64,000 nt of DNA from the NCBI GenBank assembly GCA_017302455.1, contig JAFLDO010000009.1, positions 1 to 64,000 of the forward strand. Direction: 5' to 3'. The notes beneath the pieces were generated by a model. That model had not been told where the DNA came from. It did not search any database and was given only the letters and a program-made list of their open reading frames with translations. The position numbers were made by a program, and so were the translations under genes. Each line of letters opens with the position of its first letter. Positions within the stretch are counted from its first letter, which is position 1. Of this stretch, positions 1-64,000 are shown piece by piece. Source of the stretch: Accumulibacter sp. Its GTDB lineage: Bacteria > Pseudomonadota > Gammaproteobacteria > Burkholderiales > Rhodocyclaceae.

Positions 1-1
1 C

Positions 2-634
2 CTGGTTCTCATTCTTGACGATGAAGGTCAGCGTCTTCTTGGCCCCGGCGTTGCCGGCCTCTACCTCCGCCTCGGTGTGCGCCTGACGCATCACCAGGAT
101 GCAGCGCTTGTCCGGGTCTTGATTCTCTGCCAGGCGCCGGTCTACCCGGTCTTCCTTCTTGTTCTCCGGCCGGACCTTCCCGCCGACATACGCGCCATCC
201 ACGTGTATCTCGCCCTGCAGAGCGGATTCCTCCCGGCCCACCAGCAGGCTCTCCCGGATCTTGTGCAACAGCACGTAGGCAGTCTTGTGGGACACGCCCA
301 GGTCGCGACCCACCTGCAGCGCGGAAATGCCCTTCACGGCGTTGGTGAACAGGATCACGGCCGCCAGGTACAGGCGCAGCGGCAGCTTGTGGAAGGCGAA
401 AATCGTTCCGGACGTGACCGAGAAATCCTCCTGGCAGCCCGCACAACGCCAAATCTTGCGGGCCGGGCGAAAGTAGTGCCGGTGCGCCATGCCGCAGTGC
501 GGGCAGACCACTTCCTCCCCGTCGCCCCAGCGCGCCTCGCGGAACAGGGTAAACGCGTCGTCGTCACTCATCGCCAGGACCTGAACCACGGACAGGGTAC
601 GGGCTTTGGCTTTCAGGAGGAAATGTAAACTCAT
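2..634 (-). CDS. IS1595 family transposase (partial, C-terminus outside window)
   Basis: The frame read from an ATG at 634 gives 211 residues with no stop before the edge. Residues 44-67 hold a zinc ribbon (CPHC and CAGC pairs), followed by a helical region and then the motif HVDGAYVGGK with Asp146 as the likely first acidic residue of the DDE-type catalytic core. This zinc-ribbon plus ISXO2-like core is the IS1595 family layout. The remaining catalytic residues would lie beyond the left edge. A second ATG, 21 codons in, before SDDDAFTLF, is an alternative start. Activity cannot be judged from a partial gene. Confidence 0.8.
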   Translation of the reverse strand, partial: MSLHFLLKAKARTLSVVQVLAMSDDDAFTLFREARWGDGEEVVCPHCGMAHRHYFRPARKIWRCAGCQEDFSVTSGTIFAFHKLPLRLYLAAVILFTNAVKGISALQVGRDLGVSHKTAYVLLHKIRESLLVGREESALQGEIHVDGAYVGGKVRPENKKEDRVDRRLAENQDPDKRCILVMRQAHTEAEVEAGNAGAKKTLTFIVKNENQ

Positions 635-640
635 CGCACG

Positions 641-665
641 GGCTCATGGGGTTGGGGCATGAGCC
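641..665. repeat. 8-bp inverted repeat upstream of transposase start
   Basis: GGCTCATG at 641-648 is the reverse complement of CATGAGCC at 658-665, separated by 9 bases. It lies directly before the transposase ATG (minus strand) and could be part of the IS end or a hairpin over its expression signals. Confidence 0.5.
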
Positions 666-686
666 GCAGTGTAGGGCGCTATAGGC

Positions 687-935
687 TCACAGAATGAGCT
701 CGCCAGAAAGAACAGGGGCGGCGGCGTCGCCAAGCCCGGCGGACGAGTGGGGTGGCTGCTCCATAATGCCGTTCATCTCGATTTCGAACGTCAGGCGCTG
801 GCCAATCTGAGGCCGACCCAAACGGGTCTCAAAAGCCTTGATGTGCACGAAAATCTCCTGCCCGCCAAGTGATGGTTCGATAAAACCAAAACCTCGGTCG
901 TCGTTCCATGATTTGAGAGTTCCGTCGATTCGCAT
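687..935 (-). CDS. cold-shock-domain protein, C-terminally truncated
   Basis: The 82-residue product begins MRIDGTLKSWNDDRGFGFI and contains an RNP1-like GFGFI and an RNP2-like EIFVHIKAF, the nucleic-acid-binding motifs of the CspA fold. This N-terminal version is typical of the larger proteins in which a cold-shock domain is followed by a DUF1294 membrane domain (around 200 residues). Here the protein stops shortly after the cold-shock domain, next to the IS end, so the membrane part has probably been lost. It starts 17 bases after the final stop of the broken PIN toxin gene. Whether the remnant is still functional as a stand-alone Csp is unknown. Confidence 0.65.
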   Translation of the reverse strand: MRIDGTLKSWNDDRGFGFIEPSLGGQEIFVHIKAFETRLGRPQIGQRLTFEIEMNGIMEQPPHSSAGLGDAAAPVLSGELIL

Positions 936-951
936 AATTATTGTGTAGGTT

Positions 952-1245
952 CTAATCGTCCCAATTGGCAAGCTGCTAACAGATGGCCAGCTCTGCGCTC
1001 CTGCGGACCGTGGTTTCATCAACGGGCAGCACATCAGTGAGCTTCATCACAGTATCCGCAAAGGCATAAGCCTTCGTCCGATCAAACCTGAGCTTCCGCA
1101 GGCAGACATTGATGGCCTAATTGATGACCTGCGCACTGACCACCGGACACGCCGCCAGGATGCCGCGCGCGATCTCCGCCTTGCGGCTGTTCTTCCCAAT
1201 AACACACAGGACGACGTTCGTATCAGCGAAGCACTTCGCGGTCAT
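952..1245 (-). pseudogene. PIN-domain toxin, interrupted by stop codons
   Basis: Reading from the ATG at 1245 gives MTAKCFADTNVVLCVIG, the N-terminal strand of a PIN nuclease with the first catalytic Asp in ADTN. An in-frame TAG follows at about residue 43 (after SAQVIN). In the same frame similarity continues (RKLRFDRTKAYAFADTVM, then VLPVDETTV), with a second TAG before QLANWDD, which matches the family's late W-D motif. Two in-frame stops and a missing C-terminus make it a pseudogene of a VapC-like RNase toxin. Its start overlaps the end of the antitoxin gene by 23 bases in another frame, the usual toxin-antitoxin coupling. Confidence 0.75.
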
Positions 1246-1432
1246 AGCACTGATCACGGTTGAACTTGCCATCAAACACCGCGCCGAACTGGTCGAATTC
1301 GCTCCTGTCCGCAGTTGCCGCCACTGCCTGCGCGCGCCTGGCCTTGAGGTAGCCGACAAAATCCAGCACTTCGCGCGCGTCCGTCTCAGGCCGCGTCTGC
1401 ACTTCCTCGACAATTTTTTCCATTTTGTTCAT
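1223..1432 (-). CDS. antitoxin of a VapBC/PIN-type toxin-antitoxin pair
   Basis: The 69-residue product, MNKMEKIVEEVQ at the start and FNRDQCYDREVLR at the end, resembles the short antitoxins (DUF2281-like) encoded upstream of PIN toxins: an N-terminal helix with VLDFVGYLKARR and a C-terminal toxin-neutralising tail. It normally represses the operon and blocks the toxin. The toxin overlapping its 3' end is broken, so this is a partnerless antitoxin. A TGGAG Shine-Dalgarno-like run lies upstream of the ATG. The family call rests on context more than on sequence. Confidence 0.6.
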   Translation of the reverse strand: MNKMEKIVEEVQTRPETDAREVLDFVGYLKARRAQAVAATADRSEFDQFGAVFDGKFNRDQCYDREVLR

Positions 1433-1668
1433 GGTTTGCCACTCCAGACAATTGGCCGAAGTCCAATCGACAGCCCGACGGACTTTCGGTCAAGGAGTCC
1501 CCTTCGACGACAATCTTGCCGCCAACGACGGTACCCCGTCGTGAGTTGCTTGAGGAAGATAGTACAGCACGGCTGCTGCGATGGCAGCCCTTTGCGGCCT
1601 CCGCACATGGCGTTCGCTCAAAGCCGGTCGTCGGTACGTACAGCCTGAACTGACAGCAAGCGGCTCCG
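1433..1668. other. non-coding spacer with a short palindrome
   Basis: No credible gene is seen on either strand here. The spacer contains ACGACGG-TACC-CCGTCGT (1525-1542), a 7-bp inverted repeat that could be the operator of the toxin-antitoxin promoter, which must lie in this interval. That link is inference from position only. Confidence 0.35.
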
Positions 1669-3611
<1,943 letters not shown>

Positions 3612-3692
3612 GGCGCCTCGACTGCGCCATACCGTCTCAACCCGCGGCTGCCGCGCACACATGAGTGCCGGCATCCAAGAAGGAGAAGCAGG

Positions 3693-5186
3693 ATGTCTGA
3701 ATTGACACGTGAAGAAACCGAGGCCCTGATTCAGGAAGTGCTCGAGGTGTATCCCGAGAAGGCCCGGAAGGACCGCGCCAAGCACTTGGCGGCCAACGAC
3801 CAGTCGGTCGAACAATCGAAGAAGTGCATCACTTCCAACCGCAAGTCCCTGCCCGGCGTGATGACCGTCCGCGGCTGTGCCTACGCCGGTTCCAAGGGGG
3901 TGGTGTGGGGTCCGATCAAGGACATGATCCACGTCTCGCACGGCCCGATCGGCTGCGGCCAGTACTCGCGCGCCGGTCGCCGCAACTATTACGTCGGCAC
4001 CACCGGCGTGGACACCTTCGGGACCATGAACTTCACCTCCGACTTCCAGGAGAAGGACATCGTCTTCGGCGGCGACAAGAAGCTGGCCAAGCTGATCGCC
4101 GAGATCGAGATGCTGTTTCCGCTGCACAAGGGGATTTCCGTGCAGTCGGAGTGCCCGATCGGGCTGATCGGCGACGACATCGAGGCGGTTGCCAAGAAGG
4201 GCGCCAAGGAGATGGACAAGCCGATCGTGCCGGTGCGCTGCGAAGGCTTCCGGGGCGTTTCGCAGTCGCTCGGGCATCACATCGCCAACGATTCGATCCG
4301 CGACTGGGTCCTCGACAAGCGCGACGGTCAGGCCTTCGAAGCCACGCCCTACGACGTTTCGATCATCGGTGACTACAACATCGGCGGCGATGCCTGGGCA
4401 TCGCGCATCCTGCTCGAGGAGATGGGCCTGCGGGTGGTCTCGCAGTGGTCCGGTGACGGCACCCTGGCGGAGATCGAAAAGACGCCGAAGGTCAAGCTCA
4501 ACCTCCTGCACTGCTACCGCTCGATGAACTACATCAGCCGCCACATGGAGGAGAAGTACGGCATTCCCTGGCTGGAATACAACTTCTTCGGCCCGACCAA
4601 GATTGCCGAGTCGTTGCGCGCGATTGCCGCGCAGTTCGACGACCACATCAAGGAAGGCGCCGAGCGCGTGATCGCCAAGTACCAGCCGATGATGGAAGCG
4701 GTGATCGCCAAGTACAAGCCGCGCCTGCAGGGCAAGACGGTGATGCTCTACGTCGGCGGCCTGCGCCCGCGGCACGTCATCGGCGCCTACGAGGATCTCG
4801 GCATGCAGGTGATCGGCACCGGCTACGAGTTCGCGCACAACGACGACTACGACCGCACGATCAAGGAAATGGGCAACGCCACGCTGCTCTACGACGACGC
4901 GACCGGCTTCGAACTGGAGGAGTTCATCAAGCGGATGAAGCCCGATCTGGTCGGTTCCGGTATCAAGGAAAAGTACGTCTTCCAGAAGATGGGCATCCCG
5001 CTGCGCCAGATGCACTCCTGGGACTACTCCGGTCCGTATCACGGTTACGACGGCTTTGCCATCTTCGCCCGCGACATGGACATGGCGATTTCCAACCCCT
5101 GCTGGAGCAAGCAGACGCCGCCGTGGAAAAAGCAGCCGGAAGCTCTCGAGCCGACCGAAGAAGGCGATCTGAAGAAGGTCGCCTGA
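3693..5186 (+). CDS. nifD: nitrogenase MoFe protein alpha chain NifD
   Basis: NifD is the catalytic subunit holding FeMo-cofactor. The 497-residue product keeps all key ligands: Cys62, Cys88 and Cys154 for the P-cluster, and Cys274 (LLHCYRS) and His441 (RQMHSWD) for FeMo-cofactor. The length matches the molybdenum enzyme. An AAGGAG run lies before the ATG. It is 81 bases behind nifH, with no strong terminator between them, and 63 bases ahead of nifK. Together with NifK it forms the alpha2-beta2 dinitrogenase. Confidence 0.98.
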
Positions 5187-5249
5187 GAGAAATTTACCTC
5201 AACTTGTGTCCGCGTCCACAAATGGGTGGCGCGGGCAAAGGAGATGAAG

Positions 5250-6818
5250 ATGCAAGCTGTAGATGATATCAAGCCCTGCTTTCCGCTTTTCGGCGACGAC
5301 GACTACCAGGCGTCGCTGAAGAACAAACAGGAACTGTTCGAAGAGCGCCATTCGCCGGAGAAGGTGCAGGAGGTTTTCCTCTGGACGACAACCCAGGAAT
5401 ATCAGGATCTCAACTTCAAGCGCGAGGCGCTGACCGTCGATCCCGCCAAGGCCTGCCAGCCGCTTGGTGCCGTGCTGTGTGCGCTAGGCTTCGAGAAGAC
5501 GCTGCCCTACGTGCATGGCTCGCAAGGCTGCGTCTCGTATTTCCGCACCTATTTCAATCGCCACTTCAAGGAGCCGATCTGCTGCGTCTCGGATTCGATG
5601 ACCGAGGACGCCGCGGTATTCGGCGGCCAGAAGAACATGTTCGACGGCCTCGAGAATGCGCGCGCGATCTACAAGCCGGAAATGATCGCGGTATCGACGA
5701 CCTGCATGGCCGAGGTGATCGGCGACGACCTGAATGCCTTCATCAACAACGCCAAGAAGGAAGGGCACGTGCCGGACGAGTTCCCGGTGCCCTTTGCGCA
5801 CACGCCGTCCTTCGTCGGTTCGCACGTCACCGGCTGGGACAACATGTTCGAGGGCATCATGCGCTCGTTCACGCTGAACCACATGGCCGACAAGGCGCCA
5901 GGCAAGAACGGCAAGCTCAACTTCGTTCCCGGCTTCGAGACCTACCTGGGCAATTTCCGCGTCATCAAGCGGATGATGGCGGAAATGGGCGTCGACGCCA
6001 CGCTGCTCTCGGACCCGACCGAGGTGCTCGACACGCCCGCCGACGGCGAGTTCAGGATGTACGCTGGTGGTACGACGCAGGCGGAAATCAAGGATGCGCC
6101 GAACGCGATCAGCACCCTGCTGCTGCAGCCCTACCAGCTCGACAAGACGAAGAAGCTGCTCGAGAACACGTGGAACCATGAGGTGCCCAAGCTCAACATC
6201 CCGATGGGCGTCGACTGGACGGACGAGTTGCTCATGAAGGTCTCGGAACTGACCGGCAAACCGATTCCGGAATCCCTGGCCAGGGAGCGCGGTCGCCTGG
6301 TCGACATGATGTCCGATTCGCACGCCTGGCTGCACGGCAAGAAATTTGCCCTCTACGGCGATCCCGACTTTGTCATGGGAATGGTCAAGATCCTCTTCGA
6401 GTGCGGCGCCGAGCCGACACACGTGCTCAGTCACAACGGCAGCAAGCGCTGGCTGAAGGCGATGGAAAAGATGATCGCCGAAAGCCCCTTTGGCAGCAAC
6501 GCCAAAGCGTACACCGGCCTCGACCTGTGGCACCTGCGATCCTTGTGCTTCACCGACAAGCCGGACTTCCTGATCGGCAACAGCTACGGCAAGTTCATCC
6601 AGCGCGACACCCTGCACAAGGGCAAAGCCTTCGAAGTGCCGCTGATCCGCATCGGCTTCCCGCTGTTCGACCGTCACCATCTGCATCGCCAGACGACGCT
6701 CGGCTACGAGGGCGCGATGCAGGTGGTCACCACGCTGGTCAATGCGGTGCTCGAGCATCTGGACGAAGAAACGATGGGCATGGCCACCACCGACTACAAC
6801 TTCGACCTGGTGCGCTGA
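5250..6818 (+). CDS. nifK: nitrogenase MoFe protein beta chain NifK
   Basis: NifK is the beta subunit, supplying the other half of the P-cluster. The 522-residue product has P-cluster cysteines at 69, 94 and 152 (KACQP, SQGCVSY, STTCMAE). An earlier in-frame ATG at 5244 sits directly against the AGGAG run, so the ATG at 5250 gives the better ribosome spacing. The intergenic leader to nifD contains a TTGTG/CACAA inverted repeat that also reads TGT-N10-ACA. The C-terminus MATTDYNFDLVR is family-typical. Confidence 0.97.
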   Translation: MQAVDDIKPCFPLFGDDDYQASLKNKQELFEERHSPEKVQEVFLWTTTQEYQDLNFKREALTVDPAKACQPLGAVLCALGFEKTLPYVHGSQGCVSYFRTYFNRHFKEPICCVSDSMTEDAAVFGGQKNMFDGLENARAIYKPEMIAVSTTCMAEVIGDDLNAFINNAKKEGHVPDEFPVPFAHTPSFVGSHVTGWDNMFEGIMRSFTLNHMADKAPGKNGKLNFVPGFETYLGNFRVIKRMMAEMGVDATLLSDPTEVLDTPADGEFRMYAGGTTQAEIKDAPNAISTLLLQPYQLDKTKKLLENTWNHEVPKLNIPMGVDWTDELLMKVSELTGKPIPESLARERGRLVDMMSDSHAWLHGKKFALYGDPDFVMGMVKILFECGAEPTHVLSHNGSKRWLKAMEKMIAESPFGSNAKAYTGLDLWHLRSLCFTDKPDFLIGNSYGKFIQRDTLHKGKAFEVPLIRIGFPLFDRHHLHRQTTLGYEGAMQVVTTLVNAVLEHLDEETMGMATTDYNFDLVR

Positions 6819-6880
6819 GCGCGCTCAGTGCGCCGAGTGTGCTGAATCCGCGCGACGGGGACGTTCGCCGTTCCCGTCGC
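6815..6880. repeat. tandem hairpins at the nifK-nifT junction
   Basis: CTGAGCGCGCTCAG (6815-6828) is a perfect palindrome overlapping the nifK stop codon. A second inverted repeat, GCGACGGG (6852-6859) with CCCGTCGC (6873-6880), follows. Neither is followed by a T run, so they are more likely mRNA-stabilising or processing structures than terminators. They could keep structural nifHDK mRNA more abundant than the downstream message. Confidence 0.5.
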
Positions 6881-6900
6881 CAACTGCAAGGGGAGGTCAA

Positions 6901-7125
6901 ATGGCCAACATCATGGTCGGCAAGACGGCTGTCGGTGCCTACTCGTTCTACCTGCCGAAACGCGATCTGGAGGACGCCATCGTCTCGATGGAGTACGACA
7001 GCGCCGACAAGTGGGGCGGCGAGATCCGGCTCAACAATGGCGGCACCTATTACATTGAACCGCAGGCCCTGCCTGCACGCTTCCCAATCTCGCTGCGCGC
7101 CAGGCGACTGGATGCGGCGGAGTAG
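6901..7125 (+). CDS. nifT: NifT/FixU family protein
   Basis: The 74-residue protein, starting MANIMVGKTAVG, belongs to the small NifT/FixU family found directly after nifK in many diazotrophs. Its biochemical role is unresolved; mutants in other species fix nitrogen almost normally. The ATG follows GGGGAGG with good spacing. It sits behind two RNA hairpins, which may lower its expression relative to nifK. The conserved GGTYYIEPQALPARFP stretch near the C-terminus supports the call. Confidence 0.9.
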   Translation: MANIMVGKTAVGAYSFYLPKRDLEDAIVSMEYDSADKWGGEIRLNNGGTYYIEPQALPARFPISLRARRLDAAE

Positions 7126-7148
7126 GACATGCAACGGAGAGTTACACC

Positions 7149-7346
7149 ATGGCAATGAAAATCATCCAGGCTGAATGCACCTCCTGCGGCGACTGCAAGC
7201 CGGTCTGCCCGACCAGTTCGATCACCAGCAAGGCCGGCATGTACAAGATCAACGTCGACACCTGCACCGAATGCGAAGGCGAGTTCGATTCGCCGCAGTG
7301 CCTCGATGCCTGTCCGGCAGGCGAATCCTGCATCGTCTTCATCTAG
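7149..7346 (+). CDS. 2[4Fe-4S] ferredoxin of the nif operon
   Basis: This 65-residue ferredoxin has CTSCGDCKPVCP for the first cluster and a second set with the spaced pattern CTEC...QCLDACP...C. The long gap between the second and third cysteines of that set is a feature of nif-linked ferredoxins of the FdxN/FdxB kind. Such proteins supply electrons to NifH or to cofactor assembly. It lies 23 bases after nifT and 14 bases before the NifY-like gene, so it is surely co-transcribed. Confidence 0.88.
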   Translation: MAMKIIQAECTSCGDCKPVCPTSSITSKAGMYKINVDTCTECEGEFDSPQCLDACPAGESCIVFI

Positions 7347-7360
7347 ACTCCGGGGAGGCC

Positions 7361-8089
7361 ATGATGGCGCAGTCGATTACCCGCGAAGCGGCGCTACGCG
7401 TTGCCCTCGCCGCCCGCGAACTGGGCAGTGTGTCGGCCAGGGAACTCGTTTCGGCGCTGGTCGGGCGGCTGGAGCTGCCGCTGACCGAGGCCAAACTCGC
7501 CACCGTCACGGTGGCGGACTTGCAGCTCGTGCTGCAGGGGGACGAGGTGATCGAAAGCGCTGTGCCGCGCGAGCAGCTCAAGCAGGCGGTCCGCCTGCTC
7601 TGGGGTGAAGGTATCGCCAAGCGCGACCTGCCGCCGGTGGCAAGCTACACCGACGGCGACATGCCGGGCTCGATCCGCGTCGCCTGCGCCTCGAACCGCG
7701 AGCAATTGCTCGACGGTCACTTCGGCTCCTGCGAGCGCTTCCTCGTCTATCAGGTGTCGCCGGACGAGGTGCGGCTGATCGACGTGCGGCCGACGCTTGC
7801 CGCCGACCACGCCGAGGATCGCAACGTCGCCCGCGCGGCGCTGATCAACGATTGCCAGATCGTCTACGTGCAGTCGATCGGCGGCCCGGCGACGGCCAAG
7901 GTCGTGCGCGCCGGCGTGCATCCGGTCAAGGTCACCAACCGGGGGGACTCGGGCGGCGAAGCGCCGCAGGCGCTCGCCCAGTTGCAGCAGGCCTTGCGCC
8001 ATCCTCCGCCGTGGCTGGCCCGCATCATGGGCGTCGAAGCCGGCTCACTGGCCCACTTTGCGGCGGATCTCGCCGCCGGGGAGGCATGA
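7361..8089 (+). CDS. nifY: NifY/NifX-type dinitrogenase cofactor-binding protein
   Basis: The product is about 242 residues. The N-terminal half (to about residue 95) is helical and resembles the NafY/NifY N-terminal domain. The C-terminal half, from IRVACASNREQLLDGHFG, is the NifX/NifB C-terminal fold that binds FeMo-cofactor or its precursor NifB-co, with the conserved HFGSCERFLVY. The likely role is to hold apo-dinitrogenase or cofactor during maturation. Two adjacent ATGs (7361 and 7364) follow GGGGAGG; the second has the better spacing. Its stop codon touches the next gene's start. Confidence 0.85.
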   Translation: MMAQSITREAALRVALAARELGSVSARELVSALVGRLELPLTEAKLATVTVADLQLVLQGDEVIESAVPREQLKQAVRLLWGEGIAKRDLPPVASYTDGDMPGSIRVACASNREQLLDGHFGSCERFLVYQVSPDEVRLIDVRPTLAADHAEDRNVARAALINDCQIVYVQSIGGPATAKVVRAGVHPVKVTNRGDSGGEAPQALAQLQQALRHPPPWLARIMGVEAGSLAHFAADLAAGEA

Positions 8090-9076
8090 TTGCTGCCTGC
8101 GACGACTAGCGACTCGCATTGGCACCATCTGTCTTGCCAGGTCGCCGAACTGTGCGTGCGCATTCCCGCCAGCGCCGGGCCGGCGGTGCTGGCCAGAGAA
8201 CTGGCGGCGCTGGCGCCCGAGCTGACGTTTCGCCAGGTCCTCTCGCGCGGCGGCTGGTATCGCCTGGGCGGCGTCGTCGATGCGAACAACACCCACCTTT
8301 CGGACAACCTCGAAACGTGGGCCGAGGAACAATTGGCGGCGCACGACGACGACATGGCCGCGCTCTGCGAAGACCACGCCGGGCGGGGACTGCGGGCAAC
8401 GCGTCTCACCGGTCGCACGCATTATTTCGTCGCCGCCACTGGCGCTGGCGCCACTGACTTCGTTCAGATCGAGATCGAAGAGCTGCAGGAAGTCGTTTGT
8501 CATTCGCTGTTCGTGGCCGAAGATCTGCCATCGGGAATCGAGGAACTGGTCGATCCGCGCGCTGCAGACCTCCCCTGCTGTACCGCCGGAGAGCCTATCG
8601 GTACGCCCTTCCTGCGCTTGCGCCGGCTGACGCCGATGGCGGGCTTCCTCGCGCGCATGCGCGCCCAGAGGCCCGAAGCGCAGCCGATCCATCGTTTCGT
8701 CCAGGCCTGGGAAGCCAGCAGCGCTGGCGCGGCGACGCAGTTTTCCAACCACTGGGTGATCGTCGTGCGCGAGCACCTCGACCGCTACCGACAGCCCGTA
8801 CTGCATGCCAACCCGGTGGCCGCATTGAATGGCGCGGCCCCGAAATTCGCCGCCACCTTCGGTATGCAGGGGCTGGCATTGCACCAGGCCATGGCCCGCT
8901 ACGACAAGGCCGTCGGCTACCCGATGGCCTGGTTCTTTCACATGCTGACCATCCGCAGCGCGCCCTACGCGCTGGCCGGCGCCGTCATCGACGACGTCAA
9001 TGCCGGCTTCAACTACCTGTCCGATCGTGACGTGGAGGTCGTCAAGGAATGGCTGTACCAGCCTTACGCCTTCTGA
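8090..9076 (+). CDS. nif-operon protein of unknown function, TTG start
   Basis: I do not recognise a named domain in this 328-residue protein. It starts with TTG immediately after the nifY stop, with GGGGAGG five bases upstream, so it is translationally coupled; there is no in-frame ATG for about 90 codons. The sequence is soluble-looking, with no signal peptide or membrane helices. Features include a central Asp/Glu-rich stretch, a CC pair in LPCCTAGEP, and a C-terminal half rich in aromatic and histidine residues (YPMAWFFHMLTI). Its position between nifY and modABC argues for a role in nitrogenase maturation or metal handling, but that is inference. Confidence 0.75.
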   Translation: MLPATTSDSHWHHLSCQVAELCVRIPASAGPAVLARELAALAPELTFRQVLSRGGWYRLGGVVDANNTHLSDNLETWAEEQLAAHDDDMAALCEDHAGRGLRATRLTGRTHYFVAATGAGATDFVQIEIEELQEVVCHSLFVAEDLPSGIEELVDPRAADLPCCTAGEPIGTPFLRLRRLTPMAGFLARMRAQRPEAQPIHRFVQAWEASSAGAATQFSNHWVIVVREHLDRYRQPVLHANPVAALNGAAPKFAATFGMQGLALHQAMARYDKAVGYPMAWFFHMLTIRSAPYALAGAVIDDVNAGFNYLSDRDVEVVKEWLYQPYAF

Positions 9077-9089
9077 GGTGCTGGCCTTG

Positions 9090-9923
9090 GTGAGCGATCC
9101 TGCCGCCGAGTCCGGCGAGTCCGGCGAGTCACGCAGAGCTCGCCAGGCCGGCGGCCGTCCGCGGCAGCGCATCGCCAATCGGCTGCATGCTGGCGTCCTG
9201 GCCCTTGTCCTGCTGAGCACGGCGGCGGCCCAGGCCGCGGAGATCAAGGTCGCCGTGTCGGCGAACTTTGCCGCACCACTGCGGAAGATCGGCGTCGACT
9301 TCGAGAAGGAGAGCGGCCACCGGATCGTTGCCTCCGTCGGTTCGACCGGCATGTTCTACGCTCAGATCAAGGCAGGGGCGCCCTTCGACGCCCTCCTCGC
9401 CGCCGACGACGAGACGCCGGCACGCCTGGAAAAGGAGGGCGCGGGTGTTGCCGGCAGCCGCTTCACCTACGCCATCGGCAAACTCGTGCTGTGGAGCCGC
9501 ACGCCGGGCTTCGTCGACGACCGGGGCGAGGTGCTGCGGACGAAGGCGTTCAGCCACCTGGCGCTGGCCGATCCCAGGCTCGCGCCCTACGGAGCAGCCA
9601 GCCTGCAGGTGCTGAAAGCGCTGGGTCTGCTCGAGACACTGCAGCCGCGGTTCGTGACGGCCGCCAACAATACCCAGGCCTATCAGTTCGTCGCCTCCGG
9701 CAACGCCGAACTGGGTTTCCTGGCGCTCTCGCAGGTGTATCAGGACGGCCGCATCACCGAGGGTTCGGGCTGGATCGTGCCGCAGGAGTTCTACTCACCA
9801 CTCCGCCAGGATGCCGTGCTGCTCGCCAGGGCCAGAGGCAAGCCGGCTGCCGAAGCTCTGCTGAAGTATCTGCGCGGCGACAAGGCACGCGCAATCATCA
9901 GGTCCTACGGCTACGGGCTCTGA
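9090..9923 (+). CDS. modA: molybdate-binding periplasmic protein ModA
   Basis: ModA captures molybdate in the periplasm for the ModBC importer. After a signal peptide ending near AAAQAAE the mature protein begins [14 protein letters not shown], with the oxyanion-binding serines in VSANF and VGSTGMFY, and ends as the family does. The start is uncertain: GTG at 9090 (or 9078) is the only plausible codon and leaves about 30 residues before the hydrophobic signal, including a short GAGTCCGGC tandem repeat. The gene overlaps nothing and is followed by modB after one base. Placement behind nif genes fits the molybdenum demand of nitrogenase. Confidence 0.9.
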
Positions 9924-9924
9924 G

Positions 9925-10593
9925 ATGAGCCCGGCCGACCTCGCCGCCGTCTGGCTGACGCTGAAGCTCGCGGCGACGACGACGACCGTCCTGCTGCTGG
10001 TCGGCACACCGATCGCCTGGTGGCTGGCACGCACCCGGCATTGGGCAAAGGAGGCGCTCGCCACGCTCGTGACGCTGCCGCTGGTGCTGCCGCCGACGGT
10101 CCTCGGCTTCTATCTGCTGGTGCTGCTCGGACCGGACGGCCCGCTGGGACGGCTGCTCCAGGCAAGCGGGTTGCCGTCCCTGCCGTTCACCTTCGCTGGC
10201 CTCGTCGTCGCCTCGGTGATCTACTCGATGCCTTTCGTCGTCCAGCCGCTGCAGCAGGCTTTCGAGGCCATCGGCGAGCATCCCCTGGAAGCCGCCGCGA
10301 CGCTGCGCGCCGGTCCCTGGGATAGCTTCTTCGCCGTAGTCGTGCCGCTTGCCTGGCCGGGATTCATGACCGCGGCCGTCCTTGGCTTTGCCCATACGGT
10401 GGGCGAGTTCGGCGTCGTCCTGATGATCGGCGGCAACATCCCGGGCGAAACGCAGGTTCTCTCCATGATCATCTACAACCACGTCGAAGCGCTCGACCAC
10501 GACGCGGCCCACCGGCTCGCCGGCGGCATGCTCGCCTTTGCCTTCATCGCCCTGCTGCTGCTCAACCTGTTCCGGCCGGGGCGCCGGCGGTGA
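9925..10593 (+). CDS. modB: molybdate ABC transporter permease ModB
   Basis: This 222-residue inner-membrane permease has about five hydrophobic segments and the cytoplasmic EAA-type loop ([18 protein letters not shown]) that docks to the ATPase ModC. It carries molybdate from ModA into the cell. Its ATG follows the modA stop by one base and its stop overlaps the GTG start of modC, so the three genes are translationally coupled. The length is normal for ModB. Confidence 0.93.
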
Positions 10594-11660
10594 GCATCCA
10601 CGCCCGCTTCCGCCTGCCCTACCCGGCCTTCACGCTCGACATCGATGTCGACCTGCCGGCCGGCGGCGTGACAGCCGTGTTCGGCCGCTCGGGCTCCGGC
10701 AAGACGACGCTGCTGCGCTGCATCGCCGGGCTGGAACAGACGCTCGACGGCTCGCTGATCGTCAGTGGCGAAACCTGGCAGGACGGCAGCTACCGACGAC
10801 CGGTCCACCAACGCGCACTCGGCTACGTCTTCCAGGAGGCACGCCTGTTCCCGCACTTGAGCGTCGCCGCCAATCTCGACTTCGGGCGGCGCCGCATCGC
10901 CGAGAGCGAGCGGCGCGTTTCGCTGGCGCAGGTGGTCGAGCTGCTCGGTATCGCCCATCTGCTCGAACGGCGGCCCGAGCGCCTCTCGGGTGGCGAGCGC
11001 CAGCGCGTGGCGATTGCCCGTGCGCTCGCCACCAGCCCGCGCCTGCTGCTGATGGACGAGCCGCTGGCAGCGCTCGATCAGGCGCGCAAGCAGGAGATCC
11101 TGCCTTATCTCGAGCGACTGCACGACGAGCTGGCCATTCCCGTCCTCTACGTCAGCCATTCGCCCGATGAGGTGGCGCGGCTGGCCGACCACATCGTCCT
11201 GATGGAGGACGGCCGCGCCGTCGCCCAGGGCCCGCTGACCGAAACGCTGGCGCGTGTCGACCTGCCGCTGCGTCTCGGAGAAGACGTCGGCGTGGTCTTC
11301 TCCGGCCAGGTGCTCGAGCGCAACGCCGAATGGCATCTCGCGCGCATCGGCTTCGCCGGCGGCGAGATCTGGGTGCGCGACGGTGGCGCCGGCGTTGGCC
11401 GGACGGTTCGTCTGCGCATCCTGGCTCGCGACGTGAGTATTGCGCGCCACCGCCACGACGACGTCAGCATCATGAACCTCCTGCCGGCAACGATCATCAC
11501 ACATGCCGCCGAGGACCATCCGGCACTGGCGCTGCTGCAACTCCAGGTGGGCGGTACGCGCTTACTGGCGCGCCTGACCAGACACTCCGCCAATCGCCTC
11601 GAACTGGCACCAGGGCAGCAGGTATGGGTGCAGATCAAGGCGGTGGCGCTGCTTGGCTGA
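10590..11660 (+). CDS. modC: molybdate ABC transporter ATP-binding protein ModC
   Basis: ModC drives molybdate uptake. The 356-residue product has Walker A GRSGSGKT at 32-39, the ABC signature LSGGERQR, Walker B LLLMDEP, and a C-terminal regulatory MOP/TOBE domain of about 70 residues that can bind molybdate. The start is a GTG overlapping the modB stop (GTGA). The operon seems to end here; the next gene, ahpC, has its own control region. Confidence 0.94.
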
Positions 11661-11740
11661 CACGCGCTAAGATAGCTGGCACGCCTCCCCGGCAGCCTGA
11701 CGGGGCGGGCGACAGTGGTTTCGCGGGCGGCTCGGGGTGC

Positions 11741-11777
11741 ATAGCTCAGGGCTATGACTTGGATTACGAGAATCAAT
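11741..11777 (+). promoter_or_regulatory. candidate OxyR binding site before ahpC
   Basis: ATAG-N7-CTAT at 11741-11755 matches the OxyR half-site pattern at nine of ten defined positions. After the correct 7-base spacer, 11763-11777 is a weaker second half-site. OxyR activates ahpCF in many proteobacteria, so position and motif agree. No oxyR gene is in the window. Confidence 0.5.
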
Positions 11778-11806
11778 TGGAACAATTCTGGCGACTCCAC
11801 TACTAT
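11777..11806 (+). promoter_or_regulatory. candidate sigma-70 promoter of ahpC
   Basis: TTGGAA (11777-11782) and TACTAT (11801-11806) are separated by 18 bases and lie directly downstream of the OxyR-like site, where an activator would contact RNA polymerase. The leader to the ahpC ATG would be about 40 bases. Confidence 0.45.
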
Positions 11807-11852
11807 CCGTCCGTCGCTTCTTTTATTCACCGAACTCAAAGGAGAGCTCAAG

Positions 11853-12416
11853 ATGTCATTGATCAACACCGAAATCAAACCGTTCAAGGCCACTGCTTTT
11901 CACAACGGCAAGTTTGGTCCCGTATCCGACGCCGACCTGAAAGGCAAATGGTCGGTCGTCGTTTTCTACCCGGCCGACTTCACCTTCGTCTGCCCAACCG
12001 AACTGGGCGACTTGGCGGATGAATACGCGTCCTTCCAGAAAATCGGCGTCGAGGTCTACGCGGTGTCCACCGACACCCACTTCACGCACAAGGCCTGGCA
12101 CGATGCTTCCGACACCATCAAGAAGATCCAGTACCCGATGATCGGCGACCCCACCGGCACCATCACGCGCAACTTCGATGTGATGATCGAGGAAGAGGGT
12201 CTGGCGCTGCGCGGCACGTTCGTGATCAACCCGGAAGGCGTCATCAAGGTCTGCGAGATCCACGACTTGGGCATCGGCCGCGACGCCAAGGAATTGCTGC
12301 GCAAGGTGCAGGCCGCTCAGTACGTGGCCAGCCACCCGGGCGAAGTCTGCCCGGCCAAGTGGACGCCGGGTGACGCGACGCTCGCTCCGTCGCTCGATCT
12401 GGTCGGCAAGATCTAG
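11853..12416 (+). CDS. ahpC: alkyl hydroperoxide reductase peroxidase subunit AhpC
   Basis: AhpC is a 2-Cys peroxiredoxin that reduces hydrogen peroxide and organic hydroperoxides in the cytoplasm. The 187-residue product begins [13 protein letters not shown] and has the peroxidatic Cys47 in FTFVCPTE and the resolving Cys166 in GEVCPAKW. The ATG follows AAGGAGAG. AhpF, its reductase, is encoded next. The pair may protect oxygen-sensitive nitrogenase during micro-aerobic growth, which is inference from neighbourhood. Confidence 0.96.
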
Positions 12417-12441
12417 GACCAGAGGCACTTGTTGGTCGCGC

Positions 12442-12462
12442 CGCCGGGAGCTTTTCCCGGCG
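12442..12462 (+). repeat. hairpin in the ahpC-ahpF spacer
   Basis: CGCCGGGA (12442-12449) pairs with TCCCGGCG (12455-12462) around a 5-base loop. No T run follows it; it precedes the stronger hairpin at 12484. Confidence 0.5.
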
Positions 12463-12483
12463 CGCGATGCCGGGTCCCAGCGC

Positions 12484-12521
12484 AAAGGGGCCGCAGAGCA
12501 AGCTGCTTCGCGGCCCCTTTT
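12484..12521 (+). terminator. Rho-independent terminator or attenuator between ahpC and ahpF
   Basis: AAAGGGGCCGC (12484-12494) pairs with GCGGCCCCTTT (12510-12520), followed by another T. Such a structure would end much of the ahpC message and let a fraction read into ahpF, fitting the known excess of AhpC over AhpF. Confidence 0.75.
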
Positions 12522-12549
12522 CCATGACACTCGACAAGGAAGAACTCAC

Positions 12550-14109
12550 ATGCTGGACGCAAACATCAAAACACAACTCACGGCCTATCTGGAAAAGATC
12601 CGCCAGCCGATCGAACTCGTCGCCTCACTCGACGGCAGCGAGAAGGCGGGCGAGATGTGGGCGCTGCTTCAGGACATTGCCGCGCTCTCGGACAAGGTCA
12701 GCATCAGGAACGATGGCGTTGCCCCGCGCAAGCCTTCCTTTGCCGTCGCCCGGGCTGGCGAGCCGGCGCGAATCCGCTTTGCCGGCATCCCGATGGGGCA
12801 CGAATTCACGTCGCTGATCCTGGCTCTCCTGCAGGTCGGCGGTCATCCGCCGAAGGCCGAAGCCAGCACCATCGAGGAAATCCGCGCCATTCCCGGGACA
12901 TTTCACTTCGAGACCTTCATCTCGCTCTCCTGCCATAACTGCCCCGATGTCGTCCAGGCACTGAACCTGATGGCCGTGCTGAACCCCGGCATCAGCCACG
13001 AGATGATCGATGGCGCGCTGTTCCAGGACGAGGTGACCAGCCGGCAGATCATGGGGGTTCCCACCGTTCTGTTGAATGGCGAACACTTCGGCCAGGGCCG
13101 CATGCTGCTCGAGGAGATCGTCGGCAAGATCGATACCGGCGCCCTGCAGCGTGAAGCCGAGAAGATCTCGGCGCGCGAGCCCTTCGACGTGCTGATCGTC
13201 GGCGGTGGCCCGGCCGGCGCCGCCGCAGCGATCTACGCGGCCCGCAAGGGGATTCGCACGGGGGTGGTCAGCGAACGCTTCGGTGGCCAGGTGCTCGACA
13301 CGCTGGGGATCGAGAACTTCATTTCCGTCAGCCAGACCGACGGCCCGAAACTCGCCGCCGGGCTGGAGCAGCACGTCCGCGAATACGACGTCGATGTCAT
13401 GGACCTGCAACGCGCCGAGGCGCTGCTACCGGGCAGCGATGGCGGGCCGAGCGAAATCCGCCTGGCCAGCGGCGCCAAGCTGCGCAGCCAGACGGTGATC
13501 CTCGCCACGGGCGCACGCTGGCGCGAGATGAACGTTCCCGGCGAGAAGGAGTATCGCGGTCACGGCGTGGCCTATTGCCCGCACTGTGACGGCCCGCTGT
13601 TCAAGGGCAAGCGCGTGGCGGTGATCGGCGGCGGCAACTCCGGGGTCGAGGCGGCGATCGACCTTGCCGGCGTCGTCGCGCACGTCACTGTGCTCGAATT
13701 CGACAGCATTCTGCGTGCCGACGCCATCCTGCAGAAGAAGCTTTTCAGTCTTGCCAACGTCAAGGTGATCACCAGCGCCCTGACCACCGAAGTGACCGGT
13801 GACGGCAAGAAAGTCAACGGCCTGGTCTACACCGACCGTAGCAGCGGCGAAGCGCATCGCGTCGAGCTCGAAGGCGTCTTCGTGCAGATCGGCCTGTTGC
13901 CGAATACCGAGTGGCTGAAGGGGACGATCGCCCTCTCGCCACGCGGCGAAATCGAGATCGACGCTCGCGGTGAGACCTCGCTGCCGGGCGTCTTCGCTGC
14001 CGGTGATGTCACGACAGTGCCTTACAAGCAGATCGTCATCGCGATGGGAGAAGGGGCCAAGGCTTCCTTGAGTGCCTTCGATTACCTGATTCGCAGTTCA
14101 GTCACCTGA
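12550..14109 (+). CDS. ahpF: alkyl hydroperoxide reductase flavoprotein subunit AhpF
   Basis: AhpF passes electrons from NADH through FAD and two disulfides to AhpC. The 519-residue product has an N-terminal double thioredoxin-like domain with the CHNC pair (Cys128, Cys131), a dinucleotide-binding GGGPAG at 218-223, the thioredoxin-reductase-type CPHC pair (Cys343, Cys346) and a second Rossmann GGGNSG. Length and order match the family. The ATG lies 30 bases beyond the attenuator hairpin. Confidence 0.96.
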
Positions 14110-14271
14110 GAGGCGGGGAGGATCTCGCCGCGGTTTCACGGAACAGGTCGGCAAGCGTGGTGGCGTAGCTCCCGGCAGTTTGCAGCGTGCGGGAAGCAAT
14201 GGAGGGCAACCTTCTCGAGCTTGCCTGTGGAACGGCGATGAGCTGTCCGTGGTGCACCACGGATAGGTCCT

Positions 14272-14412
14272 CCCGGCCGCGGCCAGTTGTGCGCGCGCAG
14301 ACTGAAGATTGCTCTCCTCATTTTGTGGATCGAGCCGCGCCACGAGTTGGCCAGGTCCAACGGTTTCGACGAGGCCCACCGTCCGCTCGACCAGCCGGCC
14401 ATCGATGCGAGA
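14272..14412 (-). pseudogene. remnant of an RND efflux membrane-fusion protein
   Basis: In one minus-strand frame this stretch reads RIDGRLVERTVGLVE, then GPGQLVARLDPQNEESNLQS and ARAQLAAAG. This is the biotinyl-lipoyl hinge region of HlyD/RND periplasmic adaptors. There is no plausible start or signal peptide and the sequence degenerates on both sides, so only about 50 codons remain of a protein of around 370. The rest of the 14110-14504 spacer holds nothing else I can name. Confidence 0.6.
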
Positions 14413-14504
14413 CGACTCAGACCAGGGACTTTCGATTGACGCGGCTGGAATGAGGCTACCATGCTCCGGCCATTACCGTAGAATCTGCGATCCCTACTCT
14501 GGAT

Positions 14505-16268
14505 GTGAGCACAGTGCCCGCCATTGCTTACCTGAATCGCCTGCTACCTGGGCTGCAGCCCCTGCTCAAGTACCGTGCCGAAGACTGGCCACACGACTTC
14601 AGTGCAGGCTTGTCGGTCGCTGCGGTGTCGATTCCGGTGGCCATCGCCTACGCCGAAGTGGCGGGGCTGAGCCCCTCTGCGGGCCTCTATTCGTCGATCC
14701 TGCCGATGATCGTCTATGCGCTCGCCGGTACCTCGCGACAGATGATCATCGGCCCCGACGCCGCCACCTGTGCCATGATCGCCGCCGTCGTCGCGCCTCT
14801 GGCGGCGGGAAACAGCGGTGTCTATCTCTCGTTCAGCATTGCCCTGACGCTTCTCACGGGCATCTTCTGTATCGCCGCCAGCTTCCTGCGCCTCGGCGGC
14901 CTCGCCGATTTCCTCGCCCGGCCGATCCTCGTCGGTCTCCTCAACGGCATCTCCCTGTCAATCATGGTCGGCCAGGTGGGCAAGGTGCTCGGCAGCAAAG
15001 GCCAAGCCAGCCGCTTCTTCCGCCAGATACTCGAGATCCCGGAACTGGTGTTGCAGGCGCACGTCCCGACGGTCCTGCTGTCGCTCGGCTGTGTGCTGGT
15101 GATGTCCGTGATGCCGCGCCTGTCGAAGCGCATACCGGCGTCGCTGGTGACCATGATCCTCGCCGCCCTGGCCGCCTACTCGCTGCGTCTCGACGAAATG
15201 GGCGTGGCGCTGATCGGTCCGGTGGCCAGCGGCCTGCCGACGCTCGACTGGCCTGAGCTGCAGTTGCACGAGGTCGGTGATCTGGCCGGCTCGGCGGCCG
15301 GCCTGGGGCTGGTGTTGTTCACCAGCGGCATGCTGACGGCGCGCAGCTTTGCCGAGCGCAACCGCTACGACATCGACGTCGACCGCGAATTCGCCGCCTT
15401 CGGTATGGCCAACATCGTTTCCGCCCTGTCACAGGGCTTCGCGGTCACCGGTTCGTCATCACGCACCGCGGTCAATGACGCCAATGGCGGGCGCACTCAG
15501 ATGGTCAGCATCATCGCCGCCGTCGCCATCGCGCTTCTGCTCCTGGCTGGTACTGCTTCGCTGGCGTGGTTGCCGATTCCGGCGCTTGGCGTTGTGCTCA
15601 TCTTTGCTTCGTGGTCCCTGCTCGACCTGCAGGTATTCCGCCGTTACCACCAGGTCGAACGGGCAGCACTGCTGCTCGGCGCCGTCACCATGCTCGGTGT
15701 CCTCGCGTTCGGTGCCATCAAGGCGATCATGCTGGCGGTCACTCTGGCCTTGCTGATGTTCGTGCGCCGCGTGGCGCGCCCTGCGCTCGAAGAACTCGTC
15801 GTCGTCGACGGCCGCTCCGGGCTTTACAACCGCCTCCTGTTTCCAGACGCAACGCCGATTGGTGGCCTCCTTCTGCTGCGCTTCTGCGGGCCGTTGGTGT
15901 TCTTCAACGCCAGCCATTTCCGTAGCGAGGTGCAACGCGCCATCGCCCGACAGACGCTGCCTGTCGAACGTGTGGTGCTCGACTTGATTCCGATGACCAA
16001 CCTCGACATCACCGGCATCGACATGCTCGAGCGGCTGGACGAGGAACTCGCCGCTCAGGGTATCGTCCTTACCCTTGCCGGCCGGCAGATCGAGTTCGAG
16101 CGCTGGCTGGAGATCACCGGCCACCCCGACGAGTCGCTGCGCCAGCGCGCCTATCCGACGATGCGCCAAGCGATCCGCGAGTGGCACGGGCGCGAGGAGA
16201 CGGCCACCGACGACGCTGAGGAGGTTGTTGCCGAGGATGCTCGGGGGGACAGCAGGCAAGGCGGCTAG
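14505..16268 (+). CDS. SulP family inorganic anion transporter with STAS domain
   Basis: The 587-residue product has the SulP plan: about 10-12 membrane segments with the conserved VSIPVAIAYAEVAGLSPSAGLY entry region, then a cytoplasmic STAS domain from about residue 440 to 560 (VVLDLIPMTNLDITGIDMLE). Family members carry sulfate, bicarbonate, molybdate or organic anions, and the substrate cannot be read from sequence. The start is probably GTG at 14505. No sulfate-assimilation genes are beside it. Confidence 0.88.
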   Translation: MSTVPAIAYLNRLLPGLQPLLKYRAEDWPHDFSAGLSVAAVSIPVAIAYAEVAGLSPSAGLYSSILPMIVYALAGTSRQMIIGPDAATCAMIAAVVAPLAAGNSGVYLSFSIALTLLTGIFCIAASFLRLGGLADFLARPILVGLLNGISLSIMVGQVGKVLGSKGQASRFFRQILEIPELVLQAHVPTVLLSLGCVLVMSVMPRLSKRIPASLVTMILAALAAYSLRLDEMGVALIGPVASGLPTLDWPELQLHEVGDLAGSAAGLGLVLFTSGMLTARSFAERNRYDIDVDREFAAFGMANIVSALSQGFAVTGSSSRTAVNDANGGRTQMVSIIAAVAIALLLLAGTASLAWLPIPALGVVLIFASWSLLDLQVFRRYHQVERAALLLGAVTMLGVLAFGAIKAIMLAVTLALLMFVRRVARPALEELVVVDGRSGLYNRLLFPDATPIGGLLLLRFCGPLVFFNASHFRSEVQRAIARQTLPVERVVLDLIPMTNLDITGIDMLERLDEELAAQGIVLTLAGRQIEFERWLEITGHPDESLRQRAYPTMRQAIREWHGREETATDDAEEVVAEDARGDSRQGG

Positions 16269-16278
16269 AAAATCCAAC

Positions 16279-16569
16279 GTGAACGACGGACCCGGTGCGC
16301 CCGCTGTTCACCGCGGAAACGTGACGCCACCGACATTCCCGTACGCCCTGGCACCAGTCGATCGCACCTTGTGGGGATTCAACAACGCTCTCATCGCCGG
16401 CGTTGCCAAGCCGCTCGCGGCGATCCACCGTGCGCCGATCTCGCCCTTCGCGCGCGAGCGCATCCGCGGTTTTGCCGGGAACCTCGTGTCTCCACGCAAG
16501 GTGGCGGCGAACATCTTGCACATCAACCGCTTGATCAGCAACGAACTGTCGGGTAACGTTCGGCCATGA
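16279..16569 (+). CDS. short MlaA/VacJ-like protein, possibly a truncated gene
   Basis: The reading frame from GTG at 16279 encodes 96 residues. The stretch VDRTLWGFNNALIAGVAKPL and the following PISPFARERIRGFAGNLVSP resemble the N-terminal part of MlaA lipoproteins (normally about 230 residues). No signal peptide or lipobox is present. Its TGA overlaps the ATG of the next gene (ATGA), a coupling suggesting the short frame is real and translated. It may be a domesticated fragment. Start codon and function are uncertain. Confidence 0.5.
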   Translation: MNDGPGAPAVHRGNVTPPTFPYALAPVDRTLWGFNNALIAGVAKPLAAIHRAPISPFARERIRGFAGNLVSPRKVAANILHINRLISNELSGNVRP

Positions 16570-18287
16570 AGACACCCGACTCGACCAACGATCTGCGCCA
16601 CAAGCTCAGCAAGGAGCTGGAACGCAAGCGAGCCCTGCTGATCGATCGCCACCCCAATGCCCGCAATTCGCTCCGCATCATGCTGTCGGCGCTGGGCGTC
16701 ACCGCCGTGCACAACGCCGGCAGCTCGGCCGAGGTGTTGCGACAGGTCAAGGCCCATCACTTCGATATCATCCTGTCCGACTACCAGCTCGAGGACGGAC
16801 GCGATGGCCAGCAACTGCTCGAGGAACTACGCCAGCAGCATCTGGTGGCGCTGACCACCGTCTTCATCATCATTACCAGCGAGCGTGCTTATCACAACGT
16901 TGTTTCGGTCGCCGAACTGGCACCTGACGACTATCTGATCAAGCCCTTCACGGCCGACGAGTTGCATGGCCGGCTGATACGCGCACTCTACAAGAAGCAT
17001 TTTTTTGCTCAGCTCTACGAGCAACTCGATAACGGCGCCTTCAGTGAAGCGCTGACAACCTGTGAAGGCCTGGTTGCGCAAGAGAGCGGCTTCCTGTTCG
17101 ACGCCCTGCGCCTGAAGGGAGAAATCCTCAATGCTCTTGGCCGCCATGTCGAAGCAAAGGCGGTGTACGAGCAGGTGCTCGAACAACGCGTCGTTCCGTG
17201 GGCCAAGATGGGCCTGGCCATGGCTTTGCGTGGTCAGCAACAGATGACCGAAGCCCTTGCTGTCGGAGAGTCCCTGGTCGACGATTTCCCCGAGTTTACG
17301 GCGGCCTACGACTTCCTCGCGGAAGTACAGGAAGACATGGGCCAGTCTGCCGAAGCGCAGGAAACCCTGCAACGCGCAGCGACGATTTCTCCGAACAACT
17401 CGTCGCGACAGCGGCTGGTGGGCGACGTGGCGGCACGTAACAACGATTTGCCGGCGGCGGAAAAAGCGTACGGCAAAGTGCTCGAGCGCCGCCGCGGCTC
17501 GTCGCTGAAGAACATCGACGACTACACCAACCTGTCGCGCATCATGGTGGAACGTGGTCACACGGAGGGCGCCAAGAAGATCAATGATGAACTTCGGCGT
17601 GACTGGCGGGGCAACAAGCAAGGTGAGTTGGCCGCACTGGTCATGGAAGGACTGTGCGCCGAGAAGGAGGGCGATCCAGCCAAGGCCAAGCGCGCCGTGG
17701 AACAAGCTATCCTCCTGCACGAAGCAATCAAGAACGAAGGCGGGGCGGCACCGGTTTCGCAGAATCTGACTCTCGACCTGGCGCAGGCGTGTCTGGCGAC
17801 CGGTAACGAGGCTGCCGCGCAGGAGATCGTTCGCAAGGTAGCCGCCGAAAACCATGAGAACCGAGCCATGATCGCCCAGGTGCAAAACATCTACACCAAG
17901 GCGGGGATGGAACAGAATGGTCAGGAACTCCTCGCGCAGGTCGGACGGGAAATCGTCGAGCTCAACAATCGCGGCGTGCTGGCAGCACGCAGCGGCGACG
18001 TGCAGGGGTCTGTGCAACTGCTGATGGAGGCTGCCGAACGCGTGCCCAACCTCCAGTTTCTGGTCAATGCCACAAAGGCGATTTTTACCCTGCTCGAAAT
18101 CAAGGGCTGGGATGCGAACCTGGCCAAACGTGGTCTGCGCTATCTGGAGATGGCGCAGACCAAAGATATCCGCAATCCGCGAGTAATTTCGGCGCGCGAG
18201 ACGTACCAGCGCGTCGCACGCAAGTACGGGGTTCCCATCGTGCCGTTCGGCGCCGCCCGAAACCCCGCCGAGAAGCCGGGTACCTAA
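16566..18287 (+). CDS. response-regulator receiver domain fused to TPR repeats
   Basis: This 573-residue cytoplasmic protein has a REC domain at about 20-140 with phospho-acceptor Asp72 (ILSDYQLEDG) and Lys126 in LIKPF, followed by about ten TPR-like helical pairs to residue 540. There is no DNA-binding or enzymatic output domain, so signalling would be through protein contacts. No histidine kinase is adjacent. The start overlaps the stop of the MlaA-like frame, and its TAA shares bases with the stop of the convergent LysR gene (CTAA). Confidence 0.85.
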   Translation: MKTPDSTNDLRHKLSKELERKRALLIDRHPNARNSLRIMLSALGVTAVHNAGSSAEVLRQVKAHHFDIILSDYQLEDGRDGQQLLEELRQQHLVALTTVFIIITSERAYHNVVSVAELAPDDYLIKPFTADELHGRLIRALYKKHFFAQLYEQLDNGAFSEALTTCEGLVAQESGFLFDALRLKGEILNALGRHVEAKAVYEQVLEQRVVPWAKMGLAMALRGQQQMTEALAVGESLVDDFPEFTAAYDFLAEVQEDMGQSAEAQETLQRAATISPNNSSRQRLVGDVAARNNDLPAAEKAYGKVLERRRGSSLKNIDDYTNLSRIMVERGHTEGAKKINDELRRDWRGNKQGELAALVMEGLCAEKEGDPAKAKRAVEQAILLHEAIKNEGGAAPVSQNLTLDLAQACLATGNEAAAQEIVRKVAAENHENRAMIAQVQNIYTKAGMEQNGQELLAQVGREIVELNNRGVLAARSGDVQGSVQLLMEAAERVPNLQFLVNATKAIFTLLEIKGWDANLAKRGLRYLEMAQTKDIRNPRVISARETYQRVARKYGVPIVPFGAARNPAEKPGT

Positions 18288-19213
18288 GCGGCTGTGCCCG
18301 CTCCCTGGCCGTAGCGGGGCGAGTTGGCGTCAAGCAGCAGGTGGTCGAGAAACGCGCGCGCCGGCAAGGACAGGATCTTCGACTTCAGATGCACCGCGCG
18401 CCAGGGTTTGCGCAGCGGAAAGCCGTTGATGTCGAGAATGCACAGGCCGCCGCTTGCCGGATCGGCCGGCAAGGCGTGCCGAGAGAGCACTGCCGGTCCC
18501 ATACCGCTCGCCACCAGGTCGCAGATCGCCTCGTTGCTGTTGAGCGTCAGCTTGACGTCAAGTTTCAACCCGATCGCCTGCAGGTGCGTGTCGATCGTGC
18601 GGCGGGAACCGGAGCCCACTTCACGGAGAATGAAACGCTCGCCGGCAAGCGCCGCGAGTTCCAACGACTGTCCCGCGGCCCAGTGACCGAGAGCAGCAAT
18701 CACCACCAGTTCGTTATCGAGAAACGGGTAGCTGACGACCTCGAGTTCTTCGGGCGGGTACAGCATGATGTAGAGATCGTCCTGATTGCCGCGCATGCGC
18801 GCGACAAGGCGATCCCGGTCAGTGATTTCCATGGCGATGTCGATCTCCGGAAAGCGCCGACAGAAATTCCCCAGCATGCGTGGCAGAAAGTATCGGGCAG
18901 TACTCACCAGCGCCACCCGCAGGCGGCCGCGCTGCAAGCCCTTCAGGTCATCGATCACCGATTCGAAGCGGCTCCAGACGTCGTCCAGCAGCCGTACGGT
19001 GTTGAGCATCTCCTCCCCGGCCTGGGTCAGCGCCACCTCGCGGCCTTCCTGGGCGAACAGCGGCAATCCCACGCTGTCGACGATCTGCCGGACCTGTAGC
19101 GAGACTGCCGGCTGCGTCAGGTGCAGCGCCTCGGCCGCCTTGGTGAAACTGCCATGCCGGGCCACGGCCGCAAAAGTATCGAGTTGGCGGAAGGTGATGC
19201 GGCGACGAGGCAT
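18284..19213 (-). CDS. LysR family transcriptional regulator, CbbR-like
   Basis: The 309-residue regulator has an N-terminal winged helix-turn-helix (FRQLDTFAAVARHGSFTKAA, then LHLTQPAVSLQVRQI) and a periplasmic-binding-like effector domain. The sequence style is that of CbbR, which controls Calvin-cycle genes, but no RuBisCO genes are in the window, so target and effector are open. It diverges from a TerB-like gene 127 bases away, the commonest arrangement for a LysR target. It converges on the REC-TPR gene with a 4-base overlap. Confidence 0.85.
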   Translation of the reverse strand: MPRRRITFRQLDTFAAVARHGSFTKAAEALHLTQPAVSLQVRQIVDSVGLPLFAQEGREVALTQAGEEMLNTVRLLDDVWSRFESVIDDLKGLQRGRLRVALVSTARYFLPRMLGNFCRRFPEIDIAMEITDRDRLVARMRGNQDDLYIMLYPPEELEVVSYPFLDNELVVIAALGHWAAGQSLELAALAGERFILREVGSGSRRTIDTHLQAIGLKLDVKLTLNSNEAICDLVASGMGPAVLSRHALPADPASGGLCILDINGFPLRKPWRAVHLKSKILSLPARAFLDHLLLDANSPRYGQGAGTAA

Positions 19214-19340
19214 CCATAAGCTCCAGCAAATAGGTTAAGCAAGTTTATATGATTTGACGTAATTCGTCTGCGTGCGCATAGTTCGCTCGTCGAGCAACAG
19301 ATGCCGACCGAACCCGTACCAACCACCCCAGGAGAAACAC

Positions 19341-19901
19341 ATGCGTCACTACACCTCGGACAGCACCCAAGCCATGGCACGCGTTGTATCTCTCGCCCTG
19401 CTCGCCGATGGTGGGCTGGACAACAGCGAGATCCAGGCACTCCAGAAGCACTCGATTCTCGACAATCTGAACATTGACCCGGAAACCTTCGATCAGGTCA
19501 TGCATGAGTTCTGCAACGACATCCTGCAGTCGGCCCGCGCTCCCAATGTTGGACAGATCGAGATCGATCGCGAAGTGATCGATCATCTTCTCGGCGACAT
19601 TCGCTCGCCTGAACTGCAGAAGGAGGCGCTGCGCGCCATGCTCGACATCGTCAATGCCGATTGGTCCCTCAGCGGCGGCGAAGCCGTTCTCGTGTCCCAG
19701 GCGATGAGCCTCTGGGGACTCGAGTTGCACCACCGGACGCCTGCCGGAGGAAGAACGGATCTGCGTCAGTCGCTGCACATCGAGCGGCAGGAGCGGCCGC
19801 CCGTTGAGGGGTCGGAGAGCGCACTACATGTCGAGCGACTGACCCTGCTGCTGAACTCGAGCGTTAGTGACGCCCACCCAGCCCCAGGTAGCTTTCAATG
19901 A
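19341..19901 (+). CDS. TerB-like protein
   Basis: The 186-residue product starts MRHYTSDSTQAMARV after AGGAG. Residues 10-130 are all-helical with the acidic pattern of the TerB (tellurite-resistance B-like) fold: AMARVVSLALLADGGLDNSE and MLDIVNADWSLSGGE repeat the same helix-Asp pattern twice, as TerB does. TerB-like domains bind metals or act in membrane stress complexes; no other ter operon genes are adjacent. The last 40 residues look disordered and its 3' end overlaps the convergent livF gene by 38 bases. Confidence 0.65.
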   Translation: MRHYTSDSTQAMARVVSLALLADGGLDNSEIQALQKHSILDNLNIDPETFDQVMHEFCNDILQSARAPNVGQIEIDREVIDHLLGDIRSPELQKEALRAMLDIVNADWSLSGGEAVLVSQAMSLWGLELHHRTPAGGRTDLRQSLHIERQERPPVEGSESALHVERLTLLLNSSVSDAHPAPGSFQ

Positions 19902-20622
19902 CCCGGGGATCCGTCAGCAGCTGACGACTGGGCCCTTCCAGTGAGAGTTCGCCGGTTTCCAGAACGTAGCCGTAGTCGGCGACCTGCAGTGCAGCGCGAG
20001 CATTCTGCTCGACGAGCAAGATGGCCACGCCCAGCTTCTTGAGCTGGGTGATCGTGCGGAAGATCTCCTTGATGACCAGGGGAGCAAGTCCCAGGCTGGG
20101 TTCGTCGAGCAGCAGCAGCCTGGGCTTGGCCATCAGGGCGCGGCCCATCGCGAGCATCTGGCGTTCGCCGCCGGAAAGCGTGCCGGCCATCTGCTCGCGA
20201 CGCTCCATCAGGCGGGGAAAGATGTCAAACACCTCGTCGATGGTTTCCAGCTGGTCGCGGTGCCCCGCCCGATAGCGGTCAAAAGCGCCCAGCAGCAGGT
20301 TGTCCCAGACGCTCATTTCGGCGAACAGTTCTCGTTTCTCGGGAACCAGAGTCATTCCCTGGCGCACCAACATCTCGACACTGCGTCCGGAGCCCTGCCG
20401 TTCGCCAAGATAGACGATCTCGCCACGCGCCGGCAGCAGACCGATCAAGGCACAAAGCAGGGTGGTCTTGCCGGCACCGTTCGGGCCAATGACGGTGACG
20501 ATCTCCCCACGGTGCACTTTTAGGGCCAATCCATGCAGTGCGTCGACCTTGCCATAGCTGACCGACAGGCTGCTTACCTCGAGCACGACGACCTTTTCAC
20601 CCGGGTTGTCCAGGGCATTCAT
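19864..20622 (-). CDS. livF: branched-chain amino-acid type ABC transporter ATPase LivF
   Basis: This 252-residue ATPase has Walker A GPNGAGKT, signature LSGGERQ, Walker [14 protein letters not shown] and the LVEQN switch region typical of LivF. It pairs with the LivG half of the upstream fusion protein to energise import. It overlaps that gene's end by 4 bases, closing the livK-livH-livMG-livF operon. The substrate class (branched amino acids, amides or urea) cannot be fixed from the ATPase. Confidence 0.9.
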
Positions 20623-22391
20623 TCGACACCCCCGAGGTAGGCTTCAACCACCGCCGGATTCCGCTGAATCTCTTCGGGCAGACCGACGGCGAGTTTCCTG
20701 CCAAACTCCATCACCACCACCCGGTCGGCCAGACCCATCACGAAATCCATGTCATGCTCGACCAGCAGGATACCGATTCCTTCCGCTCGCAGACGGCGCA
20801 ACAGATCGGCGAGGGCCTGCTTTTCCAGGTAGCGCAGTCCGGCAGCCGGCTCATCGAGCAGCAGAAGACAGGGATCGGCAGCCAGCGCCCGGGCGATCTC
20901 GACAAGGCGCTGCCTGCCGAGCGGCAGACTACCGGTGGCCTCGTACATCTGCTCGGCGAGACCACAGCGTTCGATCTGCACCGCCGCCTCGCGCAACAGC
21001 CGAGCTTCTTCGTGGCGATCGGCACGACAGGCTGCAGCCACGAAACTCTTGCGGCCGCGCAGATGAGCACCAATGGCGACGTTCTCGATGACGCTCATTC
21101 CGGCCAGCAGACGGACGTGCTGAAAGGTCCGGCTCATGCCGAGGCGTGCGATATCTCGCGCCAGCAAGGACTCGATGCGCTTGCCGCGAAAGGTCACGGC
21201 GCCCGAACTCAGCGGATCGACGCCGGAAATGCCGTTGAACATCGTGCTCTTGCCGGCGCCATTCGGCCCGATCAGCGCCATCACCTCGCCCGCCCGGACA
21301 GTGAAGCTCACCCTGTCGTTGGCCACCAGGCCGCCGAAACGCTTGCTCGCGTCCTTTACCTCGAGGAGCAGGGAACCAGACTCCGGAAGCGACCGACGTG
21401 CCAGCGGCTGACTGTCGTGGGCGATCACTCGCGCCACCGGCTTTGGAAACCAGCGCATGACGATCGGCCACACGCCGTCACGGGCGCGCTGGAGCACGAA
21501 GATCATGAGCAGCCCGAAAACGATGACCTCGAAGTTGCCGCTCTCCCCAACAAGTCTCGGCAACCAGTCCTGCAGCCACTGCTTGAGAATCGTGATCAGG
21601 CCAGCGCCGACGATCGCCCCCCAGACGTGCGCTACGCCGCCAACCACGGCCATGAACAGGTACTCTATCCCTTGCGTGAGGGAGAAGGGCGTCGGGTTGA
21701 CGAAGCGTTGCAGGTGTGCGTACAGCCAACCGGAGACACTGGCGTAGAGAGCGGCTACGGTGAAGATGACGATCTTCGCGCGCGGTGTGTTGACGCCCAT
21801 CGCCTCGGCCATCAGCGAGCCCCCGCGCAGAGCGCGGATGGCGCGCCCCTCGCGCGAGTCCAACAGGTTGCGCGTGGCGAGAACAATCAGCAGCAGAACC
21901 GCCCAGATCAAGTAGAAGAATTCACGGCCGGACTTCAGCTCGAGATCGAAGAGCTGAAGCGACGGGATGCCGGTGATACCGGTGTGACCACCGAGCGCAG
22001 CGAGGTTGCCGAAGAGGTAATAGAGACTGATTCCCCAGGCGATCGTCCCCAGCGGCAGGAAGTGACCGGATAGACGCAGCGTCACCAGGCCGAGGGAAAC
22101 GGCAACCGCGGCCGTGACCAGAAGCCCGGCCGGCAGCGTCAGCCATGGCGACACCCCATGCACCGTAGTCAGGTAGGCCGATGTGTAGGCGCCAAGACCG
22201 ACGAAAGCCGCCTGACCAAACGAGGTCAAGCCGCCGACTCCGGTGAGCATGACGAGTCCGAGGGCGACGATCGCATAGAGGCCGATGTAGTTGAGCAGCG
22301 TCACGTAGAATTCGGGGAGGACCAGCGGCGCAAGCACCAGGGCCGCCATGAACACCAGCAGAAAGTGCATGCCCTGCGCAGCGCGCTTCAT
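20619..22391 (-). CDS. fused LivM permease and LivG ATPase
   Basis: The 590-residue protein joins two normally separate subunits. Residues 1 to about 320 are a LivM-type permease with eight or so membrane spans ([29 protein letters not shown]). Residues about 345-590 are a LivG-type ATPase with Walker A GPNGAGKS, the [15 protein letters not shown] signature region and [11 protein letters not shown]. Such fusions occur in some proteobacteria. It overlaps livH (4 bases) and livF (4 bases), so the operon is tightly coupled. The continuous frame shows no sign of a sequencing artefact. Confidence 0.9.
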
Positions 22392-23422
22392 TCCTCCTCC
22401 ACGTGCCGCGCCTTCAGCGACCGCCAGAGCAGCACCGGGATGATCAAGGTAAAGACGATCACCTCCTTGAAGGCACTCGCCCAGAATGACGAGTACGATT
22501 CCAGAAGACCGACCAGAATGGCACCGGCGGCCGCCACCGGATAGCTGGCGAGACCGCCGATGATTGCGCCGACAAAGCCCTTGAGGCCGATCAGGAAACC
22601 CGAGTCATAGTAGATGGTCGTGATCGGGGAGATCAGGATTCCTGAGAACGCGCCTATGGATGCCGCCAGGGTGAACGAGAGCATGCCCGCCAGCGTTCCC
22701 GAGATGCCCATCAGGCGGGCGCCGGTGCGGTTCATCGCCGTCGCCCGCAGCGCCTTGCCGTAGAGGGTGCGTTCGAAGAACAGATAGAGCACGATTATCA
22801 GCACCACGCTCGCGACAACCACCAGGAGTGTCTGGCCCTGGAGCAGCGTATCGCCGATCTCGAAGCTGACGTCGGTGAAAGACGGCGTGCGTGAGCCCTC
22901 CGCCCCAAAGAAGAGGAGACCGATGCCGATCAAGGTGACGTGCACCGCCACCGAGACGATCAGCAGAACCAGCACCGACGCCTCGGCAACCGGCTGGTAA
23001 GCAAGACGATAGATCATCGGCCCGAGGGGAACCACCAACAGCAACGCCAGCAGCACCTGCACCGGCAAGGGCAGGGTAGCTGCGGAAATCGCCGCTAGGC
23101 CCCCGGCAAGCAGCAGGGGCACGCCGCAGTTGACCAACAGGATCACGGGAATCCGTCTGAACTGACGACGACGCATGGCCAGCGATCCCTCGATCGCGGC
23201 AATCAGCGTACCGAGCGCCAGCAGCAGCCAGATGGTTCCCGGCAGCTTGCCCGCTTGCAGACTGGCCAAGGTCAGGGCACCGAAAGCGACAAACTCGCCT
23301 TGCGGGATGAAGATCACGCGCGTGACCGCAAAGACGAGGACCAGTGCCAACGCCAGCAACGCATAGATGGCGCCGTTGGTCAGGCCGTCCTGCCCGAGCA
23401 GCAAGGCAATCTGAAGATTCAT
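22388..23422 (-). CDS. livH: branched-chain amino-acid type ABC permease LivH
   Basis: The 344-residue membrane protein has the LivH features [21 protein letters not shown] near the N-terminus and a conserved [17 protein letters not shown] cytoplasmic loop that contacts the ATPases. It forms the channel with the LivM half of the fusion. At 344 residues it is somewhat longer than the usual 290-310, with extra hydrophobic segments at about 70-130. About 150 bases without a gene separate it from the binding-protein gene upstream. Confidence 0.88.
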
Positions 23423-23574
23423 CAGAAGCGTTCCCGTCGATACCCCGGCCGGCTCACGGCTGGAGGCACCCAGCCGAAGAGCCAGACGTCGGTATCAGCG
23501 GCGATCGGCACGAACTTGCCGGCCTTGGCACGTTCCACTGTCGACCGCGGCGACAAGGGGCGATGGCCGCAATC

Positions 23575-24729
23575 CTATTGGACGAGCTTCCAGCTGCCGC
23601 CATCGATCTTGACCATCACCCGGGAGCGCTGGTCGAAGCCGAGATGGTCCTGCGGACTCATGTTGAAGACGCCGTGGGCGGCGGTCAGGTTCTTGGTGTT
23701 CTCGAGGGCGTCGCGCAGGGCCTTGCGGAACTCTGGCGTCCCCGGCTGCGCCTTTTTCAGGGCCACGGGGACCGCGTTGACGAGCAGCTTGCCGGCGTCC
23801 CAGGCGTGCGCGCCGAAGGTCGAAACCGTGCCCTTGCCATGGGCTGCCTCGTACTTGTCAACGTACTCCAGCGCCGCCTTCTTGATCGGGTTGCTGTTCG
23901 GTAGCTGTGCCGCAACCAGCACGGGGCCGGCAGGCAGAAAGGTGCCTTCACAGTCCTTGCCGCAGACCCGCAGGAAGTCGGCATTGGCCACCCCGTGCGT
24001 CTGGTACATGATGCCCTTGTAGCCCTTTTCCTTCAGTGATTTCTGCGGCAGAGCCGCCGGCGTGCCGGCGCCGCCGACAAGCACAGCATCCGGTTTGGCG
24101 GCGAGTATCTTGAGTACCTGACCGGTGACCGAGGTATCGGTGCGATTGAAGCGTTCGTTGCCGACGATCTGGATCTTGCGTACCTCGGCAATCTTCGAAA
24201 ACTCGTTCCACCAGCCTTCGCCATAGGCGTCGGCAAAGCCGATGTAAGCGACCGTCTTGACGTTGTTGTTGGTCATGTGCTCGACGATCGCCGTCGCCAT
24301 CTGGGCATCGTTCTGCGGAGTCTTGAACACCCATGCCCGCTTGGCGTCCATCGGATCGATGATGCGGGCCGACGCGGCCATGGCAAGCATTGGCGTCTCG
24401 GCTTCCGCGACAACGTCGATCATCGCCAGCGAATTGGGCGAGGTCGTCGAGCCGATGATCACGTCCACCTTGTTCTCGGCGATCAGCTTGCGCGCGTTCT
24501 TGACCGCGGTAGTGGTGTCCGAGGCATCGTCGAGGACGATGTAGTTGACCTTCTGGCCGGCTATGGTCGTCGGCAAGAGCGCAACCGTGTTCTTCTCGGG
24601 AATGCCCAGCGACGCCGCCGGACCGGTAGCCGAAAGAGTGACCCCGACGTTGATGTCGGCTTGCGCCGTTGCAGCACAGGTGGCCGCCAGAACAGCCAGA
24701 ACTCCGGCAATGGATAGTCTTGTTTTCAT
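23575..24729 (-). CDS. branched-chain amino-acid type ABC substrate-binding protein
   Basis: The 384-residue periplasmic protein starts MKTRLSIAGVLAVLAATCAA, a signal peptide cut near TAQAD, and the mature part begins INVGVTLSATGPAASLGIPE, the LivK/AmiC-type fold. The ATG at 24729 follows a GGGGGAG run; an upstream in-frame extension is unlikely to be translated. It is first in the operon and captures the substrate for LivHMGF. Two cysteines in CGKDCEG may form a disulfide. Leucine, amides, urea or aromatic compounds are all possible ligands. Confidence 0.88.
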   Translation of the reverse strand: MKTRLSIAGVLAVLAATCAATAQADINVGVTLSATGPAASLGIPEKNTVALLPTTIAGQKVNYIVLDDASDTTTAVKNARKLIAENKVDVIIGSTTSPNSLAMIDVVAEAETPMLAMAASARIIDPMDAKRAWVFKTPQNDAQMATAIVEHMTNNNVKTVAYIGFADAYGEGWWNEFSKIAEVRKIQIVGNERFNRTDTSVTGQVLKILAAKPDAVLVGGAGTPAALPQKSLKEKGYKGIMYQTHGVANADFLRVCGKDCEGTFLPAGPVLVAAQLPNSNPIKKAALEYVDKYEAAHGKGTVSTFGAHAWDAGKLLVNAVPVALKKAQPGTPEFRKALRDALENTKNLTAAHGVFNMSPQDHLGFDQRSRVMVKIDGGSWKLVQ

Positions 24730-24751
24730 GGTCTCCCCCGCTTGATTGATC

Positions 24752-24789
24752 GGCTTGCCGACACTACCGACGCCGGTAAACGGCAAGCC
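24752..24789. repeat. inverted repeat upstream of the liv operon
   Basis: GGCTTGCCG (24752-24760) and CGGCAAGCC (24781-24789) are exact reverse complements 20 bases apart, 22 bases before the binding-protein start (minus strand). It could be an operator or a leader hairpin. The rest of the 24730-25006 spacer shows nothing else I can name. Confidence 0.4.
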
Positions 24790-25006
24790 ATCATTGTGCG
24801 GCCGCATTGCCCACGAGACAAGAGCGGTTTCGTGAACCAGGCAATCACTGCGGCGGTTCGTGAAGCTGATGGGCACCGCCTCGTCTGAGGTCGTCTCACG
24901 CGTCGCGAACGCACCCATCGGACGGGCGACGAAATTTCCGGTCGTCATCCGGCGTTCAGCGTTCGAGACTCCAGCCGGTTGTTTGAGGCCGGTCCACCCG
25001 CCTCGC

Positions 25007-25786
25007 TTAGGCGAACGAGTCGTACGCAAACTTGAGGATAAACACGCCGACGACGCCAAGAAAGGCCTTGCGGACGAAGCCGCTACCGTGGCGCAGCGCC
25101 AGATGGGTGCCCAGCAGGGAACCGAGGACGTTGCACGTGGCCATCAGAACGGCGAGTACCGGCAAGATGTGGCCGTTGGGAACGAAGAAACCGAGGGCAG
25201 CGAGGTTCGTCGCGACGTTGACCACTTTCGACGCTGCCGAAGCATGCAGGAAGTCGAAACCAAAAAAACGGATGAACAGGAAGATCAGGAAGCTGCCGGT
25301 TCCCGGTCCGAAGAAGCCATCGTAGAAACCGATGGCACCGCCGAGTATGAGGGCGAACGCGAACTCGCGTCGCCCCCGGTGCTGAGGTCGGTGCACCGCG
25401 CCGAAGTCCTGCCGCGCGAAAGTATACGCGGCGGCACCAATCAGCAAAATCAGGATCAGCGGTCTGAGCATGGCGACCGGCAACCAGGCAACCGCCATGG
25501 CGCCAAGGTAGGAACACGCAAACGCAGCCATGGCGGCCGGCAGCGTAGTGCGCCAGGGCATCCGGATACGGCGAGCGTAGCTCCAGGCCGCGTTGCTGGT
25601 ACCGAAGATGCTGGAGAACTTGTTGGTGCCGAAAAGGGTCGCCGGGCTCTCTTGCGGTAGCGCATTGAACAGGGCGGGAATCTGGACAAGACCACCACCA
25701 CCGACCACCGAATCGATGAAGCCGGCAAACAGCGCGGCCACCGCTAGAAGCAGCAACAACGAGTGATCGATGCCGGCTATCGGCAC
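25007..25786 (-). CDS. TSUP/TauE-SafE family membrane transporter
   Basis: The 259-residue protein has seven to eight hydrophobic segments and the TSUP hallmark FIDSVVGGGGLVQIP near residue 25, with the second half repeating a GFYDGFFGPGTGSF motif. Family members export sulfite, sulfoacetate or other organosulfur anions. The GTG start at 25786 abuts the stop of the methyltransferase gene upstream, so the two are co-translated. The substrate is unknown. Confidence 0.85.
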   Translation of the reverse strand: MPIAGIDHSLLLLLAVAALFAGFIDSVVGGGGLVQIPALFNALPQESPATLFGTNKFSSIFGTSNAAWSYARRIRMPWRTTLPAAMAAFACSYLGAMAVAWLPVAMLRPLILILLIGAAAYTFARQDFGAVHRPQHRGRREFAFALILGGAIGFYDGFFGPGTGSFLIFLFIRFFGFDFLHASAASKVVNVATNLAALGFFVPNGHILPVLAVLMATCNVLGSLLGTHLALRHGSGFVRKAFLGVVGVFILKFAYDSFA

Positions 25787-26548
25787 TCAGCGCTGCGCCA
25801 CGAAGAAGATCCGCTTGAAGGGGAAAAGCGTGCACCCATCGGCACGGCGCGGATAGGCGACGAGCAGCCGGGCCCGATAGGCCGCAAGAAAGTGCTCAGC
25901 GGTCTGCCTGTCGAGGCGGGCGAGGTAGGGCACCAGCGTCGTCCCCTTCATCCACTCGACTATCCCGTCGTCACCGTCAAGTACCTGGAAATAGGTCGTC
26001 TCCCATACGTCCAGGTGACGACAATGCGGCGTCAACAGCGCGTGATACTCGGCTGCCGTCAGAACAGCGCCTTGGCGGACGCCGTCGAAGGCCGCTTGCC
26101 AACCGGGGTCGCCGGCCAACTCGAGCAGGATCCTGTGCGACGGTGCAGCGAAGTTGGCTGGCATCTGCACCGCCAGCACACCACCGACCGCCAGTTGCTC
26201 AACCAGTCGAAGCAGGAGATGCTGGTGATCGCCAAGCCAATGCAGGGCAGCGTTCGAAAAGATGAGGTCGAGCGGCTGTTCTCCCTGCCAGGCGGCAATG
26301 TCGGCCTGCTGCCAGGTAATCGACGACAAGCTGCTGGCCGCCTTGTCGAGCATTGCCGAATCGCTGTCGATTCCGGTAATCCGTGCCTGTGGCCACTGTC
26401 CGGCAAGCAGGCGGGTAACATTACCGGCGCCGCAACCCAGGTCGACGATGTTGTTCGCCGGCTGGCCGACAAGCCTCGCGAGTAGATCGAGTGCCGGCCG
26501 TTGCCGAGCGTCGAGGAATTTCAGGTATTGGTCCGGGTCCCAGTTCAT
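25787..26548 (-). CDS. tam: trans-aconitate 2-methyltransferase
   Basis: Tam methylates trans-aconitate, a spontaneous isomerisation product that inhibits aconitase, using S-adenosylmethionine. The product starts MNWDPDQYLKFLDARQRPA, highly characteristic of Tam, and has the SAM-binding motif VDLGCGAGNVT and the FSNAALHWL segment. An ATG six codons upstream exists, but AGGGG is correctly placed for the 26548 ATG. The length of 253 residues is normal. Confidence 0.9.
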   Translation of the reverse strand: MNWDPDQYLKFLDARQRPALDLLARLVGQPANNIVDLGCGAGNVTRLLAGQWPQARITGIDSDSAMLDKAASSLSSITWQQADIAAWQGEQPLDLIFSNAALHWLGDHQHLLLRLVEQLAVGGVLAVQMPANFAAPSHRILLELAGDPGWQAAFDGVRQGAVLTAAEYHALLTPHCRHLDVWETTYFQVLDGDDGIVEWMKGTTLVPYLARLDRQTAEHFLAAYRARLLVAYPRRADGCTLFPFKRIFFVAQR

Positions 26549-26607
26549 TGTCGATCCCCTGTTCATCGTCGCGGCTGCGGACTTCGTCGAGTATGGCCGA
26601 GCAGTCG

Positions 26608-27984
26608 CTATTTGCCAATGCAGAAGCGCCCAAAAATCTCGCCGAGCAGATCATCGGCGCTGTATTCGCCGGTAATCCTGCTCAATGCCAACTGGGCCAG
26701 CCTGAGTTCTTCGGCGAAAAGTTCCAGGCTCGGCAATTGCCGCCGAGCGGCGTCGATGTTCTGGCGGGTTTCCGCCAGGGCGTGCAGATGCCGCTCGCGA
26801 GCAATGAAGACGTCCTCGGCAGGATGCCAGCCGGCAATGCGCAGCAACTCTTGCCGCAATAGCTCGCTGCCTTCACCTGACCTCGCCGATAGCATTATCG
26901 CCACGCCGTCGGCTTCTTCGCGGCGTTCCGCCGCCCGTGAGGTCAGATCGATCTTGTTATAGACGAACACTCGCGCCAGTTTGGCCGGAAACTTGGCGAG
27001 GATCACTCGCTCGGCGTCGCCGACGCCGGTCCGCGCATCAACCAGCAAGACGACGACATCGGCGCGCTCGATTTCGCGCCAGGTGCGTTCGATTCCCAGC
27101 CTTTCGATCTGGTCTTCGGTGTCGCGCAGTCCCGCGGTATCGATGACGTGCAGCGGTATGCCTTCGACCTGCAGCGTGCTGCGTACCAGATCGCGGGTCG
27201 TGCCCGGAAGCGGCGTGACGATCGCCACTTCGTCGCCGGCCAGCCGATTGAGAAGGCTGGACTTGCCCACGTTGGGCTTGCCGACCAGCACGACATGCAG
27301 TCCGCCTTGCAGCAGTCGCCCTTGCCGTGCGCGCTCGAAAACCCGAGTCAGGCGTTGCTCCAACCGGTCAAGGCGGCCAAATGCGTCGGCCGCTTCGAGA
27401 AAGTCTACGTCCTCATCCGGGAAATCGAGGGTGGCTTCGACCAACGCCCGCAGCTCGATCAACTGGTCGAGGAGCACGCGCACTTCCCCGGAAAACTCGC
27501 CTTGCAGCGAACGTACCGCGCTACGCGCCGCCGCCGCCGTCGCGGCATCGATCAGGTCGATGACTGCCTCCGCCTGCGCCAGATCGAGCTTGCCGTTGAG
27601 GTAGGCGCGGCGCGTGAACTCGCCGGGGTCGGCCAAGCGTGCGCCAAGTTCCAGGCAGCGCACGAGCAGCATCTGCATGACCACGGGACCACCATGCCCG
27701 TGCAGTTCGAGCACGTCGTCGCCGGTGAAGGAGTGCGGGGCGGGAAAATACAGGAGCAGGCCGGTGTCGATGACTACGTGGTCGGCCGCCCGGAACTCGC
27801 AGAGGGTCGCGCGGCGAGCGAGCGGTCGCCTGCCGCTCAGGGCTTCAGCGAATTCAAGCAGGCTCGCGCCGGCGACGCGAATGACGCCTATGCCACCGCG
27901 ACCGGGAGCGGTCGCGATGGCGGCTATCGTTGCTGCGTTCTCGCCTGACTCAGGCTTTACTGTCGTTGGCGGCCTTTGCGCCAC
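26608..27984 (-). CDS. mnmE: tRNA modification GTPase MnmE
   Basis: MnmE, with MnmG, installs the 5-carboxymethylaminomethyl group on wobble uridine of several tRNAs. The 458-residue product has an N-terminal tetrahydrofolate-binding domain ([17 protein letters not shown]), helical domain, inserted G domain ([24 protein letters not shown]) and the C-terminal FCIGK with the catalytic cysteine. The start is a GTG inside the end of yidC, a 35-base overlap. Gene order after yidC is the standard one near the origin. Confidence 0.95.
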
Positions 27985-29632
27985 CTTCGATCATCCGCGT
28001 GATCTGCCATTGCTGAGCAATCGACAGGACGTTATTGACCACCCAGTAAAGCACCAGACCGGCCGGAAAGAAGAAGAACATCGCGCCAAAGATGAAGGGC
28101 ATCATCATCATCACCTTGGCCTGGATCGGGTCGGGTGGAGTCGGATTGAGCTTGGTCTGGATCAGCATCGTCACGACCATGATCACCGGCAGGACATAGT
28201 ACGGATCCTGCGCCGACAGGTCGGTTATCCAGAGGATCCACGGAGCATCGCGAATCTCGACGGCACCCAGCAACGCCCAGTAGAGTGCAATGAAAACGGG
28301 GATCTGAACGGCGATCGGCAGGCAGCCACCGAGCGGGTTGATCTTTTCCCGTTTGTAGAGTGCCATCATCTCCTGGTTCAGCTTCTGGCGGTCGTCACCG
28401 TAGCGTTCCTTGAGCGCCATCAGACGCGGCGTAACCGTTCGCATCTTGGCCATTGACTTGTAGCTGGCCGCCGACAGCGGGAAGAACAACAGCTTGATGC
28501 CTATGGTCAGCAGGACGATCGCCCAGCCCCAGTTGCCGACGACCGTGTGAATCGCCTCGAGACACCAGAAGATCGGTGCCGCAACGATCGTCAGCCAGCC
28601 GTAGTCGACGACCAGTGGCAGGCCTTGCGCGCCGATTCCGCCGTCGGCCTCCGGCTTGGCGAGTTGTTCGAGCGTCGCCTGAATCTGCGGGCCCGCATAG
28701 ACGGGCACCGAGAAAGTCACCTTGGCGCCGGGCGCGGCGACGGGTGCCGGAACGATGACGCCTACGGCGACGGCTGGATTCACGCCACCTTCGAGCTTGC
28801 GCATGTAGAACTCGCGCGGCAAGCCGGTGGCAGGGATCCACGCCGCGACAAAATAATGCTGAACCATCGCTATCCAGCCGTCGTCCGCCCTGGTCGCGAA
28901 CTTGGCCTTGCCCTTCTCGATGTCGGCGAAGTCGACTTTCTGATACTTGTCCTGGTTCGTGTAAACGGCTGGGCCAGTATAGGTAGACACCATGGAACTT
29001 TCGCCATCCGGCGCCTTGGTGTCGCGCTGCAACTGGTAGTAGGCATGCGCCAGGACTTCCTTGTCGCTGCCGTTGTCGATTTCATGCGCGACGTCGATCA
29101 GGTAGCTGCCACGCGTAAAAGTGTAGGTCTTGGCGACCTTCAGGCCCCCGCCCGCCGGGGCCTCCAGGCGCAGCACGACGGTCTTGGCATCGGCGCCCAG
29201 TTCCGCGCTGCCAGCGACGGCCGAAAAGCTCGTCTTGTGGTTCGGCAGTCCCTCACCAATAAGGCCGCTCTGCGCGACGTATTGGTGCTTGGCCTCGAAA
29301 AGCGCGAAGTCCTTCTGCTTGTTCGTGCTGTCCTTGTAGTCGTTCAACTCGAGGCGGACGATGTCACCACCGATCCGCGAAATATGCGCGACGAAGAGGT
29401 CGGTCTTGACGGTGAACGTTTCGGCCTTGTCGGGAGCCCTCACCGCAGCCGTGTCGGGTAGCACCGGCAGCGGCGCGTGCAGGTTTGTCGACAGCTGGGG
29501 CGCAGGCGCTTGCGGCGTACTGACGGCGGCAGTAGCTGCTGGCTTCGGCTGGTTGTACTTCTGCCAGGCATCCCACAGCATGACCAGGGAGAAGGAAAAA
29601 ACCAGCAACAGGAGCAGGCGTCGATTGTCCAT
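27950..29632 (-). CDS. yidC: membrane protein insertase YidC
   Basis: YidC inserts and folds inner-membrane proteins with or without SecYEG. The 560-residue product starts [20 protein letters not shown] with the first transmembrane helix, followed by a large periplasmic domain (about 60-340) and the conserved five-helix core near the C-terminus, including [20 protein letters not shown]. Length and layout are those of Gram-negative YidC. It sits between yidD and mnmE. Confidence 0.96.
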
Positions 29633-29658
29633 GAAAGCCTATACGATTCGTTTTGTGT

Positions 29659-29868
29659 TCAGGGTACGGGGTCAAAGCCACCCGGGTTCCACGGGTGACA
29701 ACGGAACAATCGGCGCACGCTCAGACAGCTTCCTCTAACGGCCCCGTGTTTCTCCACCGCTTCGGCAGCGTACTCGGAACAACTGGGAAAGAAACGGCAG
29801 CGGCGCCCGAGCATGGGACTGATCGCGTATCGGTAGAAGCCCAGCAGCGCCAGCAACAACTGTTTCAT
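29659..29868 (-). CDS. yidD: membrane protein insertion efficiency factor YidD
   Basis: This 69-residue protein has the family signature [20 protein letters not shown] followed by an EYA motif, with three conserved cysteines, and ends at the conserved [12 protein letters not shown]. YidD is a small peripheral inner-membrane protein that helps YidC-dependent insertion. It lies 4 bases after rnpA and 26 bases before yidC. Confidence 0.95.
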
Positions 29869-29872
29869 CGCA

Positions 29873-30271
29873 TCACCGGTCGGTTGACATCATCTTGCTG
29901 AGCAGACCCTCGATCTCGTGCGCCAAATCGCGCCGGTCCAGAGGCAAGGGCTTGACCGCCAGACGCATCACCAGGTCGCACGAGCGAAGGCGAGCGCGAA
30001 GGAGCCGAAAGCGCTCCCTGACCAGTCGCCGAACAAGGTTTCGATCAACCGAACGACGCAGAAAACGTTTGGCAACCACCAGACCAAGGCGGGCCCCCGG
30101 CGCTTCCGTGCTGTCCCTTCGACGGTAATGTAGCAGGAAATGACGACTTCTCAGCGCCCTGCGGAAACCAAAAACGGATGAAAATTCATCCGTTTTCAGA
30201 AGGCGGTAGTGCTTCGGAAAGGCGGCGGCGGCTGGCGCAAGATCCCCGGCGGTATCAGCTCTGTCGCTCAA
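29873..30271 (-). CDS. rnpA: ribonuclease P protein component
   Basis: RnpA is the protein subunit of RNase P, which trims tRNA 5' leaders. The 132-residue product contains [17 protein letters not shown] and the RNR-like basic helix [16 protein letters not shown]. The only suitable start is a TTG whose last bases overlap the rpmH stop (TTGA), so translation is coupled to ribosomal protein L34. The start codon is rare but such overlaps at this locus are common. Confidence 0.93.
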
Positions 30272-30402
30272 ACAGCCAGGCGGTGACGGCCTTTAGCGCG
30301 GCGAGCACGGATGACAGCGCGGCCCCCACGGGTAGACATACGAACGAGGAAGCCGTGGGTGCGCTTGCGGCGGACAACCGACGGTTGATAGGTACGTTTC
30401 AT
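30268..30402 (-). CDS. rpmH: 50S ribosomal protein L34
   Basis: The 44-residue protein starts [20 protein letters not shown] and ends GRHRLAV, an unmistakable bL34. It is the first gene of the leftward rpmH-rnpA-yidD-yidC-mnmE operon and has its own sigma-70 promoter about 40 bases upstream. Its TGA overlaps the TTG start of rnpA. Confidence 0.97.
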
Positions 30403-30439
30403 GGTTAAACCCTTGAAGTCACGGCAAAAAGAACATGCG

Positions 30440-30469
30440 ATTAGACAACCGTTGCCACCACTTTGTCAA
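30440..30469 (-). promoter_or_regulatory. sigma-70 promoter of rpmH
   Basis: On the minus strand TTGACA (30464-30469) and TCTAAT (30440-30445) are spaced by 18 bases, giving a perfect -35 and a good -10. The transcript would start near 30433, about 30 bases before the rpmH ATG. Confidence 0.75.
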
Positions 30470-30489
30470 GGCCATATTTTTGCTGCCGC

Positions 30490-30660
30490 TGTGGATAACT
30501 TTCCGCCGACGGGTTAGAATTCGCTCTTGAAACGCTCGCAACAAGGCACTGGCTTGCCTTTGGACCGGCGATGGCTCTTCCTTTCCAACGCGTCGCTCAT
30601 TGCGCTGGAGTCGTCGAGACAATGTTTTATGCCGTTGATTTTAATAAAAATTTTACTCTG
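30490..30660. other. DnaA box and AT-rich segment in rpmH-dnaA spacer (origin candidate)
   Basis: TGTGGATAA at 30490-30498 is a perfect DnaA box (TTATCCACA on the minus strand). An AT-rich stretch, TTTTAATAAAAATTTTACT, lies at about 30639-30657, unusual in this GC-rich DNA and suitable as a DNA-unwinding element. The rpmH-dnaA interval is a classic oriC or dnaA-autoregulation site. Only one perfect box was found here, so the origin could instead be in the dnaA-dnaN spacer. Confidence 0.5.
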
Positions 30661-30713
30661 GCTAGCGAGCCGTTGCGAGTACGCCACTTCAGGATTGCAT
30701 CCCATGACCCGTG

Positions 30714-32135
30714 ATGAGTAGTTTCTGGTCCTCGTGTCTGAGCCAGTTCGAACAGGAACTTCCCCCTCAGCAGTTCAATACCTGGATCCGGCCCCTTCGT
30801 CTCGAAGGCGAGGAGGATTTTGCGCGTGGCTTGCGCCTGCTGGCGCCAAACGGTTTCATCCTCAAATGGGTGAAGGAACGCTATCTGGCGCGGATTGAAG
30901 AGTTGGGGAGCGAGTACTTTGCAGCGCCCGTCGGTATCACGTTGACGCTGGGTGGGCGCGCCGCACCGCCAAAGGACCTTGCTCCGGATTCACCGAGCAA
31001 GGACAGCCCATCCGGGGATGGGAAAACGGCGGCCAAGGTGAATGCGGTTAACCGGCACACGTCCTTGCTGAAGAATGGCTCGCTGGTGGACCGCGACAGA
31101 CCGAGTTACGAGAAGACGCGGCTGATTCCCACATTCACTTTCGAAAACCTTATCGTGGGAAAGGCCAACGACCTGGCCCGCGCCGCTTCCCGACAGGTGG
31201 CGATCAGCCCTGGCGAAGCGACCTATAACCCGTTGTTCATCTACGGTGGGGCAGGTCTCGGCAAGACGCACCTGATCCATGCCATCGGCAATCACATCCT
31301 CGAGTGTTTCCCCGACAGGATCGTGCGGTATGTGCACGCCGAGGACTACTACTCCGATGTGGTCCGCGCCTATCAGCAGAAGTCCTTTGACGTCTTCAAG
31401 CGCTACTATCGCTCGCTCGATGTGCTACTCCTCGACGATGTGCATTTCTTCAATGGCAAGAACCGAACACAGGAAGAGTTTTTTTTCGTTTTCAATGCCT
31501 TGAGCGAAGCCAAGAAACAACTGGTGATAAGTTCCGATACCTATCCGAAGAACATATCCGGGCTTGAGGATCGTCTGGTCACCCGCTTCGACTGGGGGCT
31601 GACGGTGCAGATCGAACCTCCGGAAACCGAAATGCGGGTGGCGATCCTCAAGAAGAAGGCGGAACTCGAAGGCGTGCTTCTCGACGACGAGGTGGCTTTC
31701 TATGTGGCCAAGCATCTACGTTCGAACGTTCGCGAGCTGGAAGGCGCTCTCAAGAAGGTTCTCGCGTACTCGGCTTTTCATGGCCGAGAGATTGCTCTGG
31801 ACCTGGCCAAAGAGGCACTCAAGGACGTAATTGGCTCCGTGAATCGGCAGATCACCGTGGACAACATCCAGAAGACGGTAGCAGATTACTTCAAGATCAA
31901 GGTTGCCGACCTGTTCTCCAAGAAGCGAACACGGGTCATCGTTCGACCCCGGCAAATCGCCATGTGGCTGACCAAGAATCTGACCTCGCAGAGCTATCCG
32001 TCGATCGGTGAGGCGTTTGGCGGGCGTGACCATACCACCGTGCTGCACGCAGTACGAACCATCGACGATCTGCGTGCCAAGGACAACGAGCTGAACCACG
32101 ACGTGCATGTTCTGCTACAGGTACTGAAGGGCTGA
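30714..32135 (+). CDS. dnaA: chromosomal replication initiator DnaA
   Basis: DnaA binds the DnaA boxes at oriC and melts the origin. The 473-residue product has the N-terminal DnaB-contact domain (FEQELPPQQFNTWIRPLR), a variable linker, the AAA+ domain with GGAGLGKTHL and LLLDDVHF, and the C-terminal helix-turn-helix with the signature GRDHTTVLHAVRTI. A GTG one codon before the ATG (30711) could also serve. DnaA boxes flank the gene on both sides, consistent with autoregulation. Confidence 0.97.
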   Translation: MSSFWSSCLSQFEQELPPQQFNTWIRPLRLEGEEDFARGLRLLAPNGFILKWVKERYLARIEELGSEYFAAPVGITLTLGGRAAPPKDLAPDSPSKDSPSGDGKTAAKVNAVNRHTSLLKNGSLVDRDRPSYEKTRLIPTFTFENLIVGKANDLARAASRQVAISPGEATYNPLFIYGGAGLGKTHLIHAIGNHILECFPDRIVRYVHAEDYYSDVVRAYQQKSFDVFKRYYRSLDVLLLDDVHFFNGKNRTQEEFFFVFNALSEAKKQLVISSDTYPKNISGLEDRLVTRFDWGLTVQIEPPETEMRVAILKKKAELEGVLLDDEVAFYVAKHLRSNVRELEGALKKVLAYSAFHGREIALDLAKEALKDVIGSVNRQITVDNIQKTVADYFKIKVADLFSKKRTRVIVRPRQIAMWLTKNLTSQSYPSIGEAFGGRDHTTVLHAVRTIDDLRAKDNELNHDVHVLLQVLKG

Positions 32136-32199
32136 ACAGCGTGTAGAAGTCCGTGGGAAAGGGCTGGACAACTGGTGGAGAAGGTCGGCAGAAGGGTGT

Positions 32200-32228
32200 T
32201 GTGGACAAGTTGTCAGTTTCTATCCACA
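32200..32228. other. two near-consensus DnaA boxes between dnaA and dnaN
   Basis: TGTGGACAA (32200-32208, minus-strand TTGTCCACA) and CTATCCACA (32220-32228) each differ from TTATCCACA at one base and face each other. An AT-rich stretch extends from about 32260 to 32343. This is a second origin or dnaN-promoter regulatory candidate. Confidence 0.5.
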
Positions 32229-32343
32229 GCGCCATACCGCTCTTGTACAGACCGAACATTGAATGTAATTCATTGAAGTGTAAAGAGAAATTGCCAATAT
32301 CAACAGATTTGTCCCGACAATTGTCTTTATAGGATCTATAGAT

Positions 32344-36005
<3,662 letters not shown>

Positions 36006-36017
36006 CGCGGCACCCTG

Positions 36018-36839
36018 TCAGACGAGTGGTCGATATCGGTTGATGTCCGCTCGTGTCGCGAGGGCGACACGGCGTGCAGCGTCTGCGTAGTCCTCGCCAC
36101 TACCGGCGTAGAGGATGGCGCGCGAAGAATTGATCATCAGGCCGTAGCCGGCGGACGTGCATCCGGCGCGCACGGTGCTTTCGATGTCGCCACCCTGGGC
36201 GCCGATACCCGGTACGAGCAGCGGCATCTCGCCGGTCAAGCCGCGAACACGAGCGATTTCATTGGGATAGGTGGCACCAACGACCAAAGCGCATTGGCCG
36301 TTCTGGTTCCATTCCTCGTTAACCAGGCGAGCAACCCGTTCGTAAAGCTTCTCCCCACCGACATCGAGAAACTGTAGGTCATTGCCGCCCGGGTTCGATG
36401 TGCGGCAAAGCAGGATGATGCCCTTGTCTTGGTAAGCCAGATAGGGCTCGACAGAGTCGCGTCCGAGGTAGGGATTGACCGTGATCGCATCCGCCTTGAA
36501 ACGTTCGAAAGCCTCGATGGCGTACTGTTCGGCCGTGCTGCCTATGTCACCACGCTTGGCATCGAGAATCACCGGTGTCGCTGGGTGCCGTTGGTGGATG
36601 TGATCGATCAGTGCTTCCAGTTGGTCCTCGGCGCGGTGCGCGGCGAAGTACGCGATCTGTGGCTTGAAGCAGCAGACAAGATCAGCGGTGGCATCGACGA
36701 TGGTGCGGCAGAAGTCAAGAATGGCATTCGGCGATTGCTGCAGGTGAGCAGGGAAGCGCGCGGGGTCAGGATCAAGGCCCACGCAAAGAAGGCTGTTTCG
36801 ACCACGCCAGGCGGCGCGCAGGGCATGTATGAAGTTCAT
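36018..36839 (-). CDS. pyrF: orotidine 5'-phosphate decarboxylase
   Basis: PyrF makes UMP from OMP, the last de novo pyrimidine step. The 273-residue protein is the longer type-2 form with [16 protein letters not shown], carrying the catalytic Asp-Lys-Asp set, and PGIGAQGGD near the phosphate site. It converges on gyrB, leaving 12 bases between stops, with no visible terminator. It stands alone. Confidence 0.95.
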
Positions 36840-37031
36840 CGACGGAAGTAGAAGAGGAGCGAAAAGGCAGCATTCTAAGAGCTATTTCGGTTACCGGTGT
36901 GGTTCGCGGCATGATGCCGCTCCGCTGCCCTGCTGCGGATGGCGCGAAGGCTGACACCAAGGCGGCTGCCGGGTTGTGCCGCCCAGTGCGGTGACAAGGT
37001 AAACTCGGTGCTTTCTCGACGGGGCGACAGC

Positions 37032-37643
37032 GTGAAAAAACTCGACAACGATGCCTTCGTGAACATGCGTTCCGGGGCGAGCGTACTTGAGGCCGACAGT
37101 TATGGCGACAAAGTGTTGCTGCTGGCTGACGGAACGATAGTCAAGTTGTTCAGGCGCAAGCGGTGGCTGTCATCCGCGGCATGGTATCCCTATGCAAAAC
37201 GCTTTGCCGACAATGCGGCGTCTCTGCGTAGACTGGGCATCCGGGTTCCGGAGATCCTGGATCTATTCCGGATTCCATCGATCGAGCGCGATGCCGTTCG
37301 CTACCAACCGCTGCCCGGCAGGACGCTGCGCGAGATCCGGCGGGAAGCGCTCGATGCAGGCATCGAGCAAGAGCTCAAAGAGGCGTTCACTCGTTTCGTC
37401 GTCAGCCTACACGACAGCGGCGTGTATTTCCGTTCGTTGCATCTTGGCAACGTGGTGTACACGCCGGATCACGAGTTTGGTTTGATCGACATCTCCGATG
37501 CCAGGATCGTTGACCGACCGCTACGCAAGTACGAACGTGCTCGCAACCTCAAACGTCTGCAGGGCATAGAAGGCGAAAGCGAGTGGGTTGATCTAACGAG
37601 CGTGGTCGACGCGCATCGGAAGAGGCGCGAAGCCAGAGTGTAA
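37032..37643 (+). CDS. small kinase-like protein (LPS kinase/RIO-like fold)
   Basis: The product from GTG at 37032 is about 203 residues. It has a reduced protein-kinase-like pattern: a lysine strand (GTIVKLFRRK), a catalytic-loop-like segment (VVSLHDSGVYFRSLHLGNVV) with histidines and Asn, and a metal-binding-like GLIDISDARI. This suggests the InaA/WaaP type of lipopolysaccharide or small-molecule kinase. The canonical HxD aspartate is replaced by His-Leu-Gly-Asn, so activity is uncertain. Start alternatives further upstream lack support. Confidence 0.65.
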   Translation: MKKLDNDAFVNMRSGASVLEADSYGDKVLLLADGTIVKLFRRKRWLSSAAWYPYAKRFADNAASLRRLGIRVPEILDLFRIPSIERDAVRYQPLPGRTLREIRREALDAGIEQELKEAFTRFVVSLHDSGVYFRSLHLGNVVYTPDHEFGLIDISDARIVDRPLRKYERARNLKRLQGIEGESEWVDLTSVVDAHRKRREARV

Positions 37644-37657
37644 AGTGGCCCCCGAAG

Positions 37658-37792
37658 TCAAGACAAGACTCGATTCAGATACACGTCCGCATGCTTGACG
37701 TTCCGCCAAAGCCGCTCGACGAGGATGTTGTCGAACACCCGTCCTCGTCCATCGATGCTGATGACTACACCTTTCCGGGGGCGAGCAAGCAC
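37658..37792 (-). pseudogene. IS3-family transposase remnant
   Basis: About 44 codons in one minus frame read VISIDGRGRVFDNILVERLW then RNVKHADVYL, the late part of an IS3 OrfB integrase core with the final Glu of the DDE triad (FVERLW in intact copies). It ends at an early stop and has no start, so it is a leftover of a deleted insertion sequence between the kinase-like gene and queC. Confidence 0.75.
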
Positions 37793-37827
37793 GCCGCAAA
37801 AGGCCATGGCCACCGGTGGCCGGTTCG

Positions 37828-38529
37828 TCAACCAGCGTAGCGCGTGGGGTCCGCCATGCCGGCAGCGCTGAAGCCGGCGCGGCGCAATCGACACGAATCG
37901 CACACCCCGCAGGCTCGCCCATCCCGATCGGCCTGATAGCACGAAACGGTGAGGCCGTAATCCACGCCGAGGGTGATTCCGCGCTGGATGATCTCCGCCT
38001 TGCCCAGACCCATCAGCGGCGCATGGATCGTCAGGCTGGCGCCTTGCACCGCAGCCCGGGTAGCCAGGTTGGCCATTTTCTCGTAGGCCGCGATGTACTC
38101 GGGCCGACAGTCGGGATATCCCGAGTAGTCCACGGCGTTGACGCCGACAAAGATGTCGCGGCTGCCCAGCACCTCGGCCCAGGCCAGCGCCAGCGAGAGC
38201 ATGACGGTGTTGCGCGCCGGCACGTAGGTGATCGGAATCCCCGAGTGCACACCATCAACGGGAACGGCGATCCGCTCGTCGGTCAATGCCGAGCCGCCGA
38301 AGACCTCCAGCGTCAGGCGCAGCTGACGATGCTCACGCGCGCCCAGCGCCTCGGCCAGCAGTGCCGCGGCCGCCAGTTCGGCGCGATGACGCTGGCCGTA
38401 ATCGATCGACAGACAATGGCAGGCGAAACCGTCGGCGCGCGCGATGGCCAGCGTCGTGGCCGAGTCGAGCCCACCGGAAAGAAGCACGACGGCCGGTTTG
38501 CCGCCAGAGGAAGTAGGTTTGTTGTCCAT
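37828..38529 (-). CDS. queC: 7-cyano-7-deazaguanine synthase QueC
   Basis: QueC converts 7-carboxy-7-deazaguanine to preQ0 in the queuosine pathway, using ATP and ammonia. The 233-residue product has the PP-loop [10 protein letters not shown] near the N-terminus and a C-terminal zinc site with CGVCDSC plus an earlier Cys in SCYQ. The ATG at 38529 (MDNKPTSS) gives the expected short leader. No other que genes are adjacent. Confidence 0.94.
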
Positions 38530-38783
38530 CGGCTGGCGAATATACTGCTTTCCGGCAGATCTGGGTCGGCTTTGCGCACGCGGGGTGCCGAATCCCGCGC
38601 TTGCCGACCAGCGCCGACGCCACAAGTACGCACCCGCAGGGGCGCCAGCAACGCCGAGATTCGTGCCCTCGCGCGGCCTTTCGATCCCCCGCGGCGAGAT
38701 GCGACAGATTGCCGCACGCGAACCAGCGCCGCGCCCAGGGCGTAGAATTCGCCCACGAGTGCCGCCCGGTACTGCATCGACAA

Positions 38784-40154
38784 ATGCCTCCAGCCAATCA
38801 CCGCCAGCCTCCGTTTTTTCTCACAGGCACAGCCAACCCGCTGGTGCGCCTGGTAATGCTGCGCCGGATCGAAGTGCTGATGCAGGCGATCGTGCTGGTT
38901 CTGGCGGTCACCTGGCTCGGTATCCCGCTCGAGGTAGTGCCGATGAGCGCGCTCATTGCGCTGCTTGCCGCGGTCAATCTGATCACCCAGTGGCGACTCG
39001 ACAAGGGGGCACCGGTCAGCGAGAACGAAATCCTCCTCCACCTCGCATTCGACGCCGGGATCCTCGGCCTGCTGCTCTACTTCGCAGGCGGGTCGGCGAA
39101 TCCCTTCGTCTCGCTGTTCCTGCTGCCGCCAACGCTTGCCGCCGCGATGCTGCCGGCCCGGCACGCCTGGGCGATGGCCGCAATCACCCTGGCTGCGTAC
39201 ACCTCGCTGATCTTCTGGAACCTGCCGCTGCCGTCACCGCGAGGCGATCTGGCAGAACTCGACGCCCTGCTCGCACGCGCCACCGCTGGCGGTGAACACG
39301 CGGGGCACAGCAACAGCTTTGCCCTGCACGTTCTCGGCATGTGGCTCAACTTCGTGATCAGCGTCGGCGTCGTCGTTTTCTTCCTGACCCGCATGGCCGC
39401 CGCCCTCAAGGACCGCGAGCGCCAACTGGCCGCGGCCCGCGAGGCCACCTTGCGCAACGAACAGATCCTCGCACTCGGCACGCTCGCGGCCGGAGCTGCC
39501 CACCAGTTGGGAACGCCGCTGGGGACGATGGCAATCGTCATCCGCGAGCTGCAACTGAGCCATGAGAACGACCCCGAGATCCGGGAAGACTTGACGCTGC
39601 TGCGCGAACAGGTCGATCGCTGCAAGCAGACGATTTCGCAGATCCTGGCCTCGACCGGGCAGAGCCGCGACGAGAGCTTGCGCTCGATGACGCTCGACGC
39701 CTACCTGCATCGCCTGCTCGACGAATGGCAGATCATCCGCCCGCACGCCCTGCTCAGCGTCGCGCTGCAAGGCACACAGCCGGCACCCCTGATCGCCGCC
39801 GACCGCACTCTCGAACAGGCCATCCTCAACCTGCTCGACAATGCCGCCGATGCCAACGGCGCCAGCCAGGAAGCACTCCGTTTCGCCGCCAACTGGGATG
39901 GCGAAACCTGCCGCATCGAAATTCTCGACTGCGGCCCGGGGCTCAACGTCGACGCCGCGGAGCGTCTTGGCGACATGTACTTCAGTACCAAGGCCATCAC
40001 CCCGGAGCGGCCCGGCGGCATCGGTATCGGCCTGTTTCTTTCCAACGCGACCGTCGAGCGCTTCGGCGGCAAGGTCGAACTCTTCAACCGCACCGACCGG
40101 CGTGGGGGTGCCTGTACTCGCGTCACCCTGCCAATGTCCCGACTGAAAGCCTGA
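38784..40154 (+). CDS. regB: redox-sensing histidine kinase RegB/PrrB
   Basis: RegB is a membrane kinase that senses the redox state of the quinone pool. The 456-residue product has about six N-terminal membrane segments with the quinone-site heptapeptide GGSANPF at 102-108, the H-box [15 protein letters not shown] with His240, the redox-active Cys280 in the linker (QVDRCKQTI), and N, G1 and G2 ATP-binding boxes ([21 protein letters not shown]). The partner regA follows after 5 bases. In relatives this pair controls photosynthesis, carbon and nitrogen fixation genes. Confidence 0.9.
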
Positions 40155-40159
40155 AGCCG

Positions 40160-40726
40160 ATGCCTGAGCGAAACCTGAAACAGCCTGACGACGAACGTTC
40201 GACGCTACTGCTGGTCGATGACGACGACGCGTTCCGACGCGTCCTCGCGCGCGCTCTCGAGCGTCGCGGCTACGCGGTGAGCGTCGCCGCCAGTGTCGAA
40301 GCGGCGCTCGTGAAAGCCCAGGCGCAGGCTCCCGAATATGCGGTGGTCGACCTCAAGATGCCCGGGGAATCCGGTCTGCGGCTGATCGACAAGCTGATGG
40401 AACTCGACCCCAACACGCGCATCGTCATGCTGACGGGTTACGCGAGCATCGCCACGGCGATCGAGGCGATCAAGCTCGGTGCCGTCCATTACCTCGCCAA
40501 ACCGTGCGACGCGGACGAAATCGTCGCGGCACTCAACAAGAGCAGCGAGGGCGACGCGGCGATGGCGGTTGCCGACTCACCGCTGTCCATCGACCGCCTC
40601 GAATGGGAACACATCCAGCGGATCCTGGGCGAGCACCAGGGGAATGTCTCGGCGACCGCCCGGGCCCTGAAAATGCACCGCCGGACGCTGCAGCGAAAAC
40701 TCGGCAAACGGCCCAGCAGAGAGTGA
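40160..40726 (+). CDS. regA: redox response regulator RegA/PrrA
   Basis: The 188-residue regulator has a receiver domain with Asp64 (VVDLKMPGE) and Lys in YLAKPCD, a short proline-poor linker, and a Fis-type helix-turn-helix (GNVSATARALKMHRRTLQRK) that is almost invariant in RegA/PrrA/ActR. It is phosphorylated by RegB. Its cotranscription with regB and compact length support the call. Target genes are not adjacent. Confidence 0.92.
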   Translation: MPERNLKQPDDERSTLLLVDDDDAFRRVLARALERRGYAVSVAASVEAALVKAQAQAPEYAVVDLKMPGESGLRLIDKLMELDPNTRIVMLTGYASIATAIEAIKLGAVHYLAKPCDADEIVAALNKSSEGDAAMAVADSPLSIDRLEWEHIQRILGEHQGNVSATARALKMHRRTLQRKLGKRPSRE

Positions 40727-40728
40727 CG

Positions 40729-41133
40729 ATGACGACTTCCGGGCACCCGGCCATTGAGTACATACGGATCGACAAATGGCTGTGGACGGCACGCTTCTAC
40801 AAGACGCGCTCGCTGGCGGCACAGGCGATCGCCGCCGGCCACGTCAGGCTCGCTGGCCATCCCGTCAAGCCCGCGCGCGACCTGCGTTGCGGCGACAGCC
40901 TCGAGATCGCCATCGGCGACACCATCTGGAGCGTCGTCGTCCGCGGCCTCAATGAACAGCGGCGCCCGGCAGTCGAAGCGCAGCAACTTTACGAAGAGAC
41001 GCGCGCCAGCAGCGAGCGGCGCGCCACGCAGCGGGAAACACGCTTGCTCGCGCCAGTGCCCGGCAGCGACCTGCGCGGCCGGCCGACCAAGAAGGCCAGA
41101 CGGCAGATCCGCGGTTTCAACGAAGGGTTCTGA
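40729..41133 (+). CDS. hslR: ribosome-associated heat-shock protein Hsp15
   Basis: The 134-residue S4-domain RNA-binding protein matches Hsp15, which binds 50S subunits carrying stalled nascent chains and helps recycle them. The S4 core is RIDKWLWTARFYKTRSLAAQ, followed by GHVRLAGHPVKPARDL. The C-terminal tail is basic (RPTKKARRQIRGF). The ATG at 40729 lies 2 bases after regA, so it is likely co-transcribed with regBA. Confidence 0.9.
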   Translation: MTTSGHPAIEYIRIDKWLWTARFYKTRSLAAQAIAAGHVRLAGHPVKPARDLRCGDSLEIAIGDTIWSVVVRGLNEQRRPAVEAQQLYEETRASSERRATQRETRLLAPVPGSDLRGRPTKKARRQIRGFNEGF

Positions 41134-41140
41134 GGTCAGC

Positions 41141-41497
41141 ATGGTCAACCGCCTCCTGGCCGACGGCATCGTCGTGCTGCACTTCCTGTTCATCGCGTTC
41201 GTCGTTCTTGGCGGCGTCCTGGCGCGGCGCTGGCCAAGGCTGGCATGGGTGCACCTGCCCGCCGCTTGCTGGGGCGCCGCCATAGAACTGAGTGGCTGGA
41301 TCTGCCCGCTGACGCCGCTCGAGAACCGCTTCCGGCAGGCTGCTGGCGAGGCTGGTTATGCGGGCAGCTTCATCGACCACTATCTCTTGCCGATCCTTTA
41401 CCCGGTCGGGCTGACGCGCGAGATCCAGTACGGCCTGGCGGCTGTGGTGATCGTCGTCAATGTGGCAGTGTACGGGTGTCTCCTTCGTCGCCGCTGA
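41141..41497 (+). CDS. DUF2784 family membrane protein
   Basis: The 118-residue protein has three or four hydrophobic helices and the family's conserved HFLFIAFVVLGG and GWICPLTPLENRFR. DUF2784 proteins are small inner-membrane proteins of unknown role. Seven bases separate it from hslR, so it may be the last gene of the regBA-hslR unit. I see no catalytic motif. Confidence 0.85.
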   Translation: MVNRLLADGIVVLHFLFIAFVVLGGVLARRWPRLAWVHLPAACWGAAIELSGWICPLTPLENRFRQAAGEAGYAGSFIDHYLLPILYPVGLTREIQYGLAAVVIVVNVAVYGCLLRRR

Positions 41498-41553
41498 CCG
41501 GTATGGTGGTCCCCGGGAAGTGGACGAGGGCGATGCAGACGTGCTGACCCGGA

Positions 41554-42882
41554 TCAGCGGGCGGAAACGTGTGCCGACGCCGCTGTTTCCGAACCGTGTT
41601 CCCGTTTGGCGATGAGGACCTTGTCTACGCGATTGCCGTCCATGTCGACCACCTCGAAACGCCAGTCCGCCAACTCGAAGTGATCCGACGCCGACGGTAT
41701 GCGTCCGAGGGCATACATGATGAAGCCGCCCAGGGTGTTGAACGCGTTCTCGTCCTCCCCGGGCCAGTCGCCACTGATCGTGAGAAACCCTTTGACGCGT
41801 TCAACCGGGACGCTGCCATCGACCAGCCACGAGCCATCCTCGCGGATGACGATATCCTGTTCCTCGGGCGTCTCCGAGGTCGGCAGGTCGCCGACTATCG
41901 CTGTCAGCACGTCGCTGAGTGTCACCAGGCCCTGTAGTTCGCCGTATTCGTCGACCATCAGCGCGCATTGTTGGCGAGCCCTGCGGAAGGTTTCCAGCAA
42001 CTGCGTCGTCGTTACGCCGGCCGGCACGTAGAGAGCCGGTCGCACAAAGGGCTCGATCGACAGAGGCTCGCCGGCGAGAGCCCCCTTGAGAAGATCGCTG
42101 GTGCGCAGGACGCCGACGATCTGGTCGGGGCCGTCCCGACAGACGACGACACGTTTGTACGGGCTTTCGGCCAGGCGCTCGCGAATTTCCTCCTCACTCT
42201 CGTTCAGGTCGAGCAGGTAGATGTCCTTGCGGTGGGTCATGATCGCACTGATACGCTGCTCGTCCAGCCGCAGGACATTGGCGACGATGGCCTGCTCGCT
42301 GGCGTGGAACACTCCCGACTGGGCGCCCTGGCCCATCAGAACCTTGATCTCGTCGTCGGTTACCGAAGACTCCTGGGTGCGTCGCGCTCCCAGCAGGCGC
42401 AGGAACAGGTTCGACGACGACGACAACAGCCAGACCAGTGGGCGCGCGAGCCGAGCGAGCAGGTTCATCGGTGGCGCGATCACCGAGGCGACGCGCTCCG
42501 GTGACAACAGGCCGAGGCGTTTGGGTACCAGTTCGCCGACGACTACCGAGAAATAGGTCAACCCGGCGACGACCACCGTCAGGGAGATGCCTTCCGCGTG
42601 CGGCGCGAGGAGCGGCCATGCCGCCAGCCGTTCGGCCAGCGGTACCGCCAGCGCGGTTTCCCCGATGGCACCGTTGAGAATGCCTACCGTCGTGATGCCG
42701 ACCTGGACGGTGGACAGGAAGATCGAAGGCTCGTGGCTAAGCGCCAACGCCGAGCGCGCCCCCCGGTTGCCGTCGTCAGCCAGCTTCTGCAGGCGCGATT
42801 GGCGCGAGGAAACGACGGCGATCTCCGACATGGCGAGAACGCCGTTGAGCAGGATCAGAAAGAGAAGTAAGACGATGTCCAT
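41554..42882 (-). CDS. CNNM/CorC (hemolysin C-type) membrane protein
   Basis: The 442-residue product has an N-terminal CNNM (DUF21) membrane domain with LNGVLAMSEIAVVSSRQSRL, a CBS-domain pair in the middle (about 205-330, beginning SAIMTHRKDIYLLDLN) and a C-terminal transporter-associated CorC_HlyC domain (WLVDGSVPVERVKGFL). Members take part in magnesium or cobalt efflux and metal homeostasis; haemolysis is a historical label. The substrate is not determined here. Confidence 0.9.
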   Translation of the reverse strand: MDIVLLLFLILLNGVLAMSEIAVVSSRQSRLQKLADDGNRGARSALALSHEPSIFLSTVQVGITTVGILNGAIGETALAVPLAERLAAWPLLAPHAEGISLTVVVAGLTYFSVVVGELVPKRLGLLSPERVASVIAPPMNLLARLARPLVWLLSSSSNLFLRLLGARRTQESSVTDDEIKVLMGQGAQSGVFHASEQAIVANVLRLDEQRISAIMTHRKDIYLLDLNESEEEIRERLAESPYKRVVVCRDGPDQIVGVLRTSDLLKGALAGEPLSIEPFVRPALYVPAGVTTTQLLETFRRARQQCALMVDEYGELQGLVTLSDVLTAIVGDLPTSETPEEQDIVIREDGSWLVDGSVPVERVKGFLTISGDWPGEDENAFNTLGGFIMYALGRIPSASDHFELADWRFEVVDMDGNRVDKVLIAKREHGSETAASAHVSAR

Positions 42883-42931
42883 GGAAGCCTTGTCCAGGGG
42901 GCGCCGGCAACATGCAGCGCTTGATCGGCAG

Positions 42932-43723
42932 TCATTTTCCCGCCAGCGAGCGCCGTAGGATGTCGAGAACGATGCGCAGGTCCTCGATCGCTACCTGACC
43001 CGGAGCCGACGCCTTGTCGCCGACCGCGAAGGTCACCGACGAGCCGAAGGTCCAGCCGAAGAGGCGGCTCAGCGAGCCGTAGGGGCCCATCGACACGCTG
43101 ATGATCGGCAGCCTGAGCTGCCGGCTGCCGGCGAGTGTCGCGCCGAGCAACGTCAGCACGTCGTCGATGGCGCGCGGGGTGACCGCCACCTTGGCGATGT
43201 CGGCACCAGCCTCCTCCATCGTCACCAGCTTGGCGACGATCTCGGCGGCTGGCGGCGTCTGCTGGAAGTCATGAAAGGAGGCGATCAATTGGGCTCCAGA
43301 GTGGTGCGCAGCCTGCCGTGCGGCCTGGAAATGCTGCGGCTCGTTGTTGATCTCGTAGTCTACAAAATCGACGCAGCCTGTCTCGCACACGGCCCGGTAG
43401 AGCGACAGAACCTGCTCTTCCTCTATCCCGATCGGCTCGCCGCCCTCGCGCGTCGAGCGGCGCGTGAAAATGATCGGCACGCTGCCGGCCTGCTTCCTGA
43501 TCTCCCTCGCCAGCGCGACGACGCGCGCGCTGTCGGCGATGCCGGCGAAGAAATCGACGCGCCATTCGATCAGGTCGGGGCACTTCGCGCAGACGACGGC
43601 CACCTCGCGCAGAATGGACGGTTCATCGCGGGCGACCAGCGGCGTACAGATCAGCGGCTCCTTTCCCCCGGCAAGCGGTTGGCCGCGAACGTCGATGCCC
43701 TTGCTCATGCCCAAGTCACCCAT
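42932..43723 (-). CDS. aroD: 3-dehydroquinate dehydratase, type I
   Basis: This enzyme dehydrates 3-dehydroquinate in the shikimate pathway through a Schiff base. The product of 263 residues has catalytic His151 (IASFHDF) and Lys178 (IAKVAVTP), and the WRVDFF early motif. Type I is unusual in betaproteobacteria, where the unrelated type II (AroQ) is commonest. The ATG at 43723 directly follows the terC stop; a second ATG five codons later is possible. Confidence 0.92.
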   Translation of the reverse strand: MGDLGMSKGIDVRGQPLAGGKEPLICTPLVARDEPSILREVAVVCAKCPDLIEWRVDFFAGIADSARVVALAREIRKQAGSVPIIFTRRSTREGGEPIGIEEEQVLSLYRAVCETGCVDFVDYEINNEPQHFQAARQAAHHSGAQLIASFHDFQQTPPAAEIVAKLVTMEEAGADIAKVAVTPRAIDDVLTLLGATLAGSRQLRLPIISVSMGPYGSLSRLFGWTFGSSVTFAVGDKASAPGQVAIEDLRIVLDILRRSLAGK

Positions 43724-44485
43724 TCAGTCGGACTCCCGGCGAGTGTACGGTTGGTGCAGATGCACTGGCGGTACCGACTTGCGGCGCAGGCGGATGTTGA
43801 GCATCTCGACGGTGACCGAGAAGGCCATGGCAAAGTAGATGTAGCCCTTCGGCACCTTGTGGCCGAAGCCCTCGGCGACCAGTGCCACACCGACGACCAT
43901 CAGGAACGAGAGGGCCAGCATCTTTATCGTCGGATGTCCGGAAACGAAGCGCCCGATGGCGGCGGCAAACAGCATCATCAGGCCAACCGAGGCGACGACA
44001 GCCGCGATCATCACCGCGACCTCGTCGACCATGCCGACCGCGGTAATGATTGAATCCAGCGAAAAGACGATGTCGATGACGATGATCTGCAGGATGATCG
44101 CCGAGAAGGTCGCGCGCACCGCGGTCGATGCGTGCCCTTCTTGGCCTTCGAGCAGTTGGTGGATTTCCTGCGTGCTCTTCCAGATCAGAAAGACCCCGCC
44201 GCCAATCAGGATCAGATCGCGCGGCGAGATTGCCTGCCCGAACGCGCTGAAGAGCGGCGCGGTCGCGCCGACGATTACCGACAACAGCAAGAGCAGCGCG
44301 ATGCGCAGGAACATCGCCAGGAACAGGCCAAGCTTGCGCGCCTTCTCGCGCGTCGCTGGCGGCAGGCGATCGACAAGTATCGAAATGAAGATGATGTTGT
44401 CGATCCCGAGTACCAGTTCGAGGGCGGTAAGGGTAGCGAAAGCCAGCCAGGCCTGAGGGCTGGCCAGCAGCGACATGACGTCCAT
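43724..44485 (-). CDS. TerC family membrane protein
   Basis: This 253-residue integral membrane protein has seven or so helices with the TerC motif ALELVLGIDNIIFISIL near residue 22 and the conserved acidic pairs that mark the family (FSLDSIITAVGM). TerC/Alx members export manganese or take part in metal loading of secreted proteins. I looked for a yybP-ykoY manganese riboswitch before it and saw none. A perfect TATAAT (minus strand, 44530-44535) lies about 45 bases upstream, without a clear -35. Confidence 0.85.
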   Translation of the reverse strand: MDVMSLLASPQAWLAFATLTALELVLGIDNIIFISILVDRLPPATREKARKLGLFLAMFLRIALLLLLSVIVGATAPLFSAFGQAISPRDLILIGGGVFLIWKSTQEIHQLLEGQEGHASTAVRATFSAIILQIIVIDIVFSLDSIITAVGMVDEVAVMIAAVVASVGLMMLFAAAIGRFVSGHPTIKMLALSFLMVVGVALVAEGFGHKVPKGYIYFAMAFSVTVEMLNIRLRRKSVPPVHLHQPYTRRESD

Positions 44486-44929
44486 GCAGTTATCCTGAGT
44501 AGGGTCCGCGCCGAGGGCGGCAAAGCGCCATTATAAGGAGCCTTGAGCACCGTCGCCGGCGATTTGCGACCGCGTAGGCAGGGGCTCGGGCCGGGGCGAT
44601 GGAGGGCGCCGAGTGCGCCGGCGGGGCGTGTCCGGAGAATGCGAAAGGCATGTTCGGCGCGCCCGCGAGCTTCGCTTGGCGGCCTGGCCAGTCGGGGCGG
44701 GTTGACGAAATTCAAATTAATCAATACACTGCAGTTTCTCGTGCAGCAACCGAGCCAATCCCGGCTATTCTGCTGCACTCTCGCCGCTCTGCCTGTGGGT
44801 TTCCAGACCGCACAGAGTTCCGGCCTCAGGGTAGGTACCTCCCGCGTATTCGAGGCTTTGCACCCGCCTGTAACCGTCCATCGTCGTGCCGTCTTTTCTT
44901 GGCGCGACGACCAAAGTGAAGGAGAGAGC
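44486..44929. other. intergenic region between terC and lytic transglycosylase gene
   Basis: No gene is supported here on either strand. It holds the divergent promoter regions: a TATAAT for terC (minus, 44530-44535) and a sigma-70 promoter for the plus-strand gene at 44702-44730. Confidence 0.6.
44702..44730 (+). promoter_or_regulatory. sigma-70 promoter upstream of the transglycosylase gene
   Basis: TTGACG (44702-44707) and TACACT (44725-44730) are separated by exactly 17 bases of AT-rich spacer. The implied leader of about 190 bases is long and could carry a regulatory structure. Confidence 0.6.
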
Positions 44930-45613
44930 ATGTCCGCAACTATCTCGCTAAAGAGTATTACCGGGCGTCGTACGGACGCCACTTTGAGCTTTATTCAACA
45001 CAGCATGATGATCGTTGGCCTGATGCTCCTGCTGGGAGCGGTCAAGCCTCTTTTCGGCGGCCGTAGCGATACCGACGCGCAGCAGGCCGCCGAGGTGGCA
45101 ACGGTCAGCGAAGCGGCCGAGGCGGAGCCGGTCAAGGCCGCTCCCGAGGCGCTGCCGCCACACCTGCAACGCGTTCTCGACTTCGTTTCGCGTCGCTACC
45201 GGGTCGCCCCGGAAGCGCTGGTTCCGGTCTTCGAGGCCGCGCAGACAGTTGGTCGCGAGCGTCGCGTCGACCCGCTACTGATCATCGCCATCATCGGTAT
45301 CGAGTCGCGCTTCAACCCGTTCGCGGAAAGCGCTTTTGGCGCCAAGGGCCTGATGCAGGTGATTCCGGGCTATCACATGGACAAAGTGCCGCAAGGGGCA
45401 GGCGAGCAGCCTTTCCTCGACCCGGTGACCAACATCCAGGTCGGCGTGCATGTCCTGGAAGAGGCAATCCGCTGGCGCGGCGGCCTGACGGCTGGCCTGC
45501 AACACTACGGTGGCGCGCCCGACGATCCGGAGACGGGTTACGCGAACAAGGTGCTCGCCGAGAAGCAGCGCCTTGAGCAGGCCGCCAGGCGCGGTCCGGG
45601 CGCACGCGTCTAA
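44930..45613 (+). CDS. lytic transglycosylase domain protein
   Basis: The 227-residue protein has one membrane anchor (residues about 24-40), a variable linker, and an SLT domain from about 95 to 215 with catalytic Glu125 in IIGIESRFNP and the LMQVIPGYH motif. Such enzymes cleave peptidoglycan between MurNAc and GlcNAc for remodelling or for insertion of envelope machines. The ATG follows AAGGAGAGAG. It stands alone between terC and plsB. Confidence 0.88.
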   Translation: MSATISLKSITGRRTDATLSFIQHSMMIVGLMLLLGAVKPLFGGRSDTDAQQAAEVATVSEAAEAEPVKAAPEALPPHLQRVLDFVSRRYRVAPEALVPVFEAAQTVGRERRVDPLLIIAIIGIESRFNPFAESAFGAKGLMQVIPGYHMDKVPQGAGEQPFLDPVTNIQVGVHVLEEAIRWRGGLTAGLQHYGGAPDDPETGYANKVLAEKQRLEQAARRGPGARV

Positions 45614-45666
45614 GCGGCGTTGCCATTTGTCGCGATTCGCCGCGATTCGTCGCCAAGCCGGGGGGG

Positions 45667-48138
45667 CTAGGCCGCCACGCCGGCGCGCGCCATCCGTCGG
45701 ATGGCTTGCCTGGCTTCGACCGAGAGGACGAGCTCCGAATGCGCCAGCGGTGTCAACAGCCGCTCGTCGAAGTGCAGTAGGCCGTCCTCGGTCTCGTGCA
45801 GGAATTCGCCTTCGATCAGATTGCCGATGAACGCCGCGAAGGTCACCTTCTCGGGAAACTCGGGCGTATTGAACTCGTAGAGCAGGGATAGCCGCTGTGC
45901 CAGCCGATGGCAGTTGTCCTCCAGCGCCGGGCGAGTCAGGTGGCCCGAACCATGCCGCTCGAGGAGCGCCAGGGTGAGAAAGTGACGTTCGAGCAGCGGT
46001 CGAATGGTTTCGCCGAGCAGGCGCAGTTCGACGAACTCCTGGCTGATCGGTTCGGGGGCGGCCAGCCGGCCTTCTGCTTCCGGGTGACGCAGCAGGGCGC
46101 GGGCGAGGAGCACGCGAATGATGGCTTCGCTGGCTGCGGCAAGCTCGTCGCCCGACCAGCGCAGAAACAGTTCCGCCCGCATCAGGGAGCAGATGCCAGC
46201 CACTGCCTGGGCGACGCGCGCGGCGTCGAGGTCGCGGTTATGGCTCACCAGGCAGGCGATCACCGCCGGCAGGGCAAAGAGGTGCAGGACGTTGTTGCGG
46301 AAGTAGGCGAGCAGTGGCGCCTGCTCCCGGGGCGCGCGAATCAGATCGCCGAGCGGATCGCGGAAACGCTCGACGAGCGTCAGCCGCTCGGCGTAGCCGA
46401 CGACCTGTTGCGGATCGAGCGCGCAGCCGATCGTGGTGGGCGCGTAGGGCGCCAGACTGCTGAGGGCCTGGTAGTGTTCGATCATCCGTTGCAGGGCGTG
46501 CTCGTCGGCGGTGTGCTTCGGCGTGGCCAGCAGCGAGAGCGCGACCAGATTGACCGGGTTGAGCACGGCCGCCTCGTTGATCCGCTTGGCAAGTTCGGCT
46601 GCCGCGTGTCGCGTGGCGCGGCGTGACCAGTGCGACAACGTTTCGGCGGGTTCGTCGCGCCACCCCGGCTGCTGCACATCGAGAAAGCCGGCCAGCGCCA
46701 GCGGTGCGCCGAAGTTGACATGCACCTTGCCGAACACTCGCTTGATGCTGCGCACGCTCATGAAGAGTCCCCATAGCGATTCGCGCTGCTTGGGCTGGCC
46801 AGCGAGTTCATCGAGATACGTGCGTCCCTCCATCACCTTCTCGTAACCGATGTACACTGGCAGGAAGACCAGCGGCCGCACATGCTCGCGGATGAAGCTT
46901 TGCACTGTCATGCCGAGGATGCCGGCTTTTGGCGCCAGCATCCTGCCGCTGCGGCTGCGCCCGCCTTCGATGAAGTACTCGATCGGGAAGCCGCGCGCCA
47001 GCATCAGGTGCAGGTATTCGTGGAAAACCGCCGCGTAGAGCGGCTCTCCCTTGAAGCTGCGGCGCAGGAAGAAGGCACCGCCACGACGCAACAGCGAACC
47101 GACCAGCGGCAGGTTGAGGTTGGCGCCAGCAGCGATGTGTGGCGGCGTGAGTCCCTGGCGGTGGATGATGTACGAGAGCAGCAGGTAATCGATATGGCTG
47201 CGGTGACACGGGACGTAGACGATCTCGTGGCCAGCTGCGATGCGACTCACGACGTCGAAATTGTGCAACTCGATACCGTCGTACAGGCGCGTCCACAACC
47301 AGTTGAGGAACAGTTCGAGCGCGCGCACGACACCGTAGGAATAGTCGGAAGAGATCTCGAGCGCGAAGCGGGCGGCGCGCGCCCTTGCTTCGGCAGGCGA
47401 GATACCCTGAGTCGCTGCCTCGCTGGCGATCGCCAGGCGCACCTGCTCACCGGCGAGCACGGCGTTAACCTGCGTGTTGCGGTGTGAGAGGTCGGGCCCG
47501 ATGGCCATCTGCCGCTGGCGGCGGAAATGGACTCGCAGTACCCGCGACAGCTTGCGTAGCGCCGGCTCCTCGGCCAGCCCTCCCTGCAGCAGTTCGCGCA
47601 GCGAGATCGGGGCGTTGTAGCGGACCAGTACGTGCCGGCCGTGCAGCAGGATGGCCAGCAACTGCCGCCAGGCGCCCGGCGGTCGCCAGGTTTCCGAGAA
47701 CAACGCCTTGAGAATCGAATCCTGCTGGTCCGGACTGCGTCCCCAGAGAATGAGGACAGGCACCAGTTGCACGTCGACTTGCGGGTCGGCGACCGCCTGG
47801 CCGAGCAGGCTCGCCAGCAAGGGGGAGTGAGCGCCGCCGTCGCGTGCCCTGCCGGCCAGGCGGCGGTCACGGTTGAGAAAGAAGAAGGAGCGCGGCAAGC
47901 GCTGTCCGCCGATCGCCATCGGCGCCTCCGCGCGCGGCAACCCGGCCTGCCTCGACTCCTCGAAGAGAACCAGCAGGTTCGAGAGATGCCGGTCCTGAAG
48001 GACGTAACAGACCGGTTTGCCCGGGTCGAGGCCAAGTTCCTGAACGCTTGCCGGAAAGACGGTGGTGCGCACCCACAAATACAGTAGGCGGCGCGCCAGC
48101 GGGATGAACCAGTCGGAAACCTTGAAGAACTCGGCCAA
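45667..48138 (-). CDS. plsB: glycerol-3-phosphate 1-O-acyltransferase PlsB
   Basis: PlsB acylates glycerol-3-phosphate at sn-1, the first step of phospholipid synthesis at the inner membrane. The 823-residue product has the acyltransferase blocks VPCHRSHIDYLLLSY (HX4D), GGAFFLRRSFKG, FIEGGRSRSGRM and VFLPVYIGYEKVMEG. The start appears to be TTG at 48138; no ATG or GTG lies in frame between the upstream stop and the conserved N-terminus. It follows an EF-G-like gene on the same strand by 32 bases. Confidence 0.93.
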   Translation of the reverse strand: MAEFFKVSDWFIPLARRLLYLWVRTTVFPASVQELGLDPGKPVCYVLQDRHLSNLLVLFEESRQAGLPRAEAPMAIGGQRLPRSFFFLNRDRRLAGRARDGGAHSPLLASLLGQAVADPQVDVQLVPVLILWGRSPDQQDSILKALFSETWRPPGAWRQLLAILLHGRHVLVRYNAPISLRELLQGGLAEEPALRKLSRVLRVHFRRQRQMAIGPDLSHRNTQVNAVLAGEQVRLAIASEAATQGISPAEARARAARFALEISSDYSYGVVRALELFLNWLWTRLYDGIELHNFDVVSRIAAGHEIVYVPCHRSHIDYLLLSYIIHRQGLTPPHIAAGANLNLPLVGSLLRRGGAFFLRRSFKGEPLYAAVFHEYLHLMLARGFPIEYFIEGGRSRSGRMLAPKAGILGMTVQSFIREHVRPLVFLPVYIGYEKVMEGRTYLDELAGQPKQRESLWGLFMSVRSIKRVFGKVHVNFGAPLALAGFLDVQQPGWRDEPAETLSHWSRRATRHAAAELAKRINEAAVLNPVNLVALSLLATPKHTADEHALQRMIEHYQALSSLAPYAPTTIGCALDPQQVVGYAERLTLVERFRDPLGDLIRAPREQAPLLAYFRNNVLHLFALPAVIACLVSHNRDLDAARVAQAVAGICSLMRAELFLRWSGDELAAASEAIIRVLLARALLRHPEAEGRLAAPEPISQEFVELRLLGETIRPLLERHFLTLALLERHGSGHLTRPALEDNCHRLAQRLSLLYEFNTPEFPEKVTFAAFIGNLIEGEFLHETEDGLLHFDERLLTPLAHSELVLSVEARQAIRRMARAGVAA

Positions 48139-48170
48139 GCCCTGCCGCTCCGTCGCCGGCGTACGCGCCC

Positions 48171-50219
48171 TTACTCCTCCTCGACGACCTTGTGCTGGGA
48201 AGCCAGGTGCTGCTGCGTCGCCGGTGGTACCTGCGCGTAGTGCGAGAAGGCAATGCTGTATGACCCCTGGCCGCCGGTCAGCGATTTCAGACGCGACTGG
48301 TAGCCATCGAGTTCGGCCAGCGGCACCTCGCCGGTGATTGCCATTACTCCAGGGCCACGCGGTTGCGTACCGGTCAGATGGCCGCGCTTGCTGGAAAGAT
48401 CGCCGGTCAGGTCACCGGTCATTGCCTCCGGCGCCAGTATTTCGATGTCGACGACCGGTTCGAGGATGATCGGCTTGGCGCCGCGAATCGCTTCGACGGT
48501 GGCCTTGCGGGCCGCCGTGAAGAAGGCGATGTCCTTGCCATCGACCGGGTGCGACTTGCCGTCGTGAACGGTGACGCGCAGATCCTCGACCGGGAATCCG
48601 GCGACCACGCCGTCGGCCAGCGCCTGACGAACGCCCTTCTCGACCGCCGCCATGAAGACTCCCGGGATGACGCCGCCCTTGACGATATCGACGAATTCGA
48701 AGCCGGCGCCGCGTTCGAGGGGTTCGACGCGCAGGGCCACTTCGCCGAACTGTCCTGCGCCGCCACTTTGCTTCTTGTGCCGGCAGTGTCCTTCGGCCGA
48801 ACCCGTGATGGCTTCACGATAGGCAATCTGTGGTGGCTTCGTATCCAGTTCCAGCTTGTACTGCTGCGACAGCCGGTTCAGTTTCGCCCGCAGGTGCATC
48901 TCGCCGAGACCACGGATCACCGTCTCGTTGGTTGTCGGATGGCGTTCGAGCCTGAAGCACGGGTCCTCCACTTCGAGCTTGCGCAGGATCTCGAACAGGC
49001 GCTGTTCGTCGGCCTTGCGCCGGGCCTGGACCGCCAGGCCCTGCATCGGCTGCGGAAACTCGAGTGGTTTGAGGTGGATCTGATCTTCGTCGTGGGAATC
49101 GTGCAGCACACAGTCGAACTCGATCTCGTCTACCTTGGCGATGGCGCCGAGGTCGCCCGGTGCCAGCGACTCGACTTCGACGTATTCCTTGCCCTGCAAG
49201 CGGTAGATGTGACCGACCTTGAACGGGCGCTTGCCGTCACCGACGAAGAGCTGCGAATCCTTTCTGATCGTCCCCTGATGGACGCGGAACACCCCGACCT
49301 TGCCGATGAAGGGGTCGCTGACCACCTTGAAGACGTGCGCCAGTACATGCTTGTGCGGATCGGGAACGGCCGCGAAGGCTTCTGCCGGCCCGCCGGGCTC
49401 GCCCCGATAAAAGGGCGGCGGATTGCCTTCGTGCGGATTGGGCGCCAGCCTGGCCAGGACGTCGAGCAACTGCGGGATGCCGGCGCCGGTCTTGGCCGAC
49501 ACGAAGAGAATCGGAATCAGGTGGCCGGCGCGCAGCGCCTTCTCGAAGGGGACGTGCAGTTCATCGGGGCTCGGGTCGACACCTTCTTCCAGGTAGCGCG
49601 CCAGCAGATCCTCGTCCTCCTCGACGATCTGATCGATCAGCGCCCGGTGTGCCGCCGCCACCGATTCGAAGTCGCTCTCGCCGGCGTCGTGGCCGAGCAG
49701 TTCGACGACTTCGCTGCCGTGTTTGGCCGGCAGGTCCAGCAACATGCATTCCCGACCGAAGCGTTCGCGGATCTCGCCGACCAGCGCCGGCAGATTGACG
49801 TTGTCGGCATCGATCTTGTTGATCACGATCATCCGGCAGACGCCGCGAGCCTCGGCCAGCTTCATCATGCGCTCACTCGATAGTTCGATGCCGTTCTGGG
49901 CATTGATCACCACCAGCGCCGTGTCCGCTGCAGCCAGCGCGCCGATCGCCTGACCGGCGAAATCGGGGAAGCCGGGCGTATCGATCAGATGAACCAGCAC
50001 ACCCTGCCACGAAAAACTCGCCAGTGCCGAACTCAGTGAGTGGCCGAATTCCTTCTCCTGCGGGTCAAAGTCGCAAACGGTATTGCCCTTCTCGACGGCA
50101 CCGCGGCTGGCGATGGCGCCGGCTGCGGCGAGCAGGCTTTCGGCAAGCGTCGTCTTGCCGGAAGCACCGTGGCCGACGAGAGCGACGGTGCGAAGGTTAC
50201 TGGTGGCGGTCTGGCCCAT
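48171..50219 (-). CDS. EF-G-like translational GTPase (EF-G paralogue)
   Basis: The 682-residue protein has the full EF-G plan: a G domain (GHGASGKTTL, DTPGFPDF, NKID), beta-barrel domain II, and domains III-V. It differs from canonical FusA in its divergent P-loop and RGAVEKGNTVCDFDPQEKEF switch region, and resembles the secondary EF-G-like (FusA2-type) clade. It is not next to rpsL, rpsG or tuf, so it is not the main translocase. Roles proposed for such paralogues include ribosome recycling and stress translation. Confidence 0.88.
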   Translation of the reverse strand: MGQTATSNLRTVALVGHGASGKTTLAESLLAAAGAIASRGAVEKGNTVCDFDPQEKEFGHSLSSALASFSWQGVLVHLIDTPGFPDFAGQAIGALAAADTALVVINAQNGIELSSERMMKLAEARGVCRMIVINKIDADNVNLPALVGEIRERFGRECMLLDLPAKHGSEVVELLGHDAGESDFESVAAAHRALIDQIVEEDEDLLARYLEEGVDPSPDELHVPFEKALRAGHLIPILFVSAKTGAGIPQLLDVLARLAPNPHEGNPPPFYRGEPGGPAEAFAAVPDPHKHVLAHVFKVVSDPFIGKVGVFRVHQGTIRKDSQLFVGDGKRPFKVGHIYRLQGKEYVEVESLAPGDLGAIAKVDEIEFDCVLHDSHDEDQIHLKPLEFPQPMQGLAVQARRKADEQRLFEILRKLEVEDPCFRLERHPTTNETVIRGLGEMHLRAKLNRLSQQYKLELDTKPPQIAYREAITGSAEGHCRHKKQSGGAGQFGEVALRVEPLERGAGFEFVDIVKGGVIPGVFMAAVEKGVRQALADGVVAGFPVEDLRVTVHDGKSHPVDGKDIAFFTAARKATVEAIRGAKPIILEPVVDIEILAPEAMTGDLTGDLSSKRGHLTGTQPRGPGVMAITGEVPLAELDGYQSRLKSLTGGQGSYSIAFSHYAQVPPATQQHLASQHKVVEEE

Positions 50220-50397
50220 TCATCATCTCCCATGAAGTCGAGTGCACGCCGCAGCGGCAGGGATAGCCACGTGGCATGGTGGCTGGGCGCGCTCCCGCCA
50301 TTTTACTCCGGCCAAGGCTGAATCGCTTGCTTGTCGTTTTTTTGCCTCGCGCGGGTGGCTGGGCGGCTCCTGGGGCGCTATCCAAAAGCCATCAGTT

Positions 50398-50426
50398 TTG
50401 TGTAAACGGCGTGACTCGGCTAGAGT
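50398..50426 (+). promoter_or_regulatory. candidate sigma-70 promoter of maeB
   Basis: TTGTGT (50398-50403) and TAGAGT (50421-50426) are spaced 17 bases apart in the 248-base gap between the divergent EF-G-like and maeB genes. The leader would be about 35 bases. Confidence 0.45.
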
Positions 50427-50467
50427 GACGCGCTTTTACGTCGATGAACACCGTGTCAGGAGGCAGC

Positions 50468-52765
50468 ATGGAAAACGACCAACCCGATCAACGTCAGGCC
50501 GATCTTCGCGAGGCCGCTCTTGAGTACCACCGTTACCCGACTGCCGGCAAGATCTCTGTCCAGCCAACCAAGGCTCTGAGCAACCAGCTCGACCTCGCGC
50601 TTGCCTATTCGCCGGGCGTTGCCTACGCGTGCCATGCGATCGTCGATGACCCCGGGTCGGTCAGCCTCTACAGCTCGCGAGCCAATCTCGTCGGCGTCAT
50701 CACCAACGGTACGGCCGTGCTGGGACTTGGCAACATCGGCCCGCTAGCCGCGAAACCGGTGATGGAAGGCAAGGGCTGTCTGTTCAAGAAGTTCGCCGGG
50801 ATTGATGTCTTCGACATAGAACTGGCCGAGAGCGACCCGGATCGGCTGATCGACATGATCGCGGCGATGGAGCCGACGCTTGGTGGCATCAATCTGGAAG
50901 ACATCAAGGCCCCGGAATGCTTCTACATCGAGGCGAAGCTCAAGGAGCGGATGTCGATCCCGGTCTTTCATGACGACCAGCACGGCACGGCGATCATCTC
51001 CGCGGCCGCCATCCTGAACGCGCTCAAGGTCACCGGCAAGCCGATCGGCGACGTGACGGTCGTCTGCTCGGGTGCGGGCGCGGCTGCCATTTCCTGCCTC
51101 AACCTGTGGTGTGACCTGGGCTTTCGGCGCGAGAACATCGTCGTTTGCGACTCGAAGGGCGTGATCTACGTCGGCCGTGATGCCGACATGGAGCCGACCA
51201 AGGCGCGCTATGCCCGGGAAACCGGCGTCCGAACGCTGGCGGAGGCGCTCGTCGGTGCCGACGTCTTCCTCGGGCTGTCGGCGGCCGGCATCCTCCAGCC
51301 CGAGATGCTCGCCACCATGGCCGAACAGCCGATCGTTTTCGCGCTCGCCAATCCGACGCCGGAAATCATGCCGGAACTCGCCCGCGAGGTCCGTCCCGAC
51401 GTGATCATGGCCACCGGTCGTTCGGACTATCCCAACCAGGTCAACAATGTCCTGTGCTTCCCGTTCATCTTCCGCGGTGCGCTCGATGTCGGCGCCACCG
51501 GTATCAACGAACAGATGAAGATGGCCTGCGTCAAGGCGCTGGCGGCGATGGCGCACCAGGAAGTGAGTGATGAAGTGGCCATGGCGTACCCGGGCCAGGA
51601 GTTGTCGTTCGGTCCGGAATACCTTATTCCGAAGCCTTTCGACCCGCGCTTGATCACCACCATCGCGCCCGCCGTCGCCGAGGCCGCGATGCTGTCAGGC
51701 ATTGCAACCCGACCGCTCGGCGATCTGACCGCCTATCGGGAGAAGCTCAGGGAGTTCGTCTACCGCACCGGCGTTGGCATGCGCGCGGTTTTCTCGGCCG
51801 CCAAGCGCGGGCGGAAGACGCGCATCGTCTATCCCGACGGTGAGGAGGAGCGGATGTTGCGCGCCGCGCAGACGATTCTCGACGAGGGCCTGACGCGGCC
51901 GATACTGATCGGGCGTCCTGACGTGATTGCGTCGCGGCTCGAGAGGATTGGCTCGAAGCTGCGTGTCGGCAAGGATTTCGAACTCGTCGATCCGAATAGC
52001 GACGGTCGCTACAAGGAATGCTGGACGGCTTACCACCAGTTGCGCAAGCGCCAGGGTGTGACGATCGACATCGCCAAGACGCGCCTGCGCAACAACAACA
52101 CGATCATCGCCGCGATGCTGCTCCGGCTGGGTTACGCCGACGGGATGATCTGTGGTCTGTCCGGCCGTTTCGGGCATCATTTGCGGCAGGTCGACGAGAT
52201 CATCGGTAAGGCCCCGGGGTGCAACACCATGGCGGCGATGACCCACCTGCTGCTGCCCGGACGCGCCCTTTTTCTCTGCGACACGCACGTCAACGCCGAC
52301 CCGGACACCAATCAACTCGTCGAGATAGCGCTGATGGCCGCGGATGCCGTTCGTCGCTTCAAGATCAAGCCGAAAGTGGCGCTCCTGTCGCATTCGAACT
52401 TTGGATCGTCGCAGACGCCTTCCGCTCGCAAGATGGCCGAGGCCGTGGCCATCATTCGTGCAAGAGCCCCAGAGTTGGCGATTGACGGCGAAATGCATGG
52501 CGACAGTGCGCTTTCACAGGCGATCCGCAGGCAGGCGGACCCCGAATCGCCGCTTGTCGGTGAGGCCAATGTGCTGGTGATGCCGAATCTGGACGCCGCC
52601 AACATCTCCCACCACCTGCTGAAGATGACCGGCGGGGATGGCATGGCTGTCGGCCCGATCCTGCTCGGCGCGGCGCGCCCGGTGCATGTGCTCTCGCCGA
52701 CGTCTACGGTTCGCCGCGTCGTCGACATGACTGCGCTGGTGGTGGTGGACGCGGCCACTAAGTAG
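50468..52765 (+). CDS. maeB: NADP-dependent malic enzyme MaeB
   Basis: MaeB decarboxylates malate to pyruvate and makes NADPH. The 765-residue product is the hybrid type: a malic-enzyme part to about residue 430 ([16 protein letters not shown](P)-binding [14 protein letters not shown]) and a C-terminal phosphotransacetylase-like part (about 440-765) that acts in acetyl-CoA-dependent control rather than catalysis. AGGAGG precedes the ATG at 50468; an earlier ATG at 50444 lacks such a site. In polyphosphate- and PHA-cycling bacteria this enzyme links the TCA cycle to reducing power. Confidence 0.94.
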
Positions 52766-52802
52766 GCGCTGCCGCGCCCTCGGCAAGACTCCTGCTTCAG
52801 AG

Positions 52803-52831
52803 TTTACATGGATAGGTGGGAACCCTATAAT
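52803..52831 (+). promoter_or_regulatory. sigma-70 promoter of the tRNA pair
   Basis: TTTACA (52803-52808) and a perfect TATAAT (52826-52831) are 17 bases apart and lie just ahead of tRNA-Ala, giving a start near 52838. Confidence 0.75.
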
Positions 52832-52846
52832 CCGAGCTTCTTTCGA

Positions 52847-52922
<76 letters not shown>

Positions 52923-52947
52923 GCAAGTCGAAAGAAACCGGTTCGGG

Positions 52948-53023
52948 GTCCCCATCGTCTAGAGGCCTAGGACACTACCCTTTCACGGTAGGTACCGGGG
53001 TTCGAATCCCCGTGGGGACGCCA
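52948..53023 (+). tRNA. tRNA-Glu (UUC)
   Basis: The acceptor stem GTCCCCA pairs with TGGGGAC, with discriminator G and encoded CCA. The anticodon stem CTACC/GGTAG holds the loop CTTTCAC with anticodon TTC. It is 25 bases after tRNA-Ala and is presumably processed from the same transcript. Confidence 0.96.
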
Positions 53024-53647
53024 AGCAGCTATGCTTTGTTTGCCGCGACGACGTGCTGGTAGCCGCTACCAATCAGTTTGTGAGCGTCGAGCGACTCGGG
53101 TGAACTTCGCCCGAACAGTTTTCGCTGGTGTCCCGTAAGTTCGGTGGACTTGCGTGCCAGGTGTGCGCTCAGGTCGGTCACGACGCGGCGATTGCCACTT
53201 CCTTCTTCGCCACACTCCCCTTCGTCGTCGGAACTGCGACATTCTTCACGAGAATTCAGACGAGCGTCGTGCAAGATGCCATGGTGCTCCTGTCGCCGAC
53301 TTCCGTGGAGAAGCGCAGTACAAGATGCCGGTCATGGTTCTCACAGCGGGGCAGCTCAGGTCAACCACTACTGCGGCCGGACGTTAGTGTAGTTGTCATG
53401 TGGGGCATGCCGTCTCGCCAGATAACGGGTGGGTAACGGCGAATTGGGAGAGACTCAGCCTGGTGAGCGAACTGCTTGGCGACCTTGTCGGCGATCAGGA
53501 TTCGTCTCTGCTCTTACGGCTGGTCGGCTGTCGTTCGCAACAACTTGCAAGCGGGCTCGGTCGGCGAGCTATACTTGCGATGCGGGTTGAGGCGTCTCGG
53601 CATCGCGAGGCGGGGAACGTAGGGCTCACTTGGTACGAAGGGTCAGA
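53024..53647. other. 624-base spacer before the secretion/caspase locus
   Basis: I see no gene here: the open frames on both strands are short, lack ribosome sites and do not look like proteins. TTGCAA (53544-53549) and TATACT (53570-53575), spaced 20 bases apart, form a weak possible promoter about 70 bases before the first gene of the locus. The spacer marks the boundary between the core genome and the next cluster. Confidence 0.5.
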
Positions 53648-55207
53648 ATGAAAAAATTCGGTTTGTCGTTGATCGCTCTGTCGCTGTTGCCGATCCCGGG
53701 CTGGGGTAACGACATTGGCGCCGAGGTGCAGTCGGCCGCAGCGCCGAAGACACCAGCAATCAAGACCATCACCAACTTTACTCAGTCGTTGCGCTGCATG
53801 GATGAGCTCTTGTACGCCTACGGCAAGCAAGGCATCGCCATCACCTCAACCGGCATCCCCGATGAAACGGGCAAGGTGAAGACGGGTACCAAGGAGATGT
53901 TGATCACTGCCGTCTCCAAGATGACCGTCAAGAGTAACGCGTTTGATTTCATTGACTTCCATTCCGGGGCCGATGACTTGGGAGCGCTGTTCGCGGCGCG
54001 TGGCGATCAGAATCGCCTCATGCCTGACTATTACATTCGCGGCTCGATCACTCAGATGGACGACAACAGCGTCCGCAAGAACAAGGGTGTCGGATTTTCG
54101 CTGCCGTTCCTTGACCTCGGGGTGTCGAAGGATGACGCCTACGACTTGATCAGCATGGACCTGAGTATCGGCGATGCCGCCACGCGCAAGATCATTCCGA
54201 TCACGAGTACCTCGAACACGCTGGTTCTCATGAAGGGTGGTATATCGGGTGAGGGTGGCGGCAAAATTGGTAAGGTCGGCTTGAGCTTCAACATTGACGT
54301 CAGCCGTAGTGAAGGCGTCGGCGCGGCGACCAGGACGCTCGTCGAACTGGGTCTCATCGAAACGCTGGGCAAGTTTACCCAAGTGCCATACTGGAAGTGC
54401 CTGGACACGGATCTGACCAATCCGCTGATTCGCGAGCAGGCGCGGGAGTGGTTCGACAATGCCAAGGAGAATGATCGAATCCTTTTCGTGCAGCGCAAGC
54501 TCGCCGGGATGGGACGTTATGACGGTCCGCTCAATGGTGCAATGAACGCGACGCTAAAGACTTCGATCTCCGAGTACCAGGCGGCGAGTGGTTTGATTGC
54601 TGACGGTACGATAAACTTTGATCTTTATGCCAGCCTGCTTGACAACCTGCAAAATCAAATTGCTGCGCTTCCGGCGGCCGGAGGTCCGAAGTCGAACTAT
54701 GTTCCCGGTGTGAGCCCGGCCAGCCGGCCGCCAGCGGTGACGCAAGTGGTTGCGACACCCGCAGCTGGACCGATGAATGCGCCCAACCCGATCTTCAAGA
54801 TGAAACTTGACACCGATCGGGGGAGCAAGCCGGCGTACCGTGTCGGCGATTTTCTCAACCTGACGTTGTCGATGAATACGCAGGGTACGGCGTATTGCTA
54901 CTACCAGGATGTATCAGCGACTACCGCGCGGATATTCCCGAATCAGTTTCGCTCCGATTCGTCAGTCCCCGCCGGTGCTGGCGTAAGGATACCGTCTGGC
55001 GGCTTCAAGATCAGGTTCGACCGGCCAGGACCCGAGCGGGTCGCTTGTATTGGCTCAGACCGTGAGTTGGTGATCCCAGGATCCTTGCGTGGTGCGCGCG
55101 ATCTATCCCCTCTGCCCGTCAAATCGGTGGACGAGGTTATCGGCCAGTACAAGCAGAACAATCCAAGTGCGGTGGTCAGCATGGTTGATATCACGGTCAG
55201 TCAGTAG
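53648..55207 (+). CDS. exported CsgG-like protein with peptidoglycan-binding and DUF4384 domains
   Basis: The 519-residue product starts MKKFGLSLIALSLLPIPGWG, a signal peptide without a lipobox cysteine. Residues about 35-240 resemble the CsgG fold, the outer-membrane curli export pore: a YYIRGSITQMDD strand, then ISMDLSIGDAATRKIIP and AATRTLVELGLIETLG. Residues about 275-335 are a peptidoglycan-binding module (VQRKLAGMGRYDGPLNGAMN), and about 385-490 is a DUF4384 domain (YRVGDFLNLTLSMNTQGTAY). DUF4384 often co-occurs with caspase-type proteins, as here. Lack of lipidation distinguishes it from CsgG. It is the first gene of a tight plus-strand cluster. Confidence 0.75.
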   Translation: MKKFGLSLIALSLLPIPGWGNDIGAEVQSAAAPKTPAIKTITNFTQSLRCMDELLYAYGKQGIAITSTGIPDETGKVKTGTKEMLITAVSKMTVKSNAFDFIDFHSGADDLGALFAARGDQNRLMPDYYIRGSITQMDDNSVRKNKGVGFSLPFLDLGVSKDDAYDLISMDLSIGDAATRKIIPITSTSNTLVLMKGGISGEGGGKIGKVGLSFNIDVSRSEGVGAATRTLVELGLIETLGKFTQVPYWKCLDTDLTNPLIREQAREWFDNAKENDRILFVQRKLAGMGRYDGPLNGAMNATLKTSISEYQAASGLIADGTINFDLYASLLDNLQNQIAALPAAGGPKSNYVPGVSPASRPPAVTQVVATPAAGPMNAPNPIFKMKLDTDRGSKPAYRVGDFLNLTLSMNTQGTAYCYYQDVSATTARIFPNQFRSDSSVPAGAGVRIPSGGFKIRFDRPGPERVACIGSDRELVIPGSLRGARDLSPLPVKSVDEVIGQYKQNNPSAVVSMVDITVSQ

Positions 55208-55220
55208 CGTAGCGAATGAC

Positions 55221-55721
55221 ATGGCGACCCAACTTCCTTCTTTGCCGCAGGATCTGCCCCGTCTCTTGGGACTGGTCCCCGCAGCGATCCTTGGCTGTTT
55301 CCTTGTCGTATCGAGCCAGCCTGCAGTTGCTGAGATCATTGTCGGAGGGAGTGGTGGTTCGGCGCCCGGAGGCGGTGTCGCATCGCAGGGCGCTCGCGAC
55401 GCTCGACAGCGTGCGACAGTCGAACGCTGGAAGGGTGACGGCGACATGAACAGTCCGAACGTCGTTATCATCAATGGGGTTAACAACGGCGTCGGTGGAA
55501 ATGACTGGTCCGCTACCGGCTCACCGGCTGCCAATAGCGCCGCGCACAACAAGAGGCGGGCCACTGAGAATCGCGTCTTTCTTGGCGATGACGCGCCAAC
55601 CCCGGCCGTTGTCGTGGTCCCTTCCGGACAGAATGCTGCCCCTTACTACGGCTCGCCGGCAGAAGAGTCGGCGTCGAGGAACGCTGCGCGCGCCAACGCG
55701 TACCGGCAGCGCAATGATTAG
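55221..55721 (+). CDS. secreted protein of unknown function
   Basis: This 166-residue protein has a signal-like hydrophobic segment near residues 18-36 ending at PAVAE, followed by a glycine- and serine-rich stretch (VGGSGGSAPGGGVASQGA), an Asn-rich middle (VVIINGVNNGVGGN) and a charged, Ala/Arg/Asn-rich C-terminus. I recognise no family. No cysteine is present in the mature part. It starts 13 bases after the CsgG-like gene, and an earlier ATG at 55216 is in another frame. The low-complexity composition fits an extracellular or fibre-associated protein. Confidence 0.6.
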   Translation: MATQLPSLPQDLPRLLGLVPAAILGCFLVVSSQPAVAEIIVGGSGGSAPGGGVASQGARDARQRATVERWKGDGDMNSPNVVIINGVNNGVGGNDWSATGSPAANSAAHNKRRATENRVFLGDDAPTPAVVVVPSGQNAAPYYGSPAEESASRNAARANAYRQRND

Positions 55722-55759
55722 ATGATGCCGCGTCGGCGCAGCCTTGAGGAGAGTCACCA

Positions 55760-56086
55760 ATGAGGTTTCCTGCAGCAGTTTTCTTGTTTGGTTTCTCGCA
55801 ACTGACCGCTGCGCAAGTGTCAATCGATCTTCCTGGTGTCAGCGTGAAGACCGGGGCGGGGTCGTCCGTCTCCAAGTCCGGGAACACCGTGGCTAACGAG
55901 AAGGGCGTTATCAGTCCCGATGCTGACGTTGAAGGCGTGGTGATCATCAACGACGCTCTGAGTATTGACGGCGTACCGATTGCTCGGGGAGTCACGGAGT
56001 ACGTTTCAAAGAAGACAAGGAAGGTTTATTCCATCCGGTGGGGAAAGAAGGGTGAGGGTGTGACCGTCACCGAGAAAACCCGATGA
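55760..56086 (+). CDS. small secreted protein with GNTxANExGVI motif
   Basis: The 108-residue protein starts MRFPAAVFLFGFSQLTAAQV, a signal peptide. Residues 41-51 read GNTVANEKGVI, nearly identical to GNTAANEAGVI in the small secreted protein encoded at 58300. The rest is strand-rich (VEGVVIINDALSIDGVPIA). AGGAGAG precedes the ATG. It is probably a structural relative of the other repeat proteins in this locus; function is unknown. Confidence 0.65.
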   Translation: MRFPAAVFLFGFSQLTAAQVSIDLPGVSVKTGAGSSVSKSGNTVANEKGVISPDADVEGVVIINDALSIDGVPIARGVTEYVSKKTRKVYSIRWGKKGEGVTVTEKTR

Positions 56087-56128
56087 CAAGGCCGGCCCAA
56101 CGGTGTTTTGGTTGAACTGGAGGAACTC

Positions 56129-57034
56129 GTGCGTTTGCCTCAATTCGTGAATCGCGTGGTGCTGGTGCTTGGACTAGCGGCGGGCTTGCTGGGAAGCGCG
56201 TTCGTCGGTGCTTTCGAGGTGAAAGAGGGCGACCTGAAGACGATCTTCTACGCCAAGACCGATGTACCTGTCGTCTGGCGTTATACGCCCAACAGCGAGG
56301 TGATGATTCTCGACATGCCGGGACTCGAACTGTTGGGTCGGACGTTCAACCGGGTCACGCAGTTGACTGAACAGCAGTACACGGAGGCCTATCCACGTGT
56401 GCTGACCTCGCAAGAGCTCTCACGATACATCGGCAATGCACACCGCACCTTTGCGAACTTTGCTGCCGGTCATGATCTGCGCATTTCCGATCTTGTCCAG
56501 TTCTTCAACCTCGCCGACCGCGACAAGGTTGAGCTGTTTCCAGAGGAGTATGCGCTGCGCGATTTTCTCCTGCAACAAGGCCTGATCAAGGAGTGGCGCG
56601 GGTTCTACCAGGCGCAGAAGCCGCATTCGATCATCCTGTCGATCCCACAGGTCCAGGACCGGCGGGGGAACGAGCCTGCGCTGACGAGTCAGGCCCGCTA
56701 CGCGATTCTGCTGCATGAACTCTCGCACGCCGAGTTTCACACCAACGCGGCCTATAACAAGTACTGCAGGGGTTTTTGGGCGAGCGGACTGACGGAGTCG
56801 CAAAGAGAGGCTTTCAGGAAATTTCTCGCGGGTATGCGTTACTCGGTGGAAAACGAGGAGCTTGTGATCAACGAAATGCAGGCGTATCTGGTATTCACTC
56901 CGGATGCCGGAGCGTTTTCGGCCGCCAGGCTTGGGGTTTCCGAAAGCTCGCTGGCTGGTATGCGCGAGGCATTCGTACGCGGCCGACCGCCAGTGCAGCT
57001 ACCGTTGCGGGTCAAGGCAGGGGAGTTGCCATGA
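56129..57034 (+). CDS. secreted putative zinc metalloprotease (HELSH)
   Basis: The 301-residue product starts at GTG 56129 after GGAGGA, followed by a signal peptide to about residue 28. It contains HELSH at 196-200, an HExxH zinc motif, with Glu249 in INEMQAY as a likely third ligand, a gluzincin-like arrangement. The rest is helical and matches no family I can name. It could process the small secreted proteins encoded beside it. Its TGA overlaps the next ATG (ATGA). Confidence 0.7.
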   Translation: MRLPQFVNRVVLVLGLAAGLLGSAFVGAFEVKEGDLKTIFYAKTDVPVVWRYTPNSEVMILDMPGLELLGRTFNRVTQLTEQQYTEAYPRVLTSQELSRYIGNAHRTFANFAAGHDLRISDLVQFFNLADRDKVELFPEEYALRDFLLQQGLIKEWRGFYQAQKPHSIILSIPQVQDRRGNEPALTSQARYAILLHELSHAEFHTNAAYNKYCRGFWASGLTESQREAFRKFLAGMRYSVENEELVINEMQAYLVFTPDAGAFSAARLGVSESSLAGMREAFVRGRPPVQLPLRVKAGELP

Positions 57035-57342
57035 GTAAACGTTTCTCGATGGGATGGTGCGCTGTTTTTCTTGTCGGGGCAGGGATACCCCTGTCGTGTC
57101 TGGCGCAGAAGACGACGCGCATTCAGGGAAATACCGAGATCAATGCCTCGTCGAACAACACGACGGCTGTCGCAGTCGGTAGCAACGTGGTCGCCAAGAA
57201 CCGGGTTGGCGTTGTCCAGGGTGACAAGAAGGGAAACACACGCATCAACGTTTCGACCTCGAACGTCACAACGGTTGTCAGCGGAAGGAACAAGAAAGCG
57301 TGTACAAACATAGGAGCGATTGTCAGCGATGAATGCAAGTAA
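57031..57342 (+). CDS. small secreted repeat protein
   Basis: The 103-residue protein has a signal peptide ending near SCLAQ. The mature part consists of two copies of a unit of about 35 residues: GNTEIN at 33 and GNTRIN at 68, each followed by an Asn-rich turn, a Val-rich strand and Gly. The pattern GxTxI-x5-N-x3-V-x2-G is shared with the protein at 58300. It ends in a Cys pair (Cys91, Cys102; final ECK). The strand-turn periodicity suggests a solenoid or fibre subunit reminiscent of, but not homologous to, curlin. Confidence 0.65.
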   Translation: MSKRFSMGWCAVFLVGAGIPLSCLAQKTTRIQGNTEINASSNNTTAVAVGSNVVAKNRVGVVQGDKKGNTRINVSTSNVTTVVSGRNKKACTNIGAIVSDECK

Positions 57343-57634
57343 ACCCATACTGGCGCAGTACCTTGTCGCCGCCATCTTCTGTGCGACGACCGGCGTCGCC
57401 TCTGCCGTGCAGAACCTCAATGCGTCTTCGCAGACCAAGGTTAATAATGCCATGGCGAAGGCTTGGCAAAAAGGCGGTAACCCTAACGATCCGGCCTTGC
57501 AGAAGCGGGTAGTCAATATCGGAAGCAAGAAGGCCGGGACGTGCGACGTCAACGTCGGGACGGTTCAGCCCGGGCAGAGGGCGCCGAAGGACATCGTCGT
57601 GACGACCAAAGAAGTTATCAACGTGTGCAAGTGA
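57329..57634 (+). CDS. small secreted cysteine-containing protein
   Basis: The 101-residue product has a signal peptide to about residue 26 (GVASA). The mature protein carries two cysteines, one in GTCDVNVGTV and one at the end (INVCK), like the C-terminus of the previous protein (ACTNIGAIV, ECK). It overlaps that gene by 14 bases in another frame, a tight coupling suggesting the two are made in fixed ratio. I recognise no family. Confidence 0.6.
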   Translation: MNASKPILAQYLVAAIFCATTGVASAVQNLNASSQTKVNNAMAKAWQKGGNPNDPALQKRVVNIGSKKAGTCDVNVGTVQPGQRAPKDIVVTTKEVINVCK

Positions 57635-57642
57635 GAGAGCCC

Positions 57643-58251
57643 ATGAAAACGAACCTGTATCGAGTGGCCCTGGTGGCTGCTTTCGTGACCCTGACCGGTG
57701 GTGCAACCGTGCTTCCCGCCGCGGCCGCTGACGATGAGACGTCCAGTCTCGATGAACTACGGCGGGCGATGACAGAGCCGTCCGAGGCTCCAAAGAAGAA
57801 GCGGACGCGGGCTATCGTCTTCGATGGCGACTCGGCGCAAGCGCCGGCCAGCGCGGCGCCGGCTGCCGCCGGCGGTGCTCTGGACTGTGCAGCCCTGCCA
57901 CCGGATGTGAGGGCGACGGCTGTCCAGTTTCCCATCCAGTTTCGTCCGGGCAGTGCGAACATAACGCCAGCGTCTGGTAACACCCTCATCGAGATAGCAA
58001 AGATTCTGTCGCTGACGCCCGATCGCTGCATCATTGTCGAAGGGCATACCGACGCGGAGGGCAATGCCGATAGGAACATGGCACTATCGCGTGATCGTGC
58101 AAACTCTGTGGTGAAGTTCATTTCTGACAAGGGAGCGGTTGAACGGAGACGCCTGGTGCCGGTTGGCAAGGGTTCAACCGATCCGCTCAAGGACCTCGAC
58201 CCGCGCGACTCACGGAATCGTCGCGTTGTGTTCAAGGTTGTCGCCGGCTGA
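57643..58251 (+). CDS. OmpA-domain exported protein
   Basis: The 202-residue product has a signal peptide cut near PAAAADD, an Ala-rich linker and a C-terminal OmpA-like peptidoglycan-binding domain (about 90-200) with HTDAEGNADRNMALSRDRAN and the closing SRNRRVVFKV. OmpA-like domains hold envelope structures onto peptidoglycan. It is 8 bases after the preceding gene. A second OmpA-domain protein is encoded later in the locus. Confidence 0.88.
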   Translation: MKTNLYRVALVAAFVTLTGGATVLPAAAADDETSSLDELRRAMTEPSEAPKKKRTRAIVFDGDSAQAPASAAPAAAGGALDCAALPPDVRATAVQFPIQFRPGSANITPASGNTLIEIAKILSLTPDRCIIVEGHTDAEGNADRNMALSRDRANSVVKFISDKGAVERRRLVPVGKGSTDPLKDLDPRDSRNRRVVFKVVAG

Positions 58252-58299
58252 CGGCAGACATCGTTATCGTCATCATTATTTCTATCCAGGAGAAACCTT

Positions 58300-58590
58300 A
58301 TGCGCACCATCAGCACCTTGATCATCGCCGCCGCCTTTGCCGCCTCCCCTGCTTTCGCCCAGAAGACCGAAGTCAAGGGCAAGACCGAAATCGACGCCAA
58401 GCAGGAAAATGTTGCTGCTGTCGCGATCGGCAAGGACAATACGGCGAAGAACACGGCCGGCGCCATCAAGGGCGATACGAAGGTTCAAGGCAACACCAAG
58501 ATCAAGGCTGAGCAAAAGAACGCCGCCGCTGTCGCAATCGGCAAGGGCAACACCGCAGCCAACGAAGCCGGCGTCATCGGCGGCAAGTAA
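58300..58590 (+). CDS. small secreted protein of two 37-residue repeats
   Basis: The 96-residue product starts MRTISTLIIAAAFAASPAFA, a clear signal peptide, followed by two repeats beginning at GKTEID (27) and GNTKIK (64), each with AVAIGKxNTA and AxNxAG. There are no cysteines or aromatic residues in the mature chain. The even, strand-turn character is what a small beta-solenoid or amyloid-forming subunit would show. AGGAG precedes the ATG. It is the last gene before a strong terminator, so it is the end of the first transcription unit and may be highly expressed. Confidence 0.7.
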   Translation: MRTISTLIIAAAFAASPAFAQKTEVKGKTEIDAKQENVAAVAIGKDNTAKNTAGAIKGDTKVQGNTKIKAEQKNAAAVAIGKGNTAANEAGVIGGK

Positions 58591-58603
58591 GTTTCCGGTC
58601 CTG

Positions 58604-58645
58604 AGGCTACCGCTGACGGATGCTCGTCAGCGGTAGCCTTTGGTT
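58604..58645 (+). terminator. Rho-independent terminator closing the first unit
   Basis: A 15-bp perfect stem, AGGCTACCGCTGACG (58604-58618) with CGTCAGCGGTAGCCT (58625-58639), a 6-base loop and a following T-rich run. It separates the 53648-58590 genes from the FecR-caspase genes. Confidence 0.88.
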
Positions 58646-58914
58646 TTGTGAGCCGAGAAGGACAGCATCGGCATCAAGTACAACACAAGAGGCGAGGGAA
58701 GGGCTAAGATTCCGGCTTGGCGGCGAGTCGGTGGCACTTCGGCCGCCAAGAGGCGCAGCACCACAGCCGAGGACATAGGGTGCGAGGGACCGGAGGAAGG
58801 CAAGCAGTGGCTGTCGCAGATCGGTTGTTGCCGAGCGACGATCTTCTAGCACGTCCCCGTTGAGCGCCTGAACGCGATACGCTTTTCCGACCAACGCCTT
58901 TGTGGAAATCTGTC
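58640..58914. other. spacer between the two halves of the locus
   Basis: No gene is evident. It should hold the promoter of the second unit, but I see no convincing -35/-10 pair. Confidence 0.45.
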
Positions 58915-59409
58915 ATGTTCAGAACAGGAATGCACAACACAATTCCCGTCACCGTAGCCAAGGGCGTTTTTTGCCTGTTCTTGCTGCATACGGGGACGGC
59001 CCGAGCAGCCGAACCTGGCGCGCCAGGGGCCCCCATCTGGGGCGCCCAGGTCAAGGTTTCCCGCGGTGTTGTCAGCATTGAGCGCGACGGGCAGCGCTAC
59101 CCGGGTATCGTCGGTGCGCGGTTGAAGGAGAAGGATGTCATCCAGACTGGCGGAAACGGCTCGGTCGGCATCATGTTCAATGACAACTCGACCCTTTCGC
59201 TTGGCCCGGATGCGGAGGTGCTGCTGCAACGCTATGCTTACGATTCGACGACGTACATGGGCGCCTTCGATGCCTACATCAAACGAGGGACCGTCTCCGT
59301 GCAGGCAGGCAACATCGCCAAGCAGGCGCCAGAAGCCATGCGGATGGTAACTCCGAAAGCCGAGGTCACGGGAACGGCGAAGAATTACGTTGTCAGCGTT
59401 GGGGAATAG
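58915..59409 (+). CDS. exported FecR-domain protein
   Basis: The 164-residue product has a signal peptide ending near TARAAE and a FecR domain (about 48-145): VSRGVVSIERDGQRYPG, then LKEKDVIQTGGNGSVGI and IMFNDNSTLSLGPDAEV. FecR domains in this setting are periplasmic beta-structures, without the cytoplasmic anti-sigma part of true FecR. The start may instead be the ATG at 58930. It is followed 3 bases later by an OmpA lipoprotein gene. Confidence 0.8.
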   Translation: MFRTGMHNTIPVTVAKGVFCLFLLHTGTARAAEPGAPGAPIWGAQVKVSRGVVSIERDGQRYPGIVGARLKEKDVIQTGGNGSVGIMFNDNSTLSLGPDAEVLLQRYAYDSTTYMGAFDAYIKRGTVSVQAGNIAKQAPEAMRMVTPKAEVTGTAKNYVVSVGE

Positions 59410-59412
59410 GGC

Positions 59413-60009
59413 ATGAAAAGGCTAGCAATCACACTCGCACTGTCTTTGATGACCACCGCGTGCGCGCATCGCGACACTTATGTGCTGCTTCCCGACGGCA
59501 GTGGGCAGGCCCCGGGGGCGCTTACCATCAAACCTGCGGAAGGTGGCAACGCACTCAAGCTGGATCAGCCTTACCAGACCGCCAGGTCGACCATGGGTGG
59601 CGGCCTGGAAGCGGGAAGAACCGACGAGCAGGAAGTCAGGAAGCGCTACGGAGCGGCGATCGACGCTTCGCCGCCACCGCTAGTCCGCTTTACGCTGTAT
59701 TTCCTCGAGGGTAGTGACGAACTGACGGCCGCCTCGAAGACTGAACTCGTGGCCATTCTGGCGGAGATCAAGGCGCGGCCGGTCCCTGATATCGTCATTG
59801 TCGGTCACACCGATCGCGTGGGGATGGTCGCCGATAACGATCGCCTGGCGCTACGGCGGGCAGACTCGTTCAGGAAGAAGCTGCTGCAACAAGGCATCGC
59901 AGACGAGGCGATACAGACGGCGGGTCGTGGTGAACGCGAGCCGCTGGTCAACACGCCGGACGAGACGCCTGAACCGCGCAACCGTCGGGTCGAGATTCTC
60001 GTCCGTTGA
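59413..60009 (+). CDS. OmpA-domain lipoprotein
   Basis: The 198-residue product starts MKRLAITLALSLMTTACAHR with a lipobox TTAC (Cys17), so it is probably an outer-membrane lipoprotein. The C-terminal half is an OmpA-like domain (VIVGHTDRVGMVADNDRLAL, ending RNRRVEILVR). The N-terminal half is short and unclassified. With the first OmpA protein it could anchor the system to peptidoglycan from both sides. Confidence 0.88.
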   Translation: MKRLAITLALSLMTTACAHRDTYVLLPDGSGQAPGALTIKPAEGGNALKLDQPYQTARSTMGGGLEAGRTDEQEVRKRYGAAIDASPPPLVRFTLYFLEGSDELTAASKTELVAILAEIKARPVPDIVIVGHTDRVGMVADNDRLALRRADSFRKKLLQQGIADEAIQTAGRGEREPLVNTPDETPEPRNRRVEILVR

Positions 60010-60031
60010 TGCTTTTGGTGAGGGACGCGGC

Positions 60032-63025
60032 ATGATCACCAGAGTGTTGCACGCGCTGGTGTTGTTCGGCTTGGTCGTCGGTCAGCTTGTCGGTGGGGAG
60101 GCACAGGGGCAGGTGTCCGTCGAGCCGATCCTGCGGATAGAGACTGGGGGCCACCAGTCCCTGGTTACGCGTGTGAGCACCGATGCCCAGGGACGCTGGG
60201 TCCTGACCGCCTCCGAGGACAAGACGGCCCGTCTTTGGGACGCCGCAACCGGTAAGTTGCTGTCCGTGCTGCGTCCGCCCATTGGCCCCGAAGGTGTGGG
60301 GGCAATCTACGCTGCGGCGCTATCGCCAGATGGCAAGCAGATCGCCTTGGGCGGCAACGCAGCGTTCGACGGCAAGACGCATTCCCTTTACCTGTTTGAT
60401 CGCGCTTCCGGCCGGCTGCCCGCGAAAAGCACTCTGTCCGGGCTCGAAGCTCCGCTGACGCAGTTGGCGTGGTCGAAGGACAGCCAGTTGGTAGCGGTTG
60501 GTCTACGGCAATCCGGTTTGCGGGTGTTTCAGCGCAACCTCGGATTCGTCGGTAGCGACCCCGAGTACAACGAGGCGATCTATGGGGCGGATTTTTCGAC
60601 TGACGGGCGGCTGGTGACGTGCAGTCTCGACGGTAGCGTCCGCCTCTATCGCGTAGACAAGAAAGGGCTGGTCCGGACAGCGCGCAAGCAGTTGGCGTCG
60701 GGTCGCCCCTACTCGGTCGCGTTTTCTCCGGATGGGAGCCTGATAGCCGTCGGCTACCAGGATGCCGGGCACATCGACGTGCTCGACGCCGCTTCGCTGA
60801 CACCGGTGTACGCAACGCCGTCGAGTAAGGAAGGTAACCTCGGCCGCGTTGCCTGGACCGGTGATGGGCGGGTGCTGATCGGTGCCGGAACAGCCAGGGC
60901 GAACGAGCGCTTTGCCGTCTTCGCTTTTGGCGATGCTGGTCGGGGCCCGGCGCGCGAACTCGCTGGCTTCACCAACATCGTGACGGCACTGGCGCCTCTT
61001 CGGGATGGAGTTATCGTGGCGACCGCCGAGCCCTCGTGGGCCAGCTTTGATGCTGCGGGAAATCGTCGGCTTCTCGCCCGGCCGCAGACCGGCGACTTTC
61101 GTGATGCCGGAGACCGTTTCAAGGTTTCAGTGGACGCACAGCTGGTCTCGTTCCCGACCATTCCTGGTGGCGAGAGCCTCGTCTTCGATCTGGTGAAGGG
61201 TGATCTGCGTCGCCCCGGGTCAGAGGCGAAGGTCGAGCCACCGCGACAGCCTGGTTGGGGTGGTGGCCCGAGCAACTGGAAGAATTCGACGACGCCGAAG
61301 CTGGGTTCGCGCCAGCTGCAGCTTCGTCCCGGGGAGGTTTCGAGGAGCGTGGCGCTTTCCCCGGACAAGCAGCGCTTCGTCCTTGGCACGGAATGGTATC
61401 TGCGCGCTTTCGATAGCGAGGGCAGTCAGGTTTGGGAGCAGAGAACGCCGGCAGCGGTATGGGCGACCAACATCAGTGGCGACGGCCGATGGGTTTTGGC
61501 CGCACTCGGGGACGGGACGGTTCGCTGGTATCGCATGCAGGACGGCCGAGAGCAGCTTTCCTTGTTTGTCCATGTCGATGGCAAACGTTGGATCATCTGG
61601 TCGCCTGCTGGCTTCTACGACACCTCGCTGGACGGCGAAGACCTGGTGGGCTGGCACCTGAACAGAGCCATGAACCAGGCGTCGGATTTCTTCTCGGTGG
61701 GTCGTTTCCGCGACCGATTTTATCGTCCGGAGATCATACAAAGCATCATCCAAACGGGCGACGAGGGCGAAGCCATCCGTCAGGCACAGGCCGCTGCTGC
61801 CGCCCTGGCGGCGACGGAACCGCCCGCCTTGCCCGCTACGGCCGGGGCAAGCAAGGGTGCGGGTTCGCTGCCACCGCGACCAGCGGTAGCCGTAGAGAAG
61901 ACCGCCGTGGCGACGGTGCTGCCGCCGGTGATCGACCTGCAGACCGAAAGCCAGATCGAGAGCTCCGCCAGCACGGTTCCTGTGCGTTTCGTGCTGCGTA
62001 GCCCGAGCGACGCACCCGTGAGCGAAGTCAAGGTGCGCGTCAATGACAAACTTGTGCGCTCGCTGGACAACAGGGCGTTGCGGAGCGCCCGCGGGGAAGC
62101 CCAGGAAGTTCAGGTGGCGGTACCGCCGGTCGATAGTCAGATCAGGCTGTTCGCCGCCAACAAGTACGGCAAGTCGGAACCGGTGGTGATCAATATCCGG
62201 CGTAGCGCGGCGCCATCCGGCAAGGTTGCGGAAACGCGTTTTGAAACCCTCTACCTCTTGATCATCGGTGTCAGCAAGTACCCGGAGGAGTGGAAGCTGG
62301 ATCTTGCCGAGAAGGACGCGCGTGACTTCAATCACCACATGGTGCGTCAGGCCGGCCAGCTCTATGGGACGGCTCAGCCGCGCTTGTTGATCAACGAGCA
62401 GGCGAGCCGGGAGAAGATCCTCGAAGGATTGCGCTGGTTGAGGGAATCCGTTGGCGAGAAGGATGCCGGAGTGGTCTTCATGGCTGGTCATGGCGACCGG
62501 GTCGGGTCAGCCTACTACTTCATTCCCGGTGATCCCGACGTGCTGCCGTCGCGCTCGGAGTTCAAGAGTACGCAGGAGTTCGACGCGTGGAAGCAAAAGA
62601 ACGCGCCGAAGCGGTGGGTGCCGGGTGAGGAGATCTCTCGTACTCTGCTTGGCCTGAAGGGTCGTGCGGCATTTTTCATCGACACCTGCCATTCCGGGAT
62701 CAACGCCCGTCCGGGGCAGTCAACGAATCCGGACCTGACCAAGGCCCTCAACGAGATCAATGAGGAACGCGGGGTGATCGTGTTCGCCTCGTCGACCGGC
62801 AAGGAACTCTCGCAGGAAGACCCGGCCTGGGGCAACGGGGCGTTTACCAAGGCCATCATCGAGGGAATTCGCGGTGGCGCAGACTTCAGGAAGGATGGCC
62901 TGATTCGGCCGTCGACTCTGCAGAGCTACGTTACCGATCGAGTGATGGAGTTGACGAAGAAGGAACAGCGACCGGTGATCTTCACGGTCGGTATTGATGA
63001 GCCGATTGCCGTTAGGGGGCAATAG
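60032..63025 (+). CDS. exported WD40-repeat caspase-family protein
   Basis: This 997-residue protein has a signal peptide (ITRVLHALVLFGLVVGQLVG), a WD40 propeller from about residue 40 to 560 (TASEDKTARLWDAATGK, VAFSPDGSLIAVG, VALSPDKQRFVLG), a linker rich in Ala and Pro, and a C-terminal peptidase C14 domain. The catalytic dyad is present: His820 in VFMAGHGDR and Cys886 in FFIDTCHSG. Caspase-like proteins are usually cytoplasmic; here the signal peptide places it in the periplasm or outside. The combination with FecR, OmpA and CsgG-DUF4384 genes is notable. It could process the secreted repeat proteins. Confidence 0.88.
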   Translation: MITRVLHALVLFGLVVGQLVGGEAQGQVSVEPILRIETGGHQSLVTRVSTDAQGRWVLTASEDKTARLWDAATGKLLSVLRPPIGPEGVGAIYAAALSPDGKQIALGGNAAFDGKTHSLYLFDRASGRLPAKSTLSGLEAPLTQLAWSKDSQLVAVGLRQSGLRVFQRNLGFVGSDPEYNEAIYGADFSTDGRLVTCSLDGSVRLYRVDKKGLVRTARKQLASGRPYSVAFSPDGSLIAVGYQDAGHIDVLDAASLTPVYATPSSKEGNLGRVAWTGDGRVLIGAGTARANERFAVFAFGDAGRGPARELAGFTNIVTALAPLRDGVIVATAEPSWASFDAAGNRRLLARPQTGDFRDAGDRFKVSVDAQLVSFPTIPGGESLVFDLVKGDLRRPGSEAKVEPPRQPGWGGGPSNWKNSTTPKLGSRQLQLRPGEVSRSVALSPDKQRFVLGTEWYLRAFDSEGSQVWEQRTPAAVWATNISGDGRWVLAALGDGTVRWYRMQDGREQLSLFVHVDGKRWIIWSPAGFYDTSLDGEDLVGWHLNRAMNQASDFFSVGRFRDRFYRPEIIQSIIQTGDEGEAIRQAQAAAAALAATEPPALPATAGASKGAGSLPPRPAVAVEKTAVATVLPPVIDLQTESQIESSASTVPVRFVLRSPSDAPVSEVKVRVNDKLVRSLDNRALRSARGEAQEVQVAVPPVDSQIRLFAANKYGKSEPVVINIRRSAAPSGKVAETRFETLYLLIIGVSKYPEEWKLDLAEKDARDFNHHMVRQAGQLYGTAQPRLLINEQASREKILEGLRWLRESVGEKDAGVVFMAGHGDRVGSAYYFIPGDPDVLPSRSEFKSTQEFDAWKQKNAPKRWVPGEEISRTLLGLKGRAAFFIDTCHSGINARPGQSTNPDLTKALNEINEERGVIVFASSTGKELSQEDPAWGNGAFTKAIIEGIRGGADFRKDGLIRPSTLQSYVTDRVMELTKKEQRPVIFTVGIDEPIAVRGQ

Positions 63026-63049
63026 TTTTCTTGACAGGGGGAGTACAGC

Positions 63050-63733
63050 ATGACGAACAGTCGTTTCACCTTGCGTCGTAGCGCCGCAGCGCTGGCGAGC
63101 GTAATTCTTGTGACGGCCTGCGCGACGAATCCGGATGGTTCGACAAGGATGGACGACCGAGCAACCGGTGCACTCATCGGTGCGGCAGCCGGATGTGCCG
63201 TCGGCGCGGCCGTGAACGGCGGCAAGGGTTGTCTGGTTGGCGCGGCAGCAGGGGCGGCGGTGGGCTTCCTGATCGGCTGGTACTTCGAATCGAAGAAGAT
63301 TGCCAGTGCGAACGACGTCAATGCCGAGTACAAGAAGAAGAAGGGTCAGGTCGTTCCCAAGGACGACGTCAAACCGGCGAAGTTCGATACGGTTGTCAAG
63401 CCCGGTGTGCCGGAGAAGGACGGGCAGCGGGAAGTGCAGGTAACGTCGAATACGGACCTCATCGGCTATGGCGACAAAGCTCCGGAGGTGACCCAGAAGT
63501 ACGCGATCTACGACGAGAACAACAAGCTGGTCGAGGAGAAGAGTGAGCGTGTGGCCGCCGTGGACGGCGCGGGCCGCTATCAGACGGACTCCAAGTTCAA
63601 GCTGCCGGCGTCGGCCAAGGGGAAGAAGTACACGGTCAAGACGAGCCTTGTCGCCAACAACCAGACCTACAAGGAGAACTCGTACAAGGTCTCGGTCCTG
63701 GACGATGGCTTCATGATCGCTATGGCCAATTGA
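63050..63733 (+). CDS. glycine-zipper lipoprotein
   Basis: The 227-residue product has a lipoprotein signal with VTAC (Cys24). Residues about 38-80 form a glycine-zipper membrane helix pair (GALIGAAAGCAVGAAVNGG, GAAAGAAVGFLIGWY), and the C-terminal region (about 90-227) is charged and strand-rich. Glycine-zipper proteins can oligomerise in the outer membrane. It is the last gene of the second unit, before a strong hairpin, and begins after GGGGGAG. Confidence 0.75.
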   Translation: MTNSRFTLRRSAAALASVILVTACATNPDGSTRMDDRATGALIGAAAGCAVGAAVNGGKGCLVGAAAGAAVGFLIGWYFESKKIASANDVNAEYKKKKGQVVPKDDVKPAKFDTVVKPGVPEKDGQREVQVTSNTDLIGYGDKAPEVTQKYAIYDENNKLVEEKSERVAAVDGAGRYQTDSKFKLPASAKGKKYTVKTSLVANNQTYKENSYKVSVLDDGFMIAMAN

Positions 63734-63759
63734 GCGGGTGATCGGAAGGTGAGCAAGGA

Positions 63760-63786
63760 CTGGCCGGGCGGCTTCCGCCCGGCCAG
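63760..63786 (+). terminator. strong hairpin ending the locus
   Basis: CTGGCCGGGCGG (63760-63771) pairs perfectly with CCGCCCGGCCAG (63775-63786) around a CTT loop. There is only a weak T run after it, so it may act as an mRNA 3' stabiliser or an imperfect terminator. Confidence 0.6.
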
Positions 63787-64000
63787 TGCCGTTTACCGAC
63801 CCCGACCCCGTCGCCGCGATGATTCGCCGGACTGCGCGGATGGGGTCATGGCTTGGTCTTTGCGGCGATGGGTGGGGCGCGGGGCCGACAATCGTTTACC
63901 GATACGGCGGCGCCAGACGGACGGCGCGGTCCCCATCAACTTTCTTGCTAATGGCCTGACTTTCCAGTAACTTGATTGGGCACGTTGGGGGTGCCGCGCC
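63787..64000. other. end of window, no gene seen
   Basis: The last 214 bases hold no reading frame that I would call a gene. Confidence 0.5.

Follow-up and report, generated by a model that had tools for sequence, protein, structure and literature searches.

A conserved cluster encoding a CsgG-like fusion protein and small exported repeat proteins in Candidatus Accumulibacter

The window, meaning the whole stretch of 64,000 nucleotides that was analyzed, comes from Candidatus Accumulibacter. Twelve genes occupy its plus strand between positions 53648 and 63733, each located where the original prediction had placed it. Signal sequences (the basis for calling a product exported) and the lipoboxes of genes 10 and 12 were read by eye. 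The features are as follows:

53648..55207, + strand, gene 1: 519 aa; CsgG-like region at about residues 35-254, PG_binding_1 at 276-329, DUF4384 at 397-472
55221..55721, + strand, gene 2: 166 aa, exported; NRxRA-like motifs recur (by eye); no Pfam family
55760..56086, + strand, gene 3: 108 aa, exported; conserved IDG...YxSxKTxKxYxI part (by eye)
56129..57034, + strand, gene 4: 301 aa, exported HExxH protein; second motif NExQAY; no Pfam family
57031..57342, + strand, gene 5: 103 aa, exported repeat protein; two 35-aa units, two Cys in the last
57329..57634, + strand, gene 6: 101 aa, exported; Cys pair in the tail (C72, C100)
57643..58251, + strand, gene 7: OmpA-family exported protein; OmpA domain
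58300..58590, + strand, gene 8: 96 aa, exported; two 37-aa repeats
58603..58640, + strand, hairpin of 17 pairs with T residues after it (z -7.25); likely end of unit A
58915..59409, + strand, gene 9: exported FecR-domain protein, first in unit B
59413..60009, + strand, gene 10: OmpA-family lipoprotein; OmpA domain
60032..63025, + strand, gene 11: 997 aa, exported; WD40 propeller and Peptidase_C14 (caspase)
63050..63733, + strand, gene 12: 227 aa, Gly-zipper lipoprotein

Genes 1 to 8 are parted from genes 9 to 12 by a gap of 324 bp, and the gaps inside each group run from -14 to 48 bp. Because the large gap holds the terminator-like hairpin, the locus is treated here as two units: unit A (53648-58590), in which the CsgG-like fusion gene is accompanied by genes for an HExxH protein, an OmpA protein, small exported proteins, and two proteins with repeats, and unit B (58915-63733), comprising a FecR protein, an OmpA lipoprotein, a WD40-caspase, and a Gly-zipper lipoprotein. 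The hairpin is strong and likely closes unit A. The gene set in the original title (a CsgG-like pore candidate, tiny repeat proteins, OmpA anchors, an HExxH protease, and a caspase) is present; the title left out the FecR gene and missed the peptidoglycan-binding domain of gene 1 itself.

Pfam recognizes the DUF4384 (1.1e-12) and PG_binding_1 (7e-5) domains of gene 1, and its CsgG model (PF03783) scores 12.2 bits against a cutoff of 20.8, which alone is insufficient to establish CsgG. A stronger signal came from profile-profile comparison using hhalign, for which 44 homologues of gene 1 were aligned (31 after filtering, with the signal peptide removed). This profile matched that of the CsgG family at an E value of 1.4e-8 (probability 95.5, 189 columns), and in control comparisons the CsgG profile gave probabilities of 0.2 or less when set against six further families from the cluster. 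The alignment is collinear and passes through the stretches that we take to correspond to both membrane hairpins of CsgG. In addition, E. coli CsgG ranked first among 101 targets for gene 1 (31.6; next, 21.7). In a profile search of the PDB, CsgG chains appeared at E values of 0.62 to 0.89, ranked below peptidoglycan-binding matches, and an AlphaFold model built from six sequences reached a pLDDT of 34. The predicted CsgG kinship of gene 1 is upheld by profile comparison rather than by structure, and relatedness over the whole domain is supported. As such, gene 1 is a candidate for an outer membrane export pore tethered to peptidoglycan. By eye, the alignment shows no lipobox Cys in gene 1 of the window; a lipobox is present in 13 of the 29 homologues aligned, namely more distant members (rows L050-L054 and L021-L031). 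Two divergent CsgG-like paralogues are directly followed by genes for exported proteins of 703 and 1010 aa with recurring motifs (by eye), which the repeat-unit model matches weakly (full-sequence E values of 0.24 and 0.79).

Among the small proteins, internal repeats were looked for in genes 2, 3, 5, 6, and 8 and found only in gene 8 (period 37, 61% identity, none of 2,000 shuffles as good) and gene 5 (period 35, 30%, 2 of 2,000 shuffles). The description "tiny repeat proteins" therefore fits genes 5 and 8 and fails for genes 2, 3, and 6. Gene 2 is the least conserved member of the cluster, relatives of gene 3 group with the repeat family in a single BLAST cluster, and Cys-tail relatives of gene 6 adjoin CsgG-like genes elsewhere. 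Gene 8, the candidate main subunit, has a second copy (G000:C94:15264-15551) identical at 267 of 288 bases. Its identification as a curlin was rejected: its profile scored no better than shuffles against CsgA/CsgB, and PF07012 was matched nowhere in the genome. Likewise, nine repeat proteins from distant loci contained no Pfam curlin repeat, and the three of them that were compared with CsgA/CsgB did not rise above shuffles. A YadA-type trimeric adhesin head was also rejected, as the YadA_head model touched 2 of 19 repeat proteins with a best E value of 0.073. Searches of solved structures with the gene 4 and gene 8 profiles retrieved nothing credible. The structure model of gene 8 (best of five, pLDDT 62; the other four, 36 to 38) weakly suggests a three-stranded set that occurs twice with a spacing of 37 residues, and Foldseek returned two insignificant matches, at E values of 4.7 (the HET-s amyloid) and 7.5; neither the model nor these matches are counted as evidence.

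Gene 4 encodes a putative gluzincin-like zinc peptidase, judging from its motifs: H196, E197, and H200, together with N248 and E249, are invariant in all 21 aligned orthologues, and we take the N-E pair to be the third-ligand motif of gluzincins. One family member touches the M90 model at an E value of 0.047. Gene 7 is a candidate peptidoglycan anchor.

Conservation of unit A was surveyed in draws of 199 genomes from the family, 399 from the order, and 299 from the phylum, taken evenly from larger groups. The repeat family, gene 4, and a close relative of gene 1 occur in an identical set of 19 of the 199 Rhodocyclaceae genomes (p 1e-25, with phylogeny ignored). In all 19, gene 1 is accompanied by genes 4, 5, 6, and 7; genes 3 and 8 accompany it in 18. 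The repeat family was found in 7 of 299 genomes of the wider draw; in four of five genomes outside Rhodocyclaceae that carry it, a CsgG-like gene adjoins, and the fifth ends at a contig end. Given the even draws and the limited number of candidates scored per genome, an absence does not amount to proof. Among the order-level genomes, the loci of 12 with strong matches were taken (L096-L106 and L112), leaving out G328, G365, and weak matches; two loci are short (L102, 3.5 kb; L104, 6.7 kb).

Across 42 loci, repeat proteins were flagged in 80 of the 493 signal-like open reading frames (ORFs) that lie no more than 5 kb from the CsgG-like gene and in 1 of the 259 that lie farther off. Both groups include spurious and antisense frames, and the loci are themselves relatives of one another. 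Broken down by source, the near ORFs that were flagged number 42 of 229 in Rhodocyclaceae loci, 23 of 201 in L055, L056, L096-L112, L114, and L115 (21 more distant loci), 13 of 50 in four loci fetched through the repeat family (L150, L151, L153, and L155), and 2 of 13 in the window; the corresponding far counts are 1 of 130, 0 of 84, 0 of 12, and 0 of 33. Without the four repeat-fetched loci, the contrast is 67 of 443 near versus 1 of 247 far. L107 was likewise fetched after a repeat match beside it was seen. Proteins with the Cys tail follow the same pattern (25 of 493 near versus 0 of 259 far), and at least one flagged repeat ORF is present in 36 of the 42 loci, with none in the other 6. Unit A is a real system. 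The original prediction was to fall if homologues of its genes never co-occurred elsewhere; since the CsgG-like gene, small repeat proteins, OmpA gene, and HExxH gene form a conserved neighborhood across genomes, it escapes that objection.

Like curli, unit A encodes a CsgG-family protein together with small exported repeat proteins. Unlike curli, gene 1 has fused peptidoglycan-binding and DUF4384 domains, the partners include OmpA and HExxH proteins, and the 35- to 37-residue units of genes 5 and 8 lack QxGxxN and are not CsgA/CsgB-like. Whole-genome searches with models for curlin, CsgE, and CsgF gave no match, with E. coli controls positive, so that proteins normally serving as cap and coupling factors are absent. 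At 8 of the 21 more distant loci (L055, L056, L096-L100, and L112), a neighboring protein contains 4 to 12 copies of QxGxxN, the central motif of the minimal curli repeat. The proposed curli-style secretion-assembly system is retained in part, for its CsgG kinship and conserved repeat-protein neighborhood.

On balance, we consider it somewhat probable, on sequence grounds, that unit A serves CsgG-dependent export and surface assembly, the subunits being repeat proteins of its own that are not curlins. Judging from the signal sequences, Sec would carry the products into the periplasm, where the CsgG-like domain of gene 1, if homology is a guide, would oligomerize into an outer membrane pore. 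The domains present suggest that this pore would be tied to the cell wall through the peptidoglycan-binding domain of gene 1 and through the OmpA protein of gene 7. The conserved adjacency suggests that small, partly unfolded repeat proteins would exit via the pore, with gene 8 as the presumed main subunit and genes 3, 5, and 6 as possible minor ones. Outside the cell, the 35- to 37-residue units might form beta-solenoid rungs stacked into a fiber or surface layer, an arrangement for which the structure model is weak. Whereas gene 8 ends in an open GGK tail, genes 5 and 6 have tails with a Cys pair and may serve as caps or nucleators, and gene 4 probably acts in subunit trimming or turnover. 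HET-s, which is paired with NWD2, is a two-rung beta-solenoid amyloid. The resemblance lies in two pseudo-repeats per small protein, with single units on other proteins; the units here differ in being 37 aa long and exported, and the fold match to HET-s is insignificant (E 4.7, probability 0.01).

Rather than forming a free fiber, the CsgG-like and repeat proteins could tie exopolysaccharide to the outer membrane in the manner of the Caulobacter holdfast anchor HfaABD, a possible though unlikely reading. HfaB is CsgG-like and, in the excerpted text of PMC6707917, is required for the surface proteins HfaA and HfaD; the HfaB model weakly matches gene 1 (9e-4) and a paralogue (0.0025), and domains of the peptidoglycan-binding type are present in gene 1 and both OmpA genes. 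The match to gene 1 is, however, worth 18.5 bits against a cutoff of 300, gene 1 carries extra domains, and neither HfaA nor HfaD was named among the family matches of the scanned proteins, in a library whose content of such models is unconfirmed. For unit A, the best reading from sequence is put broadly, as a curli- or holdfast-anchor-like system for export and surface assembly that has repeat subunits of its own, with the caspase unit as a separable companion.

In gene 11, Peptidase_C14 (8.2e-15) covers the final 267 residues and includes GHG and DTCH motifs, presumably the His/Cys dyad of a caspase. A defense-island reading was rejected; of six proteins searched with PADLOC, only gene 11 matched (generic caspase, 4.5e-6; HEAT, 5.6e-4). 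The original prediction treated the whole 10 kb as one system with a proteolytic arm. That the caspase is such an arm, acting on the fiber or on cell fate, is improbable, and the one-system claim found no support in that form: the FecR-OmpA-caspase-lipoprotein set forms a separate operon, beyond the terminator-like hairpin, and beside unit A the FecR and OmpA genes occur in 5 of 19 genomes and the caspase in only 4. Elsewhere, the set lies far from unit A or on a different contig, and 10 of the 19 unit A genomes yielded no caspase reaching 53% identity, with at most four candidates scored per genome. Unit B is nonetheless linked to unit A. The nine genomes whose caspase is at least 53% identical all contain unit A (p 8e-11, a statistic that ignores and so retains shared ancestry), a related WD40-caspase adjoins unit A in one distant genome, and at L150 WD40-caspase and caspase-DUF4384 genes lie upstream of repeat genes. 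Repeat units are also carried by FecR-type proteins: in seven other genomes, a protein matching gene 9 ends in one repeat unit, and every one of the seven ORFs (251 to 316 aa) with a lone unit at the C terminus fits the gene 9 profile (E values of 2e-4 to 7e-9). Gene 9 recalls FecR-domain surface proteins and LapA retention modules in having a FecR domain, and it and two scanned single-unit proteins give weak retention-module matches; unlike those systems, both scanned proteins have a C-terminal repeat unit without a family match. FecR-type proteins ending in one rung would dock onto the same array, and a possible role of unit B is to monitor the surface structure or to process it, this being the least certain part of the proposal.

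Least probable is that gene 1 acts in the periplasm as a regulator or scaffold, having a CsgG-type fold without forming a pore, and that the repeat proteins stay there to reinforce the envelope: the missing lipobox Cys in window-type gene 1, its peptidoglycan-binding and DUF4384 domains (unlike CsgG), and the many paralogues outside curli systems that match the Pfam CsgG model (in the excerpt of PMC3521004) favor this reading, against which stand the alignment across what we take to be both hairpin stretches, the lipoboxes of more distant homologues, and the adjoining repeat proteins, a pattern expected for exported cargo.

For Accumulibacter, a phosphorus-removing wastewater bacterium, which proteins build the granule matrix is an open question. 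In the excerpted text of a study of the Accumulibacter granule secretome, the sole curli protein is assigned to Flavobacterium, and pili and porins are stressed (PMC12019908); as excerpted, two granule studies link curli to Flavobacterium or Kaistella and not to Accumulibacter (PMC12019908 and PMC12016536). Within the open-license literature searched, no paper was found with both CsgG and DUF4384 or with both Accumulibacter and CsgG, and none of the titles and abstract openings listed describes the cluster; the conserved unit A cluster is apparently undescribed so far. It could contribute to how granules hold together and is a concrete granule-matrix candidate that curli models miss. More broadly, the data suggest that CsgG-type export serves non-curlin repeat proteins in several of the order's families and also outside the order. 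A bolder extension, which we hold to be speculative and rather doubtful, is a widespread, undescribed class of CsgG-exported, non-curlin fibers built from two-rung beta-solenoid subunits, in which single-rung FecR-type proteins would template, cap, or sense the fiber and the FecR-OmpA-WD40-caspase operon would respond to its state. Within the genus, presence of the cluster is patchy, at four of six same-genus genomes among those listed.

The locus consists of twelve genes, all on the plus strand, spanning 53648-63733. By eye, all twelve encode a hydrophobic, signal-like N-terminus, in agreement with the original prediction that nearly every product is exported. The genes form two units, which we call unit A (genes 1-8, 53648-58590) and unit B (genes 9-12, 58915-63733). 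Intergenic gaps are -14 to 48 bp in unit A and 3 to 24 bp in unit B. Genes 8 and 9 are 324 bp apart, and this spacing holds a 17-pair hairpin with a T-rich tail that folds 7.25 standard deviations below shuffles; across the region as a whole, terminator-like sites are no more frequent than expected (10 versus 10.5).

The neighborhood of the CsgG-like gene, suggested as a point to check, is conserved for unit A. Gene 1 has matches in 28 of 199 Rhodocyclaceae genomes, 19 of them close (≥49% identity). All 19 close-match genomes hold genes 4, 5, 6, and 7 together with gene 1, and genes 3 and 8 each lie with gene 1 in 18; no gene 3 match was found in G144, and G079 has gene 8 on a separate contig from gene 1. 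Gene 4 (HExxH) occurs in 20 of the 199 genomes, namely, these 19 and G166, where the contig starts ∼0.5 kb ahead of it. The repeat family (proteins with the unit seen in gene 8) likewise occurs in 20, the additional genome being G087, whose only member is a FecR-type fusion. Direct matches to gene 2 are limited to the closest loci; a looser cluster joins 19 loci. In five of the 19 close-match loci (L050 to L054), gene 1 has the repeat, Cys-tail (relatives of genes 5 and 6), and OmpA genes on its other flank, in divergent orientation; therefore, the gene order of unit A is not fixed. At or near unit A, 9 to 10 of 26 compared loci of relatives carry an additional trio:

L039:1167-3822 (equivalents in L050 to L054), FecR-like protein (by eye; without a confident Pfam family), autotransporter barrel, and hydrolase-like lipoprotein

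A search of the source genome for this barrel, run without a positive control, gave no match.

In a draw of 299 genomes from the phylum, the repeat profile found matches in 7, of which 5 lie outside Rhodocyclaceae. In four of these five, a CsgG-DUF4384 gene clusters with OmpA, a Cys-tail protein, and repeat proteins; the fifth (locus L154) has OmpA, and its locus ends at a contig edge. A second locus of G625 (L152) holds repeats and an OmpA fragment, with no CsgG-like gene found within 19.9 kb. In the 42 loci that contain gene 1, 80 of 493 signal-like open reading frames within 5 kb of that gene encode exported repeat proteins, versus 1 of 259 farther away (67/443 versus 1/247 without the four loci chosen for repeats). 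At least one repeat protein was flagged in 36 of the 42 loci and none in L103, L104, L106, L109, L110, and L114, although repeats are visible by eye in L109 despite the missing flag.

Judged by profile comparison, gene 1 is a relative of CsgG, which upholds its predicted CsgG-like nature. Pfam detects DUF4384, a peptidoglycan-binding domain, and CsgG below threshold, and NCBIfam gives a weak match to HfaB of the HfaABD system. A profile of 29 homologues matched Escherichia coli CsgG at an E value of 1.4e-7 with the signal peptide inside the alignment, and the 29-homologue alignment retrieved CsgG chains from the PDB at E values of 0.62 to 0.89 only. The kinship is accepted because of the refined comparison, which used 44 homologues with the signal peptide taken off: the top score among 101 targets (31.6 versus 21.7 for the next) went to E. 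coli CsgG, the rest being 40 further proteins of that species and 60 shuffles, and a CsgG-family profile (sequences of 25 loci plus E. coli CsgG) matched at an E value of 1.4e-8 over 189 columns, collinear up to the domain end, while the control comparison of the CsgG profile with six other cluster families gave probabilities of ≤0.2. An AlphaFold model of gene 1, built with six closely related sequences (82 to 92% identity to the first), failed, with a pLDDT of 34. In the 29-homologue alignment, a lipobox Cys is present in 13 sequences, the more distant ones, and absent from the window's own protein. The source genome holds another CsgG-family gene (G000:C94:87109-87552), its sole gene matched by the Pfam CsgG model at an E value of ≤0.001 (6.6e-5).

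The small proteins had been described as repeat proteins, and tests against shuffles bear this out for genes 5 and 8 and detect no internal repeat in genes 2, 3, and 6. Gene 8 encodes two 37-aa units of 61% identity (0/2,000 shuffles), and gene 5 encodes two 35-aa units (2/2,000). The tails of genes 5 and 6 carry a Cys pair, and gene 8 ends in GGK. Gene 8 shows 96, 96, and 79% identity to its counterparts in three close relatives; a second copy in the source genome, far from the cluster (G000:C94:15264-15551), shares 267 of 288 bases. Relatives, too, have gene 8 copies at distant sites or on different contigs (L125 to L131). Outside the cluster, open frames of 251 to 316 aa in seven other Rhodocyclaceae genomes (L118 to L124) combine a gene 9 (FecR) match with a single repeat unit at the extreme C terminus, as if the unit were a tag for joining the same assembly. 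A single repeat-like unit (G000:C32:35799-35906) also ends a 145-aa open frame of the source genome in which no FecR match was found. In second, divergent CsgG-like loci (L107:8012-13054 and L108:8379-13892), the CsgG-like paralogue is followed directly by an exported protein of 1,010 or 703 aa, respectively, with motifs that recur by eye, and a small repeat protein lies upstream. Because the unit model matches the two long proteins weakly, their kinship with the repeat family is suggestive.

Membership of the cluster in curli is ruled out, as models for curlin, CsgE, and CsgF have no match in the source genome and detect their E. coli targets. QxGxxN, which PMC3521004 gives as the minimal curli repeat's core motif, occurs in 4 to 12 copies in a neighboring protein at 8 of 21 more distant loci, against a background of ≤1 copy per frame in window positions 1 to 53000. 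Such copies were not seen at the remaining 13, nor do genes 5 and 8 have them. By analogy, a working manner like that of curli or HfaABD may be admitted, but membership in either may not. Beside the observed gene content, co-occurrence, adjacency, CsgG kinship, and sequence-level repeat structure, we infer a mechanism in which the gene 1 product would form a pore, the repeat proteins would be exported and assemble into fibers, and the assembly would be anchored. Cys-tail proteins may serve as caps, FecR-type proteins may dock, and gene 4 could encode a trimming enzyme.

The WD40-caspase (gene 11) had been counted as a member of one system with these genes, a view that comparison across genomes does not support. 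Caspases ≥53% identical to gene 11 occur in 9 of 199 genomes, all 9 with unit A. Adjacency of the caspase to unit A is seen in the window, in G129, G083, and G069 (inverted), and at the named loci L032 and L036. Among five loci examined where it lies away from unit A, it is accompanied by FecR, OmpA, and lipoprotein genes in G125, G008, and G147, by the lipoprotein gene only in G157, and by none of the three in G144, where a contig edge bounds one side. Thus, unit B is a stable operon and a companion of unit A, not its part. At L150, one of the repeat-family loci from outside Rhodocyclaceae, a WD40-caspase matching gene 11 at an E value of 2e-90 lies upstream of the repeat genes. A second upstream caspase there (L150:3536-5365), beside the CsgG-DUF4384 cluster, has a subthreshold DUF4384 match, a possible hint to the function of DUF4384.
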